In this document: positions 1-64,000 of the stretch, in pieces
Layout: every line of letters begins with the position of its first letter
Position numbering within the stretch: the stretch's first letter is position 1
Notes under the pieces: generated by a model
The model's input: the letters and a program-made list of their open reading frames with translations, nothing else
Told to the model about the DNA's origin: nothing
Database searches by the model: none
Position numbers and translations under genes: made by a program
Source: Enhydrobacter aerosaccus
GTDB lineage: Bacteria > Pseudomonadota > Alphaproteobacteria > Reyranellales > Reyranellaceae
DNA: 64,000 nucleotides
Direction: 5' to 3'
NCBI GenBank assembly: GCA_903915535.1
Contig: CAIWTJ010000043.1
Span: 1 to 64,000 of the forward strand

Positions 1-816
1 CAGCATCTCGTCGACGTTCTTGGACGTGATGTCGTATTCCTCGGCCTCGATCATCGCATACTGCGACCAGCGCACGATGTCGGCGAACTGGTTGTCGCCA
101 TGGCGCACGGCCGGCGCCAGCGGCTCCTTGGAGATGATCTCGGGCAGGATGATGAAGTCCTCGGGTTTGGCCGGCGGCGGCACGTTCGCCGCGCGCGTCG
201 AATAGAGACGCGAACTGTCGCCCGTATAGACGTCGCAGCGGCCGGCGAAGAAGGCCTGGCGGATCTGGTCCATGTCCTCGATCACGACGGGCTTGATCGT
301 GAGCTTGTTGGCGCGGGCGAAGTCGGCGAGGTTGAGTTCGGTCGTGCTGCCCGACGGCACGCAGACGCTGGCGCCGTTGATCTCCTTGGCGCTCTTCACG
401 CCGAGTTTCTTGTTCACCAGGAAGCCCTGGCCGTCATAGTAGGTGACGGCGGTGAAATCGAGGCCGAGCGACGTGTCGCGGCTCAGCGTCGCCGTGGTGT
501 TGTTCGACAGCATGTCGACTTCGCCCGACTGCAGCGCGGTAAAACGCTGCTGGCCGCTCACCGGAACGTATTTCACTTTCTCCGCGTCGCCGAAGATGGC
601 GGCGGAGACGGCGCGGCAGACATCGACGTCGAGGCCGGTCCACTTGCCCTGGCTGTCGACGACCATGAAGCCCGCGAGCCCGTTGGCGGCAATGCCGCAG
701 ATCAGCGAGCCGCGCGCCTTAATGGCGTCTAGGTCCTTGCCGGCCTGGGCGCCGCCCGACATCGCGGTCAGCGCGACAAGCATGGCTCCGCCGGCGATGA
801 ATTTTCCAAACGTCAA
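1..816 (-). CDS. aapJ: General L-amino acid ABC transporter substrate-binding protein (AapJ-type), 3' end outside the window
   Basis: Periplasmic binding protein of a broad-specificity amino acid ABC importer (SBP family 3). The visible 272 residues begin with a signal peptide ending in GGAQA. They continue with the family motifs RGSLICGIAANGLAGF, LDVDVCRAVSAAIFGD, VKYVPVSGQQRFTALQSGEVD and LSNNTTATLSRD, then a KEINGASVCVPSGSTTE segment. Full-length AapJ proteins are about 340 residues, so roughly the last 70 lie beyond the window edge. I place the start at TTG 816 because it gives a complete signal peptide; the internal ATG at 783 would cut the n-region off. It lies 31 bases downstream of the M23 peptidase gene on the same strand. 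The permease and ATPase genes would be expected just outside the window. Confidence 0.9.
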   Translation of the reverse strand, partial: MTFGKFIAGGAMLVALTAMSGGAQAGKDLDAIKARGSLICGIAANGLAGFMVVDSQGKWTGLDVDVCRAVSAAIFGDAEKVKYVPVSGQQRFTALQSGEVDMLSNNTTATLSRDTSLGLDFTAVTYYDGQGFLVNKKLGVKSAKEINGASVCVPSGSTTELNLADFARANKLTIKPVVIEDMDQIRQAFFAGRCDVYTGDSSRLYSTRAANVPPPAKPEDFIILPEIISKEPLAPAVRHGDNQFADIVRWSQYAMIEAEEYDITSKNVDEML

Positions 817-847
817 AGTGTGGCTCCGACCGGCCGACCAGCGGCGT

Positions 848-2146
848 TTAGAGTTTGCCGAGACCCGAGGTTGCGCTCTTCGGGCCGAACGGATTGGTGC
901 TCCACGGCGCCGGGGCCTGCTGCTCGGCGCCGCTCTGCAGGCCGGTCGGCGGCGTGTAGGAGCTGCTCGCGGGCTTCTTCGCCTGGGAGGTGGCCGTCCG
1001 AATATCCTGCTGCCACTGGCGGAACGAGACCAGCGACTGGGCGTCGAGCTGGCCGTTGCCGTCCGCGGACATGTACTGCGCCGGATCGACGAACTGGCCG
1101 TTCACGATCGTGGAGAAGTGCAGATGCGGACCGGTCGAGCGGCCGGTCGAGCCGACATAGCCGATGATGTCGCCCTTGTGGACAGTGGTGCCCGGCGTCA
1201 TGCCCGGCGCGATGCGCGACATGTGGGCGTACAGCGTCTCGAAATTGTCGGCGTGAGAGATCTTAACCGTGCGGCCGTAGTTGTAATACCAATTGGCGTG
1301 GTTCACGACGCCGTCGGCGGCGGCATGGATCGGCTCGCCGACCTTGCCTTCGAAGTCGATGCCGTTGTGGAACGCGGTGCTCGTGGCGCGGCCGTAGTAG
1401 CGGCGGTTGCCGAACGGCGAGGAGATGCGCGAGTCGGGCTTGGGCTCGGCGAGGACCGTGCCGCCCAGACGCGAACCCTTGTCGTCGTACCAGCCCTCGG
1501 GCTGGTCGCTGGGCGCGTACCACCAGTAAGACTGCTTGGCCTTGCCGTCGCCGATCGAGGCGAACAGCAGGCGCGTCGTACCGTCGGTGGTCTGGCCCTT
1601 GATCATCTCGACCTTGGGGCCGGCCGGTCCGAAGCCCGAGAAAGCCTGGGAAACTTCCTTGTAGCTGGCGAGGCTCGAGCCGCCGGGAATGCTGCTGAAG
1701 GCGGCGGTGCTGGTCGCCTTGACCAGCGAGACCGATCCCGGGACCACGGCGTGCAGGCCGCTGGCGACGGGCAGATTGGGGCTCATGCCCGGCAGGTACT
1801 TGTCTTCCTCGCCTGCGACGGGAGCAACCGGCGCTGCGGCGACGACAGGTGCCGGAGCAACCGACGGCGTGGCAGCGGCCGCAGGAGCAGCAGCCTCGGC
1901 GGCATTATGCTCGGCGAGCCACTTGGCGTTCAGTTGATCGGCTTCCTGGGTCTCGGCCGGGGCCGGCTTGGCGGCGGCCTTGGGAACGACTTTGGTGATC
2001 TTCTTGGCGGGAACCTTGGTCACCTGCGCGGACGCGTCCGCAATCGCCACGAACTGCACCGTCGAAAGAGCCAAAACTACCGTTGCAACGACGTTAAAAA
2101 ACCGCCCCCGCTCGGCGCGCCCTTCGCGCGTCGTCGTGCCCACCAT
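848..2146 (-). CDS. M23 family metallopeptidase (LytM-type endopeptidase)
   Basis: Predicted periplasmic peptidoglycan endopeptidase of 432 residues. An N-terminal hydrophobic segment (about residues 17-40, ending ADASAQ) looks like a signal or anchor. It is followed by an Ala/Pro-rich linker to about residue 120 and a middle region without a recognised fold. The M23 domain spans roughly residues 235-370. Its zinc ligands are visible as HNGIDFEG (about 258-265) and HLHF (about 341-344), with the typical GEPIHAAADGVV and GDIIGYVGSTGRSTGPHLHF stretches. The active-site residues are intact, so catalysis is expected, unlike degenerate EnvC/NlpD-type activators. The C-terminal 60 residues are low-complexity. 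A good ribosome site (GGGAGAGG) precedes ATG 2146. It may share a transcript with the downstream aapJ-like gene. Confidence 0.9.
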   Translation of the reverse strand: MVGTTTREGRAERGRFFNVVATVVLALSTVQFVAIADASAQVTKVPAKKITKVVPKAAAKPAPAETQEADQLNAKWLAEHNAAEAAAPAAAATPSVAPAPVVAAAPVAPVAGEEDKYLPGMSPNLPVASGLHAVVPGSVSLVKATSTAAFSSIPGGSSLASYKEVSQAFSGFGPAGPKVEMIKGQTTDGTTRLLFASIGDGKAKQSYWWYAPSDQPEGWYDDKGSRLGGTVLAEPKPDSRISSPFGNRRYYGRATSTAFHNGIDFEGKVGEPIHAAADGVVNHANWYYNYGRTVKISHADNFETLYAHMSRIAPGMTPGTTVHKGDIIGYVGSTGRSTGPHLHFSTIVNGQFVDPAQYMSADGNGQLDAQSLVSFRQWQQDIRTATSQAKKPASSSYTPPTGLQSGAEQQAPAPWSTNPFGPKSATSGLGKL

Positions 2147-2199
2147 TTAGCCTCTCCCGCTCCATTTCACGGATACTCAGACGCTTGAGGCATCGGTGT

Positions 2200-2223
2200 T
2201 TTCACCAACTCCCCTTGGTGAAA
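2200..2223. promoter_or_regulatory. Perfect 9-bp inverted repeat between divergent genes
   Basis: TTTCACCAA, six bases CTCCCC, then TTGGTGAAA. It lies in the 287-base gap between the divergent M23 and pirin genes, so no transcript needs terminating here. An operator or a leader hairpin for the M23 message is more likely than a terminator. The bound regulator is unknown. Confidence 0.4.
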
Positions 2224-2301
2224 CCCTTTATTTTTGCCTCGCGGACGATACTGCCGACCGAGGTTGCATGAGTCCATTAAAAAGTTGCAAAAATGCCACA
2301 G

Positions 2302-2330
2302 TTGGCCGAGGGGTCTTAACTCGTTGTAAT
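2302..2330 (+). promoter_or_regulatory. Possible sigma-70 promoter for the pirin gene
   Basis: TTGGCC and TGTAAT are separated by exactly 17 bases in a locally AT-rich stretch, about 100 bases upstream of the pirin start at 2434. The rest of the 2147-2433 gap holds no gene that I can support. Confidence 0.4.
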
Positions 2331-2433
2331 AAAATGAAATATCGCTTCATCCTGCAGCCAATTGTGGAAAAGAAGTCCGGGCAGAGTGTCGCGTTTGCTG
2401 CGATGCGAAGAACGATGTGGGAGGTTCCGATCC

Positions 2434-3315
2434 ATGACTGATCCGATCGAGGTACTGATTCAGGGCCGTTCCCACGACCTGGGACCGGGTTTCGCCGTCC
2501 GCCGCGTGCTGCCGAGCGTGAGGCGCCGCATGGTCGGCCCGTTCGTCTTCCTGGATCACTTCGGGCCCATGGTGATTCCGCCGGGCGGCGACGGCATGGA
2601 GGTTCGGCCCCATCCGCACATCGGCCTCGCCACCGTGACCTATCTGTTCGACGGCGGCATCTTCCATCGCGACAGCCTGGGCTACGCCCAGGCGATCCGT
2701 CCGGGTGATGTGAACTGGATGACAGCCGGCAGCGGCATCGCGCACTCCGAGCGCACGGAGCCCGAGATGAAGCGCACCGGCTTCACGATGCACGGCGTCC
2801 AGACCTGGGTGGCGCTGCCCAAGGCACATGAAGAGACGGCGCCGGCGTTCGAGCATGTCGAGGCGGCGAAGCTGCCGGCGTGGAGTGAAGGCGGCGCGTC
2901 GTTGCGGCTGATCGTCGGTACCTATGCTGGGCGCACGGCACCCACGACCCACTTCTCGCCGATCTTTTACGTCGGCGTGGAGATGGCGGCGGCAGCCAAG
3001 ATCGCCGTCACGCCCGAGCATGCCGAGCGCGGCGTCTATGTCTCCGAGGGGACCGTGATGATCGGAGATCGCCAGCTGGGCGTCGGCGATCTCGCCGTGC
3101 TCACGGCCGGAATGCCGGTCGACGTGCTGGCCGGGACGGCTGGCGCCAAGCTCATGCTGCTGGGCGGCGCGCCGCTCGACGGTCCGCGTCACATCTGGTG
3201 GAACTTCGTGTCCTCGTCCACGGAACGCATCGAGCAGGCCAAGGCCGACTGGAAGGAAGGCCGCTTCGCCAAGGTGCCGGGTGACAAGGAATTCATCCCG
3301 CTGCCCGACAAGTAA
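2434..3315 (+). CDS. Pirin family protein
   Basis: Bicupin of 293 residues. The metal site of the N-terminal cupin is complete: RPHPHIGLATVTYLFDG gives H60 and H62, and AGSGIAHSERTEPE gives H104 and E106. These match the His-His-His-Glu set of characterised pirins, some of which act as quercetin 2,3-dioxygenases. The C-terminal cupin runs from about residue 180. I chose ATG 2434 because GGGAGG lies nine bases upstream and MTDPIEVLIQ begins the family homology; an upstream in-frame ATG at 2362 would add unrelated residues. The physiological role of bacterial pirins is often unclear. The gene is convergent with the TRAP permease gene (13 bases between stops), and no terminator is visible there. 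Confidence 0.92.
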   Translation: MTDPIEVLIQGRSHDLGPGFAVRRVLPSVRRRMVGPFVFLDHFGPMVIPPGGDGMEVRPHPHIGLATVTYLFDGGIFHRDSLGYAQAIRPGDVNWMTAGSGIAHSERTEPEMKRTGFTMHGVQTWVALPKAHEETAPAFEHVEAAKLPAWSEGGASLRLIVGTYAGRTAPTTHFSPIFYVGVEMAAAAKIAVTPEHAERGVYVSEGTVMIGDRQLGVGDLAVLTAGMPVDVLAGTAGAKLMLLGGAPLDGPRHIWWNFVSSSTERIEQAKADWKEGRFAKVPGDKEFIPLPDK

Positions 3316-3328
3316 CCCCGACGGATAG

Positions 3329-4669
3329 CTACGGCGGACAGATGTAGCCCTGGCCGCTGGGGTTCTGGAAGCAGCCGACGGCTTGCGGCATCACCTGCTT
3401 CGGCAGCCACAGCACCGCGCTCGGCACGAAGATCGTGAAGACGATCGTGGTCAGGAACACGACGTAGATCGGCAGCGCGGCTTTCAAGGCGCGCGAGAAC
3501 GGCACGCCGACGAATTTGGAGGTCATCAGCAACACGAGGCCATAGGGCGGCGTGATCAGGCCGAAGGCGAGAGTCACGATCAGAACCACGCCCATGTGCA
3601 CCGGGTTGATGCTGCCGGCTTCGGTCAACGAATTCACCAGCGGCATGAAGATGATGATCGTGGGCACCGGCTCGATGAAGTCGCCGACGATGGTGAACAG
3701 CAGCACCAGCAGCAGCATGATCAGGTGCGGGTCGCTGCCGGCCATCGAGGTGATCCAGTCCGAGATCACGATGGCGCCGCGCAGGTAGGCCAGCATCCAG
3801 CCGAACGCGGTGGCGGCGGCGATGGTGATCAGCGGCAGCGAATAGATCAATCCGGCGGTGCAGAAGTCGTGCGGCAGCTTGCGGATATGCCGCGGATTGA
3901 GCAGCGGGACGACCACGAACAGGATCCAGCACACGGCCACGACGCCGGCCTCGGTGGGCGTGAACCAGCCGGTCAGGATGCCGCCCAGCAGGATCACCGG
4001 GATCATCAGCGGCAGCGCCGATTCCTTGGCGGCGGTGCCGATCTGGCCGAAGGTTGCGCGCGGACGGCGGATGCCGATCGGTCCGAAGAAATAGCAGTAG
4101 ATCATCAGGCCGATGCCGATCATGAAGCCCGGCAGGAAACCCGCCATGAACAGGCCCGCGATCGAGACATTGCCGACCGCGCCATAGACCACGGCGGTGA
4201 TCGAGGGCGGGACGAGGGCCGCGATGGTCGAGGCGGAGGCGATGATGGCCGCGATGAAGGGCGGGTCGTATCCCTCCTTGCGCATCGAGACACCGAGCGT
4301 GCGGCTCATCACGGCGGCATCGGCGGTGGTCGAGCCGGACATCTCCGAGAAGAACATGCTGAACACGGCCACGACCTGGCTGAGGCCGCCCTTGAGGTGG
4401 CCGACCAGCGTCAGCGACAGGTTGATGACCCGCTGCACGACATTGGCCGAGCTCATCAATTCGCCGACCAGCAGGAAGAAGGGGATGGCGAGCAGGGCCT
4501 CGGAGTCCACGCCGTCGAACATCTTCTGGACGATTGCGGCGAAGGTGACATCGGTGAAGGCGGCCCCGATGATCACGCCTGCGGTCAGCGAGAACGCCAC
4601 TGGTACGCCGAGATAGCCGAACACCAGGAACAGCGACGTCATGATCAGCAGGATGGTCGCGTTGTTCAT
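3329..4669 (-). CDS. dctM: TRAP transporter large permease, DctM family
   Basis: Ion-coupled transport subunit of a tripartite ATP-independent periplasmic transporter, 446 residues with about 12 membrane segments. Typical DctM stretches are visible: LLAIPFFLLVGELMSSANV near residue 60, MSGSTTADAAVMSRTLGVSM near 110-130, the LVPPSITAVVYG turn, and FGLITPPYGLVLLM near the C-terminus. Its ATG overlaps the stop of the small permease gene by four bases (ATGA), so the two are translationally coupled. It is the last gene of the dctP-dctQ-dctM operon. The C-terminal tail with two cysteines after residue 425 is slightly longer than usual. The substrate cannot be told from the permease; TRAP systems usually carry organic acids. 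Confidence 0.95.
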   Translation of the reverse strand: MNNATILLIMTSLFLVFGYLGVPVAFSLTAGVIIGAAFTDVTFAAIVQKMFDGVDSEALLAIPFFLLVGELMSSANVVQRVINLSLTLVGHLKGGLSQVVAVFSMFFSEMSGSTTADAAVMSRTLGVSMRKEGYDPPFIAAIIASASTIAALVPPSITAVVYGAVGNVSIAGLFMAGFLPGFMIGIGLMIYCYFFGPIGIRRPRATFGQIGTAAKESALPLMIPVILLGGILTGWFTPTEAGVVAVCWILFVVVPLLNPRHIRKLPHDFCTAGLIYSLPLITIAAATAFGWMLAYLRGAIVISDWITSMAGSDPHLIMLLLVLLFTIVGDFIEPVPTIIIFMPLVNSLTEAGSINPVHMGVVLIVTLAFGLITPPYGLVLLMTSKFVGVPFSRALKAALPIYVVFLTTIVFTIFVPSAVLWLPKQVMPQAVGCFQNPSGQGYICPP

Positions 4670-5220
4670 AGGTAGTTCGCCGCATCCTGCGCGGAGTCAT
4701 CGGCCGATTTCTCGAAGCCGTTCTTCCAGCCGTTGACGAGCTGCTCGAAGGCGAAGAGGGCGATCAGGGCGCCGCTGACCGGGATCGCGGCATAGAGCGA
4801 AGCGATCGGCGTCATCGACGGCATGCGGAAGCTCGAGAAGCCGCGTAGGAAGTTGATGTAGCCGAACCACGCGAGGAAAAGACCGACGGCGATTACGACG
4901 ACACGGATCGCGGACTCGATGACCAGCCGCGGCCGCCCGGTCATCGAATCGCCGATCGCCGCCAGGAAGAGATGATCGTTGCGCCGCGTCGCCACCGCCG
5001 CGCCGATGAAGATGCCGTAGATGAAGAAGGTCGAGGTGACCTCCTGCAGCCACAGCCACGGTGCGCCGATGGTGCGGGTGACGATGTCGCAGACCACGGA
5101 CGTGCAGAAGCCCGCCAGGGTGAATCCGCACAGCATCATCAGCACGGACTCAAGAGGATCGAGCGCCCGCCACTTCAGGTTCCGTTGCCGGTCGAGAACC
5201 AGCGAGCGCGCTTCCTGCAT
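4666..5220 (-). CDS. dctQ: TRAP transporter small permease, DctQ family
   Basis: Small membrane subunit of 184 residues with four predicted helices (about 25-45, 60-80, 100-120 and 140-160). It contains the DctQ-typical WLQEVTSTFFIYGIFIGAAVATRRNDHL segment between helices 2 and 3. I chose ATG 5220 because it gives a normal family length and overlaps the stop of dctP by one base (TAATG). Its own stop overlaps the dctM start by four bases. It partners DctM in the membrane. Confidence 0.93.
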   Translation of the reverse strand: MQEARSLVLDRQRNLKWRALDPLESVLMMLCGFTLAGFCTSVVCDIVTRTIGAPWLWLQEVTSTFFIYGIFIGAAVATRRNDHLFLAAIGDSMTGRPRLVIESAIRVVVIAVGLFLAWFGYINFLRGFSSFRMPSMTPIASLYAAIPVSGALIALFAFEQLVNGWKNGFEKSADDSAQDAANYL

Positions 5221-6221
5221 TACTGGATCGCGGAGATCAGCTGCTGAATCTTGGCGGCGTGGGGGCCGAGGTCCTTGGCCATCTTCTCGAGCATCGGCTG
5301 CGCGACCTTGAGGAAGCCCGACTTGTCGACGTCGACGATCTTGACGCCCAGTGCCTTCAGCTTGGTGGCCGACTGCGTCTCGAGATCGAGCGCCTTGGCC
5401 GGCTCCGTCTTGTTCACCTCGTCGGCGGCGGCCTGGACCCAGCCCTTCTGCTCGGCCGAGAGCGTCTGCCAGAGCTTGTCGCTCACCCACACAAAGCTGT
5501 TGTTGGCCTCGTGCTGCGTCATCGACATGACGGGCGCCACCTCATAGTGCTTGTTCACGAGATAGACGTTCACGCCGTTCTCGGCCACGTCCACGACGCC
5601 GGTCTGCAAGGAAGTGTAGACGCTGCCGAACGGCATGTGCACGGTCTGCGCCCCGTAGGCGGGGAACATCGTGTCCTCGGTCGCCGTCGCCTGAACGCGG
5701 ACCTTGAGACCCTTGATGTCGTCGATCTTCTTGATTTCTTTCTTGCTGTACATGTTGCGCAGGCCGAGCGTGGCGAGGCCGATCACGTGCGCGCCCTGCA
5801 CGGTCTCCTCGATCATGGTGCGCGCCGCCTTGGCCACTTCCGGATTGGCCATCGCCTTCTTGAGATGGTCTTCCGAGCGGAACAGGAAGTGCAGCGACAT
5901 CACGCCGGCCTGCGGCGAGAGGGTCGAGGAATTTGCCGACGACGTGATGCAGAACTCGATGTCGCCCGCCTTCAGGAGCTGCAGGACCTGCGGTTCCTGG
6001 CCGAGCTGGGCGCCCGGATACTGGTCGATCAGCATCGTGCCCTTGCTGAGTTCCTTCAGCTTGTCGGAGAAGATGGTGCCGGCGACGCCGAAGCCGGTCG
6101 TGGCCGGCTGGTCGTAGGCGAATTTGTAGTGCTTGGCCTGGGCCTGGGCGTCGACAGTCACCGCAAACGACAGGCAGGCGGCCAGGACAGCGGCCGAGCG
6201 TGCAAAATACGCTTTCGTCAT
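5220..6221 (-). CDS. dctP: TRAP transporter solute-binding protein, DctP family
   Basis: Periplasmic receptor of 333 residues. It has a signal peptide (MTKAYFARSAAVLAACLSFA, cleavage near AQA 25-29). The family core follows, including LKAGDIEFCITSS and GLKVRVQ with Arg175, which normally binds the carboxylate of the ligand. PFGSVYTSLQTGVVDVAENG follows, so an acidic ligand is expected. I prefer ATG 6221 to an upstream ATG at 6284 because GAGGGG lies just upstream and the signal peptide starts cleanly. It heads the dctPQM operon. The 79-base gap to the upstream solute-binding protein gene leaves open whether they share a promoter. Confidence 0.93.
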   Translation of the reverse strand: MTKAYFARSAAVLAACLSFAVTVDAQAQAKHYKFAYDQPATTGFGVAGTIFSDKLKELSKGTMLIDQYPGAQLGQEPQVLQLLKAGDIEFCITSSANSSTLSPQAGVMSLHFLFRSEDHLKKAMANPEVAKAARTMIEETVQGAHVIGLATLGLRNMYSKKEIKKIDDIKGLKVRVQATATEDTMFPAYGAQTVHMPFGSVYTSLQTGVVDVAENGVNVYLVNKHYEVAPVMSMTQHEANNSFVWVSDKLWQTLSAEQKGWVQAAADEVNKTEPAKALDLETQSATKLKALGVKIVDVDKSGFLKVAQPMLEKMAKDLGPHAAKIQQLISAIQ

Positions 6222-6300
6222 GGAGTTTCCCCTCGCTAAGTCGGCGGCCTGAACGACCGTCCGTTGTTGGGCGGAGGTTGGCATTTCGCGCGGCGCGCCG

Positions 6301-7869
6301 CTACTTCTTATCGACGTTCCAGAACACCGTTATGGGCGACGCAAGGTTGCCGCTGACGCTGCGCCGCCGCGCCAGAGGCTGGGTGTATTGACCGAGCGGC
6401 ACGGTGACGCCGAGATCCATCATGCGTTTCTGGACGGCCTCGGCGATCGTGTACTGCTTCTTGGGGTCGGTCTCGCGCACGAAGTCCATGCGCAGCTTCT
6501 CGATCTCCTCGTCGAGCGGCCAGCCGAACTGGGCGCGGTCGCCGCTCGCCTCGGAGTAGTGGTTGTTGATCGGATCGATCAGCAGGGTGACGGCCGCCGC
6601 CGTCAGCGAGATGTTCCAGCCGCCCTTGCCGATCGGGTCCTTGCGTGCGCGGCGGCTCACGACGGTCTGCCAGTCCATCGACTGCAGGTCGACCTTGAAT
6701 CCGCCCTGTTCCAGCAGCGTCTTGGCGACGGGCGCGAGATTGGTCAGCACGGCGAGGTCGGTCGACTGCAGCAGCACGATGGGGGTGCCGTCGTAGCCGG
6801 CTTCCTTCAGCAGCTTCTTCGACTCGGCGAAGTTCGACTCGAGGATGCCGTCGAAGCCGGCGTGGCTCTCCAGAGGCGTGCCGCACCCGAAGATCGCCTT
6901 GCAGGGCTTGAAATAGCGCGGGTCGCCGATCACGGCCTTCATGAAGTCGGTCTGGTTGAGGGCATATTCGGCGGCGCGCCGCACGCGCACGTCGTTGAAC
7001 GGCGGCTGCTTCCAGTTGAAGCGCAGGATGAAAGTCGCGCCGAGCTCATCGAGGATCACCGTCTCGACGTTCTTGTCCTTCTGGATCTCGGGCAACAGGT
7101 CGTGCGAGGGCTGCTCGATCATGTCGATCTCGCCCTTCTGCAGGGCGCTGATCGCCGTTTGGGCGTCGGGAATCGAGATCCACTCGATCCTGTCGAGTTT
7201 GGCGACCTTGCCGCCAGCCAGGCCCGATGGCGCTTCCTTGCGCGGCACGTAATTCGGATTGCGGACGTAGACCGTCTTCTCGCCGGGCTTCCACTCGTCC
7301 TTCTTGAAGATGAAGGGGCCCGAGCCCGTCGTGTCGGTGAGCTGCTGGGTGACCGGCAGCTCGGCCACGCGCTTGGGCATGATGAGGAGGGGAATCGAGG
7401 ACGAACGCGCGAGCGACGCCAGCATCAGCCCGAACGGCTCCTTGAGCGCGATTTCGAAAGTCTTGTCGTCGATCGCCTTCATCTCCTTGATGAACTTGGC
7501 GAAGACGCCGCCGACCACGTCCTTGTCGGTCCAGCGCTTGATCGAGGGGATGACATCGGCAGTGGTGACCGGCGCCCCGTCGTGCCACTTGAGGCCGTCG
7601 CGCAGGGTGAAGGTCCAGGTGAGCTTGTCGTCGCTCATCTTCCAGCTGTCGACCATCTGCGGCTGCGGCCGGAGCTTTTCGTCGAGCGCGAAGAGCTGGT
7701 CGTAGATCAGGAAGCCGTGGTTGCGCACGATATAGGCCGTGGTCCAGACCGGATCGATGATCTTGAGGTCGGACTGCATGACCACGCGCAGGGTCTTGGG
7801 ACTGGCTTGAGCCACTGCGGGGCCCGCCAACAGGAGTGGCGCGGCGGCAAGGAGCGTACGGCGCTTCAT
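6301..7869 (-). CDS. ABC transporter substrate-binding protein, family 5 (peptide/opine type)
   Basis: Periplasmic binding protein of 522 residues. It has a signal peptide (MKRRTLLAAAPLLLAGPAVAQA) and the family 5 core: TFTLRDGLKWHDGAPVTTADV near residue 85, a TGSGPF motif near 175, and DVRVRRAAEYALNQ near 290. These proteins bind oligopeptides, nickel chelates, opines or glutathione. No permease or ATPase gene of the Dpp/Opp type lies nearby, so it is an orphan or works with a distant transporter. ATG 7869 has GGAG seven bases upstream; ATG 7881, overlapping the stop of the M81 gene, is the alternative. The tight coupling to the M81 gene suggests its ligand is that enzyme's substrate or product. 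Confidence 0.92.
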   Translation of the reverse strand: MKRRTLLAAAPLLLAGPAVAQASPKTLRVVMQSDLKIIDPVWTTAYIVRNHGFLIYDQLFALDEKLRPQPQMVDSWKMSDDKLTWTFTLRDGLKWHDGAPVTTADVIPSIKRWTDKDVVGGVFAKFIKEMKAIDDKTFEIALKEPFGLMLASLARSSSIPLLIMPKRVAELPVTQQLTDTTGSGPFIFKKDEWKPGEKTVYVRNPNYVPRKEAPSGLAGGKVAKLDRIEWISIPDAQTAISALQKGEIDMIEQPSHDLLPEIQKDKNVETVILDELGATFILRFNWKQPPFNDVRVRRAAEYALNQTDFMKAVIGDPRYFKPCKAIFGCGTPLESHAGFDGILESNFAESKKLLKEAGYDGTPIVLLQSTDLAVLTNLAPVAKTLLEQGGFKVDLQSMDWQTVVSRRARKDPIGKGGWNISLTAAAVTLLIDPINNHYSEASGDRAQFGWPLDEEIEKLRMDFVRETDPKKQYTIAEAVQKRMMDLGVTVPLGQYTQPLARRRSVSGNLASPITVFWNVDKK

Positions 7870-7880
7870 GGCGATCTCCA

Positions 7881-9416
7881 TCAGACGGTGGCGGGCGGCG
7901 TCCAGGTGGTGTGCTCGTCCAGGGGATAGACCGGGCGCGGCAGTTTGGACCAGTTGAAGTTCTTGAGGATGGGCGAGGTGAGGCCCGGGCAATCGACTTC
8001 GTAGATCTGTTCGGGCGCGAAGAATTCGTCGAACCCGCCGCGGAAATGGCCGCGGCTCTTGACCACGACGGTGCGCGCCGTGGCGATGTCGATGCCGAAC
8101 GTCTCGAGTTGCTGCGGATCCATGCACTGGCAGCGGATCGTGATGACGACCAGCCGTATGCCGCCGAGATCGAGCAGCGCGGATGGACCCATGTCGGCCG
8201 AGACGCCCTTCAGCACGCCGCGCCGCCCGATGTACGTGCCATCGGTTAGCTTCAGCACCTTCGCCTCGCAAGTAAAGGGTTTCGAGAACTCGTGTTTCTC
8301 CTGAGTGTTGAAGTGTGCGGTGAACGTCGCGCCTTCGCCGAGCCTGTGCGCCTCGGCGGCCAAAGCCGCATCGTTGAACACGCCGATCACGACGCCTTGT
8401 GCGTTTGCTTCCTTCAGCGCGCGGAGGAGATAGGTCGTGTTGCCGCGTGCGCCGCCGCCCGGGTTGTCGGCGCAATCGGCGAGGATGATCGGCTTGTGCC
8501 GTGCGTCTCGGCCCACGGTGACGGCGAACTGCACGGCATCGTCGAGCTTCATCATTTCTTTCTTGAAGCGTTCGCGCATGCCCCAGGCGCGCCGGGCGAT
8601 GTCGAGCGACAACTCGGCCGCCGCCTCGCGCTTGCCGTTGCGTGCCGTCACGACGGCGGTGAGCCCATTCTTGGGCGAGTCGGCGTAGGCGAAGCCTGCC
8701 ATCACCGAGACATTCACGATATCGCCGCCCACTTTCGTCTGTCCGTAATTGATCAGATCGGCGTAGGGCCCCTGCGCAGTCAGCAGCGCGATCGGCGGCG
8801 ACACGATCGGCACCTTTACCATCGTGACCGCTGTCCTTGCTCCCGTGAGGCATTCACGCAGGTGTCGGGCCGCTTCTTCGCCGCGCTCCCGGATGTCGTT
8901 GTGCGGGTTCTGGAGGTATCCGACGAAGACCGAGAGGTTGTCGGTCATTCGGCGCGAGACGTTCGCATGCAGGTCGAACACCGCGACCACCGGTACATCG
9001 GGGCCGACGGTCGAGCGGATGATTTCGAACAGATCGCCATCGGGATCGTCGGTACCCTCGGCCAAGGCCGCGCCATGGCAGGAGACGAACACGCCGTCGA
9101 GTGGGAGGACGGATTTCAGGCCGGCCGACACTTCGGCCAGGAACCCCTTGAAGAACTGCTCTTCCACCGGACCGTTGGGCTGCGCCTGCGCCACGCGGAT
9201 CGGCACCGGCGTCCACGGGCCGGTCGCGTCCATAACGGAGAAGAAGCCGGGCAGGTCGGGCAGGGTGATCGAGGCGGCCGAGCGGCTCTCGGTGATGATC
9301 CGGTTGCCGCGGATATCGACGTCGTCCTCGAAGTCCTGCGCCGTTGCTATTGGCGAGAAGCGATTGCACTCGATGGCGAAGCCCAGCACGGCGATACGCG
9401 GATTTTCCTTCGACAC
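7881..9416 (-). CDS. M81 family metallopeptidase (MlrC-like)
   Basis: Protein of 511 residues of the MlrC/DUF1485 family. The founding member cleaves linearised microcystin peptides, but most members have unknown substrates. It shows the expected stretches GFAIECNRFSP, VSCHGAALAEG (His114), AVFDLHANVS (Asp148, His150, likely zinc ligands), DSPKNG and the family signature DCADNPGGGARGNTT (about residues 320-334). There is no signal peptide, so it is probably cytoplasmic. It sits between an alpha/beta hydrolase (12-base gap) and a peptide-type binding protein (one-base overlap), in an operon that could take up and cleave a modified peptide or amide. The start ATG 9416 gives full family length. 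Confidence 0.92.
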   Translation of the reverse strand: MSKENPRIAVLGFAIECNRFSPIATAQDFEDDVDIRGNRIITESRSAASITLPDLPGFFSVMDATGPWTPVPIRVAQAQPNGPVEEQFFKGFLAEVSAGLKSVLPLDGVFVSCHGAALAEGTDDPDGDLFEIIRSTVGPDVPVVAVFDLHANVSRRMTDNLSVFVGYLQNPHNDIRERGEEAARHLRECLTGARTAVTMVKVPIVSPPIALLTAQGPYADLINYGQTKVGGDIVNVSVMAGFAYADSPKNGLTAVVTARNGKREAAAELSLDIARRAWGMRERFKKEMMKLDDAVQFAVTVGRDARHKPIILADCADNPGGGARGNTTYLLRALKEANAQGVVIGVFNDAALAAEAHRLGEGATFTAHFNTQEKHEFSKPFTCEAKVLKLTDGTYIGRRGVLKGVSADMGPSALLDLGGIRLVVITIRCQCMDPQQLETFGIDIATARTVVVKSRGHFRGGFDEFFAPEQIYEVDCPGLTSPILKNFNWSKLPRPVYPLDEHTTWTPPATV

Positions 9417-9428
9417 CGATCTCTCTCC

Positions 9429-10250
9429 TCAACGATGGCGAGCGAGGAACGCCTCCACCAGTTTGTTGAACGTAGCGGCGTGATCGAAGTATGGCGAGTG
9501 GCCCGCGCCGGGAAGCATCTCCGCTTCGCCGTGCGGAAGCTTCGCCGCGATCGCCGCCGACAGGAACGGCGGGAACACCGTGTCGTCGGCGCCCGCGATC
9601 AACAGCGTGGGCACGGGAAAAGCCGCGAGATCGGCAAGACGCCGCGTCGCCGTGCGCCGCAGGCCCGCGCGCAGTTTTTCCTTGTCGAGCGTGCCCGCCA
9701 TCTCGTCGATGCTGCGGTACAGGAGATGGAGGGCGGGCGAACGCGCTGCGCCCTTGGCGCCGATCGCGGGATGGATGCCCTTGGCAAAGCCGTCCTTGTT
9801 GGCGGCTTCGGCCCTGGCGAACCACGCGTCGTAGTCCTTGCCGCCCGACGGATCGGCGGCGCGCCGGTCGATCGTGCCCGAGGTCGAACTCAGCACCAGC
9901 GCCTTCACATTCGCGGGATGGGCGAGCGCATATTCGAGCATCGTCCAGCCGCCCATCGACTGGCCGACCAGCCGCACGTCGGCAAAGCCCAGCGTGTCGA
10001 TCAGGGCTGCGAGGTCGCCCGCATAGTCTGCTGGATCGGGGCCGCCGGTCATCGCATCGGACGGCGCGAAGCCGCGATGGGCGAAGGCGACGCAAGTATA
10101 GTGAGGGGAGAAGTGCGCGACCTGCTGCCACCAGCTCATCTGGTTGCCGCCCAGCCCGTGGGCAAAGAGCAGGGCGGGGCCGCTGCCCGTCACTTCGTAG
10201 TGGAGATTGCCGAAGGGCCGCTTCAGCTTGCCTGTCTTGCGTTCGATCAC
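9429..10250 (-). CDS. Alpha/beta hydrolase
   Basis: Predicted cytoplasmic hydrolase of 273 residues. It has an oxyanion-hole HGLGG (about 31-35), a nucleophile elbow GQSMGG with Ser98, an acid in the AGADDTVFP strand and a final His in PGAGHSPY. It is close in layout to 3-oxoadipate enol-lactonase and other small ester or lactone hydrolases; the substrate is unknown. The GTG start at 10250 overlaps the stop of the upstream reductase gene (GTGA), and no ATG upstream preserves that coupling. It lies in the reductase-hydrolase-M81-binding protein operon. Confidence 0.9.
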   Translation of the reverse strand: MIERKTGKLKRPFGNLHYEVTGSGPALLFAHGLGGNQMSWWQQVAHFSPHYTCVAFAHRGFAPSDAMTGGPDPADYAGDLAALIDTLGFADVRLVGQSMGGWTMLEYALAHPANVKALVLSSTSGTIDRRAADPSGGKDYDAWFARAEAANKDGFAKGIHPAIGAKGAARSPALHLLYRSIDEMAGTLDKEKLRAGLRRTATRRLADLAAFPVPTLLIAGADDTVFPPFLSAAIAAKLPHGEAEMLPGAGHSPYFDHAATFNKLVEAFLARHR

Positions 10251-11287
10251 AATTCCGCCCCCGTCTTCTTTCCCGCCTGCGCCATTTCGGCTGCCGTATA
10301 GAAAGCGTCGGCATGGATATCGAGCCGCCGCATATCGCGCTGTTCCAGGAGCTTCGTGGCGGCCTCGACCATGGCCGGCGGGCCGGCGAGATAGGCCTTG
10401 CAGCCATCGAACTCGTCCCAGTCGGCGGCGACGGCTTCGTGCACGAGACCGCAGCGCCGCGCGATGCCATCGCCTTCGCTCAGGACCGGGATGAAGTGAA
10501 GCGTCGGGTGCTTCTTCGCGAGATCGGCGAAGTGATCGTGCAGGTAGAGGTCGCGCTCGGCGCGGACGCCGAAATAGAAATAGATGTGCTGCGGCATGCC
10601 GAGCGCCAGCGCACGTTCGACGATCGACTTCATCGGCGCCATGCCCGAGCCGCCGGCGACCGCGATGATCGGTCCGCGGTGCGCCTCGCGCAGGTGCGAG
10701 GCGCCGAACGGCCCTTCGACGAGCACGGGATCGCCGACCTTGAGTGTCGTGAAGACATAGGCGCTGGTCGTGGCCGCCTGGCCGAGGCGAATATGGAATT
10801 CCAGAACGGGATCGCCCGGCACGTTGGCCATCGAATAGTCGCGCGGCGCGCAGCCTTCGAACGAGACCGACACGAACTGACCTGCGGAGAAATAGAACGG
10901 CTCGCCGGACACGACCTCCAGCCGCACGCGCTTGATGTCGTGCGTGGCGTCGTCGAGCGAAAGCACCCGGGTCGCGAGCACCTGGCGGGGATGGATGACC
11001 TGGTCGTCTTCCTCCTGGAGCCAGGCGACTTCGCAGTCCGCGTTGGGTGCGGCGCGGCAGGCGAGGATCAGGCCGCTCGTCTTTTCCTCGTCGGAGAGGG
11101 CGAAGTCGGAGTAGCCCTCCATCGAGACCTCGCCCTTCAGCAGATGCGACTTGCAGGCGCCGCAGTTGCCCGACTGGCAGCCGAACGGATAGCCGATGCC
11201 GGCCTCGAGTGCGGCGTCGAGGATGGTCTCGCCTGTCGGCACGTCGATGGTGCGGTCGGCGGACGCGATGCGGACTTTGAAGCTCAT
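10247..11287 (-). CDS. 2Fe-2S ferredoxin / FAD / NAD reductase, oxygenase electron-transfer component
   Basis: Single-chain reductase of 346 residues. An N-terminal plant-type ferredoxin domain carries Cys37, Cys42, Cys45 and Cys77 (CQSGNCGAC then C). A ferredoxin-NADP reductase-type FAD domain has RDYSMAN near residue 150. An NAD domain has GGSGMAPMKS near 215 and AGPPAMVEAA near 305. This layout is that of phenol hydroxylase, benzoate dioxygenase and CDP-6-deoxyglucoseen reductases. No oxygenase component is encoded next to it, so its electron acceptor is unknown. It heads the minus-strand operon down to 6301. Only 23 bases separate its start from that of the divergent thioesterase gene. 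Confidence 0.92.
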   Translation of the reverse strand: MSFKVRIASADRTIDVPTGETILDAALEAGIGYPFGCQSGNCGACKSHLLKGEVSMEGYSDFALSDEEKTSGLILACRAAPNADCEVAWLQEEDDQVIHPRQVLATRVLSLDDATHDIKRVRLEVVSGEPFYFSAGQFVSVSFEGCAPRDYSMANVPGDPVLEFHIRLGQAATTSAYVFTTLKVGDPVLVEGPFGASHLREAHRGPIIAVAGGSGMAPMKSIVERALALGMPQHIYFYFGVRAERDLYLHDHFADLAKKHPTLHFIPVLSEGDGIARRCGLVHEAVAADWDEFDGCKAYLAGPPAMVEAATKLLEQRDMRRLDIHADAFYTAAEMAQAGKKTGAEL

Positions 11288-11310
11288 GAAAGCCCGCTAT
11301 AAAGGAAGCA

Positions 11311-11781
11311 ATGACCTCCGCCCATCCCGATTTCGCCCATGTCGCCGCCGAGTCCCTGACCGATGCCGATATCCTGCACATCCTGACGTCGAGGCCGCCC
11401 GAGGCGGTCAAGACGCTGAACGGCCGGCTGGTCGAGATCGACTCCGAACGCGGCATCGCCCGCTTCCGCTTCGAGATCGTGCCGGCCTTCTGCCACTCCA
11501 ACGGCAAGATCTGCCAAGGCGGCTTCCTGACCGGCATGATCGACACCTCGATGGCGCATGCCGCCATCGCCAAGGGCAAGATGGCCGTGGCCGTGCCGAC
11601 GCTCGAGCTCAAGATGAGCTTCTTCGAGGCGATGGGGCCGGGCGTCGTCTACACCGAAGGCCGCGTCATGCGCTGGGGCGGCTCGGTCGGCTTCCTCGAA
11701 GGCGACATGAAGGACGAGAAGGGCCGCCTGATCGCCCACTCGACGTCGACGATCAAGATCATCCGGCCCAAGAAGAGCTAG
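11311..11781 (+). CDS. PaaI family thioesterase
   Basis: Hot-dog fold protein of 156 residues. The PaaI-type active region reads HSNGKICQGGFLTGMIDTSMAHA, where the helix residues GGF..GMIDTSM line the catalytic interface. It likely hydrolyses an aryl- or acyl-CoA ester. A ribosome site AAGGAAG precedes ATG 11311. The stop overlaps the stop of the convergent deacetylase gene by four bases. The promoter must overlap the divergent reductase gene, because only 23 bases lie between the two start codons. Confidence 0.9.
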   Translation: MTSAHPDFAHVAAESLTDADILHILTSRPPEAVKTLNGRLVEIDSERGIARFRFEIVPAFCHSNGKICQGGFLTGMIDTSMAHAAIAKGKMAVAVPTLELKMSFFEAMGPGVVYTEGRVMRWGGSVGFLEGDMKDEKGRLIAHSTSTIKIIRPKKS

Positions 11782-12659
11782 AACGTCGCGCGCCAGTGCT
11801 CGGCGATTTGCCGGCGCGTGGCGAACCAGACGCTGCCCTTGCGGCGCATGTGATTCACAATGCCGTCGAGCGCGGCGATGCGGCCGGGGCGGCCGATCAT
11901 GCGCAGGTGCAGGCCGATCGACATCATCTTCGGTTGCCGCTCGCCCTCGGCCCACAGCGCGTCGAAGGCGTCCGACGTGTATTCGACGAAGTCGCGCGCC
12001 GTCACCAGGCGATGGAAGCCCTGGTGGAAATGCATGTCGTTGGTGTCGAAGCTGTATGGGATGACGAGGTGCTTCCTGCCGGAGACCTCGGTGTAGAAGG
12101 GCAGGTCGTCGGAGTAATCGTCGCTGTCGTAGAGGAAGCCGCCTTCCTCGACCAACAGGCGGCGCGTGTTGGGGGACGGCGTCGAGCGCGTGTGCCAGCC
12201 GACAGGGCGATGGCCCGCGATCTCCGTCAGTACCTTCACGGTCTTCGCGATCTTCTCGCGCTCTTCGGCTTCGCCCAGAAGCGCATGCCGTTCCCAGCGC
12301 CAGCCGTGGCAGGCGATCTCGTGGCCGCGCTTCACCGCGTCTTCGATCAGCCACGGCGAGAGTTCGGCGGCGCGGCCGCAGGTGCTGACGGTTGTCGGCA
12401 CGCCCAGCCGCTCCAGCACGTCGGCGATTCGCCACCACGCGGCCTTGGTGCCGTATTCGAAGTGCGATTCCATGCAGCGGTCGGCCACGCCCGTCACCTC
12501 GTCGGTGACCTCATAGACCTTCTCGTTGAACGTATCGCCCGAGGACAGCGACATCTCCGCGCCTTCCTCGAAATTGATCACGAAGGAGACGGCCACGCGT
12601 GCGCCGCCGGGCCATTTCGGATCGGGCGGCGTGCGGCCGTAACCCTTGAGGTCACGCAT
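11778..12659 (-). CDS. puuE: PuuE-like allantoinase / polysaccharide deacetylase family protein (copy 1)
   Basis: Protein of 293 residues closely resembling PuuE. PuuE is an allantoinase that arose from the NodB polysaccharide deacetylases and opens the hydantoin ring of allantoin. The N-terminal stretch RDLKGYGRTPPDPKWPGGARVAVSFVINFEEG is PuuE-like. The NodB metal site is altered: motif 1 reads NFEEG instead of FDDG, and the motif 2 region is ACHGWRWERHA, as expected for this metal-independent branch. It is the last gene of the seven-gene operon 11778-18536 and overlaps the racemase gene by eight bases. Allantoin is a reasonable substrate, but a related cyclic amide is equally possible. Two more distant relatives lie at 47875 and 60183. 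Confidence 0.85.
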   Translation of the reverse strand: MRDLKGYGRTPPDPKWPGGARVAVSFVINFEEGAEMSLSSGDTFNEKVYEVTDEVTGVADRCMESHFEYGTKAAWWRIADVLERLGVPTTVSTCGRAAELSPWLIEDAVKRGHEIACHGWRWERHALLGEAEEREKIAKTVKVLTEIAGHRPVGWHTRSTPSPNTRRLLVEEGGFLYDSDDYSDDLPFYTEVSGRKHLVIPYSFDTNDMHFHQGFHRLVTARDFVEYTSDAFDALWAEGERQPKMMSIGLHLRMIGRPGRIAALDGIVNHMRRKGSVWFATRRQIAEHWRATF

Positions 12660-13401
12660 CTTTGTGTCCGATCACGTCTGCAAGCGCCTTGCTGAGGCCG
12701 GTCGAGTCCTTGGCGCCAGGACGGCGGTAGGTGCCGACGGTGGCCTTGCGCGGATTGAGGCGCACGAGGCCCTCGGCCATCGTCACGGCGGCCTGGATGC
12801 CGTCGACCAGCGGCACCGGCACGCGGTCGCGCAGCTTGGTCGCGAGGCCGGCGAGCGGCGCTCCCGCCAGGATCACCACGTCGGCGCCGCGCTCGGTGAC
12901 GACCTTGTTGGCGAGATCGACCAGCAGCTGTTCCTTCTCGTCGGCCACGTCGTTGATGTTGGTGAAGGCGCTGTCGAGCATCTGGATGGCGGCGCAGCGG
13001 CCCGTCATGCCGTGCCAGTCGACGATCTCGGCGAACCACGGCTCGAGTGCCTTGGCGAAGCTCACGATCGCGAACTTGCGGCCCAAGGTGCAGGCCACCA
13101 GCATCGCGGCCTCGGCCATGCCGACGATCGGGAAGTCGAACAGCTCGCGCGCGCCGCCGAGGCCCGGATCGCCGAAGGCGGCGCACACGGCCGCATCGAA
13201 CGTGCCGCGCTTCTCGGCCAGCATCTCCAGCATGACGGCGCTGCCGATGGCGGCTTCGGCGCGGGTGGCGATGTAGGGCACGCCGCGCGGCGCGGTCATC
13301 GGGATCAGTTCGGTGCCGGGGCTGGCGACGAGCTTGCCGGAGGCGACGAGGCGGTCGGTGACGCCGACGGAGGTATTGGGATTGGCGATCAGCAGTTTCA
13401 T
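12652..13401 (-). CDS. Asp/Glu/hydantoin racemase family protein lacking the second catalytic Cys
   Basis: Protein of 249 residues starting with the family signature LLIANPNTS. The first catalytic cysteine is present in AAVCAAFGDPGL (Cys73). At the place of the second, where racemases read GCxGM, it reads ILAGAPLAG (about residues 177-185). Cofactor-independent hydantoin and allantoin racemases use the two cysteines as an acid/base pair, so simple racemisation is doubtful. The protein may instead catalyse a decarboxylase- or isomerase-type reaction known elsewhere in this superfamily. It lies between an amidohydrolase and a PuuE-like gene, which supports a hydantoin- or allantoin-related substrate. 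It overlaps the downstream gene by eight bases. Confidence 0.85.
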   Translation of the reverse strand: MKLLIANPNTSVGVTDRLVASGKLVASPGTELIPMTAPRGVPYIATRAEAAIGSAVMLEMLAEKRGTFDAAVCAAFGDPGLGGARELFDFPIVGMAEAAMLVACTLGRKFAIVSFAKALEPWFAEIVDWHGMTGRCAAIQMLDSAFTNINDVADEKEQLLVDLANKVVTERGADVVILAGAPLAGLATKLRDRVPVPLVDGIQAAVTMAEGLVRLNPRKATVGTYRRPGAKDSTGLSKALADVIGHKDA

Positions 13402-13410
13402 GGCGCCAGT

Positions 13411-14769
13411 CTAGCCGATCGCCTCGCGGCCCGCGCGCTGCCAAAGCTTGCCGGCCACCGCCTGCGCGTTGGCGACAATGGCATCGCCGTCGGCCAGGGT
13501 GAGCTTGCCGCCGGCCAGCACGACACGGCCATCCACGATCACCGTGTCGACGTCGTGTCCGGAGGCACTGTGGACCAGCACGCCGTAGCCGTCGACCATG
13601 GGCGCCAGCGACGGCGAGCGGTTGTCGAGCAGGACAATGTCGGCCCTCTTGCCGACTTCCAGCGAGCCCACCTGCTCGCCGAGGCCGAGCGCGTTGGCGC
13701 CGGCTTGCGTGCCCCAGTCGAGGACGGTGCGCGGATCGAGGACGTTGCCCTGGCGGTTGATGCGCTGCATCGAGATCGCCCAGCGCATCGCCTCGATCAT
13801 GTCGCCCGAGAAAGTGTCGGTGCAGAGCGCGATGTGGGCGCCCGCCTCCATCAGCTCCATGATCGGTGCGATGCGGCCGCCCTTGGCATTGCCGATCGGC
13901 GCATGCGCCACTGTCATCTTCGATTTGCCGCAGAGCTCGATGTCGGCGCGGTCCATGTGGATGCAGTGCGCGGCGATCAGCCTATCGTTGAGCAGGCCGA
14001 GCTTGTCCATGAGCTGCGGCGGCGTGAGGCCGGTGCGCGCCTTCACTGCCTCGATCTCGGCCGGGAGCTGCGAGAGGTGGGTGTGGACGTTGCCGCCGTG
14101 TGCGTCGGCGAGTTTCTTCACTTCGCGCAACAGGTCGTCGGAGCAGGTATCGGGCGCGTGCGGCGCCCAATCGCAGCGGATGCGGCCGTTGTCGTGGCCG
14201 TTCCATGTCGCGATCAGTTCAGCGTTCTCCTTGAGGCTCGCCTGGCCGATGGCGGTGCTGTAGCTGTGCTTGCCGTCGGCCAGCGAGCCGGGCTCGGCAT
14301 CGTGCACGCGGCCCGCGATCACGGCGCGCACACCCAGTTCCGCCGCGGCGCGCGCGCAGGACGACGGATACCGATAGAAATCCATCACCGTGGTGCAGCC
14401 CGCGCGCAGCAGTTCGTAGTGGCCGAGCGCGGACAAGGCGTAGGCGTCGTCGGCATCGAGCCAGTGGCCCTGCGGGATTCCCGGCGTGTACATCGGCGCG
14501 AAGCCGATGTCCTCGATCATGCCGCGCGTGATCATGAGCGGCGTGTGGTTGTGCACGTTCACGAGGCCAGCCATGGCGATGCGGCCTTTGCCGTCGATGG
14601 TCTTGGCCGGCGTCCATCGCGCGCGCAGTTCCTCGGCCGGGCCGATGTCGACGATGGTGCGGTCGGTCACGGCGATGGCGCCGTGCTTCACGATGCGGCC
14701 TGCGGCATCGAGAGTCATGATGAGATCGGCGGTGACCAGCAGGTCGCAGGGTGTGGGATCGGTCGTCAT
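13411..14769 (-). CDS. Amidohydrolase family protein (Trz/Atz/SsnA-type)
   Basis: Metal-dependent hydrolase of 452 residues. Ligand motifs are in order: NVHNHT (His73, His75), HTHLSQ near 230, AAHCIH near 270 and CTDTFSGD near 319. A composite beta domain is formed by both ends, with the C-terminal GSLEVGKRADIVLLD typical of the group. Relatives deaminate or dechlorinate triazines, cytosine, guanine or S-adenosylhomocysteine. There is no signal peptide. It follows the ABC permease gene by three bases and precedes the racemase gene by nine. It is therefore probably the first intracellular step on the imported compound. Confidence 0.9.
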   Translation of the reverse strand: MTTDPTPCDLLVTADLIMTLDAAGRIVKHGAIAVTDRTIVDIGPAEELRARWTPAKTIDGKGRIAMAGLVNVHNHTPLMITRGMIEDIGFAPMYTPGIPQGHWLDADDAYALSALGHYELLRAGCTTVMDFYRYPSSCARAAAELGVRAVIAGRVHDAEPGSLADGKHSYSTAIGQASLKENAELIATWNGHDNGRIRCDWAPHAPDTCSDDLLREVKKLADAHGGNVHTHLSQLPAEIEAVKARTGLTPPQLMDKLGLLNDRLIAAHCIHMDRADIELCGKSKMTVAHAPIGNAKGGRIAPIMELMEAGAHIALCTDTFSGDMIEAMRWAISMQRINRQGNVLDPRTVLDWGTQAGANALGLGEQVGSLEVGKRADIVLLDNRSPSLAPMVDGYGVLVHSASGHDVDTVIVDGRVVLAGGKLTLADGDAIVANAQAVAGKLWQRAGREAIG

Positions 14770-14772
14770 TTC

Positions 14773-15573
14773 CTAGAAGTCCGCGAGTTTGCGCAGGCCG
14801 ACCAGCCGGTCTCCCACGACCAGGGCCAGAATGGCGAGCAGCACCAGCCCCGACGAGATGGCGGCAATCGTCGGATCGGGATTCTCCTCGACATACTGAA
14901 GCATCTGGATCGGCAGGGTCTTGGTCCAGGCATCGGTGAAGAAGATCGAGATCGGGTAGTTGTCCATCGAGGCCAGGAACGCGAACATGCCCGAGGTCAG
15001 GAAGGCGGGGCCAAGCGACGGTACCAGCACGCGCAGGATGGCGGTCGGATAGGAGCAGCCCAGCGTCCGCGCGGCATCGATCAGCGAGAAGTCGAAGAGC
15101 GAGAGCGCGGCGAGCACCGTTCGCACGACGTACGGCAGGGTGATGATCACGTGCGCGATCATCAGGCTCGAATAGGCCTCGCGCAGGCCGAGCGCCTTGA
15201 AGCCCTGCAGCATGGCGATGCCGATCACGAGGCCGGGCAGCATCAGCGGCGAGATCAGGAAGGTGGCGATCGAGTCGCGTCCGGGAAAACGTCCCCGCAC
15301 CAGCGCGATGGCGCAGAGCGTGCCCAGCACGAGGGCCACGACGGTCGAAAAAGCCGCGATCTGGATCGAGGTCAGCAGCGAGGGCCACAGGCCGCGCGCA
15401 TTGGTGAGCCGCTCGTACCAGCGCGTCGACCAGTCAGGCGGCGGCAAGGTGAACACGCTGGACGAGCCGAACGAAACGGCCACCGTCACCAGCAGCGGCG
15501 TCATCAGGAAGACCACGGTAAAGATCGCCGCGATCCACATGATCGCGCGGCCGAGCTGTTCGGTCAGCGTCAC
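14773..15573 (-). CDS. ABC transporter permease, PotC-like
   Basis: Inner-membrane permease of 266 residues with six predicted helices. The cytoplasmic EAA-type loop lies near residues 165-185 (DAARTLGCSYPTAILRVLVPS). The closest layout is PotC of spermidine/putrescine importers. I place the start at GTG 15573 because it overlaps the stop of the upstream permease gene (GTGA) and gives the usual length; an ATG 36 bases further in is the alternative. It pairs with the permease encoded immediately upstream. Confidence 0.9.
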   Translation of the reverse strand: MTLTEQLGRAIMWIAAIFTVVFLMTPLLVTVAVSFGSSSVFTLPPPDWSTRWYERLTNARGLWPSLLTSIQIAAFSTVVALVLGTLCAIALVRGRFPGRDSIATFLISPLMLPGLVIGIAMLQGFKALGLREAYSSLMIAHVIITLPYVVRTVLAALSLFDFSLIDAARTLGCSYPTAILRVLVPSLGPAFLTSGMFAFLASMDNYPISIFFTDAWTKTLPIQMLQYVEENPDPTIAAISSGLVLLAILALVVGDRLVGLRKLADF

Positions 15574-16421
15574 GTGCTGCCACCCAGGCGCCGCGCCAGC
15601 CAGGTCGAGCCCACGACCACGCCGACGGCCATGGCAAGGAGGATCACCGCCGTCGTCGAGCCGAGCTGCTCGTTGCGCATGAACAGGAACGAGCGGCCGG
15701 TCAGCGTCGACAGCGTCTGGAAGCGGTCGCCGATCAACAGCGAGGGCACGACGTACATCGACACGCTCATGGAGAAGACGAAGGCCACCCCCGAGACGAC
15801 CCCGGGCAGGGTGAGAGGCACCATGATCTTCACGAAGCGATAGAGCGGTGCCGCGCCCAGGGTGGCGCCCGCTTCGAGCAGGCGCGGATCGATCAGCTTC
15901 ACGACGGAATAGATGGGGAGGATCATGAAGGGCAGGAAGATATTGGCCGCGCCCAGCACGAGGCCGGGCTCGGTGAACAGCAGGCGCTGCGGCTCGTCCC
16001 AGATGCCGACGGCGACCAGGAGCTGCGAGACCACGCCGTCGCGGCGCAACACGATCTGCCAGGCAAAGGCCTTGACGACGACACCGATCGAGAGCGGCAG
16101 GATGATCGCAATCAGCATGGCGATCTGCAGCGCCGCCCCCGCACGCGCGAGAGCGAAGGCGGCGGGATAGCCGACGATGAGACAGGCCAGAGTCACCCAA
16201 AGCGCGATGCCCAGCGTGTTCCAGACGACGCGCCAGTTGAAGGGATCGGCGAAGAAGTCGATGTAGGGCCGAAGCGTGAAGCCACCGGGCCCGATGAAGC
16301 TCTTCGTCAGGAGCCACAGCAGCGGCAAGGCGTACAACACCAGCAGATAGACGATCGCCGGAACCGCGAGCCAGATGACGGGGTCGCGCCACGGAGAGCG
16401 AGCGGCGGCCGCGGCCTTCAT
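15570..16421 (-). CDS. ABC transporter permease, PotB-like
   Basis: Inner-membrane permease of 283 residues with six predicted helices. It has a clear EAA loop (EAGATLGAAPLYRFVKIMVP, about residues 185-204) that would contact the ATPase. PotB-like and partner of the downstream permease. It overlaps the ATPase gene upstream and the permease gene downstream by four bases each. Confidence 0.92.
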   Translation of the reverse strand: MKAAAAARSPWRDPVIWLAVPAIVYLLVLYALPLLWLLTKSFIGPGGFTLRPYIDFFADPFNWRVVWNTLGIALWVTLACLIVGYPAAFALARAGAALQIAMLIAIILPLSIGVVVKAFAWQIVLRRDGVVSQLLVAVGIWDEPQRLLFTEPGLVLGAANIFLPFMILPIYSVVKLIDPRLLEAGATLGAAPLYRFVKIMVPLTLPGVVSGVAFVFSMSVSMYVVPSLLIGDRFQTLSTLTGRSFLFMRNEQLGSTTAVILLAMAVGVVVGSTWLARRLGGST

Positions 16422-17488
16422 GGCACGGGATAGATCAGCGTGTCGGCGACGGCCCAGCCGAGCTTCATCTCGCTGCCCGGCGCCGGCAAACCATGCGGAA
16501 GATCGGCCGTCTCGGCCATCAACTGGTCACCGCCGGTCGTCTCGAAATGGAGTTGTACCTTGGCGCCCTGAAAGACGGCGTCGCGCAGCTTCGCGGTGAC
16601 GGCAAAATCGCCGGGCCGGTCGACGGTGATGCGCTCCGGCCGGACCGCCAGCATCACCGGCGCGCCCGAGACGAAGTTGCCCGGCGCGACGAGGCGCCCA
16701 AACGATGTCTCGACCGTGACGAGGCCGTCCTGCGTGCCGACGACTTTTCCGCTCAGTCGTGACGAAAGCCCGACGAACTCCAGGGCGAAAGCCGTCGCGG
16801 GCTTGCGGTAGATCGCCTCCGGCGTGTCGAGCTGCTCGATCCCGCCCTTGTTCATGACGGCGATGCGATCGGACATGGTGAGCGCCTCGTCCTGGTCGTG
16901 CGTGACGAAAACCGAGGTCGTGCCCAGTTCGCGTAGCAGGCGGCGCAGGTCGATCTGCATGCCCTCGCGCAGCTTGCGGTCGAGGGCGGAGAAGGGCTCG
17001 TCGAGCAGCAGCAGCTTAGGCCGCACCGCCAGCGCGCGTGCGACCGCGACGCGCTGTTGCTGGCCGCCCGAGAGGGCGCGCACGGAGCGGTCGGCGAAGT
17101 CGGAGAGATGCACGAGCTCGAGGAAGCGCTTCACGGCCGACGCGGTTTCGGTCGAACCGCGCCGACGCGCCTTCAGGCCGAAGGCGACGTTCTCCGCAAC
17201 GGTGAGATGCGGGAAGAGGGCGTAGTTCTGGAACACGACGCCGACGTCGCGCTTGTGCGGCGGTAAGGCCGTGATGTCCTGGCCGTCGAGTTTCACCGTG
17301 CCGCGATCGACTCCCAGCAGGCCGGCGACGATGCGCAGCAAGGTGGTCTTGCCGCAGCCCGAGGGACCGAGCAGGGACACGAATTCGCCCTGGCCGACGC
17401 CGAGATCGACGCCGTCGAGCACAGTCGCGGCCCCGAAGGACTTGGTGGCGCCCGAGACGTCGAGGAAATTCACGTGGCCCGCCGCCAC
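16418..17488 (-). CDS. ABC transporter ATP-binding protein, PotA-like
   Basis: ATPase of 356 residues. Walker A is GPSGCGKT (41-48), then a Q-loop VFQNYALFPHLTV, signature LSGGQQQR (about 143-150), Walker B LLLLDEP and a switch His in VTHDQDEAL. A C-terminal TOBE domain follows from about residue 270. This is the polyamine/iron/thiamine-type importer class. One base separates it from the binding-protein gene upstream. It energises the 14773-18536 importer. Confidence 0.95.
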   Translation of the reverse strand: MAAGHVNFLDVSGATKSFGAATVLDGVDLGVGQGEFVSLLGPSGCGKTTLLRIVAGLLGVDRGTVKLDGQDITALPPHKRDVGVVFQNYALFPHLTVAENVAFGLKARRRGSTETASAVKRFLELVHLSDFADRSVRALSGGQQQRVAVARALAVRPKLLLLDEPFSALDRKLREGMQIDLRRLLRELGTTSVFVTHDQDEALTMSDRIAVMNKGGIEQLDTPEAIYRKPATAFALEFVGLSSRLSGKVVGTQDGLVTVETSFGRLVAPGNFVSGAPVMLAVRPERITVDRPGDFAVTAKLRDAVFQGAKVQLHFETTGGDQLMAETADLPHGLPAPGSEMKLGWAVADTLIYPVP

Positions 17489-17489
17489 G

Positions 17490-18536
17490 TTACATCGCCA
17501 TCTCGCGGTCCCAGCGCTTGACCCATTCGCCGCGTTCCTTGGCGACGAAGGCCCAGTCGAGATTGTGCACCTTCACGTCGGCGGCGAGGCCGAGCGGCGC
17601 CTTGGCCGATGCATTCGAGGGGAAGGCGAAGGTCTCGGGCTGCAGTTTGTCCTGCATTTCGGCGCCCAGCATCATGTCGATGAACTGCAGCGCCATCTCC
17701 TTGTTCGGGCCGCCCTTGACCAGGCAGATGCCGGCCGGGCCGACGAAGATGCCTTCCTTCGGCGCCGCCATCTTCATGGGCGACTCCTTCTCCTTCGGAA
17801 TCACGTTCGAGGAGAACATGCTGGGGATCGCCCAGGCTTCGCCCTGCTCGAGCAGGTTCAGCGCCTGAGGGATCTGCGTGTAGATCGTGAGCAGGTTGGG
17901 CTTCAGGGTCTTGATCTTCTTGAAGCCGGCGTCGATCTCGTACTGCGCCTTGTCGATCGGCTTGCCGCTCTCGAGGGCGGCGGCCATCACGAGGTTGGCC
18001 ACGCCCTCGGTGTTCTGCAGCGAGGGGATCACAAGACGTCCCTTGAACTTCGCCTCATAGCAGTCGGCCCAGGCCGGGAAGCCGGCCGGCAGCGACTTCG
18101 TATTGTAGGCGACGCCCTGCCAGGGCTGCAGGTAGTTGGCCCACATGCCGTCCATCTGCACGGTGCCCGGCCGCAGCTTGGCGAGATTGGGTACCATGGC
18201 GGGAGTCATCTTCTCGAGCAGGCCTTCCTGCACCGCCGGGATCATCACCGGATCGTCCATCATGACGGCGGAGAGATACTGCTTGTCCTTGTTCTTCTGC
18301 ATCTTCTCGAGGTTCACCAGCGAGCGGCTGCCCTCGTAGACGATCTTGGTCTTGTACTTGGCCTCGAAGGCCTGGCTCACCGTGCCGTTCATCCACGGCG
18401 CGAAGCCCGCGGCGCCGCCGATGACCAGTTCCTTGGCCTGGGCGCGCACGATCGATGGGAAGCCGCCCAGCGCCGCGACGGCACCAGTGGTGGCCAACAG
18501 GCGACGACGCGAGAACTTCGTGAGACTATTCGGCAT
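17490..18536 (-). CDS. ABC transporter substrate-binding protein, polyamine-type, Tat-like signal
   Basis: Extracellular solute-binding protein of 348 residues. The leader contains a twin-arginine-like SRRRLLATTGAVAALGG and a cleavage site near VRAQA (about residue 33). The mature part shows the spermidine/putrescine-type features GVAYNTKSLPAGFPAW, TEGVANLVMAAALESG and KEGIFVGPAGICLVKGGPN. A GGGGGAG ribosome site precedes ATG 18536. It is the first gene of the operon that continues into an amidohydrolase, a racemase-like protein and a PuuE-like protein, so the ligand is probably a nitrogen-containing small molecule rather than a classical polyamine. It is divergent from the oxygenase gene with 57 bases between starts. 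Confidence 0.9.
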   Translation of the reverse strand: MPNSLTKFSRRRLLATTGAVAALGGFPSIVRAQAKELVIGGAAGFAPWMNGTVSQAFEAKYKTKIVYEGSRSLVNLEKMQKNKDKQYLSAVMMDDPVMIPAVQEGLLEKMTPAMVPNLAKLRPGTVQMDGMWANYLQPWQGVAYNTKSLPAGFPAWADCYEAKFKGRLVIPSLQNTEGVANLVMAAALESGKPIDKAQYEIDAGFKKIKTLKPNLLTIYTQIPQALNLLEQGEAWAIPSMFSSNVIPKEKESPMKMAAPKEGIFVGPAGICLVKGGPNKEMALQFIDMMLGAEMQDKLQPETFAFPSNASAKAPLGLAADVKVHNLDWAFVAKERGEWVKRWDREMAM

Positions 18537-18593
18537 GGCTGCGATCTCCCCCTGCACCATTTTCCACACCCGAGACGTGCAATCGGTGTGCCA

Positions 18594-19541
18594 ATGATTC
18601 CTGTCCTCGACTATTCGCAGTCCGACGAGGTGCTGGCGCCACGCCTGTGGAAGGCGTTCCGGGAAATCGGCTTCGTCGCTCTTGCGGGACATGGCGTGCC
18701 GGCGGCAACGACCGATGCGCTTTATCAGGCGGCCAACGCCTTCTTCGACATGCCGGCGGCGCTGAAGAAGCAAGTGGCACGGCCGCGCCCCGATCAAAAC
18801 CGGGGATACATCGCCTACGGTGAGGAGACTTTGGCGCGTCTCGGCGGCCAGCAGACGCCTCCCGATCATAAGGAGATCTTCTCGATCGGCCCCTTCGATC
18901 TGCCCGACGACACTTACTATACGTCTCCGGCAGCCTACCCGTCCTTCGCGCCGAACCTGTGGCCCGCGATGCCGGCCTGCCTGCAGCCGGCGATGCGCGC
19001 CTACTGGCACGCAGTGACGAAAGTCGCGCGACGGACGCTCGGGATTTGCGCCATCGCCCTCGGGCTTCCGGCCGAATACTTCGCGCCACTCACCGACCGG
19101 CACATCAGCATGCTGCGGCTGATCAGCTACCCGCCGTACGAGAGACCGCCGGAAGCGGGCCAGCTGCGCGCCGGGGTGCACACCGATCTCAACATGCTCA
19201 CGTTCGTCCATGCCAATTCGGATACCGGCGGTCTCGAAGTGCGCGCCCGTGACGACACATGGTTGGCGCCACCGGCTTCATCCGATCTTCTCGTCGTGAA
19301 TGTCGGCGATATCCTGATGCGCTGGACCAACGATCTCTGGATCTCGACGCCGCATCGCGTGGCCAACCCGCCGGAGGGCTGGCGCCAGCGCCGCATCTCC
19401 GTTCCGTTCTTCTTCCAGGCCAACTACGACACGATCGTGGAATGCCTCGCGCCCTGTCTTGCGGCGGGAGAGGCTCCCAAATATCCCCCCGTCAGTGTCG
19501 GTGCTTATCGCGCCGAGCGCTTCGCGAAGACGGCGGGCTAG
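18594..19541 (+). CDS. 2-oxoglutarate/Fe(II)-dependent oxygenase, isopenicillin N synthase family
   Basis: Oxygenase of 315 residues. The N-terminal IPNS-type segment IPVLDY...AFREIGFVALAGHGVP and the jelly-roll core are present. The iron ligands are complete: His196 and Asp198 (GVHTDLN) and His254 (STPHRVANPP). The 2-oxoglutarate carboxylate anchor is Arg267 (RRISVPFFF). Relatives hydroxylate or cyclise small molecules. I chose ATG 18594; GTG 18588 is an in-frame alternative. It diverges from the ABC importer operon, so it may act on the same imported compound and share control with it. Confidence 0.92.
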   Translation: MIPVLDYSQSDEVLAPRLWKAFREIGFVALAGHGVPAATTDALYQAANAFFDMPAALKKQVARPRPDQNRGYIAYGEETLARLGGQQTPPDHKEIFSIGPFDLPDDTYYTSPAAYPSFAPNLWPAMPACLQPAMRAYWHAVTKVARRTLGICAIALGLPAEYFAPLTDRHISMLRLISYPPYERPPEAGQLRAGVHTDLNMLTFVHANSDTGGLEVRARDDTWLAPPASSDLLVVNVGDILMRWTNDLWISTPHRVANPPEGWRQRRISVPFFFQANYDTIVECLAPCLAAGEAPKYPPVSVGAYRAERFAKTAG

Positions 19542-19571
19542 CGTCGATTCTGGAAGGTCGAGCCCGCAATA

Positions 19572-19681
19572 CCTCATCCTGAGGAGCGCTCGCAGAGCGC
19601 GTCTCGAAGGATGGGAACGAGCATCTCTGCTGTTGCCGACCCTTCGAGACGCATCGCTGCGCGATGCTCCTCAGGGTGAGG
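19572..19681. repeat. REP-like palindromic element (long imperfect hairpin)
   Basis: The left arm contains CCTCATCCTGAGGAGC and GTCTCGAAGG. The right arm contains CCTTCGAGAC and GCTCCTCAGGGTGAGG. The outer 16 bases pair with one mismatch and the inner ten pair perfectly, with short secondary hairpins inside each arm (GCTCGCAGAGC; GCATCGCTGCGCGATGC). This sequence type is a familiar dispersed intergenic repeat in Bradyrhizobium-like genomes. It lies between convergent genes and probably also acts as a bidirectional terminator. It fills most of the 19542-19706 gap, which holds no gene. Confidence 0.8.
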
Positions 19682-19706
19682 CGGTGCTGTTGATGCGGAA
19701 CGCCTT

Positions 19707-20300
19707 CTAGCGCTCGCCCTTCAGCTTCGCCACTTCTTCTTCCAGCTCCTTGATGCGCTCGATCAGCTTGTTCACGGACGGCGCAATCTCGGCTTCGGTG
19801 TAGCGCGGCACGATGTGCTGACGGCAGTTGATGTCGTAGGCCTCGATCCTGAACACGATCGCGCGCTGGGGCTTGGCCTTGTAGGTCGGATCGACCAGCC
19901 GCTCCATCAGGGCGAGGTCGCCTTCGACCACGCGCGCGCGGCCCCACAGCTTCACGCGCTGCTGGCTGGCGAAGTGCAGGATGAAGATGTGGGCCCGGTC
20001 GTTCTCCTTGAGATGACCGAGCGTGATGTACTGGCGGTTGCCGGCGAAGTCGGCGAAGGCGAGTTCGGTGGGGCCGATCGACTTCAGGAAGCCGGGTGGC
20101 CCGCCACGATGTTGGATATAGGGGCGTCCGTCGGCGGTGGCGGTCGCAAAAAAGAAGGTGTCGATCGCGTCGAGGAACTGGCGGAGGTCGGGCGTGAGCT
20201 CCGATTGCCATTCGCGGCCCTCGAACATTTCGCGTGATCCGAGACGCGTCTGTTCCGCTTTCACCGAGGGCGAGAACAGCACGTCTTCGGATGAGCTCAT
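19707..20300 (-). CDS. Pyridoxamine 5'-phosphate oxidase-like flavin-binding protein
   Basis: Split-barrel protein of 197 residues. The PNPOx-type core (about 40-165) has FFFATATADGRPYIQHRGGPPGF and the RQYITLGHL strand, normally used to bind FMN or a related flavin. A charged C-terminal helix (about 170-197, KLIERIKELEEEVAKLK) looks like a short coiled coil and could mediate oligomerisation. The ATG lies one base after the stop of the DUF815 gene, so the two are probably co-transcribed. The substrate is unknown. Confidence 0.85.
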   Translation of the reverse strand: MSSSEDVLFSPSVKAEQTRLGSREMFEGREWQSELTPDLRQFLDAIDTFFFATATADGRPYIQHRGGPPGFLKSIGPTELAFADFAGNRQYITLGHLKENDRAHIFILHFASQQRVKLWGRARVVEGDLALMERLVDPTYKAKPQRAIVFRIEAYDINCRQHIVPRYTEAEIAPSVNKLIERIKELEEEVAKLKGER

Positions 20301-20301
20301 C

Positions 20302-21180
20302 TCAGTCCAGCCTCTTCCCCAGTTCGCCCGCGATTTCCTGGACGAATTGCCAGGCGACGCGGCCGGAGCGCGAGCCGCGCGTGATCGACCATTCGACCGC
20401 GCGCTTGCGCAGCTCCTCGTCCGACATGCCGAGCTTGTAGTGCTTGGCGTAGGCCTCGATCATGGCGAAGAAGGTGTCCTGGTCGGCATTGTGGAAACCA
20501 AGCCACAGCCCGAAGCGATCCGACAGCGAGACTTTCTCTTCCACCGCCTCAGAAGGATTGATGGCGGTCGAGCGCTCGTTCTCGATCATGTCGCGCGGCA
20601 TCAGGTGGCGGCGGTTCGACGTGGCGTAGAACACGACGTTCTCGGGACGGCCCTCGATGCCGCCGTCGAGCACGGCCTTCAGCGACTTGTAGGCGGCGTC
20701 CTGCCCGTCGAAGGAAAGGTCGTCGCAGAACACGATGAAGCGCCGTTTGGTCTCGCGCACCTTGCCGAGCAGCGCCGGGAGCGAGGGGATGTCCTCGCGG
20801 TGGATCTCGACCAGCGCCAGCGGTCCGGGCGGGCCGCCGACCTCGCGGTTCACCTGGGCGTGGGCCGCCTTGACGATCGAACTCTTGCCCGCGCCACGCG
20901 CGCCCCACAGCAGGGCGTTGTTGGCCGGCAGACCCTTCGCAAAGCGGCGGGTATTCTCGAGCAGGGTCTCTTTCTGGCGGTCGATACCCTGCAGCAGGGC
21001 TAGATCGACCCGGTTCACTCTGGTGACGGCTTCCAGGCGATGGCCGCCAAGATGAGAGGGGCCCGCGTGCCAGACGTAGGCCTCGGCTCCATTGATGTCG
21101 GCGCTGGGCGGGGCGGGCGGGGCCAGCCGGTCGAGGGCTTCGGCGATGCGTGAAAGCGTGGCTTTAAGGTCTTGATCCAT
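20302..21180 (-). CDS. DUF815 family AAA-like ATPase
   Basis: ATP-binding protein of 292 residues. Walker A is GARGAGKSS (93-101). A Walker B-like FIVFCDDLSF lies near 145-154. DUF815 hallmarks follow: ATSNRRHLMPRDM, EEKVSLSDRFGLWLGF, and a C-terminal WSITRGSRSGRVAWQF. The cellular role of DUF815 proteins is unsettled. ATG 21180 is chosen because the residues of a longer frame to 21246 are not family-like. It diverges from yajC across a 161-base gap, a common alphaproteobacterial arrangement as far as I recall. Confidence 0.9.
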   Translation of the reverse strand: MDQDLKATLSRIAEALDRLAPPAPPSADINGAEAYVWHAGPSHLGGHRLEAVTRVNRVDLALLQGIDRQKETLLENTRRFAKGLPANNALLWGARGAGKSSIVKAAHAQVNREVGGPPGPLALVEIHREDIPSLPALLGKVRETKRRFIVFCDDLSFDGQDAAYKSLKAVLDGGIEGRPENVVFYATSNRRHLMPRDMIENERSTAINPSEAVEEKVSLSDRFGLWLGFHNADQDTFFAMIEAYAKHYKLGMSDEELRKRAVEWSITRGSRSGRVAWQFVQEIAGELGKRLD

Positions 21181-21240
21181 CGGGGCCTGAAGGAGCGCAA
21201 AGGCTCGAAAAGGGGGCGACCATATCGCCCAGAGCCTGCG

Positions 21241-21268
21241 TTGCAAAGCTGTTGCGGGCGGCTATAGT
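21241..21268 (+). promoter_or_regulatory. Probable sigma-70 promoter for yajC-secD-secF
   Basis: TTGCAA and TATAGT are separated by 16 bases. Transcription would begin near 21275 and leave a leader of roughly 67 bases before yajC. Confidence 0.5.
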
Positions 21269-21293
21269 CCCGCCGCTTTTCACAAGGCGCGCG

Positions 21294-21314
21294 CTTGGCC
21301 GCCTGGCGGCCAAG
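21294..21314 (+). promoter_or_regulatory. Leader hairpin upstream of yajC
   Basis: CTTGGCCGCC, one base, GGCGGCCAAG is a near-perfect palindrome inside the predicted leader, 27 bases before the yajC start. It could be a regulatory hairpin or an operator. No ligand-binding riboswitch fold is recognised. Confidence 0.4.
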
Positions 21315-21341
21315 ACACTTAGAAAGAATCGGAGCGAGATC

Positions 21342-21779
21342 ATGTTTATTTCCCAGGCTTGGGCCCAGGGCGCTGGCGCGGCGACCGAGAATCCCATGTT
21401 CCAGACGCTCATCCCGATGCTCATGATCGGCGTCGTCTTCTACTTCCTGCTGATCCGGCCGCAACAGGCCAAGATCAAGGCCCAGAAGGAGATGCTGAGC
21501 GGCGTGAAGCGCGGCGATCGCGTGGTCACCGGCGGCGGCATCATCGGCTTGGTCACCAAGGTGATCGGCGAGAACGAACTGCAGGTGGAACTCGCAGAGG
21601 GCGTGCGCGTACGCATCATCAAGCAGACCATCACCGACATCCTGACCCGCGGCGAGTCCGTGCGCGGCGCCAAGGAAGGCGAAGAGGAAGAGAAGCCGAT
21701 GCTGCCGCAGCCCGACGCCAACGCGGCGCCCGCGCGCAAGAGCCTGCTCGCCTCCCTGTTCGGCGGCGGCAAGAAATAA
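21342..21779 (+). CDS. yajC: Preprotein translocase subunit YajC
   Basis: Small SecDF-associated membrane protein of 145 residues. After a short N-terminal segment (MFISQAWAQ) a single helix (about 20-42, FQTLIPMLMIGVVFYFLLIRPQQ) leads to the conserved cytoplasmic part (KRGDRVVTGGGIIG). The tail after residue 110 is acidic then Ala-rich and longer than in E. coli. ATG 21342 follows the ribosome site GGAGCGAG. It heads the yajC-secD-secF operon. Confidence 0.95.
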   Translation: MFISQAWAQGAGAATENPMFQTLIPMLMIGVVFYFLLIRPQQAKIKAQKEMLSGVKRGDRVVTGGGIIGLVTKVIGENELQVELAEGVRVRIIKQTITDILTRGESVRGAKEGEEEEKPMLPQPDANAAPARKSLLASLFGGGKK

Positions 21780-21839
21780 CGCCTCGTGAGCCTATCTGGC
21801 GCTCCTATATATAAGACTGAACAATCGAGTTAGGACGGG

Positions 21840-23513
21840 ATGCTCAACCTTCCGCGCTGGCAGACCACCGCCATCATCATCGTCACCCTGCTGGCCGGGC
21901 TCCTGGCGTTGCCGAATCTGCTGCCGGCTTCGGTGCTCGGCGTGCTGCCTTCCTGGTACCAGGCAAGCCGCATCAACCTCGGCCTCGATCTGCGCGGCGG
22001 TGCGCATTTCCTGCTCGAGGCCGACCTGCGCGGCGTGATGAACGAGCGCCTGACCAACTTGTCCGATTCCGTGCGCGGCGAGATGCGCAAGCAGCAGGTC
22101 GCCTACAAGTCGGTCGACATCGAGGCCGGCAGGGCAGTCGTCGTGGTGCTGCGCGAGGAGGCCCAGCGCCCCAAGGCGCTCGAGGGTGTGCGCAACATCG
22201 ATCCGACGCTGGTCGTCACCGGCGCCGGCGACACGCTGCGCATCGGCTACAACGACTTGAACCTCATGCAGAAGCGCAAGGAAGTGATCGACCAGTCGAT
22301 CGAGATCCTGCGCCGCCGCGTCGACGAGACCGGCACGATCGAGCCCACCATCGTGCGCCAGGGCGACGACCGCATTCTGCTGCAGATGCCGGGCATCAAG
22401 GACACTACCGAGCTCAAGCGCAAGATCAACCAGACCGCCAAGCTCACTTTCCATCTGGTCGACGAGAACGTGGCCGCCACCGGCCAGAACATCCCGGCGG
22501 TGCTGCCGCCCACCACTTTCCTCGTGCCGACGCGCGAAGGCATGGCGGCGTTTCGCGCCGCCGATCCCAAGAAGTTCGAGGAGATCCAGAGTTCCAACCC
22601 GAAGCTGACGGCGGAGCAGATCTGCCGCCGCTACCAGCCGCCGTGCCTGCCGGTCTTCAAGCGCGTGGTCGTGGGCGGCGAGGATCTCGACGACGCCAAG
22701 TCGAGCTTCGAGAACCAGCAGCAGGGCGGCCGCCCGATCATCACGTTCACTTTCAACAGCCAGGGCGGGCGCGCCTTCTGCGCCGCCACGCGCGCCAACC
22801 TCGGCAAGCGCCTGGCCATCCAGCTCGACAACGAGATCATCAGCGCGCCGGTCGTGCAGAGCGCGATCTGCGGCGGCAGCGGCATCATCACCGGCCAGTT
22901 CACCACGCAGCAGACGCAGGAACAGGCGCTGCTGCTGCGCTCGGGCGCGCTGCCGGCCACCCTCACCATCATCGAGGAGCGCACCGTCGGTGCCGACCTT
23001 GGCGCCGACGCGATCCATGCCGGCACGGTGGCGGCACTGGTCGGCACGGCGTTCGTCATCCTGTTCATGCTGATCAGCTACGGCCCGGTGTTCGGCGGTT
23101 TCGCCTCGCTCGCCATGATGGTCAACATGCTCCTGGTCTTCGCCGGCATGTCGGTGCTGGGCGCCTCGCTCACCCTGCCGGGCATCGCGGGCCTCGTGCT
23201 GACCGTCGGCATGTCGGTCGACTCCAACGTGCTGATCTACGAGCGCGTGCGCGAGGAGAGGACCAACGGCCGCTCCGCCTTCTCGGCGCTCGCCACCGGC
23301 TACGAGAAGGCGCTGACCGCGGTCATCGACTCGAATCTTACCGCGCTGATCGCCGGCGTCCTGCTGTTCGGCTTCGGCGCCGGTCCGATCCGCGGCTTCG
23401 CGACCTCGCTGTCGCTCGGCCTGCTCACCCATCTGTTCACCGCCACCATCTTCACCCGCATGATCCTCTCGATCTGGGTGCGTTGGCGCCGGCCGACCGA
23501 ATTGCCGATCTGA
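21840..23513 (+). CDS. secD: Protein translocase subunit SecD
   Basis: RND-type membrane protein of 557 residues that uses the proton gradient to complete protein export together with SecF and YajC. The first helix (about 10-28) is followed by INLGLDLRGGAHFLLEAD, the periplasmic P1 domain, and a C-terminal six-helix bundle containing GLVLTVGMSVDSNVLIYERVREE. The 60-base gap after yajC includes a TATATATAAG stretch that may add a weak promoter, and TTAGGACGGG as ribosome site before ATG 21840. Confidence 0.97.
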   Translation: MLNLPRWQTTAIIIVTLLAGLLALPNLLPASVLGVLPSWYQASRINLGLDLRGGAHFLLEADLRGVMNERLTNLSDSVRGEMRKQQVAYKSVDIEAGRAVVVVLREEAQRPKALEGVRNIDPTLVVTGAGDTLRIGYNDLNLMQKRKEVIDQSIEILRRRVDETGTIEPTIVRQGDDRILLQMPGIKDTTELKRKINQTAKLTFHLVDENVAATGQNIPAVLPPTTFLVPTREGMAAFRAADPKKFEEIQSSNPKLTAEQICRRYQPPCLPVFKRVVVGGEDLDDAKSSFENQQQGGRPIITFTFNSQGGRAFCAATRANLGKRLAIQLDNEIISAPVVQSAICGGSGIITGQFTTQQTQEQALLLRSGALPATLTIIEERTVGADLGADAIHAGTVAALVGTAFVILFMLISYGPVFGGFASLAMMVNMLLVFAGMSVLGASLTLPGIAGLVLTVGMSVDSNVLIYERVREERTNGRSAFSALATGYEKALTAVIDSNLTALIAGVLLFGFGAGPIRGFATSLSLGLLTHLFTATIFTRMILSIWVRWRRPTELPI

Positions 23514-23520
23514 GGCCGCC

Positions 23521-24696
23521 ATGTTGTGGAGAGCCCATCACCTTCTGTCGCACCGGACGTCGTTCGACTTCCTCGGCAAGCGCAGGATCGCCCTGATCGC
23601 CTCGACGGTGATCAACATCCTGTCGATCGTCGGCGTGTTCACGCTGGGCCTGAATTTCGGCATCGACTTCGAGGGCGGCATCGCCATCCAGGTGCGCGCC
23701 AAGCAGGGCGACATCCATCTCGACAACCTGCGCGCCACGACCGGCAGCCTGGGCGTCGGCGAAGTCACCTTGCAGGAATTCGGCGACAACAAGAGCGCGC
23801 TGGTGCGTGTGCAGCGTCAGGAAGGCAATGCGGCCTGCGTGGCCCATGCCGACCAGGTGATGAAGAAGCGCGCAGGCGCCGGCTGGAGCGTGGTTCCAGG
23901 CGCCGGCGATACCGGCGACGTTACCTTCACCGCGCCCGGCGCGCTCGATTCGAACGGCTGGCGCGAGGCCGTGAGCACGGTCGGCCTCACCCTGCAGGAT
24001 CGCCAGTTGCCGCGCGCCAACACGAACAGTGCCAAGATCGACATGACGCACGACCAGCGCGCCGAATGGTGCCAGCAGGTCGCGATCAAGCTGGTCGAGG
24101 ATGCGATCGGCGGGCAGTACGAATTGCGCGGGACCGAATCGGTCGGTCCCAAGATCGGCGAAGAGCTGATGCACAGCGGCGTGATCGCCGTGCTCGCGAC
24201 CCTGGGCGCGATCGTGATCTACGTCTGGCTGCGCTTCGAGTGGCAGTTCGGTGTCGCCGCTCTCGTGGCGCTGCTGCACGACGTGATCTCGACGATGGGC
24301 CTGTTCGTCCTGCTGCGTCTCGATTTCAGCCTGACAGCGCTCGCCGCCGTGCTGACGATCGCCGGCTATTCGATCAACGACACCGTCGTGATCTTCGACC
24401 GCGTGCGCGAGAACATGCGCCGTTATCGCAAGATGAGCCTGATCGAGCTCCTTAACTTCAGCGTCAACGAGACCCTGTCGCGTACGCTGATGACTTCCGG
24501 CACCGTGTTCGTGGCGGTGCTGGCGCTGGTCCTGTTTGGCGGACCGGTGCTCTACAGCTTCTCCGTTGCCATGCTGTGGGGCGTGATCGTGGGCACCTAT
24601 TCCTCGATCTGGGTCGCGTCGGCCATGCTGGTTTACCTGAAGCTCCGGCCCGAGCAGTTCCGCGCCAAGGCCGAGGACGCCCAGGCGAAGGCCTGA
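23521..24696 (+). CDS. secF: Protein translocase subunit SecF with an enlarged periplasmic domain
   Basis: SecD partner of 391 residues. The N-terminal FDFLGKRRIALIASTVIN helix, GLNFGIDFEGG, the SVGPKIGEEL motif and IAGYSINDTVVIFDRVRENMR are all present. SVGPKIG falls at about residue 207, some 80 residues later than in E. coli SecF (323 residues in total). The periplasmic head (about 45-205) is therefore clearly longer than usual. The C-terminal membrane bundle looks normal. It starts seven bases after secD. Confidence 0.95.
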   Translation: MLWRAHHLLSHRTSFDFLGKRRIALIASTVINILSIVGVFTLGLNFGIDFEGGIAIQVRAKQGDIHLDNLRATTGSLGVGEVTLQEFGDNKSALVRVQRQEGNAACVAHADQVMKKRAGAGWSVVPGAGDTGDVTFTAPGALDSNGWREAVSTVGLTLQDRQLPRANTNSAKIDMTHDQRAEWCQQVAIKLVEDAIGGQYELRGTESVGPKIGEELMHSGVIAVLATLGAIVIYVWLRFEWQFGVAALVALLHDVISTMGLFVLLRLDFSLTALAAVLTIAGYSINDTVVIFDRVRENMRRYRKMSLIELLNFSVNETLSRTLMTSGTVFVAVLALVLFGGPVLYSFSVAMLWGVIVGTYSSIWVASAMLVYLKLRPEQFRAKAEDAQAKA

Positions 24697-24708
24697 GGGA
24701 GGGGCGGC

Positions 24709-25107
24709 GTGACGCCCGGTCCGATCGACGACAAGTCCCTGCCGACGCCCGATCCCGCGTCGGTCCAGATCGTCCGCAGCTACGGCCCCGGCCGCTTCCT
24801 GATCAGCGAACGCGAATGGCGTGAACCGGTGCTGGTCACGCCGTCCGCCACCGCGCCGCTCCCCATCGCGCGCGCCGAGGACATCACGCCGGAGACGCTC
24901 GCGTTCCTGAAGACGCTGCCGGTGCCGACAGAGCTGCTCGTCGTGGGCTGCGGGGCGAAGGCGGTGTTCGTGCCGCCGGCACAGCGCGCGCTGCTGAAGG
25001 CGGCGGGCCTCGGCCTCGAGGTGGTCGACACCGGCTCGGCCTGCCGCATCTACAACGTGCTGGTGGCCGAAGGCCGCCGGGTCGCGGCGGCGCTGATTCC
25101 GCTTTAA
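24709..25107 (+). CDS. Mth938-like domain protein (NDUFAF3-type)
   Basis: Protein of 132 residues with the Mth938/DUF498 fold: VRSYGPGRFLISEREW at the start, VLVTPSATAPLP, then PTELLVVGCG and LEVVDTGSACRIYNVLVAEGRRVAAALIPL. The mitochondrial relative NDUFAF3 is a respiratory complex I assembly factor; the bacterial role is not established. The start is GTG 24709 with GAGGGAGGGG just upstream, 12 bases after secF. The linkage to secDF and to the NDUFAF6-like gene at 26635 is notable. Confidence 0.88.
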   Translation: MTPGPIDDKSLPTPDPASVQIVRSYGPGRFLISEREWREPVLVTPSATAPLPIARAEDITPETLAFLKTLPVPTELLVVGCGAKAVFVPPAQRALLKAAGLGLEVVDTGSACRIYNVLVAEGRRVAAALIPL

Positions 25108-25110
25108 CTT

Positions 25111-25134
25111 CCCTCCCCCGTCTTCGGGGGAGGG
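25111..25134 (+). terminator. Strong hairpin after the sec operon
   Basis: CCCTCCCCCG, TCTT, CGGGGGAGGG is a perfect 10-bp GC-rich stem between the Mth938-like gene and the LysE gene. No T run follows, so it may be a processing or partial terminator rather than a full intrinsic one. Confidence 0.6.
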
Positions 25135-25148
25135 AGTAGTGTTGAGCC

Positions 25149-25766
25149 ATGATTTCTGCCGACATGTTCCTAGCCTTCGTCGCGGCGACCGCGCTGCTGA
25201 TGGTGATCCCCGGGCCCAACGTCGCCCTGATCGTGGCCAACAGCGTGGCGCACGGCACGCGCTTCGGTCTTCTCACGGTGGCCGGCACCGCGAGCGGCGT
25301 CGTGGTCCAGCTCGCGCTCACGGTTCTAGGGGCGAGTGCTGTGCTCGACGTCCTCGCGGCCAGCTTCGAGTGGCTGCGTTGGGCGGGCGTTGCCTACCTG
25401 GTCTGGCTCGGGATCGCGGCCTGGCGCGCGCCGGCGGTCGATCTCACCCAGGTGCGGCCGCAGGCGCGCTCGGCGCGCGCGATCTACCTGCGCGGTCTGC
25501 TGGTGTGTCTCACCAATCCCAAGACGCTGCTGTTCTGCGGCGCCTTCCTGCCGCAGTTCGTGACGCCGGGCGCCGATGCCATGCGCCAGCTCGTGCTGCT
25601 GGCCGTCACGTTCTTCGTCGTGTCGACGGTGCTCGATAGCCTGTGGGCGCTGCTGGCCGGGCGGCTGCGCGCGCTCCTGTCGGCACGGGCACGGCTGCGC
25701 AACAGGCTGACCGGCGGCCTTCTTGTCGGCGCCGGGTTCGGTCTCGCTCTGGCCCGCAAGCCCTAG
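25149..25766 (+). CDS. LysE family amino acid exporter
   Basis: Membrane protein of 205 residues with six predicted helices. The LysE/RhtB signature lies near the N-terminus (MVIPGPNVALIVANSVAHGTRFG, with the conserved PGP). A conserved LTNPKTLLFCGAFLPQFV segment follows near residues 120-137. It is likely to export an amino acid or a small metabolite. It interrupts the otherwise Sec/assembly-factor gene order. Confidence 0.92.
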   Translation: MISADMFLAFVAATALLMVIPGPNVALIVANSVAHGTRFGLLTVAGTASGVVVQLALTVLGASAVLDVLAASFEWLRWAGVAYLVWLGIAAWRAPAVDLTQVRPQARSARAIYLRGLLVCLTNPKTLLFCGAFLPQFVTPGADAMRQLVLLAVTFFVVSTVLDSLWALLAGRLRALLSARARLRNRLTGGLLVGAGFGLALARKP

Positions 25767-25771
25767 CGTTT

Positions 25772-25790
25772 CGCGCAATATTCTTGCGCG
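25772..25790 (+). terminator. Short hairpin after the LysE gene
   Basis: CGCGCAA, five bases, TTGCGCG forms a perfect 7-bp stem six bases after the LysE stop codon. There is no T run, so its strength is uncertain. The rest of 25767-25948 holds no gene. Confidence 0.45.
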
Positions 25791-25898
25791 GAGGGGGTGG
25801 CGGAATCCGGGACAAATCGCGAGAAACCCTTGTGCCATAGGCATCGGAGGTGTCCCAGGATTTCGGTGCACACCGCGTCATCTTTCTGCGATGCACAA

Positions 25899-25930
25899 AG
25901 AAAAACGGGGCCCGCAAGGGCCCCGTTCTT
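25899..25930 (-). terminator. Intrinsic terminator of the PuuD-like gene
   Basis: Read on the minus strand, a perfect 10-bp stem AACGGGGCCC / GGGCCCCGTT with a TTGC loop is followed directly by TTTTTCTTTG. This is a textbook rho-independent terminator 18 bases after the stop of the PuuD-like gene. Confidence 0.85.
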
Positions 25931-25948
25931 CGTCGAAGAGAGGGTGGC

Positions 25949-26545
25949 TTAGAAGCCGCCGTGGCTCTGGGCGGCCATGCAGTAGAGCATGCCGATCGAG
26001 AACATGGTGTTGAAGCGGCTGGCGTAGAGCGCGACCGGCGCGGCCTTGGCCTTCTCTTCGGCGGTCGCCTCGACGATGCCCAGGATCTTCTTCTGGTTCG
26101 GCCAGATGATGAACCAAACGTTGAAGGCCATCACGAGCGCCATCCACATGCCGATGCCGATCGGATAGAAGCCCTTCTGCAGGGTCAGCGCCTGCACGAG
26201 GTAGCCGTTCATCCAGGCGAGCAGCAGGCCGGTGATGACGGTCGCCAGCGCGCCGTAGCGGAACCACCACAGGACGTTGGGGGCGATGAACTTGGTGATC
26301 GCCGTGCGGGTCTCCACCGGCTGGATCTTCGGCATGGTCGGAACCTGCACGAAGTTGAGGTACCAGAGCAGGCCGATCCACATGACGCCGCTCATGATGT
26401 GCAGCCAGCGCATGAAGAAGACCGACCAGGCATGGTCGATGTGAACCATCTGGCCGCTCAGCAGACCGGCCGCGACAACGATGACGAAAATGAGGATGAC
26501 GCCCGCGGCGAGGGTCCTCTCGAGCGATGTGAAAATGGCACCCAT
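25949..26545 (-). CDS. PuuD-type membrane protein (urate hydroxylase membrane domain only)
   Basis: Membrane protein of 198 residues with about five helices, resembling the membrane part of PuuD. PuuD is the membrane urate hydroxylase of Pseudomonas-type purine catabolism. Conserved elements include FMRWLHIMSGVMWIGLLWYLNFVQVP (about 44-70), FRYGALATVITGLLLAW and FNVWFIIWPNQKKILG. Full PuuD proteins are about twice as long and end in a cytochrome c domain; no CxxCH is present here. This short form may be a haem-binding electron-transfer or unrelated membrane protein. It has its own promoter and terminator. Urate oxidation by this protein alone is not supported. Confidence 0.8.
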   Translation of the reverse strand: MGAIFTSLERTLAAGVILIFVIVVAAGLLSGQMVHIDHAWSVFFMRWLHIMSGVMWIGLLWYLNFVQVPTMPKIQPVETRTAITKFIAPNVLWWFRYGALATVITGLLLAWMNGYLVQALTLQKGFYPIGIGMWMALVMAFNVWFIIWPNQKKILGIVEATAEEKAKAAPVALYASRFNTMFSIGMLYCMAAQSHGGF

Positions 26546-26571
26546 GCCAGAAATCCCCCTATCTTGTTGAT

Positions 26572-26587
26572 GGGATTGGTAAATCCC
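26572..26587. promoter_or_regulatory. Operator-like palindrome
   Basis: GGGATT, GGTA, AATCCC is a perfect 6-bp inverted repeat. It lies just downstream of the predicted start of transcription of the PuuD-like gene, where repressors often bind. Confidence 0.4.
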
Positions 26588-26596
26588 GTACCACCT

Positions 26597-26625
26597 ATTG
26601 TAGTCTCACATTCCCGTGCGTTCAA
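26597..26625 (-). promoter_or_regulatory. Probable sigma-70 promoter for the PuuD-like gene
   Basis: Read on the minus strand, TTGAAC and TACAAT are separated by exactly 17 bases, giving a leader of about 45 bases before ATG 26545. It overlaps the region just upstream of the divergent squalene-synthase-like gene. Confidence 0.6.
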
Positions 26626-26634
26626 CGGTCGCAG

Positions 26635-27288
26635 ATGAGTTGTTATCCTCCGTACCAGGCCCCCGAGGCATCGCGCCGATACGTTCTCGATTCGGTGCGC
26701 GAAACGGACCGCGACCGTTTCCTGGCGGCGCTGTTCGCGCCGGAGCCCGCGCGCAGCGACCTGCTGGCGTTGCTGGCCTTCGACCACGAACTCGCCCGCA
26801 CCCGGATCGTCACCCGCGAGCCGCTGCTGGCGCGCATTCGCCTCGAATGGTGGCGCGAGGCGTCGGTCGAGGCGGCGGGCACCGGCAAGGCGCGCGCCCA
26901 GCCGGTCGTCGATGCGCTGACCGAAGCCGTCCGACGGCACGGGCTGGCCCACGACGCGCTGGCGGCCCTGATTGACGCGCGCGGGGAAGAGATCGAGGGA
27001 TCGCTCGATGTGATGCGCACCGGTGGCGCCCTGGCCGACCTGCAGCTCGGCGTGCTGGGAGTGACCGATCTTGCGAGCCGCGAGGCCGCACACGCCGTCG
27101 GCGCCGCCTGGCTGATGGGAGAGGGGCCGGAGCGCGCGACGCTGCTGGCCGAAGCGCGCGCGTTGCGAAACCGGATCGATCCCGGGGCCTTGCCGATCCT
27201 GTTGCCCGCGTTGACGCTGGACCGGCCGCTCAGCCCGTGGCGCACGCCGCTCGCCTATTGGTGGGCAGCCAGGCGCGGGCGATACTGA
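26635..27288 (+). CDS. Squalene/phytoene synthase-like protein (NDUFAF6-type)
   Basis: Protein of 217 residues from the isoprenoid synthase superfamily. It has the NDUFAF6-like beginning (CYPPYQAPEASRRYVLDS, ALFAPEPARSDLLALLAFDHELAR) and ARIRLEWWREA near residue 75. The two Asp-rich magnesium-binding motifs needed for prenyl condensation are not visible; the corresponding stretch reads ALIDARGEEIEGS. It is also shorter than real phytoene synthases. A non-enzymatic or assembly role like mitochondrial NDUFAF6 (complex I assembly) is more plausible than carotenoid synthesis, and no other carotenoid genes are nearby. It is the first gene of a long plus-strand run to 34777. Confidence 0.82.
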   Translation: MSCYPPYQAPEASRRYVLDSVRETDRDRFLAALFAPEPARSDLLALLAFDHELARTRIVTREPLLARIRLEWWREASVEAAGTGKARAQPVVDALTEAVRRHGLAHDALAALIDARGEEIEGSLDVMRTGGALADLQLGVLGVTDLASREAAHAVGAAWLMGEGPERATLLAEARALRNRIDPGALPILLPALTLDRPLSPWRTPLAYWWAARRGRY

Positions 27289-27309
27289 GCGGCATTTTCA
27301 GGAGGCACC

Positions 27310-28194
27310 GTGGCCCGCGTCAAAGCAAACGGCATCGAGATCGAATACGAGACGGCGGGCAACAAGAGCGACCCCGCCTTGCTGCTGGTGATGGGGCTGG
27401 GCGCGCAGATGACGATCTGGCCCGATGCCTTTTTTACCGGACTCGCCAGGAGCGGCTTCTACGTCATCCGTTACGACAATCGCGACACCGGCCTCTCGAC
27501 GGATTTCGACTCCGCGGGACTGCCCGATCTCCCCGGCGCCATCCAGAAGCTGATGAGTGGCCAGAAAGTCGAGGCGCCGTATTACCTTAAGGACATGGCG
27601 GCCGATGGCATCGGACTGCTCGATGCGTTGCACATCGATCGTGCGCATCTGGTCGGCGCGTCGATGGGCGGCATGATCGTGCAGATCATGGCCGCGCTCT
27701 ATCCCGAGCGGGCGCGCTCGATGGTCTCGATCATGTCGACCAGCGGCCGCTACGGCCTGCCGGCCGGCAAGCCCGAGGCACTCGCCATGCTGTCGGGGCA
27801 GCCCGAAGGTCCGACGCGCGAGGACAAGGTCAGGTTCGGCATGAAGCTGCGCCGCACGATCGGCAGTCCGGGCTATCCCGCGCCGGAGGCCGAGCTGCGC
27901 GCCTTCGTCGAGAAGAACGTCGACCGCCGCTGGTACCCCGCGGGCAGCGCCCGCCAGTACCTCGCCGTGATCGCCTCGGGCGAGCGGGTCGAGATGCTGA
28001 AGAAAGTGAAGACGCCCACGCTGGTGCTGCACGGCGAGGACGATCCGCTGCTGCCGGTCGCGTGCGGCCGCGATGTCGCGACCCTCGTGCCCGGATCGGA
28101 GATCACGACCTATCCCGGCTGGGGCCACGACGTGCCGGCCGGCATGATCCCGACCCTGATCGACCGCATCGCCACTTTCTGCAAGGGCAAGTGA
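27310..28194 (+). CDS. Alpha/beta hydrolase
   Basis: Hydrolase of 294 residues. It has VMGLGAQMTIWP around the oxyanion hole, YDNRDTGLS, nucleophile elbow GASMGGM (Ser near 121), an acid in HGEDDPLLP and a final His in GWGHDVPAGM. Relatives include lactone and ester hydrolases such as the aclacinomycin methylesterase type. The start is GTG 27310 with AGGAGG nine bases upstream. It opens the catabolic cluster, one base before the luciferase-like gene. Confidence 0.9.
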   Translation: MARVKANGIEIEYETAGNKSDPALLLVMGLGAQMTIWPDAFFTGLARSGFYVIRYDNRDTGLSTDFDSAGLPDLPGAIQKLMSGQKVEAPYYLKDMAADGIGLLDALHIDRAHLVGASMGGMIVQIMAALYPERARSMVSIMSTSGRYGLPAGKPEALAMLSGQPEGPTREDKVRFGMKLRRTIGSPGYPAPEAELRAFVEKNVDRRWYPAGSARQYLAVIASGERVEMLKKVKTPTLVLHGEDDPLLPVACGRDVATLVPGSEITTYPGWGHDVPAGMIPTLIDRIATFCKGK

Positions 28195-28195
28195 G

Positions 28196-29428
28196 ATGAA
28201 GTTCGGCATCTTCTACGAGCACCAGCTGCCGCGGCCGTGGGGCGCGAAGAGCGAGTACCAGCTGCTGCAGGACTCGCTGACGCAGATCGAGCTCGCCGAC
28301 AGGCTGGGCTACGACTATGCGTGGGAAGTGGAGCATCACTTCCTCGAGGAGTACTCGCACTCCTCGGCGCCGGAAGTTTTTCTCGGCGCGGCCAGCCAGC
28401 GCACCAAGCGCATCCGCCTCGGCCACGGCGTCATCCAGCTCACGACCAACCAGCCGCATCGCGTCGCGGAGAAGGTGGCCACGCTCGATCTCCTGTCCGG
28501 CGGCCGCGTCGAACTCGGCATGGGCGAGGCGGCGGGGCCGGCCGAGCTGCATCCGTTCGGCGTGAAGGTGCGCGACAAGCGCGATCGCTGGGAAGAGGCG
28601 GTGAAGGCCATCGTGCCGATGTTCACGAAGGAGAGCTGGGAGTTCCACGGCCAGTTTTTCGACTTCCCCGCGCGCAACGTGATCCCGAAGCCGATGCAGA
28701 AGCCGCATCCGCCGCTGTGGGTGGCGTGCTCGAACATCCAGACCATCGGCAAGGCGGGCGAGTGGGGCATGGGCGCGCTCGGCTTCACCTTCGTGACGCC
28801 GGAGGCCGCGCGTGCGTGGGTCCACAAGTACTACAACAACCTGCTCAACAACTCGCACAAGCTCACCGACTATCCGAGCAATCCCAACGTCGCGATGGTG
28901 TCGGGCTTCATGTGCGCGCCCACCGATGCGGAGGCGGAAGCCAAGGCCGCCGGCTGGACGTTCTTCATCTTCGCGCTCTCCTACTATGGCCGCAAAGGCG
29001 TCGATGCGCCGGGCACGTCCGATCTTTGGAAGGAGTATCAGGCGTGGAAGGGCGGACCGGAAGAGAAGAAGGCGCTGGAGTCCGGCCTGATCGGCTCGCC
29101 CGAGACGATCCGCCGGAAGCTGCGCCAGTTTGGCGCCAGCCGCGTCGACCAGGTGATCCTGCTCAACCAGGCGGGCAAGACCAGCCACGAGGACATCTGT
29201 TCGTCGCTGGAGTTGTTCGCGAAAGAAGTGATGCCGGAGTTTCACGCGGCCGAGGCCGAGCATCTCCAGTGGAAGACGAAGGTGCTGAAGCGCGAGATCG
29301 TGCTCGAGGATCTCGACGTCCAGAAGTACGACATCTACAGCCACCAGAACGAACACATCGTCCGCCTCACGCCCGAGCAGCTCAAGGCCAAGATGGCCGA
29401 GAAGGAAGCCGCGGCGAAGCGGGCCTGA
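28196..29428 (+). CDS. LLM class flavin-dependent monooxygenase (luciferase-like)
   Basis: TIM-barrel flavin monooxygenase of 410 residues. Family stretches include KFGIFYEHQLPRPW, the YDYAWEVEHHFLEEYSHSSAP segment near the active site, RIRLGHGVIQLTTNQPHRVAEKVATLDLLSGGRVELGMGE, and a C-terminal IGSPETIRRKLRQFGASRVDQVILL. Such enzymes use FMNH2 from a separate reductase. They oxidise aldehydes, ketones, sulfonates or N-heterocycles. No flavin reductase gene is adjacent. It lies in a cluster with two FAD monooxygenases, so a multi-step oxidative pathway is likely. Confidence 0.93.
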   Translation: MKFGIFYEHQLPRPWGAKSEYQLLQDSLTQIELADRLGYDYAWEVEHHFLEEYSHSSAPEVFLGAASQRTKRIRLGHGVIQLTTNQPHRVAEKVATLDLLSGGRVELGMGEAAGPAELHPFGVKVRDKRDRWEEAVKAIVPMFTKESWEFHGQFFDFPARNVIPKPMQKPHPPLWVACSNIQTIGKAGEWGMGALGFTFVTPEAARAWVHKYYNNLLNNSHKLTDYPSNPNVAMVSGFMCAPTDAEAEAKAAGWTFFIFALSYYGRKGVDAPGTSDLWKEYQAWKGGPEEKKALESGLIGSPETIRRKLRQFGASRVDQVILLNQAGKTSHEDICSSLELFAKEVMPEFHAAEAEHLQWKTKVLKREIVLEDLDVQKYDIYSHQNEHIVRLTPEQLKAKMAEKEAAAKRA

Positions 29429-29429
29429 C

Positions 29430-30962
29430 GTGAAACACGTTCCGGTCCTGATCGCGGGCGGCGGGCCGGTCGGCATGACGCTCGCCCGCACGCTGGCACA
29501 GTTCGGCGTGCGCTGCCTCCTCGTCGAGCGCAACGTCTCGACCACGCGACACCCGAAGATGGACATCACCAACGGCCGCTCGATGGAGCTGTTCCGGCGC
29601 CTCGGCGTCGCCGACAAGCTGCGCGCCGTCGCCGTGGCGGAGGAGAACAATTTCGACGTCTCGTGGATCACGTCGCTGACGGGCCGCGAGCTGCATCGCT
29701 TCAAGTATCCGAGCGTCGTCGAGAAGCGGGCCGAGATCCTGAGGAAGAACGACGGCACGCAGCCGCGCGAGCCCGCCATGCGCGTGAGCCAGGTGGTGAT
29801 CGAGCCGGTCTTGCAGGCGGCCATCGTCGGGCATCCGCTGGTCGAGGCGCGCTGGGGCGTGGCTTTCGAAGGCTTCGTGCAGGACGAGACGGGAGTCACT
29901 TGCACGCTGCGGGTAGCGGAAACCGGCGCTACCGAGCAGGTGCGCTGCGACTACCTCGCCGGCTGCGACAGCGGCTCCAGTGTCGTGCGCGACGGCCTGG
30001 GTATCGGCCTCGAGGGCAAGTCGAAGGTCGCGCACCGCTACATGATACACTTCAAGTCGGATTCGCGCGGCTTGCTGCAGGCCTTTGGAGTCGCATGGCA
30101 CTACCAGACCGCGCTCGGCACCCTGATCGCGCAGGACGATGTGAACACCTGGACCCTGCAGACGCGTCCGCCGGCCGGAGTCGATCCCGCCGCGATCGAT
30201 CCCGGTCCGCTGCTCGACAAATGGGCCGGCCGCGGCTTCACCCGCAACATCTTGGTCGCCAATCCGTGGTTCACGCATCTGCTGCTGGCCGAGCGTTACC
30301 AGGAGGGCCGCGTCTTCCTGGCGGGCGATGCCGCGCACCAGTACATCCCGACCGGCGGGTACGGCATGAACACCGGCATCGGCGATGCCGTCGATCTCGG
30401 CTGGAAGCTCGCGGCGGCCGTGAAGGGCTACGGCAGTGCGAATCTTCTCGCCTCCTACGAAAAGGAGCGCCGTCCGGTCGGCCTGCGCAATCGCCTCGCC
30501 TCGGAGCGCCACACCGGCGTGCGCATCAAGATCGCCGACCTGTACGAGAGGGAGCGCGACCCCGACGCCCTGGCGCGGGGCATCGCGGCACTCGGCAATG
30601 CCGAGAACGAAAGCTGGGGCATCGAGTTCGGCTACCGCTACGACGGCGTCGAAGGCGATCCCGCGACGTACGTGCCGACGACCGCGCCCGGCGCGCGCCT
30701 GCCCAGCACGTTCCTGCGCGATGGCTCCGCGCTCTACGATCGCCTCGGCCCGTGGTTCACCCTGCTGTGCTTCGGCGAGGCCGATCCATCGCCCATCATC
30801 GATGCCTCGCCCGCGCCGCTCGAGATCGTCATCGTTGACGATCCGTCCTTGGCGGCGATCTATGAAGCCAAGCTCGTGCTGGTGCGGCCCGACACCCATG
30901 TCGCCTGGCGCGGTAATGCGTGCACCGATGGCGACGCGGTGTGGGCGAAGGTGCTGCAATGA
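29430..30962 (+). CDS. FAD-dependent aromatic monooxygenase (PheA/MhpA-type)
   Basis: Class A flavoprotein hydroxylase of 510 residues. The dinucleotide-binding motif is LIAGGGPVGMTLARTLAQFGVRCLLVERN at the N-terminus. A DG-type region follows near AGCDSGSSVVRDGLG, and the FAD-ribityl motif GDAAHQYIPTGGYGMNTGIGDAVDLGWKLAA lies near residues 298-328. The thioredoxin-like C-terminal domain from about 430 is typical of the phenol and 3-(3-hydroxyphenyl)propionate hydroxylase group. The start is GTG 29430, one base after the upstream stop. It probably hydroxylates an aromatic or N-heteroaromatic ring. Confidence 0.92.
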   Translation: MKHVPVLIAGGGPVGMTLARTLAQFGVRCLLVERNVSTTRHPKMDITNGRSMELFRRLGVADKLRAVAVAEENNFDVSWITSLTGRELHRFKYPSVVEKRAEILRKNDGTQPREPAMRVSQVVIEPVLQAAIVGHPLVEARWGVAFEGFVQDETGVTCTLRVAETGATEQVRCDYLAGCDSGSSVVRDGLGIGLEGKSKVAHRYMIHFKSDSRGLLQAFGVAWHYQTALGTLIAQDDVNTWTLQTRPPAGVDPAAIDPGPLLDKWAGRGFTRNILVANPWFTHLLLAERYQEGRVFLAGDAAHQYIPTGGYGMNTGIGDAVDLGWKLAAAVKGYGSANLLASYEKERRPVGLRNRLASERHTGVRIKIADLYERERDPDALARGIAALGNAENESWGIEFGYRYDGVEGDPATYVPTTAPGARLPSTFLRDGSALYDRLGPWFTLLCFGEADPSPIIDASPAPLEIVIVDDPSLAAIYEAKLVLVRPDTHVAWRGNACTDGDAVWAKVLQ

Positions 30963-32128
30963 GGATCGCGATCATCGGCGGCGGCATCGGCGGCCTGTCG
31001 GCGGCGCTGCATCTCCTGAAAGCCGGCTTTGATGTGCAGGTCTACGAGCAGGCGCCGCGCATCAGCGAGATCGGCGCCGGCATCCAGATCAGCCCCAACG
31101 CATCGCGCCTGCTGCATCGCCTCGGTCTCCGTGCGGCGATGGACGGGATCGGGGTCTTTCCGCAGGTGGTGCACCAACGCCGCTGGGACGACGGCCGCAC
31201 CTTGCAACGCGCGCCCGTAGGGAAGCTGGTCGAGGAAACCTTCGGAGCGCCGTACTACCACTTCCACCGCGCCGATCTCGCCAATCTCCTGGCCGACGCG
31301 CTGCCGGCCGAGCGCGTGCATACGAGGCACAAGCTTGTCGGCGTGGAGGACACCGACAACAAGGTCGTCGCGCGCTTCGAAAACGGCACCGAGGCCGAGG
31401 CCGATGTGCTGGTGGGCGCCGACGGCATTCACTCCCGGGTGAACACTCTCGTCTTTGGAGCGGAGAAGGCGCGCTTCACCGGCTGCATCGCCTGGCGCGG
31501 GCTGGTGCCGGCGGAGAAGGTCCGCCACCTCGACATCGAAGTGGCGTCGCACAACTGGATGGGACCGGACGGCCATGTCGTTCATTACTGGGTGTCGGGC
31601 GGCCGGTTCATGAATGTCGTTTGCGTGACCGAGCACGGCGAATGGACGGAAGAGGGATGGACCGTGCCGGGCAATGTGGCCGACGTAGCGGCGCGCTACG
31701 CTGACTGGCATCCGACGGTGCGCGGCCTGATTGCCTCTTTCCCGGAGACGTTCGTGTGGGCGCTGCACGATCGGGCCGAGCTGCCGCGCTGGAGCACGGG
31801 CCGGATCACTCTGCTGGGCGATGCCTGCCATCCGATGTTGCCCTTCATGGCGCAAGGCGCCGCACAGTCGATCGAGGATGGCGCGACGCTTGCATCGGTG
31901 TTTTCCACAATGAAGGACGATCCCGACGGCGCGCTGCGGCGCTACGAAGAACTGCGCAAGCCGCGCGCCTCTCGGCTGCAGCAGGCCAGCGCCGCCAACC
32001 GCACGCGCTTCCATCTGCAGGACGGGCCCGAGCAACAGGCGCGCGATGCAGCGATGGCGGCCTCCGGCGACCGCTCGATGGTCAATATCGGCTGGCTCTA
32101 TGTGCATGATGCGAGCGACGTCAGATGA
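30959..32128 (+). CDS. FAD-dependent monooxygenase (salicylate hydroxylase / 6-hydroxynicotinate monooxygenase type)
   Basis: Single-component flavin hydroxylase of 389 residues. It has GGGIGGLSAALHLLKAGFDVQVYEQ at the start, GAGIQISPNASRLLHRLGL, VGADGIHSRVN, and GDACHPMLPFMAQGAAQSIEDG near residues 285-306. The family decarboxylates and hydroxylates salicylate-like or pyridine carboxylic acids. The ATG overlaps the stop of the preceding monooxygenase gene by four bases, and the stop overlaps the GNAT gene by four. Two different ring hydroxylases in one operon suggest sequential attack on one compound. Confidence 0.92.
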   Translation: MRIAIIGGGIGGLSAALHLLKAGFDVQVYEQAPRISEIGAGIQISPNASRLLHRLGLRAAMDGIGVFPQVVHQRRWDDGRTLQRAPVGKLVEETFGAPYYHFHRADLANLLADALPAERVHTRHKLVGVEDTDNKVVARFENGTEAEADVLVGADGIHSRVNTLVFGAEKARFTGCIAWRGLVPAEKVRHLDIEVASHNWMGPDGHVVHYWVSGGRFMNVVCVTEHGEWTEEGWTVPGNVADVAARYADWHPTVRGLIASFPETFVWALHDRAELPRWSTGRITLLGDACHPMLPFMAQGAAQSIEDGATLASVFSTMKDDPDGALRRYEELRKPRASRLQQASAANRTRFHLQDGPEQQARDAAMAASGDRSMVNIGWLYVHDASDVR

Positions 32129-32601
32129 ATCTTACTTTCACGCCGGCGACACCGGGGCAGCTCCCGGCCGTCGATGCGCTCATGCGCGCAGCCTTCACGC
32201 CCTACATGGCTGCGCTGGGCCGCGAGATCGCCCGTGATCAGTACGACTGGTTCGCAGACGCCATCGCCGCGGGCGACATTTTCGTGGCGCGAGAAGGCGA
32301 CGCGATCGTGGGCGCCATCGCCACCAAGCGGGGCGACGGCGAGCGCGAGATGGTGCTGGCGATGATCGGAGTCGACCCGCGGCGGCAAAAGAGTGGAATC
32401 GCAAGCTGGATGATAGGCAGTGTGGAGGAGGTGGCGCGCGGCCGGGGCGTGCGCACGCTGCAGCTCGTCACTGCCGAGAAGATGGAGGATCGCGTGCGCC
32501 TCTACAGCCGGCACGGCTTCCGCATCATGCGGCGCGGCCCGCAGGAGCAGGGCAAGGATCCGCATGTCCGCGTTTACATGGCAAAGGAACTTGGGCCGTG
32601 A
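32125..32601 (+). CDS. GNAT family N-acetyltransferase
   Basis: Protein of 158 residues with the GNAT fold. The acetyl-CoA-binding segment is IGVDPRRQKSGIASWMIGSVEEVARGRG (about 76-103), followed by LQLVTAEKMEDRVRLYSRHGF. The acceptor is unknown. It is embedded in the catabolic operon by four-base overlaps on both sides, so it may detoxify or tag an amine intermediate. Confidence 0.9.
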   Translation: MNLTFTPATPGQLPAVDALMRAAFTPYMAALGREIARDQYDWFADAIAAGDIFVAREGDAIVGAIATKRGDGEREMVLAMIGVDPRRQKSGIASWMIGSVEEVARGRGVRTLQLVTAEKMEDRVRLYSRHGFRIMRRGPQEQGKDPHVRVYMAKELGP

Positions 32602-33974
32602 GCCGTCTCGCCGTGCGTGCTCGCTGGGCACTGGTCGAGGGCGAAATCGTCACCGACCGCTGGGTCGTGGCCGAAGGCGACAGGATCGCGGCCATCGTGC
32701 GCGACGAGCCTGCCGCGGACATCGTGATCGACCGGCCCGATCTTTTCGTGCTGCCGGGCTTCATCGACCTGCACAATCACGCCTTCACCGAATCGCTGGT
32801 GCGCGGCCGTTCGGAGGACCTCTCGAAGGAGGGATTCGAGACCAACCTGATCTACGGACTGCTGATGCCGATCGGCAAGCTCGCGATGGATCATCTGTCA
32901 CCCGACGAATGCGAGGCGATCGCCGAGATGGGTCTCATGCAGCTCATGAAGAGCGGCGTCACGACCCTGTTGGAGCCGTTTCGCGCCGGTCTCATCGCCC
33001 CCTACATCAAGGCGGCGACCCGCGCCGGCCTGCGCTTTTATGCGGGTCCCTACCTCTTCTCGACCCCCGACCTCGATATCGGCGCCGACGGCAAGCCCAC
33101 CTACAAGGGCGGCGGGGGCGATGCCGATGCCGCCGCGATCGATCAATGGCGCGCGCTCTATCAGCGCCATCACGGCACCGAGGGCGACCGCATCCGGGTC
33201 ACCCTGGCACCGCACGCGACCGATACCTGTGGGCCCGAGCTGCTGCGCAAGGTGCGCGGCCTCGCCGACGAGCATAAGTGCCTCGCCACCATTCATGTCG
33301 CGCAAAGCCATGACGAGGTGGCCAAAAGCCAGAAGCTCTACGGCCGCACGCCAACCGAATTTCTGGAATGGGTGGGACTGCTGGGCCCCGATGTGCTGCT
33401 GGCGCACTGCCTGTTCTCGACGGACAGTGATCTCGACATCACGCGCCGGCACGACACCACTGTCGTCAGCTGCCCAAGCACCTTTGCCCGCGGTGGCTCG
33501 ACGGCGGCCTTCGGACGCTTCCACGAGCATGGGCTGCGCACGGTCGTCGGTACCGACGGCTATATGCCTGACATGGTGAGCGAATTGCGCACCGCGGGTC
33601 TGGTGTCCAAGCTTGCAGCGCAGGACCCCGGTGTCGCGACGGCCGCGCAGCTGGTCGAGGCGGTAACGACCCAAAGCGCCAAGGCGCTGCAGCGCGACGA
33701 TCTCGGCACGCTGAAGGTCGGTGCCAAGGCCGACCTCGTGGCGGTGGGCCTGGGCGGCGCCCATGTGATCCCGGTGGTCGATCCGCGCAACGCGTTGGTC
33801 TGGCGCGGACAGACGAGCGATGTCTGGGCATCAGCCGTCGACGGCAAGCTGGTGGTGAACGAGGGCCGCTATCTCGCGGGCGACGAAGCGGCGATCGTCG
33901 CAAGGGCAGGGGCGGCGCTGGGCAAGATCGAGGAACTGGCGCGCTCCTCCGGCATCCTCGCGCGGGCGAAGTAG
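32598..33974 (+). CDS. Amidohydrolase family protein (Atz/Trz-type)
   Basis: Metal-dependent hydrolase of 458 residues. FIDLHNHAF supplies the HxH motif near residue 58, IHVAQSHDE is near 230, LLAHCLF near 265, and VVGTDGYMPDM carries the metal Asp near 318. The C-terminal GTLKVGAKADLVAVGLGG strand is typical. It is a paralogue of the amidohydrolase at 13411 in layout, although clearly divergent. The start is GTG 32598, overlapping the GNAT stop by four bases. Hydrolytic deamination or amide cleavage of the product of the monooxygenases is a reasonable expectation. Confidence 0.9.
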   Translation: MSRLAVRARWALVEGEIVTDRWVVAEGDRIAAIVRDEPAADIVIDRPDLFVLPGFIDLHNHAFTESLVRGRSEDLSKEGFETNLIYGLLMPIGKLAMDHLSPDECEAIAEMGLMQLMKSGVTTLLEPFRAGLIAPYIKAATRAGLRFYAGPYLFSTPDLDIGADGKPTYKGGGGDADAAAIDQWRALYQRHHGTEGDRIRVTLAPHATDTCGPELLRKVRGLADEHKCLATIHVAQSHDEVAKSQKLYGRTPTEFLEWVGLLGPDVLLAHCLFSTDSDLDITRRHDTTVVSCPSTFARGGSTAAFGRFHEHGLRTVVGTDGYMPDMVSELRTAGLVSKLAAQDPGVATAAQLVEAVTTQSAKALQRDDLGTLKVGAKADLVAVGLGGAHVIPVVDPRNALVWRGQTSDVWASAVDGKLVVNEGRYLAGDEAAIVARAGAALGKIEELARSSGILARAK

Positions 33975-33976
33975 CG

Positions 33977-34777
33977 ATGGCCGGCACCTTCAAGGCCGTC
34001 CACGCCGACGGCTACAACAAGATCATGGGCCGTTTCAGCGCGACGCTGGCCCAGCAGTTCATCGACTTCACTGGCCATCCGCCGGGCCAGCGCATTCTCG
34101 ATGTCGGCAGCGGCACCGGCAGTCTGTCCTTCGCGCTCGCTGCCCGTGGCGATCACAAGGAGATCGTGGGTGTCGATGTGGGCGAGCCGTTCGTGGCCTT
34201 TGCGCGCGAGCACAACAAGGACCCGCGCACCAGCTTCCGCATCGCCGACGCGACCGCGTTGCCGTTCGAGGACGCCACGTTCGACCGTGCGGTCTCCCAA
34301 CTCGTGCTGCAGTTCCTGCCCGATCCGCTCAAGGCCGTGCGCGAGATGAAGAGGGTCGTGCGGCCCGGCGGCAACGTTGCCGCCTGCATCTGGGACGCCT
34401 ATGGCGGCCAGCCGCACATCCGCATGCTGTGGGACACCGCCGCGACCCTGGGTTTCCTGAAGCAGCACGCCATCATCCGCTCGCTCGGCACCGAAGGCGA
34501 AATCGAAGCAACCTGGCGCGCGGCGGGCCTGGCCGATGTCGTGTCGGGCGAACTCACGATGCGTTTCGTGTTCAAGGATTTTCACGACTACTGGTCGCCC
34601 TATCTCGGTGGCGACGGCCCGCTCGGCGAGATGGTGATGGGGCTCACGCCCGACAACCGCGCGCTGCTCGAGCGCAAGATGCGCGATATCTACTTGAGCA
34701 ACCGCCCGGACGGCCCGCGCTCGTTCCTCTCGGCGGCGTGGATCTGCAAAGGGACAGTGCCCCAGAGCCGTCCTTGA
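33977..34777 (+). CDS. Class I SAM-dependent methyltransferase (UbiE-like)
   Basis: Methyltransferase of 266 residues. Motif I is ILDVGSGTGSLSFALAARG (about 40-58), motif II IVGVDVGEPFVAFA, and motif post-I FRIADATALPFEDATFDRAVSQLVLQFL. A C-terminal substrate domain contains FKDFHDYWSPYLGG. It is the last gene of the operon, two bases after the amidohydrolase gene. The acceptor is not identifiable. Confidence 0.9.
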   Translation: MAGTFKAVHADGYNKIMGRFSATLAQQFIDFTGHPPGQRILDVGSGTGSLSFALAARGDHKEIVGVDVGEPFVAFAREHNKDPRTSFRIADATALPFEDATFDRAVSQLVLQFLPDPLKAVREMKRVVRPGGNVAACIWDAYGGQPHIRMLWDTAATLGFLKQHAIIRSLGTEGEIEATWRAAGLADVVSGELTMRFVFKDFHDYWSPYLGGDGPLGEMVMGLTPDNRALLERKMRDIYLSNRPDGPRSFLSAAWICKGTVPQSRP

Positions 34778-34905
34778 AATGCGCCGCCGCGTCCCAATGT
34801 TGCGGTTCGTCGGGGACCCGGACCCGAGGCGCCGAGACAGTCGCGCCCAAGCGCGGGGGCTTCGGGAGACATTGCACGGTGGGGCAGATCGAGCGAGGTG
34901 GGGGA

Positions 34906-34919
34906 GTTAGCGCAATTAG
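34906..34919 (+). repeat. Direct repeat downstream of the CoA-transferase gene (copy 1)
   Basis: GTTAGCGCAATTAG. A near-identical copy in the same orientation lies upstream of the same gene at 36143-36156 (13 of 14 bases). It also contains AGCGC/GCGCT arms around AATTA. The surrounding gap 34778-34973 is GC-rich and otherwise shows no gene. Confidence 0.5.
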
Positions 34920-34945
34920 CGCTACCCCGCTACCCATCTCACGTT

Positions 34946-34969
34946 CCGTTATTCCCGCTATTTTAACGG
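34946..34969. terminator. Weak hairpin between convergent genes
   Basis: CCGTTA, twelve bases, TAACGG with a TTTT just before the right arm. It could terminate either converging transcript, but the stem is short. Confidence 0.35.
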
Positions 34970-34973
34970 GAGC

Positions 34974-36110
34974 TCATCTCCATTCGCCCAGCACTTCGTC
35001 GGTGTGCTCGCCGAGCTTCGGGGCCGAGCGGGGCGACGTGGGCCGTACGTGATCGAAGGCGATCGGCAGGCCCACGACTTTCGGGCCGCCATCGGGCAAC
35101 TGCTGCACCAGCTTCGACGCGGCCATTTGCTCGCTGGTCGCGACCTCGCCGATGTCGTTGACCGGGCTGCACGGGACGCCGGCTTTTTCAAAGACCTCGA
35201 TCCAGTGCGCGCGCGGCTTCAGCTTCAGCGCGGCGGCGATCATCGGCAGCAACTCGGTCTTGTTGGCGACGCGATGGGCGCTCTTGGCGAACTTGGGATC
35301 GGTTGCCCAGTCGGGGCGGCCGAGCGCCGCGGCACAGCGCGCCCACAGGCGATCGTTGCCGGGCGCCAGGCAGAGCGGATGGTCTGCCGTGTCGAAGGTC
35401 TGGTAGGGCACGATCACCGGGCTGCCGGTGCCGTGACGCTTCGAGACCGTGCCGTTGGCGAGATAGCCGTTCACCTGGCCCTCGACCCAATGCACGGCCG
35501 AGTCAAATAAAGACGTGTCGACCAGGCAGCCCTTGCCGGTCTTGTCGCGCATGCGCAGCGCCGCCAGCGCGCCGATGGTGCAGAACATGCCGGTCGCCTT
35601 GTCGTTGATCGACGCGCCACAGAAAGTGGGCGGATCCTCCGGCCGGCCGGTGACGCTCATCATGCCGCCGTAGGCTTGCAGCAGCGGATCGAAGCCGGGC
35701 TTCATCTTGAGCGGCCCTTCGTAACCGAACGCCCAGATCGAGCAGTAGATCAGCCGCGGATGGCGCTTCAGCATCTCCTCGGGGCCGATGCCGATCTCGT
35801 GGACGACGCCCGGCCGCAAATTCTGGATCAGGATGTCGGCGGTGGCACAGAGCTTGTTGAGCTTCTCGATGTCGCCGGCCTCCTTGAGGTCGAGCGCCAC
35901 CGAGCGCTTATTGCGGTTCTGCGAATAGAAGTAGAGCGAGGTGACGCCGTCGGGCCCGAACGGAGGCCCCCAGATGCGCGCGTCGTCGCCGCCGTCGGGT
36001 TTCTCGATCTTGATCACGTCGGCGCCCATGTCGGCCAGCAGGACGCCCGCCAGCGGCCCCGCCAGCGCCTGGCCCACCTCGATCACGCGAATTCCTTCGA
36101 GCGGCAACAT
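34974..36110 (-). CDS. Class III CoA transferase (CaiB/BaiF family)
   Basis: Protein of 378 residues that would move CoA between carboxylic acids. The N-terminal stretch LEGIRVIEVGQALAGPLAGVLLADMGADVIKIEKPDGGD is diagnostic. The aspartate expected to form the acyl-anhydride is in PGFDPLLQAYGG (Asp141). The C-terminal part has VPCSPVNDIGEV and RSAPKLGEHTDEVL. It stands alone on the minus strand between converging and diverging neighbours and is bracketed by two copies of a 14-base direct repeat. The substrate is unknown. Confidence 0.93.
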   Translation of the reverse strand: MLPLEGIRVIEVGQALAGPLAGVLLADMGADVIKIEKPDGGDDARIWGPPFGPDGVTSLYFYSQNRNKRSVALDLKEAGDIEKLNKLCATADILIQNLRPGVVHEIGIGPEEMLKRHPRLIYCSIWAFGYEGPLKMKPGFDPLLQAYGGMMSVTGRPEDPPTFCGASINDKATGMFCTIGALAALRMRDKTGKGCLVDTSLFDSAVHWVEGQVNGYLANGTVSKRHGTGSPVIVPYQTFDTADHPLCLAPGNDRLWARCAAALGRPDWATDPKFAKSAHRVANKTELLPMIAAALKLKPRAHWIEVFEKAGVPCSPVNDIGEVATSEQMAASKLVQQLPDGGPKVVGLPIAFDHVRPTSPRSAPKLGEHTDEVLGEWR

Positions 36111-36142
36111 CGTCGATTCCTCTCGTTACTTGCCCCGAGAGG

Positions 36143-36156
36143 GTTAGCGCATTTAG
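36143..36156 (+). repeat. Direct repeat upstream of the CoA-transferase gene (copy 2)
   Basis: GTTAGCGCATTTAG, one base different from the copy at 34906-34919. It lies in the 69-base gap between the divergent CoA transferase and methyltransferase genes, so it could also be a regulator site. Confidence 0.5.
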
Positions 36157-36179
36157 GCTTGGCTGGGGGGAATTTCCGC

Positions 36180-36995
36180 ATGAGCGACTTCAAAGGTTTG
36201 GACAGCGCGAGCTGGCGCGCCGCCGACGCCTCCGCCGATGTGGCGGCGCGCTATCTCGAGGTCATGACCAAGGTACTGGCCGAGCAGAAACGCCAGACCG
36301 TCGACAATCTTCACCTCGGTCCGGGAAAGTCGGCGATCGAGATTGGCTGCGGCCTGGGCCGCGAGTCCGAGGCGATGGCGGCCCAGGTCGGACCGACGGG
36401 GCGGGTCGTGGGCCTCGACGCCAGCCGAGAGCTGATCGCGCAGGCGATCGCGCGCACCCAATCGCTCGGCCTGCCGCTCGTCTACCAGGTGGGCGACGCC
36501 CACGCACTCGACTTCCCGGACAATTCGTTCGACGGCGCGCGCGCCGAGCGCGTTCTTCAGCATCTCGCCGATCCGGCCCAGGCGCTCGCGGAGCTGGTGC
36601 GGGTGGTGAAGCCCGGCGGCCGCCTCTCGTTTCTCGAGCCCGACTGGGAAAGCGTGAGCGTGGGCGGCGTCGACGTCGAAGTGACGCGAGCGGTCGTTCG
36701 ATACAAGACCGACGTGCTGGTCACCAATGGCACGGTCGGGCGCGATCTGCGCCGTTTGCTGGTCGAGGCAGGCTGCGTCGACGTGGCAATCGAGATGGGC
36801 GCGGTGACCTTCGGCCAGTTTCCGTTGGCCGCCAGTGTCATGTCGCTGCGCCAGAGCCTCGACGGCGCGCGCGAGAAGGGCTGGGTGACGCAGACCGCCG
36901 CTGACGCCTGGTGGGCGGAGCTGGAAGAGCAGGAGCGCGGAGGAAAGTTCCTCGGCTACATGTGCGGCACGCTGGCAGCAGCGCGGGTGGCGTGA
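36180..36995 (+). CDS. Class I SAM-dependent methyltransferase
   Basis: Methyltransferase of 271 residues. Motif I is AIEIGCGLGRESEAMAAQVG (about 52-71), then VVGLDASRELIAQA, VGDAHALDFPDNSFDGARAERVLQHL and VVKPGGRLSFLEPDW. ATG 36180 is preceded by a GGGGGGAA ribosome site and gives a normal length; a much longer in-frame opening upstream is antisense to the CoA transferase gene. The acceptor is unknown. Confidence 0.9.
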   Translation: MSDFKGLDSASWRAADASADVAARYLEVMTKVLAEQKRQTVDNLHLGPGKSAIEIGCGLGRESEAMAAQVGPTGRVVGLDASRELIAQAIARTQSLGLPLVYQVGDAHALDFPDNSFDGARAERVLQHLADPAQALAELVRVVKPGGRLSFLEPDWESVSVGGVDVEVTRAVVRYKTDVLVTNGTVGRDLRRLLVEAGCVDVAIEMGAVTFGQFPLAASVMSLRQSLDGAREKGWVTQTAADAWWAELEEQERGGKFLGYMCGTLAAARVA

Positions 36996-37013
36996 TCGCG
37001 CTATAGTGAGAAC

Positions 37014-37853
37014 ATGATCTCACGCCGAAGGACGCTCGTCGGACTTGCTGGCCTATCGATGCCGGCCCTCGCCGGATGCGGCAGCCGCCAACCCGCACCG
37101 CGCTCAGATGTCTATATATCATCCGCCGCCGAGCCCCCACGAGCCGGCGTGGCCGGGATCGATGCCGTGATCGACATCAGTCACAACGTGACCGTCAGCG
37201 ATTTCAACGCCGTGCGCCGAAACGGCAACATCCTGGGCGTCATTCACAAATCGACCGAGGGCGGCGACTGGGTCGATCCGTCCTACGCCGTGCGTCGACA
37301 CCAGGCCGAAGCGGCGGGACTGCTGTGGGGTGCCTATCACTTCGGTACGCGCCAATACTCCGGCGAGCGGCAGGCCGCGGCGTTTCTGGCGGCGGTGCGG
37401 CCGGGACCGAACACGGTGCTGGCGCTCGATTTCGAGCCCAACGATCACAATCCGCGCAACACCATGACCTTGGCGCAGGCCGAGCAGTTTGTGCGTACGG
37501 TTCAGCAGGCGACGGGCCGGCTGCCGCTCCTTTACACGCATCCCAACTGGGCGAACGGCGGACGCACCGGCCGGGCGCGTCTTAGCCTCGGCAAGCCGAT
37601 CGATGCCGGCTCGATCCTGGCGCGCTGCGAATTGTGGCTCGCTGACTATCGCGAACAGCCCGAAACGCCGATGGCGTGGCAGGGACGAGGCTGGCGGATG
37701 TGGCAGTACGCCGGCGACGACACCGAGGACAAGGCGGCGTACGGCACCGTTCCGAAGTCCATCCCAGGCGTGAGCCACAGCGACCGCAATATCTTCGCGG
37801 GTGACGCCAATGCGCTCTACCGGTTCTGGAAGAGCGGCGGCGTCTCGGTCTAG
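37014..37853 (+). CDS. Glycoside hydrolase family 25 lipoprotein (lysozyme-like)
   Basis: Predicted lipoprotein of 279 residues. A leader RRRTLVGLAGLSMPALAGC ends in lipobox LAGC (Cys22), with arginines suggesting a Tat-like signal. The GH25 barrel has IDAVIDISHNVTVSDF, GVIHKSTEGGDWVDPSY and the catalytic DxE in VLALDFEPN (about residues 141-149). WLADYRE and WRMWQYAGD follow. It should cleave the glycan strands of peptidoglycan, or act on another polymer, at the cell envelope. The ATG lies 18 bases after the methyltransferase stop. Confidence 0.92.
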   Translation: MISRRRTLVGLAGLSMPALAGCGSRQPAPRSDVYISSAAEPPRAGVAGIDAVIDISHNVTVSDFNAVRRNGNILGVIHKSTEGGDWVDPSYAVRRHQAEAAGLLWGAYHFGTRQYSGERQAAAFLAAVRPGPNTVLALDFEPNDHNPRNTMTLAQAEQFVRTVQQATGRLPLLYTHPNWANGGRTGRARLSLGKPIDAGSILARCELWLADYREQPETPMAWQGRGWRMWQYAGDDTEDKAAYGTVPKSIPGVSHSDRNIFAGDANALYRFWKSGGVSV

Positions 37854-37899
37854 TCGACGAGTCGGCACCAAGTCGGGCACACTCCTCACCGCAGGTATT

Positions 37900-37909
37900 G
37901 GAGGGGAGG
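37900..37909 (+). promoter_or_regulatory. Strong ribosome-binding site that fixes a TTG start
   Basis: GGAGGGGAGG lies five bases before TTG 37915. No ATG or GTG with comparable context exists nearby in this frame. Confidence 0.7.
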
Positions 37910-37914
37910 CGACA

Positions 37915-38781
37915 TTGAGCACGGACACCTTGGCGGCCAGGTACAATCCCGCAGCCAAATTCGATCTCGTCGTCACCGAGGTCGAATTCCGGCGCAACAG
38001 CGCGGGCCGCATGCTGGTGGCCCGGATCTACCAGCCCCAGGGGCCTGGACCGTTCCCGACCGTGCTCGACCTGCACGGCGGCGGCTGGAACCGCAAGGAT
38101 CGCCTGGCCGAACAGCCGATGGATCGCGCCCTGGCCGCCAGCGGCCTGCTGGTCGTGGCCGTCGATCTCACTCTGGCCGGCGAGGCGCCGTATCCCGCCT
38201 GCGTTCAGGACGCGAACTACGCCGTGCGATGGCTGAAGGCGAATGCCGCGAAATGGAACGGCGACATCTCCAAGCTCGGGGTCTTCGGCTCCTCGAGCGG
38301 CGGGCATGTGGCCGAACTGCTGGCGATGCGGCCGCACGATCCGCGCTATACCGCCATTCCGTTCGCGGCCGCGCCGCACCTCGATGCCACCGTTGCCTAC
38401 GTCGCCATGCGCTCGCCGGTCAGCAACACCTCGGAGCGCCACGACAACGCGGTGCGACGCAAGAACGAGGCGATGATCAAGAACAGCCAGACTTTCTTCC
38501 GGCCATGGGAGGCGATCCACGAGGGCAATCCGCAAGAAATTCTCGACCGCAAGGAGAAGGTCACGCTGGTGCCGATCCTGATCATGCAGGGCGCTCTCGA
38601 CGACAACGTGCTGCCGTCGATGCAGGAGCATTTCGCGAAGAGCTATAGAGCGGCCGGCGGCGACTGCACCTATCTGGCGTTCGAGAATTCGGTCCACGAA
38701 TGGACCGCGGAGCCCGGACCGCAGACCGACAAGGCGCACGAGACCGCCAGGCAATTCATCGCGCGCCAGCTGAACGGCTGA
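37915..38781 (+). CDS. Alpha/beta hydrolase (esterase/lipase, HSL-like)
   Basis: Esterase of 288 residues with the hormone-sensitive-lipase-type oxyanion motif LDLHGGGWN, nucleophile elbow GSSSGGH, and likely Asp and His in GALDDNVLP and ENSVHEW. Many family members hydrolyse short acyl or aryl esters. I set the start at TTG 37915 because of the strong ribosome site. The frame is open further upstream to an ATG at 37801, but that would overlap the GH25 gene by 53 bases. Confidence 0.88.
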   Translation: MSTDTLAARYNPAAKFDLVVTEVEFRRNSAGRMLVARIYQPQGPGPFPTVLDLHGGGWNRKDRLAEQPMDRALAASGLLVVAVDLTLAGEAPYPACVQDANYAVRWLKANAAKWNGDISKLGVFGSSSGGHVAELLAMRPHDPRYTAIPFAAAPHLDATVAYVAMRSPVSNTSERHDNAVRRKNEAMIKNSQTFFRPWEAIHEGNPQEILDRKEKVTLVPILIMQGALDDNVLPSMQEHFAKSYRAAGGDCTYLAFENSVHEWTAEPGPQTDKAHETARQFIARQLNG

Positions 38782-38789
38782 TCGAAAGC

Positions 38790-39887
38790 ATGCCCGCCGC
38801 TCCGCTGCGTATCACGGCCGATCATCTCGAGAGTTTCGCCATCGGCGCCTGGATCTTGGGGACCGGGGGCGGGGGCGATCCCTACTTCAGCCTGCTCGAA
38901 GCACGCAAGCACTGGGCCGAGGGGAAGTCCGTCGAGCTGATCGACCCGCTGTCGCTGGCAGACGACGACCTGATCGCGTGCGTGGGCCAGATGGGTGCAC
39001 CCATTGTCATGCAGGAGAGGCTGTGCGACGGGCCGGTGATCGCCGCCACCATCGCCATGATGGAGAAGCACCTCGGCCGGAAGTTCAAGGCGATCATGCT
39101 GTGGGAGGTGGGCGGCAACAACGGCTTCCAGGCCTTCCTCGCGGGCGCACTGCTGGGACTGCCGGTCGTCGATTGCGACGCGATGGGCCGCGCCTTTCCC
39201 CAGGCCGACATGACGACCTTCGCGATCTCGGACTTCAGCGCCGCGCCGTGGACCATGGTCGACCCGCGCGGCAACAGCGTGGTTTTCACCGAGGCGATCG
39301 ACTGGAGCTGGATGGAGCGCATGACGCGCCGCGTGTGCACGGTGCTCGGCTCGGTCGCCGCCACATGCAAGGTGCCGCGGCTGGGTCATGAGGTGAAGTC
39401 GGGGACGTGCCTCTATACGGCCAGCAAGGCGATGCGCATCGGCCGTACCGTGCAGGCGGCGCGCAAGGTGCACGCGGATCCCGTCGCGGCCGTGGTCGAG
39501 GCCGAGAACGGCCTGCTGCTGTTTCAGGGCAAGGTGACGGACGTGATGCGCCGTACCACCGAGGGGTGGCTGCGCGGGACCGTGCAGCTCGACGGCCTCG
39601 ACGCCAATCGTGGCGAGGGCTTCCGTCTCGATTTCCAGAACGAATGGTCGATCGGTTGGCAGAACGACGAGGTCAAGGTCACGGTGCCGGACCTGATCTG
39701 CGTCCTCGACACGGATTCAGGGGAGGCGATCGGCACCGAGACGATCCGCTACGGCCAGAGGGTGACCGTGATCGCGCTGCCGGCGCCCGCCATCCTGATG
39801 TCCCCCAAGGGGCTGAAGCATGTTGGCCCGCGCGCCTTCGGCTACGACCTCGACTTCAAGTCGATCTTCCCCGAGACGCTGCGCTGA
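38790..39887 (+). CDS. DUF917 family protein (S-methyl-thiohydantoin desulfurase family)
   Basis: Protein of 365 residues with the DUF917 hallmarks LESFAIGAWILGTGGGGDPYFS at the N-terminus, LIACVGQMGAPIVMQERL, MLWEVGGNNG and VVDCDAMGRAFPQ. The Pfam family is now named after S-methyl-thiohydantoin desulfurase, and members often lie next to hydantoinase genes. A hydantoin-related role fits the theme of the window but is unproven here. ATG 38790 has only a weak ribosome site. The last 12 codons (DFKSIF...) form part of the inverted and direct repeat at 39852-39919. Confidence 0.88.
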   Translation: MPAAPLRITADHLESFAIGAWILGTGGGGDPYFSLLEARKHWAEGKSVELIDPLSLADDDLIACVGQMGAPIVMQERLCDGPVIAATIAMMEKHLGRKFKAIMLWEVGGNNGFQAFLAGALLGLPVVDCDAMGRAFPQADMTTFAISDFSAAPWTMVDPRGNSVVFTEAIDWSWMERMTRRVCTVLGSVAATCKVPRLGHEVKSGTCLYTASKAMRIGRTVQAARKVHADPVAAVVEAENGLLLFQGKVTDVMRRTTEGWLRGTVQLDGLDANRGEGFRLDFQNEWSIGWQNDEVKVTVPDLICVLDTDSGEAIGTETIRYGQRVTVIALPAPAILMSPKGLKHVGPRAFGYDLDFKSIFPETLR

Positions 39888-39919
39888 CTGGCGGAAGATC
39901 GACTTGAAGTCGATCTTCC
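39852..39919. repeat. Three-armed repeat with two alternative hairpins
   Basis: Arm A (39852-39870) and arm A' (39893-39911) are perfect 19-base inverted repeats. Arm A'' (39901-39919) is a direct copy of A with one change (C to G), overlaps A', and pairs back on it as an 11-bp stem with a 5-base loop. A lies inside the end of the DUF917 gene; A' and A'' lie in the 37-base gap before the convergent reductase gene. It may be a bidirectional terminator formed by a small local duplication. Confidence 0.8.
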
Positions 39920-39924
39920 CCGAA

Positions 39925-40836
39925 TCAGCCGAGCTGCTCCACGTACTGGATCATGCGGGCGCGCATCTTCTCGTCGGGCAACCGGCCGCGTGCCGCACCC
40001 AGATTGTCGATCATATGCTCGGGCTTGCCGGTTCCCGGGATCGCCGCCGTGACCGCGGGATGGCCGAGGATGAACTTCAGGAAGAACTGGCCCCAGCTCG
40101 CGCAGTCGAACTCGGCGGCCCAGTCGGGTAGTGGCTTGCCCAGCGCCGCCCGGAACAGGCGCCCGCGGCCGAACGGCAGCGCCACCAGTACGGCTGTACC
40201 CGAGTCGCGCGCGGTCGGCAGCAGCCGTTCCTCCGCCTTGCGATTGTCGAGTGCATAGTCGATCTCGAGGAAGTCGGGCCGGGCGCGGCGCACGATCGCC
40301 TCGGTCGCCGCATAGTCGCGCTCGAAAGTGGTCGAGATGCCGGTGTAACGGCACAGACCCTTGGCCTTCAGCGCATTGATGCCGCCCATGTCCTGGTCGG
40401 CCTTCTTCGTGTTGTGAAGCTGCAGCAGGTCAACCTTGTCGGTCTTCAGCCGTTGCAGGCAGGCCTGCGCCTCGGCCTCTTCGCCACCCGGCCGATATTC
40501 CTCGAGTTTGGTCGAGATGAAGACACGTGACCTGAGAGCCGTCTCGGTGAGGATCTCGCCCACGAAACCTTCGGCTGCGCCATAGGAAGGGGCGGTATCG
40601 ATCAGAGTGCCGCCACCATCGACGAGGGCGCGCACCACGCTGACGGCGCCGGCGCGCTGCGGCGAGTTTGCCGCGGCGTTGAAGACAACCGCGGTGCCGA
40701 GGCCGACCACCGGCATTGTCTCGCCGGACCCCTGCGGGATCGGGCGCTTGATCAGGGGCGTCTGTGCCTGGGCCACGAGCGGTGCCGTCATGGCGACTGC
40801 AAGCCCGGCTGTGAACGTGCGGCGTGAAAGGCTCAT
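39925..40836 (-). CDS. Aldo/keto reductase with a Tat signal
   Basis: Protein of 303 residues. The leader MSLSRRTFTAGLAVAMTAPL has a canonical twin-arginine motif (SRRTF) and ends near AQAQT. The AKR barrel follows: GLGTAVVF, ALVDGGGTLIDTAPSYGAAEGFVGE with the catalytic Asp and Tyr, and VDLLQLHNTK where the usual active-site His region lies. IPGTGKPEHMIDNL follows near the nicotinamide phosphate site. Export of a folded, cofactor-loaded reductase is the simplest reading. ATG 40836 with GAGG upstream is preferred to one at 40896. It is divergent from the gamma-glutamyltransferase gene with 58 bases between starts. Confidence 0.9.
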   Translation of the reverse strand: MSLSRRTFTAGLAVAMTAPLVAQAQTPLIKRPIPQGSGETMPVVGLGTAVVFNAAANSPQRAGAVSVVRALVDGGGTLIDTAPSYGAAEGFVGEILTETALRSRVFISTKLEEYRPGGEEAEAQACLQRLKTDKVDLLQLHNTKKADQDMGGINALKAKGLCRYTGISTTFERDYAATEAIVRRARPDFLEIDYALDNRKAEERLLPTARDSGTAVLVALPFGRGRLFRAALGKPLPDWAAEFDCASWGQFFLKFILGHPAVTAAIPGTGKPEHMIDNLGAARGRLPDEKMRARMIQYVEQLG

Positions 40837-40894
40837 GGCCTCGATATTGTTTTCCTGGCTGTCCACTGTCGAGGCGTTTTGGCAGGATGGACGC

Positions 40895-42562
40895 ATGCGC
40901 TGGCTTATTTTCGTCCTGCTGTTTGTCGCCCTGCCTGCGAAAGCGGAGCCCGCCCGCGCGTTGCGCCAGATGGTGGCGAGCGCCCATCCGCTGGCAAGTC
41001 AGGCAGGCCTCGACATGCTGCGCGACGGCGGCAGCGCCGTCGATGCAGCGATCGCCGTGGCTTTCGTGCTCTCGGTGGTCGAGCCGCAGGCCTCCGGCCT
41101 TGGTGGCGGGGGACTCATGCTGGCCTGGGATGCGGGCGCCGCGCAGCTTCACTATTACGAAGGACTGTCGTCGGCGCCTGCCGGAGTTGGCGCTGCGCTT
41201 CTGTCGCCCGACGAAGTGGGCAAACCTGCTGCCTTCACGATCGCGCGCAGTGGCCGGGCGGCGGGCGTGCCTGGCGAGGTCGCGGTGCTGGCGCTCGCCC
41301 ATGCAAGACACGGCAGATTGCCCTGGGTCCGCCTGATCGAGCCCGCAGCGCGGATTGCCGCGCAGGGCTTCGCGATGCCGCGCGAGCTGCACACCGTCCT
41401 GTCGCGCTCACCCGAGGCCTTTGCCGCCGTTCCGGCGTTGCGCGCGCTATATTTCGGCAGCGACGGCGCACCGCTCGCGACGGGAACGCTTCTGCGTAAC
41501 CCCGAGCAGGCGCGCGCCCTGCGGTTGATCGGCGAACAGGGGCCGGCGGCTCTCTACGGAGGGCCCGTTGGAGAGGCGATCGTCGAAGCGGCGAAGGGCT
41601 CGGCCTATCCTGGCAGCATTACTGCGGCCGACCTCACGGCCTACAAGGCGCAGGAACGACCGCCGCTCTGCACGACCGTCTTTGCGCATCGCCTGTGCAC
41701 GGCCGGCCCGCCGGCCGCGGGAGGCGTCGCAGTCGTCCAGCAGTTGGCGCTCCTGGAGCGGCACGATTACGCGCGCCTGGGCTTCGGTTCGCCCGAGGCC
41801 ACTCATCTTCTCCTGGAGGCAAGCCGTCTCGCGACCGCGGATCGGCGCCGCTGGTTGGCCGATCCCGATCAACGCGACGTGCCCACCGAGGGGCTGATCA
41901 GTTCCGGCTACCTCGACATCAGGTCGAGGTTGATCACCGAGCCGAAAGCCATGGAGAGTGCTCCCGCTGGCGATCCGCCGCGCCGCCACGGCGCGCTGCC
42001 GCGCGAATCGGAGCAACTGATCGTGGCCGGCACAAGCCACGTGTCGATCGTCGACGCATCGGGCAACGCCGTCGCGATGACCGTGACCAACAACCTGAAC
42101 TTCGGCGCGCGGGTCGTGCCGATGGGCTTCACGCTGAACAATGGCCTGTCGAATTTTGCCTCAAACCCCGATGCCCAGAATGCGATGGCGCCCGGACGGC
42201 GACCGGCGACAACGATGGCGCCTGCCATCGTCTTCGGTGCCGACGGCCGGCCCGAGATCGTGGCGGGCGCCGGAGGTGGTGCGTGGATCGTCGACGCGGT
42301 CACGGTCGGCCTGGCCGAAATGCTGACGCACGGCGCCGATCCGCAGACAGCCGCGGCGCTGCCACGCATTGGAGCGCAGACCGGCGACTCGGTGATCGAA
42401 AAGGACACACCTGCGGCCGCACCGGCCGAGACGCTGCGCGCGCAAGGCCACAAGCTGCGCCTGATGGCGATCGATACCGGGATGCAGGCACTCAAGATGA
42501 CGAAGGAGGGACTTCAGGGCGGCGCCGATCCTCGTCGCGACGGGGCTGCCTTCGGCGACTGA
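40895..42562 (+). CDS. ggt: Gamma-glutamyltransferase family protein
   Basis: Ntn hydrolase of 555 residues with a signal peptide (MRWLIFVLLFVALPAKA), so periplasmic. It carries HPLASQAGLDMLRDGGSAVDAAIAVAFVLSVVEPQASGLGGGG. At the self-cleavage site it reads VAGTSHVSIVDASGNAVAMT, with the nucleophile Thr380 at the start of the small subunit. It should mature into two chains and transfer or hydrolyse gamma-glutamyl groups from glutathione or similar compounds. AGGA precedes ATG 40895. The 3' end overlaps the convergent BrkB-type gene by 49 bases. Confidence 0.92.
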   Translation: MRWLIFVLLFVALPAKAEPARALRQMVASAHPLASQAGLDMLRDGGSAVDAAIAVAFVLSVVEPQASGLGGGGLMLAWDAGAAQLHYYEGLSSAPAGVGAALLSPDEVGKPAAFTIARSGRAAGVPGEVAVLALAHARHGRLPWVRLIEPAARIAAQGFAMPRELHTVLSRSPEAFAAVPALRALYFGSDGAPLATGTLLRNPEQARALRLIGEQGPAALYGGPVGEAIVEAAKGSAYPGSITAADLTAYKAQERPPLCTTVFAHRLCTAGPPAAGGVAVVQQLALLERHDYARLGFGSPEATHLLLEASRLATADRRRWLADPDQRDVPTEGLISSGYLDIRSRLITEPKAMESAPAGDPPRRHGALPRESEQLIVAGTSHVSIVDASGNAVAMTVTNNLNFGARVVPMGFTLNNGLSNFASNPDAQNAMAPGRRPATTMAPAIVFGADGRPEIVAGAGGGAWIVDAVTVGLAEMLTHGADPQTAAALPRIGAQTGDSVIEKDTPAAAPAETLRAQGHKLRLMAIDTGMQALKMTKEGLQGGADPRRDGAAFGD

Positions 42563-43440
42563 CTGCTGCCGCCACTGCCGGGCTGGCCGGGAGCGGACCG
42601 CGTTCCGTAGAGCCGGGCGAAGGCGTGGGTGAACTCCGCACCGAACAGGAATATCTGCGCCGAGTAGTAGATCCACACCAGCAGCACGACCAGCGCGCCT
42701 GCCGTGCCGTAGGTCGAGGCGATGTTGCTCTGGCCGATGTAGAGGGCGATCAGGTACTTGCCGCCTTCGAACAGTACGGCAGTCACGATGGCGCCCACGG
42801 CCACATCGCGCCAGCCGATCGGCGTGTCGGGCAGCACCTTGAAGATGGCGGCGAACAGCAGCGAGATCAGCAGCAGCGAGGCCACGATGTCGGCGATCTG
42901 AAGCGCGATCGCTGCCGCCGGGAATACCGCCTTCAGGTAGATCGAGGCCGCGGCGAGGGCGGCGCTCACGACGAGCGAGACCGAGAGCAGGAAGCCCGAG
43001 GTCACCACCAGGCCGAGACTGGCCAGCCTGGCGCGCATCAGCCGTGTCAGGACCGAGCGGTTGGACGTCACCTTCCAGATCGCGTTGAGCGAGGCCTGGA
43101 CCTCGCCGAATACGCCGGTGAGGGTGATCAGCCCCGCGCCGATGCCCAGCACGGAAGCGAAGGCGCCGGTCTTGGGATCGCTCGCGCCCTTGATCACCGC
43201 CTGCATCGCTTCCGCGGTTTGCGTCCCCATCAGGGCTGCGAACTGGTTCACGATCGCGCCGCGCGCGGCATCCTCGCCGAAGGCCAGGCCGGCAATGGCA
43301 ATCGCGACGAGCAACATCGGCGCCAGCGCGAACAGGGTGTAGTAGGCGATGGCCGCGCCCCGGCTCAGCGCTTCGTCCGCCACGAAATTCGCAACGGTTT
43401 CCCGCGCGACCAGCCACAGCGGTCTCAAGACGCGGGTCAT
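42514..43440 (-). CDS. YihY/virulence factor BrkB family membrane protein
   Basis: Membrane protein of 308 residues with about six helices. The family stretches are RGAAIAYYTLFALAPMLLVAIAIAG, GQSNIASTYGTAGALVVLLVWIYYSAQIFLFGAEFTHAFA and a polar Pro/Ser-rich tail. Its function is unsettled in this family, although one group has been described as transporters. The ATG overlaps the AsmA stop by four bases. The C-terminal tail is encoded opposite the end of the gamma-glutamyltransferase gene. Confidence 0.92.
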   Translation of the reverse strand: MTRVLRPLWLVARETVANFVADEALSRGAAIAYYTLFALAPMLLVAIAIAGLAFGEDAARGAIVNQFAALMGTQTAEAMQAVIKGASDPKTGAFASVLGIGAGLITLTGVFGEVQASLNAIWKVTSNRSVLTRLMRARLASLGLVVTSGFLLSVSLVVSAALAAASIYLKAVFPAAAIALQIADIVASLLLISLLFAAIFKVLPDTPIGWRDVAVGAIVTAVLFEGGKYLIALYIGQSNIASTYGTAGALVVLLVWIYYSAQIFLFGAEFTHAFARLYGTRSAPGQPGSGGSSQSPKAAPSRRGSAPP

Positions 43441-45356
43441 TCTCCGGAGAGAAGCTGCGCCGTGAGGCCAGGGCAGTCGACGTCCTTCGCATTGCCGAAC
43501 ACGGGAGTCGGGATGGGAATCGAGCGCACGATGCTGATGTTGGGCGAACGAATCTTGCCCTCGATGGCGACCGGCCCATGCAGGTCGAGCAGGTCGAACG
43601 ACTTGGGATGCGCCTTGACCTCGGCCTTCACGACCTGGCTCTGCAACGCCACCTGGCCCTGGACGTCGAGGACGGACTTCTGTGTGTCGAGCAGCGTCTT
43701 GTTGAACGTGACGGTGCCCTGCCGGAAATCGAGCCGCCCCATCGCGCACAGGATCGGGATGCGGTGATCGCCCGTGATGTAAAGGATCAGTGCATCGAAG
43801 AGCTGGAGACCTGCCAGGCTCACCATGAGGCTGCTGACCGACGCGTTGCCGATCGCCGCTTCGACGTGGCCGTCGGCGCGGCTCATCACCTGGGCCAGCG
43901 ACCGCCCGTGGCCGGCAAGGGTGACGTGGCCCTGGATCTTGCCGTGCGTGGTGTCGAAGTACTGTGAGTTGCGGAAGAACGCGCCGAGCTCGATGTTGCC
44001 GAGCCGGAGATTGGTTTTCACCGCCGGGTTGTCGGTCCTCGCGTCGATGCTCATTTCGCCTGCGATCGTGCCGCCGCCGACCAGCGACAGGGTGAGCGGC
44101 TTGGCGGTGGCCACGCCGTCGTTGATCAGCACGCGGAATGCCAGGGCCTGAACCGGCAGGTAGTCGGGCGCGATGACTCGCTTGGCGTCGAGGGTTACAT
44201 CCATGTTCATCGCGCGCAGACGCTCTACGTGGAGCGGCACGTTGGGAAAGAGATCGCCTGTCGCCTCCAGTTGCTGCTGCGTCGCGGCCTGCTGGGCGTT
44301 GACGTTGCCGGTCTTGCCCGGCGGGGCACCGACCAGCGGTGCGAGATCCTTGAAGGCAAGGTTGTTCGAGACGAGCCTGGCGGTCAGGAACTCTGGCTTC
44401 TTGGTCTCGTCGATGAAGACGTCGCCGGCGAGGTCGCTGTCGCCCACGTGCCATTTGGTGTTCACGAATTTCCACTTGCCGGGCTCGTGCTCGAGCTTGC
44501 CGGCGATGCGATAGGGCGGCGTCGGCGGTCCGGGAATGCCGAGCAGCGGATAGATCTCGGACAGGTTGGGGCCCGACAGGGTGAGGTCGACATTGGCGCC
44601 GGTCCACGCGAACGGATCCTGCACGGTGCCCTTGGCGACAAGCCGGGTACCGGCGTAGGCGATGTCCAGATTGATCGGATACGGCTCCTTGGTGTCGCGC
44701 AGCATCAAGGCGGAGCCGCCGACGAAATGCACGGTGAGCGGCTGGTTCTCGAGCTTGCCCTTGAGCGACAGCTCGGCTTGTGGGTCTTCTCCCGCCTTGC
44801 CGGACGCCGTCGAGATCGCACCGTCGAGCGCGAGCTTGCGCTTGGCGTCCTGGTACTGGAGCTTGCCGTCGGTGATTTTCAGGCTGCCGATCAGCGGCGT
44901 CTGGAGACGCTGGGTCGGCGTGATGGCCTTGCCCACCTCACTGGTGATTGGGCTCTCGCCGAAGCTCCAGTTGAGCTGCTCCTTGTCTCCCACTTCGACG
45001 GCAACGTCGGGCTTGTTCAGCACCAAGCTCGGCAGGACGATGTCGCCCTTGAGGAGCGGCCACAGGCGAATGTCGAAATCGATCTCGTCGGCCTTGAACA
45101 TGTGCGGGGACTTGCCCCAGTCGGCATTGGCGATGTTCACGCCGGCCAGATGGACATGGGAAATGGCGCCCCAGTCGATGGAGATTTTCTCGATCTTCGT
45201 CTTGCGACCCGAATAGGCACTGGCCTCGCTTTCCACCCGGCTGCGGAAGTCGGCGGAGGTGAGGAAATAATAGCCGCCGGCCGCCGCGGCCCCGATCAGG
45301 ACCACGACGAAACCGAGCACTCCGGCGGCTATCTTGGCGATGCGCTTCCAGGGCAT
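43437..45356 (-). CDS. AsmA family protein
   Basis: Large inner-membrane-anchored periplasmic protein of 639 residues. An N-terminal helix (about 9-32) is followed by the AsmA beta-taco repeats, with SGRKTKIEKISIDWG, FKADEIDFDIRLWPLLKGDI and LVLNKPDVAVEV. A C-terminal AsmA domain (about 450-600) contains QGHVTLAGHGRSLAQVMSRADGHVEAAIGN. AsmA-like proteins form lipid-transfer bridges or influence outer-membrane assembly. It is co-transcribed with the BrkB-type gene. Confidence 0.92.
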   Translation of the reverse strand: MPWKRIAKIAAGVLGFVVVLIGAAAAGGYYFLTSADFRSRVESEASAYSGRKTKIEKISIDWGAISHVHLAGVNIANADWGKSPHMFKADEIDFDIRLWPLLKGDIVLPSLVLNKPDVAVEVGDKEQLNWSFGESPITSEVGKAITPTQRLQTPLIGSLKITDGKLQYQDAKRKLALDGAISTASGKAGEDPQAELSLKGKLENQPLTVHFVGGSALMLRDTKEPYPINLDIAYAGTRLVAKGTVQDPFAWTGANVDLTLSGPNLSEIYPLLGIPGPPTPPYRIAGKLEHEPGKWKFVNTKWHVGDSDLAGDVFIDETKKPEFLTARLVSNNLAFKDLAPLVGAPPGKTGNVNAQQAATQQQLEATGDLFPNVPLHVERLRAMNMDVTLDAKRVIAPDYLPVQALAFRVLINDGVATAKPLTLSLVGGGTIAGEMSIDARTDNPAVKTNLRLGNIELGAFFRNSQYFDTTHGKIQGHVTLAGHGRSLAQVMSRADGHVEAAIGNASVSSLMVSLAGLQLFDALILYITGDHRIPILCAMGRLDFRQGTVTFNKTLLDTQKSVLDVQGQVALQSQVVKAEVKAHPKSFDLLDLHGPVAIEGKIRSPNISIVRSIPIPTPVFGNAKDVDCPGLTAQLLSGE

Positions 45357-45388
45357 GACGAACGAACCCTCTGGCGACGGTGCGCTCC

Positions 45389-46396
45389 CTACCAGAAGCG
45401 ACGCGTCCCGAAGAAGGCGATGGCCCTGGTTTCCCGGCGATGATGCGCGCCGGAGGTTGCGGCGGCGCAGGCTGCGGCACAGCCCAGCAGCAACGTGGCG
45501 GCCGCGGCGAAGGCGGTGATGAGGGCTGCCTTGCGCGCCTTCTCTGCCGCGTCGCGGGCCTTCTGCTCGGCCGTCTTCAGGTCGGCATAGGACTCGTCGA
45601 CCCGCTTCTCGGCCTCCGCCTGCGGCAGGCCGGTCTGTTGCATGACCATCGCGGTGAGGGTCGTGCGATCGCGGGCGTCGAGCTGACCGCTCTTCAGGGT
45701 TGCGGCGAAGATGCGTCCCATCGGTGCGTTGAGTTCGGCGCGCGACGACGACGGTGCCGGCGTCGCTGTGGGTGCAGCAGCCATTGCCGGCGCGGGTGCC
45801 GGAATGCCGGTGTTGGCCGCAGGTGCGGGAGCGGCGGCAGCCGTGCTGGCCGTCGGGGCAGGGGCCATCAGACGGTCCATGGCGTAGTCGGTCGGGGCCA
45901 TCGAGAGCCGCTGGGTGACGTCCGGATTGGAAGCGGCGCCCGCGGCGGTGGCGATACCGGCTGCCGTCGTGGCCTGCACGGCGAGCTTGAGCGCGCCGCC
46001 AACGCTGGAGGCGGCGAGCAGGCCGCCCAGGACAATCGCCAGCGCCCAGACGGCAAAGCCGTGGGCACCGTCACGGAAATCGCTTTCATCGATGTCCTCG
46101 GGGGCCGAGAGCGACCGCATCCGGCCGGTCACGTAGCCGCCGATGCCGAAGCTGGCGACGAGGACGATGGCCACGTAGAGAGCGGAGATGACCGCGATGG
46201 CCTTGGCGGAGGCGCCCGCGTAGGGCTGCGCCGACGTGGCCGAGAGACCAATGCCGGCGCCGAAAGTGAGGAGAACCATCGAGATGGCGGTGGCTCCCAG
46301 GGCGCCCAGGACAACGGCACCCCATTGGACGGAGCGCGCGGGTGTCGAGGACTCGAGTGCCACCGGGGTGGCGAGGATGGGATCGGTGAGGGCCAT
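45389..46396 (-). CDS. Membrane protein of unknown function with Ala/Pro-rich linker
   Basis: Protein of 335 residues that I do not recognise by function. Three helices (about 25-48, 66-90 and 113-140) lie at the N-terminal half. An Ala/Pro-rich linker (about 145-225, AAAAPAPAANTGIPAPAPA) leads to a helical, charged segment (about 230-290, LPQAEAEKRVDESYADLKTAEQKARDAA in two pieces). A last helix with two cysteines (about 292-312) ends the membrane part. Similar proteins occur in rhizobial genomes. The gene is preceded by a 24-residue membrane peptide gene 12 bases upstream, so the two may form a small complex. Confidence 0.75.
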   Translation of the reverse strand: MALTDPILATPVALESSTPARSVQWGAVVLGALGATAISMVLLTFGAGIGLSATSAQPYAGASAKAIAVISALYVAIVLVASFGIGGYVTGRMRSLSAPEDIDESDFRDGAHGFAVWALAIVLGGLLAASSVGGALKLAVQATTAAGIATAAGAASNPDVTQRLSMAPTDYAMDRLMAPAPTASTAAAAPAPAANTGIPAPAPAMAAAPTATPAPSSSRAELNAPMGRIFAATLKSGQLDARDRTTLTAMVMQQTGLPQAEAEKRVDESYADLKTAEQKARDAAEKARKAALITAFAAAATLLLGCAAACAAATSGAHHRRETRAIAFFGTRRFW

Positions 46397-46408
46397 GTTG
46401 GTCGATCC

Positions 46409-46483
46409 TCAGCGCAGACCGAGGACGGACAGGACGAACATCACGACGACCACCAGGCCCACAAGATAAATCACGCCATTCAT
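46409..46483 (-). CDS. 24-residue single-helix membrane peptide
   Basis: A short open frame from ATG 46483 encodes a peptide beginning MNGVIYLVGLVVVVMFVLSV and ending LGLR, one hydrophobic helix with a basic end. A strong ribosome site, GGAGGA, lies six bases before the start. It sits 12 bases upstream of the 335-residue membrane protein gene on the same strand. Peptides of this look are common and usually missed in alphaproteobacterial genomes. I know no function. Confidence 0.65.
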   Translation of the reverse strand: MNGVIYLVGLVVVVMFVLSVLGLR

Positions 46484-46555
46484 GTCGATTCCTCCGTTGA
46501 ATTGCCGAGAGGGAACGTGGCGATTTGAGGGAGGTTGCGAAGATCCCGTGCAAAT

Positions 46556-46579
46556 CCTCCAGGGTGCCTCGCCTGGAGG
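46556..46579 (-). terminator. Hairpin after the DAO-type oxidase gene
   Basis: CCTCCAGG, eight bases, CCTGGAGG is a perfect 8-bp stem 11 bases after the stop of the 46591-47841 gene. On the minus strand only ATTT follows, so it is a weak terminator candidate. Confidence 0.45.
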
Positions 46580-46590
46580 AAGCGTCGCGA

Positions 46591-47841
46591 CTAGTCGGGA
46601 ATCTCCGGCAGCGGCCGCTCGAGGCTGTAGTCGTCGTATTCCGCGCTGTGCCGGCCCGCGACGGTCGCGGCGATCAGCCGGGAGGCGAGGTAGCTGAACG
46701 TGATGCCGTTGCCGCCGTAACCGTAGGCCGCCAGCATTCGCGGGCGGCCCGGAACGGCGCCGATTAGCGGCAGCCCGTCGCGCGTCTGGCCGAACGCACC
46801 GGACCACGACTTTTCCGCGATGGCGTCTGCGGCGGGCTGGAGCGCGTGCAGCTTGGCGAGGAGCGCTTCGGTCTTCCTTGGGGTTTGGGCGTTGCGCTCC
46901 TCGGGATCGCTCATCTCGGTGTCGTCCTCGCCGCCGATGATGATGCGGTGGTCGGTGGTGGTGCGGGCGTAGAGATAGTCGGTGGCGGCCTCCCAGATCA
47001 GCACGCCATCGCGCCAGAGCTTCTCCGGCGATTGCGGCGGCGTGGAGATCGCCCAGCTCGACGAGATGCTGTGCAGTGGCGACTGCACGAAGTCGGGCAT
47101 GGCATAGCCGGTCGCCAGCACGACCCAATCGGCTTCGATCGTCGGGCCGTCGCCGGTTGCGACCGCGACGGTCCTGCCGGTGTCGTCGTAACGCACGGCG
47201 TCGGCGTCGTAGAACGCCGCGCCCTGCGCGATCGCGGCGGTCATCAGGCCGCGCGCGAGGCAAAGCGGGTCGGTATCGGCCACCCCGGGGGACAGAAGCG
47301 CCGCCTCGCGGTCGAAGCCGTATTCGCCGCGCAGCGTGCGGTAATCGAGGAAGACTCCGGGCAGACCGGCGCGCTGACGCAGTTCGTGCTCGGCCAACAG
47401 GGTCTGTGCGCCGTGCTCCGCGGCGGCAAGGTAGAGGGATGAGCGGGAGCGAAAGGCGCAGGGGATGCGATGATTGGCGACGAGATCCTTGAGACCGGCG
47501 ACGGCGGCCAGGCTCTGCCGGTAGACGCGTGCGGCATGCTCGAACCCATAGATCTCGGTCAGGGTCTTGAGGGGCTTGTCGATCTCCCACAGCAGCATCG
47601 CGGTGCTTGCCGCCGTACTGCCGAGGCCGGGGCGCTCGCGGTCGATGACGCACACATCGTGGCCCTGTTCGGTGAGGTGCTGGGCCATCAAGGAGCCCGT
47701 GATGCCAGCGCCCACGATCAGCACGCCGCAGCGCAGGTCCTTGTCGAGGGGGCGGCGGGGCGGTTCGTGGGCGGCCTTCCAGGGCGAGCGTCCGCCGCGC
47801 ACGTCGTCATGGGTATCGCGGGAATCGAGAGCGTCGGGCAT
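46591..47841 (-). CDS. FAD-dependent oxidoreductase (DAO family)
   Basis: Protein of 416 residues. After a 35-residue polar N-terminal extension comes the FAD motif VLIVGAGITGSLMAQHLTEQGHDVCVIDRE, then GSTAASTAMLLWEID. Near the C-terminus is GLPLIGAVPGRPRMLAAYGYGGNGITFSYLASRLI, the typical second FAD contact of the family. Relatives oxidise glycine, sarcosine, gamma-glutamylputrescine or other amines. No C-terminal Rieske domain is seen, unlike some relatives. The substrate is unknown. The neighbouring deacetylase and dehydrogenase genes are on the same strand. Confidence 0.9.
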   Translation of the reverse strand: MPDALDSRDTHDDVRGGRSPWKAAHEPPRRPLDKDLRCGVLIVGAGITGSLMAQHLTEQGHDVCVIDRERPGLGSTAASTAMLLWEIDKPLKTLTEIYGFEHAARVYRQSLAAVAGLKDLVANHRIPCAFRSRSSLYLAAAEHGAQTLLAEHELRQRAGLPGVFLDYRTLRGEYGFDREAALLSPGVADTDPLCLARGLMTAAIAQGAAFYDADAVRYDDTGRTVAVATGDGPTIEADWVVLATGYAMPDFVQSPLHSISSSWAISTPPQSPEKLWRDGVLIWEAATDYLYARTTTDHRIIIGGEDDTEMSDPEERNAQTPRKTEALLAKLHALQPAADAIAEKSWSGAFGQTRDGLPLIGAVPGRPRMLAAYGYGGNGITFSYLASRLIAATVAGRHSAEYDDYSLERPLPEIPD

Positions 47842-47874
47842 GGGAGAGCCAACGCGCTGGCCCCCGGAACGCTG

Positions 47875-48753
47875 CTATCGGGTTTGGCCCTTGTACCAAT
47901 CCAGAATCTCGGCGCCGGTCCACATCACCACGTCCTTGTGGCCGAGAATGTAGTCGTACAGCATTTCCAGATACTTGATCCGGTGCGGCACGCCGGTGAG
48001 ATACGGGTGGATCGAGATCGCCATCACGCGCGGCGCGGTGGCGCCGTCGAGCAGCAGACGGTCCAAGGTGTCGCGGCCGCGCCGCCAGATTTCGTCGGAC
48101 GGTTGTTGCTGGACGGCGCTCATGACAACGTCGTTCACTTCAACGGTATAAGGCACGGAATACATGGTGCCCGTCTTCGTGGCCAGCTTGAGGGGCTGCT
48201 CGTCGAGCACCCAGTCGGCCACGTACTCGATGCCCTGCTCGGCCAGGATGTCGAGTGTCTCGTCAGTCTCGGTGAGGCCCGGCGACTCCCAGCCGCGCGG
48301 CGGCTTGCCGGTGAAGTCCTTGATCGCCTTGATCGTGTCGGCGATGGCGGCGCGCTGGTCGTCTACTCGATGCATCGGCTTCTGCGTGAAGCCGTGGCCC
48401 ATGAACTCCCAGCCCGCCTCGCGCGCGGCTTCGCAGGCATCGCGATAGACAGTGGTCGCGGTACCGTTCAGCGCGAAGGTGGCCTTGAGCTTGCGGGCGT
48501 TCAGCACCTCGAGGAAGCGCCAGAAGCCCACCCGCATGCCGTACTCGTGCCACGCCCAGTTCGGAACGTCGGGCAGGAGCGGCTGGCCCATCGGGGGAGA
48601 AAGAACGGCGCGCGGCATCGCGCCGGTCGGGTCCCAGTTCTCGACGTTGACGATCGTCCACACCGCAATCTTGGCGCCGCCCGGCAGCACCAGCTTCGGC
48701 CGTTTGTGGATCGGCATATACGGCGCGCGGCCGCGCAGGGACTCACCCGTCAT
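47875..48753 (-). CDS. PuuE-like polysaccharide deacetylase family protein (copy 2)
   Basis: NodB-fold protein of 292 residues. The usual metal-site motif 1 is replaced by WTIVNVENWDP, and motif 2 by EFMGHGFTQKPM. Only one histidine of the HxxxH pair remains, as in PuuE-like cyclic-amide hydrolases. A GWESPGLTETDETLDILAEQGIEYVADW segment corresponds to the catalytic barrel and AISIHPYLTGVPHRIKYLE to the last conserved His region. It is clearly divergent from the copy at 11778 and closer in layout to the copy at 60183. It lies six bases after the dehydrogenase gene. Confidence 0.85.
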   Translation of the reverse strand: MTGESLRGRAPYMPIHKRPKLVLPGGAKIAVWTIVNVENWDPTGAMPRAVLSPPMGQPLLPDVPNWAWHEYGMRVGFWRFLEVLNARKLKATFALNGTATTVYRDACEAAREAGWEFMGHGFTQKPMHRVDDQRAAIADTIKAIKDFTGKPPRGWESPGLTETDETLDILAEQGIEYVADWVLDEQPLKLATKTGTMYSVPYTVEVNDVVMSAVQQQPSDEIWRRGRDTLDRLLLDGATAPRVMAISIHPYLTGVPHRIKYLEMLYDYILGHKDVVMWTGAEILDWYKGQTR

Positions 48754-48759
48754 CGAGGC

Positions 48760-49887
48760 TCAGCCCTTGCTGGGATCGATCAGGTACTTCTCGCCCGTCG
48801 CGCGCTTGGCGTAGGCGGCGATGTTGTCCAGCTGCAGCGCCTCGGTCAGCGACACGGTCTTGGTGTAGTGGCTGGCGAAGGTGGTCTTGAGTTCGGCGAC
48901 GACGCGCTCGCGCAAGCGCTGCTGGTCGGGCCGGCCGATCTTCATCAGGAACGGCGTCAGCAGCCAGCCGCCCACGCCCCACATCATGCCGAACGCGCGG
49001 TTCAGTACCGTGGGGCCAGTGTCGAGGCCGCCGTAGATATAGACCTGCTTGTGCACGCTCGAGCCGTAGCGGCTGTAGGTCTTGGCGGTTTTGTTGATGG
49101 CCATCTCCATCGCCGTCAGGATCTGGCCCGGCAACTTGCCGCCGCCGATCGCGTCGAAGGCGATGGTGGCGCCGGTCTCGACCAGCGCCTGCGTGAGATC
49201 GTCGAGGAAGGTGGGCGCCGTCGAGTCGACGACATGCTTGGCGCCGATGTCCTTCAGGATCTTGGCCTGCGCGGGGCTGCGCACGATGTTGACCAGACCG
49301 ATGCCATCCTTGAGGCAGATCTTGTTCAGCATCTGGCCGAGGTTCGAGGCAGCGGCGGTGTGCACCAGTGCCTTGTGGCCCTCGCGCTTCATCGTCTCGG
49401 TCATGCCGAGCGCGGTGAGCGGATTGACGAACCACGAGGCGCCCTCGGCCGCCGTCGTGCCGGCGGGCAGTGCCTGGCAGTCGCTGGCTTTCAGCACCCG
49501 GTATTGCGCGTACATGGCGCCGCCGATCATCGATACGGTCTTGCCCATCAATGCCTGCGCCGCTTCCGACGAGCCCGCCTTGATCACGGTACCGGCGCCT
49601 TCGTTGCCGACCGGCATCGACTCGTCGAGGCGCGCGGCCAGGAAGGGCAGCGTGTTCGGCGGCACGGGGGCGGTCACCTTGGTGTCGGCGCCGCTGCCGC
49701 TGGTCTTGGCCTGGCTGAGATCGGCGGGGCCGGTGAGGAGGCCGAGGTCGGACGGGTTGATCGGCGCGGCCTGGACCTTGACCACGACCTGGTCGGGGCC
49801 GGGCTCGGGGACCTCGACCTTGGCCAGCGACAATTCGAGTTGGCCGGTCTTCGTGATCAGCGAACGCAGTTCAAGGCCGGTGGTCAT
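48760..49887 (-). CDS. Zinc-binding-type alcohol dehydrogenase / quinone oxidoreductase family protein
   Basis: MDR-superfamily protein of 375 residues. The GroES-like N-terminal domain has APINPSDLGLLTG and VGNEGAGTVIKAG. The nucleotide domain contains VHTAAASNLGQMLNKICLKDG in place of the usual GxGxxG run. Zinc ligands of true alcohol dehydrogenases are not obvious, so a zinc-free quinone- or enoyl-reductase activity is more likely. It lies between the MATE and deacetylase genes. Confidence 0.88.
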   Translation of the reverse strand: MTTGLELRSLITKTGQLELSLAKVEVPEPGPDQVVVKVQAAPINPSDLGLLTGPADLSQAKTSGSGADTKVTAPVPPNTLPFLAARLDESMPVGNEGAGTVIKAGSSEAAQALMGKTVSMIGGAMYAQYRVLKASDCQALPAGTTAAEGASWFVNPLTALGMTETMKREGHKALVHTAAASNLGQMLNKICLKDGIGLVNIVRSPAQAKILKDIGAKHVVDSTAPTFLDDLTQALVETGATIAFDAIGGGKLPGQILTAMEMAINKTAKTYSRYGSSVHKQVYIYGGLDTGPTVLNRAFGMMWGVGGWLLTPFLMKIGRPDQQRLRERVVAELKTTFASHYTKTVSLTEALQLDNIAAYAKRATGEKYLIDPSKG

Positions 49888-49926
49888 GGTGCTTGCTCCC
49901 AGAAATTCAGTTCAGCCGCGCCCATT

Positions 49927-51276
49927 CTATCCATGCCAGGCGGGGCGGGTCGTCGAGAAGGCGAGAATAGCGGAGAAAGACACGATGCCCATAGCCACGA
50001 AGGCGAACACGCCGGGAAGGCCCCAACTCAGCACATCGAGAGCCAGCAGGCCGCCGCAGGAGGCGACCAGGATGCGCGCGAGGTTGGCCGTGACGGGCCA
50101 CACCATCTCGCCAGTGCCCTGGCTCGCGAAGTAAAGCGCCATGGCCAGGCCGAAGAAGCCGTAGGCCGGTCCCACGATGTGGAGATAGGTGCCGCCGACG
50201 CTGAGGGCGTCGGGATTGGCCGTGAACAGGCCAAGCCACAGGTTGGGCCAGATCGCCACGACGATCCCGATGGCCGCGGCGATGCCGGCCGCCATCAGCG
50301 CGCCGCTCCAGGCCAGCCGCTGCGCGCGCGCGTACTGCTTTGCGCCAATGTTGGTGCCGACCAGGGCGGTCAGCGTGGCGCCGATGCCGAAGCTGATCGG
50401 CACCAGCATGTATTCGAGGCGGCTGCCGATGCCGTAGCCCGCGATTGCCGCGTTGCCGCCGCGACCGATGAGGGCCGTCACCAGCAGCACCGTGCCGTTG
50501 GTCAGGATCACGACGAGACAGGCAACGAGTCCGACCTTCAGGATGTCGCGGAACGAGCGCCAATGAAAACCACCGACGGGCCAGTTGAGCCGCAACGCTG
50601 CCTTGGGGCCAATCAGGCGCGACAGCATCCACAGGGCCGACAAGGTGAAACAGATGACTGCCGCCGCCGCCGGTCCCTGGATGCCGAGCTTCGGTGCGCC
50701 GAACCAGCCCAGGGTGAGCGCGCCCGTGAGGGGGATCTGCAGCGCACTTCCCGCGACCAGCGCGTAGCCGGGAGTCTTCATGTCGCCTGTCCCGCGCAGC
50801 ACGGAGGCCATCGAGTTCGACACCCAGTGCGCGAGGCAGCCGATGAACAGGACGTTCGCGTAGGCAACCGCGCCGTCGAGTGCGGCGCCGCTGCCGCCCA
50901 GGGCGCCGTAGATCGAACGGCCGAACCCCACGAGCACGATCGCGAAGAGCGCCGCCATGCCAACGGCGATGGCCAGGCCATGCGCCGCCGCCGCTTCGGC
51001 CGCGGCGCGATTGTTGGAGCCCATCGCGCGCGCGACGGAGGAAGATATGCCGCCGCCCATGGCGCCAGCCGACATCTGGCCCAGCGCCATCTGCGTCGGG
51101 AAGACGAGGGCAAGGGCTGCAAGATCGACTATGCCCAGTCGACCCACGAAGAATGCATCGGAGATGCTGACCAGGCTCTGCATCGCCACGTTCAGCACAT
51201 TGGGGGTCGCGAGCGTGAGGATGGTGGGAACGATCGGACCGCTCAGCATCATCTGCCGGCGTTCGGCGGGAGTCAT
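49927..51276 (-). CDS. MATE family efflux transporter
   Basis: Cation-coupled multidrug or metabolite exporter of 449 residues with 12 predicted helices in two homologous halves. MATE stretches include PTILTLATPNVLNVAMQSLVSISDAFFVGRLG at the N-terminus and GIGATLTALVGTNIGAKQYARA near residue 280. It starts 13 bases after trmFO on the same strand. The substrate is unknown. Confidence 0.93.
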   Translation of the reverse strand: MTPAERRQMMLSGPIVPTILTLATPNVLNVAMQSLVSISDAFFVGRLGIVDLAALALVFPTQMALGQMSAGAMGGGISSSVARAMGSNNRAAAEAAAAHGLAIAVGMAALFAIVLVGFGRSIYGALGGSGAALDGAVAYANVLFIGCLAHWVSNSMASVLRGTGDMKTPGYALVAGSALQIPLTGALTLGWFGAPKLGIQGPAAAAVICFTLSALWMLSRLIGPKAALRLNWPVGGFHWRSFRDILKVGLVACLVVILTNGTVLLVTALIGRGGNAAIAGYGIGSRLEYMLVPISFGIGATLTALVGTNIGAKQYARAQRLAWSGALMAAGIAAAIGIVVAIWPNLWLGLFTANPDALSVGGTYLHIVGPAYGFFGLAMALYFASQGTGEMVWPVTANLARILVASCGGLLALDVLSWGLPGVFAFVAMGIVSFSAILAFSTTRPAWHG

Positions 51277-51289
51277 GACGGAATGTCTA

Positions 51290-52666
51290 TCATGCGGCCG
51301 AAGGGGCCTGCGCGAGCTTATCTAATGAGGGGTTGAGCCAGCGATCGAAGTCGCGCAACGCCCGTATGGCCATCGCCTGCTTGCGCTCCTTGCCCTTGAA
51401 GTGTCCCTCGATCGGCGGGAACAGGCCGAAGTTCACGTTCATCGGCTGGAAGGTGGTGGCGTCGGCGCCGCCGGTGATGTGGCCCAGGATGGCGCCCATC
51501 GCCGTCGTGAGCGGCGGTGGTGGCTGCACGGTGCCGAGCCGCTCGGCCGCCGCGAAGCGTCCGGCCATCAGGCCCACGGCAGCACTCTCGACATAGCCTT
51601 CGCAGCCGGTGATCTGGCCCGCGAAGCGCAGGCGCGGCATCGCCTTCAGGCGCAATGTGGTGTCGAGCAGCCGCGGGCTGTTCAGGAAGGTGTTGCGATG
51701 CAGGCCGCCCAGCCGCGCGAACTCGGCATTCTGCAGGCCGGGGATGGTACGGAACACGCGCACCTGCTCGGCGTGCTTCAGCTTGGTCTGGAAGCCCACG
51801 ATGTTCCACAGCGTGCCGAGCGCATTGTCCTGACGCAGCTGCACGACCGCCCACGGCCGGCGGTCGGTGCGCGGATCGCGCAGGCCCACCGGCTTCATGG
51901 GACCGAAGCGCAGCGTCTGCGGGCCGGTCGAGGCAATCACCTCGATCGGCTGGCAGCCGTTGAAGTAGGGCGTGTTGTGCTCCCACTCCTTGAACTCGGT
52001 CTTCTCACCGGCGAGCAGCGCCGCTACGAACGCTTCGTACTCAGGCTTCTCCATCGGACAGTTGATGTAATCGGCGCCATCGCCGCCCGGGCCGACCTTG
52101 TCGTAGCGCGACTGCTTCCAGGCAATCGACATGTCGATGCTCTCGTGATGCACGATCGGCGCGATCGCATCGAAGAAGGCAAGCTCGGCCTCGCCGGTGA
52201 TCTTGCCGATGGCGTCCGCAAGGGCGGGCGAGGTGAGGGGGCCGGTGGCGAGGATGACGCTGTCCCAGTCTTCGGGTGGAAGCCCCGCCACTTCCTCGCG
52301 GCGCAGTTCGACGAGCGGATGGGCGAGCAGCGCTTCCTGCACCGCGGCCGAAAAGCCATGGCGATCGACCGCGAGCGCGCCGCCGGCCGGCAGCTTGTGC
52401 GTGTCGGCCGCGCGCATGATCAGCGAGCCGGCGCGGCGCATCTCCTCGTGGATCACGCCCACGGCATTATTGGCGGCATCGTCGGAGCGGAAGGAGTTGG
52501 AGCACACCAGCTCGGCCAGATTCTCGGTGAGATGAGCCTCGGTACCGCGCACCGGACGCATCTCATGCAACACCACGGGCACGCCGGCCGAGGCGAGCTG
52601 CCACGCGGCCTCGCTGCCCGCGAGCCCGCCGCCCACAATGTGAACTGGCTTGGTGCTTGACGTCAT
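51290..52666 (-). CDS. trmFO: Methylenetetrahydrofolate-tRNA-(uracil-5-)-methyltransferase TrmFO
   Basis: Folate/FAD-dependent enzyme of 458 residues that makes 5-methyluridine at position 54 of tRNA. FAD motif [17 protein letters not shown] lies at the N-terminus. [15 protein letters not shown] carries the conserved cysteine near residue 53. [22 protein letters not shown] lies near the end, and a [22 protein letters not shown] segment is typical of TrmFO. I prefer ATG 52666; an ATG at 52714 would add residues not seen in the family. It is divergent from the RidA gene. Confidence 0.96.
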
Positions 52667-52713
52667 GTACCCCGACCTGAAACCGTGCGCCTCCTTACAT
52701 GGGGGAGCCTCCA

Positions 52714-53103
52714 ATGACCATCAAGTTTCTCAATCCCAAGACCGTCAACTTCTCCGGCAAATACAGCCTCGCCGCCGAAATACCGGCGGGCGCGCGCCTG
52801 CTGTCGGTTTCGGGCCAGGTCGGTACCGCGCCGGACGGCAAGCTGGCGCCGACCATCGAGGCGCAGTGCGAGCAGGTCTGGAAGAATATCGGCGAAGTAC
52901 TCAAGGAAGGCGGCATGACCTACAGGGACATCGTCAAGATGACGACGTTCCTGACCGACAGCCGCTTCATTCCTGCCTCGCGCGCCGCGCGTGACGCGGT
53001 CCTGCCTGCTGCGCCCTATCCTTCGTCCACGTTGCTGATCGTGCAGGGCCTGGCCGATCCCGCGATGCTGGTCGAGATCGAGGTGCTGGCCGCCAAAGCC
53101 TGA
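52714..53103 (+). CDS. RidA (YjgF/YER057c/UK114) family protein
   Basis: Small trimeric-type protein of 129 residues. It contains [28 protein letters not shown], and the active-site region [32 protein letters not shown] with the conserved Arg and Glu that bind the imine's carboxylate. RidA enzymes hydrolyse reactive enamines and imines; RutC relatives act in pyrimidine breakdown. The start ATG 52714 has GGGGGAG upstream. It precedes the NAD synthase gene by two bases. Confidence 0.92.
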
Positions 53104-53105
53104 GC

Positions 53106-54761
53106 ATGACGGACAGCCTCAAGGTCGCGCTCGCCCAGCTCAATCCCAAGGTCGGCGACGTCGCCGGCAACCTGGCGAAGGTGCGGGCGGCGCGCGCCGA
53201 GGCCGCGAAGCAGGGCGCCGACCTGATGGTCTGCTCCGAGCTGGTGCTGGCGGGCTACTTCCCGGAAGACCTCGTGCTGAAGCCCGCCTTCCAGCAGCGC
53301 TGCCGCGAGGCGGTCGAGGCGTTGCGCGCCGATACGATGGACGGCGGGCCGGCGCTATTCGTCACCGCGCCGTGGCGAGAAGAGGAGAAACTCTACAACG
53401 CGATCATCTGCCTGGATAAGGGCGAGATCGTAGGCAAGCGCTTCAAGGTCGACCTGCCCAACTACGGCGTGTTCGACGACAAGCGCGTGTTCACGCCGGG
53501 ACCGATGCCGGGGCCGCTGGTGTTCAACGGCGTGCGCATCGGCGTGCCGATCTGCGAGGACGTGTGGACGCCCGACGTCGTGGAATGCATCGCCGAGACA
53601 GGCGGCGAGATTCTGCTCGTGCCGAACGGCTCGCCGTACGAATTCGGCAAGACCGATGTGCGCGTCCAATTGGGTGTGCAGCGTGTGGTCGAAAGCGGCC
53701 TGCCGTTCGCCTATGTGAACCAGGTGGGCGGGCAGGACGAGGTCGTCTACGACGGCGGGTCGTTCGTGCTGGGCGCCGACCGCGCACTGAAAGCCCAGCT
53801 TGCGTCCTTCCGCGAGCAGATCGCGACCGTCGAGTTTCGCCGCGGGCAGAAAGGTTGGGAGTGCCAGCCGGGCCACATCGCGCCGGAGTTGAGCGATATC
53901 GAATCGATTTATCAGGCGATGATGCTGGGCCTGCGGGATTACGTGAACAAGACGGGTTTCCCGTCCGTGGTGATCGGACTGTCGGGCGGTGTCGACTCGG
54001 CGCTGACCGCCGCAGTCGCAGCGGATGCGCTCGGCCTCTCGCGGGTGAACACGATCATGATGCCGTCGCCCTACACCAGCGCGCATTCGCTGGAGGATGC
54101 CAAGGCCTGCGCGCAGGCGATCGGCATCGAGTACGAGATCGTCAGCATCGAGCCCGCGATGGAGGCGTTTCGAAAGATGCTGCTGCCGCTGTTCGGCAAC
54201 CGCAAGGAAGACGTGACCGAAGAGAACATCCAGAGCCGCGCCCGCGGTGTCACCCTGATGGCGGTGTCGAACAAGCTCGGCAGCATGGTGGTGACGACCG
54301 GCAACAAGTCGGAGATGGCGATGGGCTACGCCACGCTCTACGGCGACATGTGCGGCGGCTTCAACGTCCTGAAAGATGTCTACAAGACCACGGTGTTCGA
54401 GCTCTGCAAGTGGCGCAACGCCCACCTGCCGGACGGTGCATTGGGCAACAAGGGCATGGTGATCCCCGAGCGCATCATCACCAAGCCGCCGTCGGCGGAA
54501 CTGCGGCCCGACCAGAAGGACGAGGACTCGCTGCCACCGTATCCGGTGCTCGACGCGATCCTGCGCGGATTGATCGAGCGCGACCTTTCGGCCGAGGAGC
54601 TTGCGAAAGAGGGATTCGATGACGCAACCGTCAAGCGCATCTGGCGTTTGCTCGAAGGCGCCGAGTACAAACGTCGCCAGGCCCCGCCGGGCGTGAAGAT
54701 CACGTCGCGGCTCATCAGCAAGGAGCGGCGCTATCCCATCGTCAACGGCTTCCGGGGCTGA
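53106..54761 (+). CDS. nadE: Glutamine-hydrolysing NAD+ synthase
   Basis: Two-domain enzyme of 551 residues that amidates nicotinic acid adenine dinucleotide, the last step of NAD synthesis. The N-terminal nitrilase-type glutaminase carries the triad Glu45, Lys114 and Cys150 (CSELVLAGY, FKVDLPNYG, PICEDVW). The C-terminal synthetase has the PP-loop GLSGGVDSA (about 292-299) and the NADase-type ends VVTTGNKSEMAMGYATLYGDMCGG and RLISKERRYPIVNGFRG. The 3' end overlaps the start region of the NRAMP-like frame. Confidence 0.96.
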   Translation: MTDSLKVALAQLNPKVGDVAGNLAKVRAARAEAAKQGADLMVCSELVLAGYFPEDLVLKPAFQQRCREAVEALRADTMDGGPALFVTAPWREEEKLYNAIICLDKGEIVGKRFKVDLPNYGVFDDKRVFTPGPMPGPLVFNGVRIGVPICEDVWTPDVVECIAETGGEILLVPNGSPYEFGKTDVRVQLGVQRVVESGLPFAYVNQVGGQDEVVYDGGSFVLGADRALKAQLASFREQIATVEFRRGQKGWECQPGHIAPELSDIESIYQAMMLGLRDYVNKTGFPSVVIGLSGGVDSALTAAVAADALGLSRVNTIMMPSPYTSAHSLEDAKACAQAIGIEYEIVSIEPAMEAFRKMLLPLFGNRKEDVTEENIQSRARGVTLMAVSNKLGSMVVTTGNKSEMAMGYATLYGDMCGGFNVLKDVYKTTVFELCKWRNAHLPDGALGNKGMVIPERIITKPPSAELRPDQKDEDSLPPYPVLDAILRGLIERDLSAEELAKEGFDDATVKRIWRLLEGAEYKRRQAPPGVKITSRLISKERRYPIVNGFRG

Positions 54762-56031
54762 CAAGGCCGGCGCGCAAAAGGGGGGCGTCGCCTCACTGGC
54801 GAAACGTCTCGGTCCCGGCGTCATCACCGGCGCGGCCGACGACGATCCCAGCGGCATCGCCACCTATTCGCAGGCGGGTGCGCAAGCGGGTTTCGGCCTT
54901 CTGTGGACGGTGGTGCTCACGTGGCCCATGATGGTCGCTGTCCAGTCGATCAGCGCGCGCATCGGCCGGGTGACGGGCAAAGGCCTCGCCTCGAACATGC
55001 TTGCGGTCTTTCCGCGCCCCGTCGTTCAGGCCTTGGTCGGGCTGCTGTTCATAGCCAACACCATCAATATCGGCGCCGACGTGTCGGCGATGGGCGCGGC
55101 AGCCGGCATGTTGGCGGGTGGCGGGCGGCACATGTTCACCGTGGTCTTCGCGCTGCTCTCGCTGCTGGCGGTCGTTCTCATTCCCTACCACCGGTATGTC
55201 AGTGTCCTGAAGTGGCTGACCTTTTCCCTGTTCGCGTATGTCGGGATCGTCTTCACGGTCCACATCGATTGGGCGGCTGTCGCGCTCGGCGCCGTCCTGC
55301 CCAAGTTCGACAAGACCGGTGACATGCTCACGCTCATCGTCGCAATATTTGGCACGACGATCAGCCCCTATCTCTTCTTCTGGCAGAGCGCGCAGGAGGT
55401 CGAGGAGCAAGAAGCCGATCCCGACGCCGGTCCTTTACTCGCCAATCCGCAGCAGGCATCGCGCGAGTTGAACCGCATTGGCTGGGAGACCTGGCTCGGC
55501 ATGGGTGCTTCCAATCTCGTCGCCTTCTTCATCATGTTGACGACGGCTGTGACCCTGAACGCTCACGGCCATACCGACATCCAGTCGACCGAGCAGGCGG
55601 CAGAGGCGCTGAAGCCGATCGCGGGACAGGCGGCGTTCCTGCTGTTCAGCCTCGGGATCATCGGCACCGGCCTGCTGGCCGTGCCGGTCCTGGCAGGATC
55701 CTCTGCCTATGCGGCAGGCGAGGTGTTCGGCTGGACCACTGGCCTCGAGCGCAAGCCCGGAGAGGCCCGCGCCTTCTATGCGGTGATTTGTGCCGCCATC
55801 GTGCTGGGAATAGCCGTAGACCTCTCGCCGCTCGACCCGATCAAGGCACTCTTCTGGAGCGCCGTGTTGAATGGCGTGATCGTCGTGCCGATCATGATTG
55901 CCTTGATGATCGTCGGATCGAACAAAAAGCAGATGGGTGAGTACACGGCCACTTCGGGACAACGCATCTTCGGCTGGGGCGCTACAGCCATGATGACTGT
56001 CGCAGCGGTCGCGATGTTCGTCCTGATGTGA
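54733..56031 (+). CDS. NRAMP-like divalent metal transporter without an ordinary start codon
   Basis: Membrane protein of the NRAMP/MntH superfamily with about 11 helices. Coding must begin upstream of 54796, because KRLGPGVITGAADDDPSGIA is conserved helix-1 sequence. No ATG, GTG or TTG exists in this frame from the stop at 54694 to GTG 54910, and that GTG would remove helix 1. Candidates are ATC 54733 (seven bases after AAGGAG, inside nadE; 432 residues) and CTG 54796 (411 residues). I list the former. The metal motifs differ from MntH: DPSG replaces DPGN and TTISPYLFFW replaces the MPH region, as in NRAMP-related proteins of uncertain substrate. A start-region error in the sequence is also possible. 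Confidence 0.8.
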   Translation: MPSSTASGADKAGAQKGGVASLAKRLGPGVITGAADDDPSGIATYSQAGAQAGFGLLWTVVLTWPMMVAVQSISARIGRVTGKGLASNMLAVFPRPVVQALVGLLFIANTINIGADVSAMGAAAGMLAGGGRHMFTVVFALLSLLAVVLIPYHRYVSVLKWLTFSLFAYVGIVFTVHIDWAAVALGAVLPKFDKTGDMLTLIVAIFGTTISPYLFFWQSAQEVEEQEADPDAGPLLANPQQASRELNRIGWETWLGMGASNLVAFFIMLTTAVTLNAHGHTDIQSTEQAAEALKPIAGQAAFLLFSLGIIGTGLLAVPVLAGSSAYAAGEVFGWTTGLERKPGEARAFYAVICAAIVLGIAVDLSPLDPIKALFWSAVLNGVIVVPIMIALMIVGSNKKQMGEYTATSGQRIFGWGATAMMTVAAVAMFVLM

Positions 56032-56039
56032 TGGAGACG

Positions 56040-56057
56040 CCCTGCATAATTGCAGGG
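56040..56057. promoter_or_regulatory. Perfect 7-bp inverted repeat before the S9 peptidase gene
   Basis: CCCTGCA, TAAT, TGCAGGG lies 8 bases after the NRAMP-like stop and 13 bases before the next ATG. It may be a weak terminator or an operator, and it would also sit near the ribosome site of the S9 gene. Confidence 0.45.
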
Positions 56058-56070
56058 AGTCGATCCGTAA

Positions 56071-58065
56071 ATGTGGGGAACTCGCTTCGGGAGGCGTGGC
56101 TTCGTGCTCGCGGGCGGCCTCGCCGTCCTCGCGCGCGGCGCGCGGGCTGCCCCAAGCGACTTGATCCCGCGAGGGAAGATCTTCTCCGCCCCCGACTATG
56201 CGCGCGTCACGATGAGCCCCGATGGCCTGACGATCGCCTATCTGGCGCCGGTGGAAGGCGTGCTGAACGTCTGGGTCGCACCGGTCGCCGATCCCAAGGC
56301 CGGTAAGGCGCTCACCAAGGTGACCGATCGCGACATGCTGACCCAGCTCTGGTGGACGGGCGACAGCCGGCATGTCGTATTCTGCCGCGAGCAGGATGGC
56401 GACGAGAATTGGCAGACCCATTGCGTCGATATCGAGAGCGGCTCGACACGGCCGCTCTCCCCGGGACCGGGGGTGAAGTCGTACGTGCAGGAAGTCTCGG
56501 CCCGGTTCCCGAACGAACTGCTGATCGCCCACAACCAGCGCGACAAGCGCTTCTTCGACATCTATCGGGTCAACGCAGCGACGGGTGAGTCCAAGCAGGT
56601 CTTCCTGAACGAGGAGTTCGTCGAGCTGTTCACCGACACGCAGTTCCGCGTGCTCTACGGCCTGCGCTACCGCAGCGGCGGCACCTGGGATATCGTGAAG
56701 GCGACGGGCCCCGACGCCGGATCGCTGTTCCGCAACGTCTCCGTCGACGACCGGTACACCACGGCGCTGATCGGCGTCTCAGACGACGAGAAGCAGGCGT
56801 TCTGGCTCGACTCGCAGGGCCGCGAAAGCGCTGCCATCACCGCTCAGCCGCTGCCCACCGGCAAGCCGCGCGTGCTGGTCGAGAATCGCTCGGCCGATTT
56901 CAGCATGCCTATCCTCGATCCCGTGAAGCGTACGCCGATCGCGGCGTCGCTGATCTACACGCGCCGGCGCTGGTACACGATGGATCCGGCGATCGGGCCC
57001 GACCTCGATCGCCTGCAGGCGTCGATCGACGGCGACCTGTGTGACTTCAATCTGTCGAACGATCGCGCCAATTGGATCGTCTATGCCGAGCCCACAGCGA
57101 AGCCGGGTCGCTACTTCCACTACCGGCGCAGCGACCGCAAGACGACGCCGCTGTTCTCGACGCGGGCGGCGCTCGACGATGCCGCGCTGGTGAAGATGGA
57201 GCCGGTGGTCGTTCCCACGCGGGGCGCGTTGCGCCTCGTCTCCTATCTCTCGCGCGGCGTGGGTATCGAGCCCGGCCAGCCGGGCCCGATGGTGCTGCTT
57301 GTGCACGACGGTCCGTGGACCCGTGACTCGCCCGATTTCAACAGCGTGCATCAATGGCTCGCCAACCGCGGCTACAACGTGCTCAGCGTCAATTTCCGCG
57401 GCTCGACCGGCCTGGGCAAGAAGATCGCCAACGAGGGCGATGGCGAATGGGCCGACAAGATGCAGAACGACCTGCTCGACGCGATCGAGTGGGCGAACAA
57501 CGAGCGCATCTCGAACGAATTGCGCATCGCCATCTGCGGCGCGGGCTATGGCGGATATGCGGCGTTGATCGGTGCCTGCCTGACGCCGGATCGCTTTGCC
57601 TGCGCCATCGATCTCGGCGGCATGAGCAATCTGCTCGCGTTCGCGGAGTCGATCCCGGAGTACTGGAAGCCGTCGATGCCCGGCCTGAAGGTGCGGCTGG
57701 GCGCCGACGGTTCGAGCGAGGCCGGCCGCAAGTTCCTGGCCTCGCGCTCGCCGCTGTCCTATGTCGGTCGCATCAAGTGTCCGCTGCTGATCGCGCACGG
57801 CGTGAACGACGTACGGGTGCCGGTGGCGCAGTCCGACGAGTTCGTGGCGGCGTTGCAGCAGCGCAAGCGTCCTGTGACTTATGTCACCTACAAGGACGAA
57901 GGCCATACGTTCCGGCGGCCGCAGAATCGACTGTCGCTTGCCGCAGTCGCCGAGGCTTTCCTGGCGCAGAACCTCGGCGGCCGCGCCGAGCCGGTTGGCG
58001 ACGCGCTCGCGGGCTCCAGTATCGAGTTCCGCGCCGGGCGCGATCTGATCAAAGGGCTTCCGTGA
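56071..58065 (+). CDS. S9 (prolyl oligopeptidase-type) family protein with Ser-to-Gly at the nucleophile
   Basis: Exported protein of 664 residues. A Tat-like leader (GRRGFVLAGGLAVLARGARA) precedes a beta-propeller domain (about 40-370, with SPDGLTIAYLAP and WTGDSRHVVFCREQDGDEN). The C-terminal alpha/beta-hydrolase domain keeps NVLSVNFRGSTGLGKKIANEG, the acid Asp580 in HGVNDVRVP and His612 in DEGHTFRRP. The nucleophile elbow, normally GxSYGGY, reads CGAGYGGYAAL with Gly492 in place of serine. Peptidase activity by the standard mechanism is therefore not expected. A binding or regulatory role, or a recent inactivating mutation, are the alternatives. Codon context is otherwise normal, with no frameshift. 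Confidence 0.9.
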   Translation: MWGTRFGRRGFVLAGGLAVLARGARAAPSDLIPRGKIFSAPDYARVTMSPDGLTIAYLAPVEGVLNVWVAPVADPKAGKALTKVTDRDMLTQLWWTGDSRHVVFCREQDGDENWQTHCVDIESGSTRPLSPGPGVKSYVQEVSARFPNELLIAHNQRDKRFFDIYRVNAATGESKQVFLNEEFVELFTDTQFRVLYGLRYRSGGTWDIVKATGPDAGSLFRNVSVDDRYTTALIGVSDDEKQAFWLDSQGRESAAITAQPLPTGKPRVLVENRSADFSMPILDPVKRTPIAASLIYTRRRWYTMDPAIGPDLDRLQASIDGDLCDFNLSNDRANWIVYAEPTAKPGRYFHYRRSDRKTTPLFSTRAALDDAALVKMEPVVVPTRGALRLVSYLSRGVGIEPGQPGPMVLLVHDGPWTRDSPDFNSVHQWLANRGYNVLSVNFRGSTGLGKKIANEGDGEWADKMQNDLLDAIEWANNERISNELRIAICGAGYGGYAALIGACLTPDRFACAIDLGGMSNLLAFAESIPEYWKPSMPGLKVRLGADGSSEAGRKFLASRSPLSYVGRIKCPLLIAHGVNDVRVPVAQSDEFVAALQQRKRPVTYVTYKDEGHTFRRPQNRLSLAAVAEAFLAQNLGGRAEPVGDALAGSSIEFRAGRDLIKGLP

Positions 58066-58724
58066 AGCTCTACACCGGCCCGCTCAGCATGTTCGGCGCC
58101 AAAGCCGAGATCGCGCTGCACGAGAAGGGAATCGATTTCGAGCTGGTGATGGTGCCGTTCGAAATGCAGACGCTCTATCAGCCGAAGCATCCCGAAGTTG
58201 TGCGCATCAATCCCAAGCGGCAGGTGCCGGTGCTGGTGGATGGCGACCTCGAGATTTTCGATTCGACGCAAATCTTCGAATATCTCGAGACGATCAAGCC
58301 TGAGCCTGCGCTGTGGCCCGCCGGCGCCAAGGCCAAGGCGCGCGCACGACTGCTCGAACATATCTCCGACGAGATCTACTTCCCGCCGATCGTGCGGTTG
58401 ATGGGCCTCGGCCAGACGCCGGACGATCCCGCCGCCATCGAGGCGCGTCGCGCAGCCGGCGCCATCTACGACGATATGGAGCGTACACTGGAAGGCCGGG
58501 ACTGGCTGGGGGGCGATCTCTCCTACGCCGATATCGCCTTCTACATGGCGCAGCTCTTCGGCGAGCGCTGGGGCGTGCCGATGACCGATGCCCACCCGAG
58601 GCTGCAGGCCTGGCGCGCCCGGATGAGCGCGCGGCCGGCAGTGGCCAAGGTGGCAGGCGCCATGGCACGCTATCTCGTCTCGCAAGGCCGTCCGTTGCCG
58701 CCGTTCCTGCAAAAGGTGAGCTGA
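58062..58724 (+). CDS. Glutathione S-transferase family protein
   Basis: GST of 220 residues. The thioredoxin-like N-terminal domain starts KLYTGPLSMFGAKAEIALHEKGIDFELV, followed by NPKRQVPVLVDGDLEIFDSTQIFEYLE with the cis-Pro and glutathione gamma-glutamyl contacts. The helical C-terminal domain has LGGDLSYADIAFYMAQLF. The GTG start at 58062 overlaps the S9 stop by four bases. The stop shares a base with the next start. Confidence 0.92.
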   Translation: MKLYTGPLSMFGAKAEIALHEKGIDFELVMVPFEMQTLYQPKHPEVVRINPKRQVPVLVDGDLEIFDSTQIFEYLETIKPEPALWPAGAKAKARARLLEHISDEIYFPPIVRLMGLGQTPDDPAAIEARRAAGAIYDDMERTLEGRDWLGGDLSYADIAFYMAQLFGERWGVPMTDAHPRLQAWRARMSARPAVAKVAGAMARYLVSQGRPLPPFLQKVS

Positions 58725-59437
58725 TGCACAAGTACGTCGTTCCCGATCACATCCGCGCCCGCGTTATCCGCCTGCAAGGCAAGCCCTTTGCACTGGAGAC
58801 CATCGACGCGGCGCGTACGGCGCTGGTCGTGGTCGACATGCAGAACTATTACGTGGCCGAGGGCTTTCCCAGCCATTCGCCCGAGGCGCCGACGATTGCG
58901 CCCAACATCAACCGCATGGCGGCGGCGCTGCGGGCGGCGGGCGGAAGGGTCGTCTGGATCCAGACCGACAGCGCCCAGGCGTTGGCCAAGTGGGGCAAGC
59001 ATCACAGGTACAAGCTGACGCCCGAGAATGCCGCGCGCCGCATGAAGCTCCTGTCGGAGGGCGACGAAGGCTTCAAGCTCTACAAGACGCTGGAGCCAAG
59101 GCCCGAAGATCTCTACGTCCGCAAGATCAAGTTCAGCGCGATGATCGGCGACTCCTCCAATCTCGACGCCGTCTTGCGCGAGAACAAGCTCGATACGCTG
59201 CTCGTGGCCGGTACCAAGACCAATGTCTGCTGCGAGTCGACGGCGCGCGACGCCTCGATGATGGAGTATCGGGTCGCCCTGCTGTCGGATGCCTGCGCCA
59301 CCTCGACCGACGAGGAGCATGCCGCTGCCTTGAACGGCTTTCAGGTCTCGTTTGGCGACGTAATGACGGTCGATGAGGCGGTGGCGAAGCTCAGGACTTC
59401 GTCCGCGATCGCCCCGGGTATTTCCTCCGCCGCATAG
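58724..59437 (+). CDS. Isochorismatase-like cysteine hydrolase (RutB/biuret-type)
   Basis: Hydrolase of 237 residues. The catalytic triad is visible: Asp38 in LVVVDMQNYY, Lys134 in YVRKIKFSAM and Cys169 in GTKTNVCCESTARDASMMEY. Members include N-carbamoylsarcosine amidase, biuret amidohydrolase and the ureidoacrylate amidohydrolase RutB. TNVC.EST.RD...EY resembles RutB. AAAAGGTGAG lies upstream of ATG 58724 (TGATG overlap with GST). The last 97 bases overlap the convergent alpha/beta hydrolase gene. Confidence 0.9.
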   Translation: MHKYVVPDHIRARVIRLQGKPFALETIDAARTALVVVDMQNYYVAEGFPSHSPEAPTIAPNINRMAAALRAAGGRVVWIQTDSAQALAKWGKHHRYKLTPENAARRMKLLSEGDEGFKLYKTLEPRPEDLYVRKIKFSAMIGDSSNLDAVLRENKLDTLLVAGTKTNVCCESTARDASMMEYRVALLSDACATSTDEEHAAALNGFQVSFGDVMTVDEAVAKLRTSSAIAPGISSAA

Positions 59438-60183
59438 TGGTCGGCGTTCGGCAATTCGATGAAGCGCATGTCCGGCCGCAACGCCTTCGCGCGCGCCCAG
59501 ACTTCTGGCGAGATAAATTTCGACTCTGCTCCGCGAATGAGCAGAGTGGGCACCTTCAATGATTTGAAGTCGGCTTCGAAACTCTCGCGCATGCCGTTCG
59601 CGGTCTCGACCATTGCGGCTGCGTCGGCCAGGGGCCGCCAGCCGTCTTCGACCTTGCGATAGCCATAGGTGACGCGTCGCTGGATCGCCTCCGGCGGCGT
59701 CATCGGATAACGCTCGGAGAGGGCCGCCGCGATGGCCTCGGGGTCTGCGAACAGGCGGTTGCCATGGCCGATGCGCTGGCCCAGCGCCACGAAGACCTGT
59801 TCGTCGATGAACGGAGTGAAGTCGATGGCGACGATGCCAGAGACCAGTCCATTGTCGCGGGCGCCGGCCACGAAAGCATCGCGGGCGCCGAGCGCGTGCC
59901 CGATCAGCAGGGCCGGACCGCTGTCGAGATGACGTACCAGCGCCTCTATGTCGTCGGCATAGTCCTTGGCTGCATAGCCGGTAGCGGGCTTCGAGCTGCG
60001 GCCATGGCCGCGCATGTCGATGCTGACGAGGCGGAAGCGGTCGGTCAGCCGTTCCATGAGTGGGAGGAAGACATAGGCGTTGGCGGTGATGCCGTGCAGC
60101 AGGACTGCCAGCGGCCCCTTGCCCATGGCGACGGCGTGCAAGGTCACGCCGCCCAGCGGGCATTCGAAGGTCTCGGCCTTCAT
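59341..60183 (-). CDS. Alpha/beta hydrolase fold protein with Ala at the nucleophile position
   Basis: Protein of 280 residues with a typical fold: LLHGITANAYVFLPLMERL, IDMRGHGRSSKP, and a C-terminal PTLLIRGAESKFI and LPNADHYAAEE with the likely acid and His. The nucleophile elbow is IGHALGARDAF, with Ala97 where serine is expected. The pyrimidine-pathway protein RutD also has GHALG, so this may be a RutD-like protein rather than a dead enzyme. It is the last gene of the minus operon from 61978 and shares one base with the deacetylase stop (TGATG). It is convergent with the RutB-like gene, overlapping it by 97 bases. Confidence 0.88.
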   Translation of the reverse strand: MKAETFECPLGGVTLHAVAMGKGPLAVLLHGITANAYVFLPLMERLTDRFRLVSIDMRGHGRSSKPATGYAAKDYADDIEALVRHLDSGPALLIGHALGARDAFVAGARDNGLVSGIVAIDFTPFIDEQVFVALGQRIGHGNRLFADPEAIAAALSERYPMTPPEAIQRRVTYGYRKVEDGWRPLADAAAMVETANGMRESFEADFKSLKVPTLLIRGAESKFISPEVWARAKALRPDMRFIELPNADHYAAEEIPGAIADEVLSFATASSTVITSPNET

Positions 60184-61091
60184 CAGCTTCCGGGCACGAT
60201 GCCGGGCTTCAATCCGATGCAGTGATCGGCGATGGCGCCGGGCGTGGTCGTCCAGACGCGATCGAAGTGCCTGTGCGACGTGATGCGCCGGAAGATGTCC
60301 CGCAGCACGGACAGGCGGTGCGGCTGGCCCATGATGAAGGTGTGCAAAGAGATCGCCAGCACGAGCGGCTGCCTGGTGCACTGCTCGAGCATCTCGTCAT
60401 ACTGACGCAGCACGACGTCGGCATAGACCGGTGCGTCCTGGCGCAGATGAATGACCGAGACGAAATCGTTGGTCTCGACGGCGTACGGCACATTGAGCAG
60501 CGGTCCCGAGCGCGTCTTCATCCAGTGAGGCTGGTCGTCGCACGGATAGCTCACGCAGTATTTGTAGCCCGCCTCCTTCAGGAGATCGGGCGTGAGGGCG
60601 CTCTCGGCCTGAAGCGGCGTCATCCAGCCGGCGGGCGCCTTGCCTTGGTGCTTCTTGATCGCATCGGTGGCTTCAGCGATCAGCGCGCGCTCCTCGGCCT
60701 CGGGGCGCATGCCGGGCTTCTCGGAGTTGGTGCGGCCGTGGCCCATGATCTCGTCGTGCGGCCGCTTACCGATCGCCGCCATGATCTGCGGGTGCGTCTC
60801 GTAGAGATACGAGTTGATCTGGTGCGCGAGGGGCAGGTTGAACTGATCGGCCAGTTCGAGCATTCGCCAGATGCCGACCCGGTTGCCGTATTCGCGCCAC
60901 GACCAGTTGCGCTGGTCGGGCATCGGCAGTGGGTTGCCCAGTGTCGGGCCTTCCAGCCCGTAACCGAAGGTCTCGATGTTGGTCGTGATCCAGAGCGCGA
61001 GGCGCTTGCCGCCCGGCCAGGAATAGTCCGGCCGCTCGTTGATCGGGCTGTAGTCGAAGCGACCGTGCGTCGGCAGCGTGTGTCCGCTCAC
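60183..61091 (-). CDS. PuuE-like polysaccharide deacetylase family protein (copy 3)
   Basis: NodB-fold protein of 302 residues. Motif 1 is replaced by WITTNIETFGYGLEGPT, motif 2 by EIMGHGRTNSEKPG, and the conserved late His lies in AISLHTFIMGQPHRLSVLR. The layout matches the copy at 47875 (WSWREYGNRVGIWRMLE parallels WAWHEYGMRVGFWRFLE). A metal-independent amidohydrolase role of the PuuE type is likely; the substrate is unknown. The GTG start at 61091 overlaps the upstream dehydrogenase stop by four bases. It is grouped with that dehydrogenase and an alpha/beta hydrolase in one operon. Confidence 0.86.
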   Translation of the reverse strand: MSGHTLPTHGRFDYSPINERPDYSWPGGKRLALWITTNIETFGYGLEGPTLGNPLPMPDQRNWSWREYGNRVGIWRMLELADQFNLPLAHQINSYLYETHPQIMAAIGKRPHDEIMGHGRTNSEKPGMRPEAEERALIAEATDAIKKHQGKAPAGWMTPLQAESALTPDLLKEAGYKYCVSYPCDDQPHWMKTRSGPLLNVPYAVETNDFVSVIHLRQDAPVYADVVLRQYDEMLEQCTRQPLVLAISLHTFIMGQPHRLSVLRDIFRRITSHRHFDRVWTTTPGAIADHCIGLKPGIVPGS

Positions 61092-61978
61092 GGCTTCACC
61101 TTCCGGCGCAGCATCGTTTCGTAGACGCGCATGATCGAGGAGCTGTCGTCGGGTCCCCAGCCCATGCCCTTGGCAAGGCGCTGGAGGTTGTGCGTCGAGG
61201 CGCCCTGCTGCAGCGGCACGCCCAGCTCGTCGCCGAGTTCGAGCGCGAGGTGCAGGTCCTTGTAGGCGAGATCGAGCGCGAAGGAGGGCGGCGAGTAAAG
61301 GCCCGGCAGGACGCGGGACGCGAAGGCCTTCACGGCGTTCGAATTGCCGCTGGAATTGGCGATCACGTTCAGGAGCTTTTCGGGATCGAGGCCGTAGGTC
61401 GTGCCCAGCATCATGCCCTCGCTCAAAGCCGCGAGATTGCAGAACGACAGCATGTTGTTCACCAGCTTGGCCACCGTGCCGGAACCCAGCGGGCCCATGT
61501 GGAGCACGTTGGCGCTGAAGGACTGCAGGACGGGCAAGGCGTCGTCGAAGGTCTTCTTTTCGCCGCCCACGATGACAGCGATGGTGCCGGCCTCGGCGCC
61601 GGTCGTTCCGCCGCTGACCGGCGCGTCGAGCATCGCGATGCCCTTGGCGGCCATGGCGGCGCCGATCTTCTTGACCATCGAGGGGGCATTGGTCGACAGG
61701 TCGATGTAGGTCTTGCCCTTGTCGATATTGGCCAGGATGCCATTGTCGCCGAGCGCCACAGCCTCCACATCCTTGGGCATGGGAAGCGAGGTCATGACGA
61801 TGTCGGCGCCTTTGGTCACGTCGGCGATCGACTTGCCGGCGGTGGCGCCCAGGTCGGTGCAGGTCTTCACCGCGGCCGCATTCAGGTCGAACACGGTGAT
61901 GGCGTGGTTGCTCTTCTTGATGAGATTGCGGCACATGGGGCCGCCCATGTTGCCGACCCCGATATATCCGACCTTCAT
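61088..61978 (-). CDS. NAD(P)-dependent beta-hydroxyacid dehydrogenase (3-hydroxyisobutyrate dehydrogenase type)
   Basis: Enzyme of 296 residues. It has the Rossmann motif GYIGVGNMGGPMCRNL, TSLPMPKDVEAV, the substrate-binding DAPVSGGTTGAEAGT, and GSGTVAKLVNNMLSF with the catalytic Lys near 168. Members oxidise 3-hydroxyisobutyrate, tartronate semialdehyde or related acids. GGGAGGAA precedes ATG 61978, so this is the head of the operon 59341-61978. Together with the PuuE-like gene it could serve breakdown of a ureide to a hydroxyacid. Confidence 0.93.
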   Translation of the reverse strand: MKVGYIGVGNMGGPMCRNLIKKSNHAITVFDLNAAAVKTCTDLGATAGKSIADVTKGADIVMTSLPMPKDVEAVALGDNGILANIDKGKTYIDLSTNAPSMVKKIGAAMAAKGIAMLDAPVSGGTTGAEAGTIAVIVGGEKKTFDDALPVLQSFSANVLHMGPLGSGTVAKLVNNMLSFCNLAALSEGMMLGTTYGLDPEKLLNVIANSSGNSNAVKAFASRVLPGLYSPPSFALDLAYKDLHLALELGDELGVPLQQGASTHNLQRLAKGMGWGPDDSSSIMRVYETMLRRKVKP

Positions 61979-62032
61979 GATTTCCTCCCTCGCGAATCCG
62001 TTGCGCGGACTATACGCGAGATCGGCGTCGGC

Positions 62033-63298
62033 GTGAGCGATCCCGCCGATTTGGAGCGCGCCCGGGCGCTCCGCCGTATCAAAATCTACGCCACGGTTCT
62101 GCTGGTCGGCACGGCGGCGCTGTTCGTCGTCGCCCGGCACTTAGAATCCGGCCACTGGGCCTGGGGCTACGTCGCGGCTTTCGCCGCGGCGGCGACGGTC
62201 GGCGGCCTGGCCGACTGGTACGCGGTGGTGGCGCTGTTCCGCCGGCCGCTCGGCCTGCCGATCCCGCACACTGCAATCATTCCCCGCAATCACGTACGCA
62301 TCGCCGACAATCTCGGCGCCTTCATCGAGACCAACTTCCTGGCGCCCGATGCTGTCGAAAAGAAGTTGGGCGAGGTCGATTTTGCCGCCCAGATCGCCGA
62401 CTGGCTGGGCAACGCCGAACGCAGCGCGGCGCTGGCCGGCTTCACGACCCGGCTGCTGCCGCAGATGCTGACGGCGATCGATCAATCGGGCCTGCGTGGC
62501 TTCCTGGGCGGCCGGGTGCGCGCCGAGCTGGAGCGGATCGAGCTGGCGCCGCTGGCAGGCAATCTGCTGTCGGCCTTGATGGAGACAGGCCGGCATCAGC
62601 GGCTGTTGAACGAGCTGATGGGGGCGCTCGACAGGATGCTCTCCAGCGAGGAGACACTGAAGGTCTTCCGGGAGAAGATTCGCGCGGAGTTGCCCGCGGT
62701 GTTCAACCTGTATCGGGCCGACGCCTATCTTCTGCGCAAGATCGTGGCGTCGACGTCGTCGTTCATCGAGGAGGCCCGCAAGGACCCGCAGCATCCGCTG
62801 CGGCAGGAGTTCGACGGCTTTGTCGCGGGCTTCGTGGACCGTCTGCGCACCTCGAAGGACTTCGCGCGGCGGGCGGAGAAGCTCAAGCGCGACCTGCTGG
62901 ACCGTCCCGAAGTGGCGCGGCTGTCGGAGGGGGCATGGGACAGCATCCGTTCGTTCATCGAGAGCGATGCGAAGAGCGGGGAGTCGCAAATCCGTCGCCA
63001 ACTTGAAACCATTCTTGTCGATATCGGGCGGCAACTTGGCCGCGACAGCGCGATCCGGCTGGAGATCAACCGCGGCCTGGTGCGGCTTCTGTCGGACTTC
63101 GTCCAGAGCCAAAAGAGCGGCGTGGGGCGCTTCATCGCCGATCAGGTGAAGGGCTGGGACATCGACGTGCTGATCGGCCGGATCGAACTCACGGTCGGCC
63201 GCGACCTGCAATACATCCGCTTCAACGGTGCCATGATAGGCGGCCTTGCCGGTTTGGCCTTGCACGCCATCGATCAGGGGTTGAAGCTCGGCTTCTAG
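62033..63298 (+). CDS. DUF445 family membrane protein
   Basis: Protein of 421 residues. An N-terminal helix pair (about 15-55) includes GYVAAFAAAATVGGLADWYAVVALFRRPLGLPIPHTAIIPRNHVRIADNLG in several conserved pieces typical of DUF445. A long helical middle region follows, and a C-terminal helix carries NGAMIGGLAGLALHAIDQ. The function of the family is unknown. The GTG start 62033 is the only in-frame start that keeps the first helix; the 54-base gap to the divergent dehydrogenase gene must hold both promoters. Confidence 0.88.
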   Translation: MSDPADLERARALRRIKIYATVLLVGTAALFVVARHLESGHWAWGYVAAFAAAATVGGLADWYAVVALFRRPLGLPIPHTAIIPRNHVRIADNLGAFIETNFLAPDAVEKKLGEVDFAAQIADWLGNAERSAALAGFTTRLLPQMLTAIDQSGLRGFLGGRVRAELERIELAPLAGNLLSALMETGRHQRLLNELMGALDRMLSSEETLKVFREKIRAELPAVFNLYRADAYLLRKIVASTSSFIEEARKDPQHPLRQEFDGFVAGFVDRLRTSKDFARRAEKLKRDLLDRPEVARLSEGAWDSIRSFIESDAKSGESQIRRQLETILVDIGRQLGRDSAIRLEINRGLVRLLSDFVQSQKSGVGRFIADQVKGWDIDVLIGRIELTVGRDLQYIRFNGAMIGGLAGLALHAIDQGLKLGF

Positions 63299-63316
63299 TT
63301 CACAGAGGAGGTTGCG

Positions 63317-63739
63317 ATGTCCGACCCGACCAAGACCTTTACCGACATGTTCAAGTCGCTCGGTGAGCAGCTGAAGGTGCCGTCGTTCGACATGAACAAG
63401 ATCATGGAACAGCAGCAAAAGAACATCGATGCGATGACCCGCTCCTGGCAGGCCATCGGCGCCGGCGCGCAGGAAGTGGCGAAGAAGCAGCGCGAAATCT
63501 TCGATGCCGCCGTCAAGGACATCACCGATCTGGCCAAGGAGTACCAGCCCGGTGGCGCGCCGCACGAGGCCGTGGCCAAGCACGCCGATTTCGCCAAGAA
63601 GGCGATGGAGGCTGCGATCGCCAATACCCGCGACATCGCCGAACTCACCAAGAAGTCGGCGGGCGAGGCGCTCTCGATCGTGCACGACCGGATGAAGGAA
63701 TCCTTCGACGAGATCCGCGCGAGCGTGGAGAAGAAGTAG
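63317..63739 (+). CDS. Phasin family protein
   Basis: Amphipathic helical protein of 140 residues with the phasin pattern: MNKIMEQQQKNIDAMTRSWQ, GAQEVAKKQREIFDAAVKD and KHADFAKKAMEAAIANTRDIAELTKKSAGEAL. Phasins coat polyhydroxyalkanoate granules. A GAGG ribosome site precedes ATG 63317. It lies 18 bases after the DUF445 gene and 8 bases before an acyl-CoA ligase gene. Confidence 0.9.
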   Translation: MSDPTKTFTDMFKSLGEQLKVPSFDMNKIMEQQQKNIDAMTRSWQAIGAGAQEVAKKQREIFDAAVKDITDLAKEYQPGGAPHEAVAKHADFAKKAMEAAIANTRDIAELTKKSAGEALSIVHDRMKESFDEIRASVEKK

Positions 63740-63747
63740 CGAGCGCG

Positions 63748-64000
63748 ATGGATCGTTTCTGGCTGAAGAACTATCCGGCGGGCGTGCCGGCGGACATCGA
63801 TCCGTCGCTCTATCCAAGCGTCGTGGCCTTGATCGAGGAGAGCTTCGCGAAGTATCGCGACGCCAAGGCCTATGTCTGCATGGACAAGGCCCTGAGCTTC
63901 GGGGAGATCGACGAACTGTCGCGGGCGCTGGCGGCATGGCTGCAGGGCAGGGGCCTGAAGCGCGGCGCGCGCGTGGCGATCATGATGCCGAACGTGCTGC
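63748..64000 (+). CDS. fadD: Long-chain fatty acid-CoA ligase, 5' part only
   Basis: The first 84 residues are visible: DRFWLKNYPAGVPADIDP, then SVVALIEESFAKYRDAKAYVCMDKALSFGEIDELSRALAAWLQ in two conserved pieces, and KRGARVAIMMPN. This is the N-terminal start of FadD-type AMP-forming ligases. The AMP-binding and catalytic motifs lie beyond the window. Placement after a phasin fits fatty acid and polyhydroxyalkanoate metabolism. Confidence 0.88.
   Translation, partial: MDRFWLKNYPAGVPADIDPSLYPSVVALIEESFAKYRDAKAYVCMDKALSFGEIDELSRALAAWLQGRGLKRGARVAIMMPNVL

Follow-up and report, generated by a model that had tools for sequence, protein, structure and literature searches.

Why would a bacterium hold on to an exported S9-family peptidase in which the catalytic serine reads as glycine? 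Such a gene lies in the window, by which we mean the whole stretch of 64,000 nucleotides analyzed here, and the original prediction saw in it a pseudoenzyme kept for binding or regulation and not a gene in decay. The gene and its domains are as follows.

56071 to 58065, plus strand: S9-family pseudopeptidase gene, 664 amino acids; intact open reading frame with a Peptidase_S9 match and an AlphaFold2 model of mean pLDDT 93.2.
56071 to 56151, plus strand: putative twin-arginine (Tat-type) signal region, MWGTRFGRRGFVLAGGLAVLARGARA, read from the sequence; pLDDT below 50 for residues 1-24.
56176 to 57198, plus strand: beta-propeller domain, about residues 36-376, from the strands of the model and a structural alignment that matches S9 acylaminoacyl peptidases along the full length.
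57199 to 57990, plus strand: alpha/beta-hydrolase domain, about residues 377-640, from a PF00326 match at residues 422-637 and from structural matches.

The S9 fold and ancestry of the protein are given by a beta-propeller followed by an alpha/beta-hydrolase domain with PF00326, for which the Pfam search returned 130 bits (cut-off 22.6), and both domains of the AlphaFold2 model match S9 acylaminoacyl peptidases in structural alignment (Z about 35). It is not a member of the NCBIfam family Dpp5 (NF053518), as its score of 84.9 bits is below the curated cut-off of 900 bits. The N-terminus carries the twin-arginine signature GRRGFVLAGG (RRGFVL), with the arginine pair conserved in five of five pseudo-orthologues, which fits a predicted Tat export. 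The residues of the active site were located as listed here.

57544 to 57546, plus strand: Gly492 replacing the catalytic serine, codon GGC, in the nucleophile elbow ICGAGYGGY (57532-57558).
57808 to 57810, plus strand: Asp580, triad acid, retained (HGVNDVRVP, codon GAC); Asn in the orthologue of genome G003.
57904 to 57906, plus strand: His612, triad histidine, retained (DEGHTF, codon CAT).
57304 to 57315, plus strand: degenerate oxyanion motif HDGP, residues 412-415; HGGP in serine-bearing relatives.

The elbow thus reads I488-C-G-A-G492-Y-G-G-Y496, and the glycine codon at 57544 is confirmed within an intact frame; the GxSxGG serine of active S9 peptidases is missing. Asp580 and His612 are both present, as had been stated. 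The further claim that everything else is intact holds for the reading frame and fails for the oxyanion motif, which had been overlooked: HGGP, the oxyanion motif of acylaminoacyl peptidases (PMC3360023), reads HDGP in all four proteins with the glycine, the second residue of the motif (position 413) being Asp in 4/4 of these and Gly in 38/38 of the serine-bearing rows of the alignment.

A single wrong base in the sequence or assembly would give the same picture, and the genome is indeed a draft in 306 contigs. A search of 65 genomes from the genus, the window genome included, gave full-length orthologues, defined by an identity of 50% or more, in only six. Four have glycine at the nucleophile position, namely the window protein (L001), L005 (93% identity), L006 (72%) and L007 (70%). 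In L008 (57%) four residues including the nucleophile are deleted in frame (RVGI----YGGY), a deletion known from one genome that is 88% complete, several of the genomes compared being drafts. The sixth, L009 (50%, within the genus), has serine, as do L034, L035 and L036, which lie outside the genus but within its family, and, altogether, 38 of 38 aligned S9 relatives outside the two lineages of pseudopeptidases described here; in a phylum-wide sample the serine was kept by 29 of 29 other matches, some of which overlap with the 38. Across the clade the glycine is encoded by GGC or GGA, and this synonymous change means that the residue has outlived its codon. The serine codon is AGC in L034, L009, L035 and L036, one transition away from GGC, so that a single A-to-G transition would explain the origin of the glycine. 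With the same residue in independent assemblies, one of them using a different glycine codon, an error at one base is rejected as vanishingly improbable, and a private mutation is likewise excluded. The original prediction had turned on whether close relatives share the glycine or all keep the serine: four orthologues of one clade share it (L001, L005, L006 and L007), and their sister has no elbow at all.

In a tree of 45 rows the four glycine proteins form one clade (support 100/100) with L008 as its sister (100/99), and the catalytic residue is therefore absent across an orthologous group of five genomes and one clade. The serine may have been lost a single time ahead of the split, with the elbow deleted afterwards in one of the lines, or there were two separate losses. 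Five residues (A40, S274, P421, N436 and R479) are common to all five pseudo-members and absent from the serine-bearing relatives; a single early change would fit these residues and is unproven by them. Nine positions conserved in the serine-bearing relatives, Ser492 and Gly413 among them, are changed in all four glycine proteins. A second lineage is represented by L078 and L079, which belong to a single genus in a different family of Alphaproteobacteria; their elbows read GEGYGGY and GEGFGGY and they have also lost the Asp and the His, while L166, a relative in the same family, has kept its serine. Since L078 and L079 take a separate place in the tree, the sampled Alphaproteobacteria contain at least two separate origins of S9 pseudopeptidases. 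The L079 gene adjoins a RimK/Zn_protease fusion gene.

The retained Asp580 and His612 raise the possibility that some hydrolysis or transfer persists through this pair or through another residue, and some so-called pseudoenzymes are active by way of migrated residues (PMC10211241). We regard such residual or different catalysis as very unlikely, given that the sister protein L008 is missing the whole elbow, that the triad acid is Asn in L006 (HGANNVRV) and that the oxyanion motif is degenerate. Cys489 was considered as a replacement nucleophile and rejected, as it is Ala in L007; this cysteine beside the elbow is not conserved. The pseudoenzyme reading is well supported.

It could also be that the gene has fallen out of use and is drifting away, its losses elsewhere in the genus being the next step. 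Its patchy presence in the genus agrees with such neutral decay, as do the higher NG86 dN/dS values of distant pairs (0.24-0.45), though both saturation and base composition bear on them; distant-pair values being saturated, they were not relied on and only close pairs are quoted. The close pair L001 and L005 gave a dN/dS of 0.08 (YN00) to 0.13 (NG86), as expected of a gene kept under strong purifying selection, with 0.11-0.16 for the propeller and 0.06-0.12 for the hydrolase domain, and the hydrolase domain is thus still constrained although the nucleophile is gone. The pair L078 and L079 gave about 0.06, and the neighboring NadE and Nramp-like genes are under tighter constraint (0.02-0.05). 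All five open reading frames are intact, and on average about 62 of the 71 hydrolase positions conserved in serine-bearing relatives are still retained; the elbow-less L008 too has a confident full-length S9 model (pLDDT 89). That both domains are under purifying selection speaks against decay, which we hold to be distinctly unlikely, and together with the conserved glycine it bears out the earlier view of a pseudoenzyme. What weighs against this view is that the function is dispensable in the genus, as a full-length orthologue is found in so few of its genomes.

We turn to the locus, in which RidA, NadE, Nramp-like, S9 and glutathione S-transferase (GST) genes follow one another, all on the plus strand.

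54745 to 56031, plus strand: Nramp-like transporter gene, directly upstream of the S9 gene (PF01566, 256 bits).
56040 to 56057, plus strand: hairpin CCCTGCA-TAAT-TGCAGGG in the gap between Nramp stop and S9 start, over a likely Shine-Dalgarno sequence GGGAG.
58062 to 58724, plus strand: glutathione S-transferase gene (GST_N and GST_C), its start overlapping the S9 stop codon.

Between the Nramp stop and the S9 start lie 39 bp. The same five-gene order is found in G002, G003 and G033, and so in four of the five genomes; in G063 genes for an MdoG-like protein and a glycosyltransferase stand between NadE and Nramp (L047, 12364-15755) and a beta-lactamase-like gene separates S9 from GST, with Nramp and S9 still adjacent. 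This adjacency holds for five of five pseudo-members versus none of the four nearest serine-bearing members (L009, L034, L035 and L036), and, as adjacency and serine loss fall on one branch, they count as one event. The hairpin has z-scores of -5.9 in the window, -3.5 in G002 and -2.5 in G063, and was not significant in the same gap of G003 and G033; lying over the probable ribosome-binding site of the S9 gene, it suggests that translation of this gene is coupled to that of the Nramp-like gene. A scan for promoters and terminators gave nothing beyond chance.

The Nramp-like gene itself has no ATG, GTG or TTG before the first transmembrane motif (window 54745-54910; L044 about 7950), and the position of the ATG start of the G003 and G033 genes is ACG in the window genome and G002, so that a non-standard start is possible. 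Canonical Nramp motifs are DPGN and MPH. The protein encoded here (window 54760-56031) has DDDPSG in the place of the former and SPY in that of the latter, and its metal selectivity may differ from the canonical one.

By analogy with DPP6 and DPP10, ancillary subunits of Kv4 channels, the S9 protein might be an ancillary subunit of this transporter, docking on its periplasmic side and tuning gating, assembly or metal supply. The adjacency persists even where the outer neighbors differ, as in G063, the serine-bearing relatives do not adjoin Nramp, the hairpin hints at coupled translation, and DPP10, which has the same Ser-to-Gly change (GKGYGG), is a channel subunit (PMC4350108). Against this, most genomes of the genus without the S9 gene have Nramp, often with GST directly behind it, by which a strict dependence of Nramp on S9 is rejected; the clade also shows no new conserved histidines as metal ligands, and neighbors in an operon often do not interact. 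We consider this role possible but rather unlikely; the constant Nramp neighbor lends it weak support and makes it worth testing.

The probable answer is a two-domain S9 (acylaminoacyl-peptidase-like) protein, putatively exported by the Tat route, whose catalysis is gone and which selection maintains for binding; retention for binding or regulation would be the best reading of this pseudopeptidase. Having no nucleophile, it would form no acyl-enzyme and would thus bind a periplasmic peptide or protein partner without cleavage, either in the cavity that lies between its propeller and its hydrolase domain or on its outer surface. Judging from position, it would most likely be made together with the Nramp-like transporter and serve the same envelope function. 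An active close paralogue as the target of regulation was looked for in this genome and rejected: besides the window protein it has two full-length S9 proteins, C295 and C43:71616, both distantly related and with the elbows GGSAGG and GGSNGG.

Pseudoproteases are common: a prokaryotic survey that covered five other families counted 42 among 966 serine proteases (PMC2605481). However common they are, though, no description of a bacterial S9 pseudopeptidase clade was found in the literature searched. Here, at one conserved locus, the nucleophile has been lost, and single members are missing the acid or the entire elbow. Serine-bearing relatives are ready controls and a second, independent Ser-to-Gly lineage is available, which makes the question of why a dead S9 scaffold is retained a tractable one here. 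The automatic annotation "S9 peptidase" is misleading for such genes.

Among proteins of known structure, the acylaminoacyl and other S9 peptidases 5l8s, 1ve6 (Aeropyrum pernix), 5yzn (Deinococcus) and 7c72 (puromycin-hydrolysing) share the two-domain architecture, with about 550-590 residues aligned by VIA-align (Z 34-36) and 5l8s as the best sequence match (E 1.8e-40); they have Ser in GxSxGG and HGGP, whereas the window protein has Gly and HDGP. MamO is an alphaproteobacterial pseudoprotease which has lost catalysis, kept its scaffold and binds a transition metal (PMC4794232); it has a trypsin fold and not that of S9, and MamO-like gained metal-binding histidines were sought in the pseudopeptidase clade and rejected, no conserved histidine motif having been gained. 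The closest functional analogue may be DPP10, a Kv4 channel subunit with a catalytic Ser-to-Gly change (PMC4350108). A full bacterial counterpart of DPP6/DPP10, in which an exported S9 protein would be ancillary to the Nramp-like transporter with its synthesis coupled through the hairpin, strikes us as unlikely. DPP10 resembles the window protein in its Ser-to-Gly change (GKGYGG and GAGYGG, respectively), in keeping Asp and His, in combining propeller and hydrolase domains and in its place outside the cytoplasm (PMC4350108); DPP10 and DPP6 differ in being type II membrane proteins of animals and in belonging to another branch of S9, whereas the window protein is bacterial with a predicted Tat-type export.
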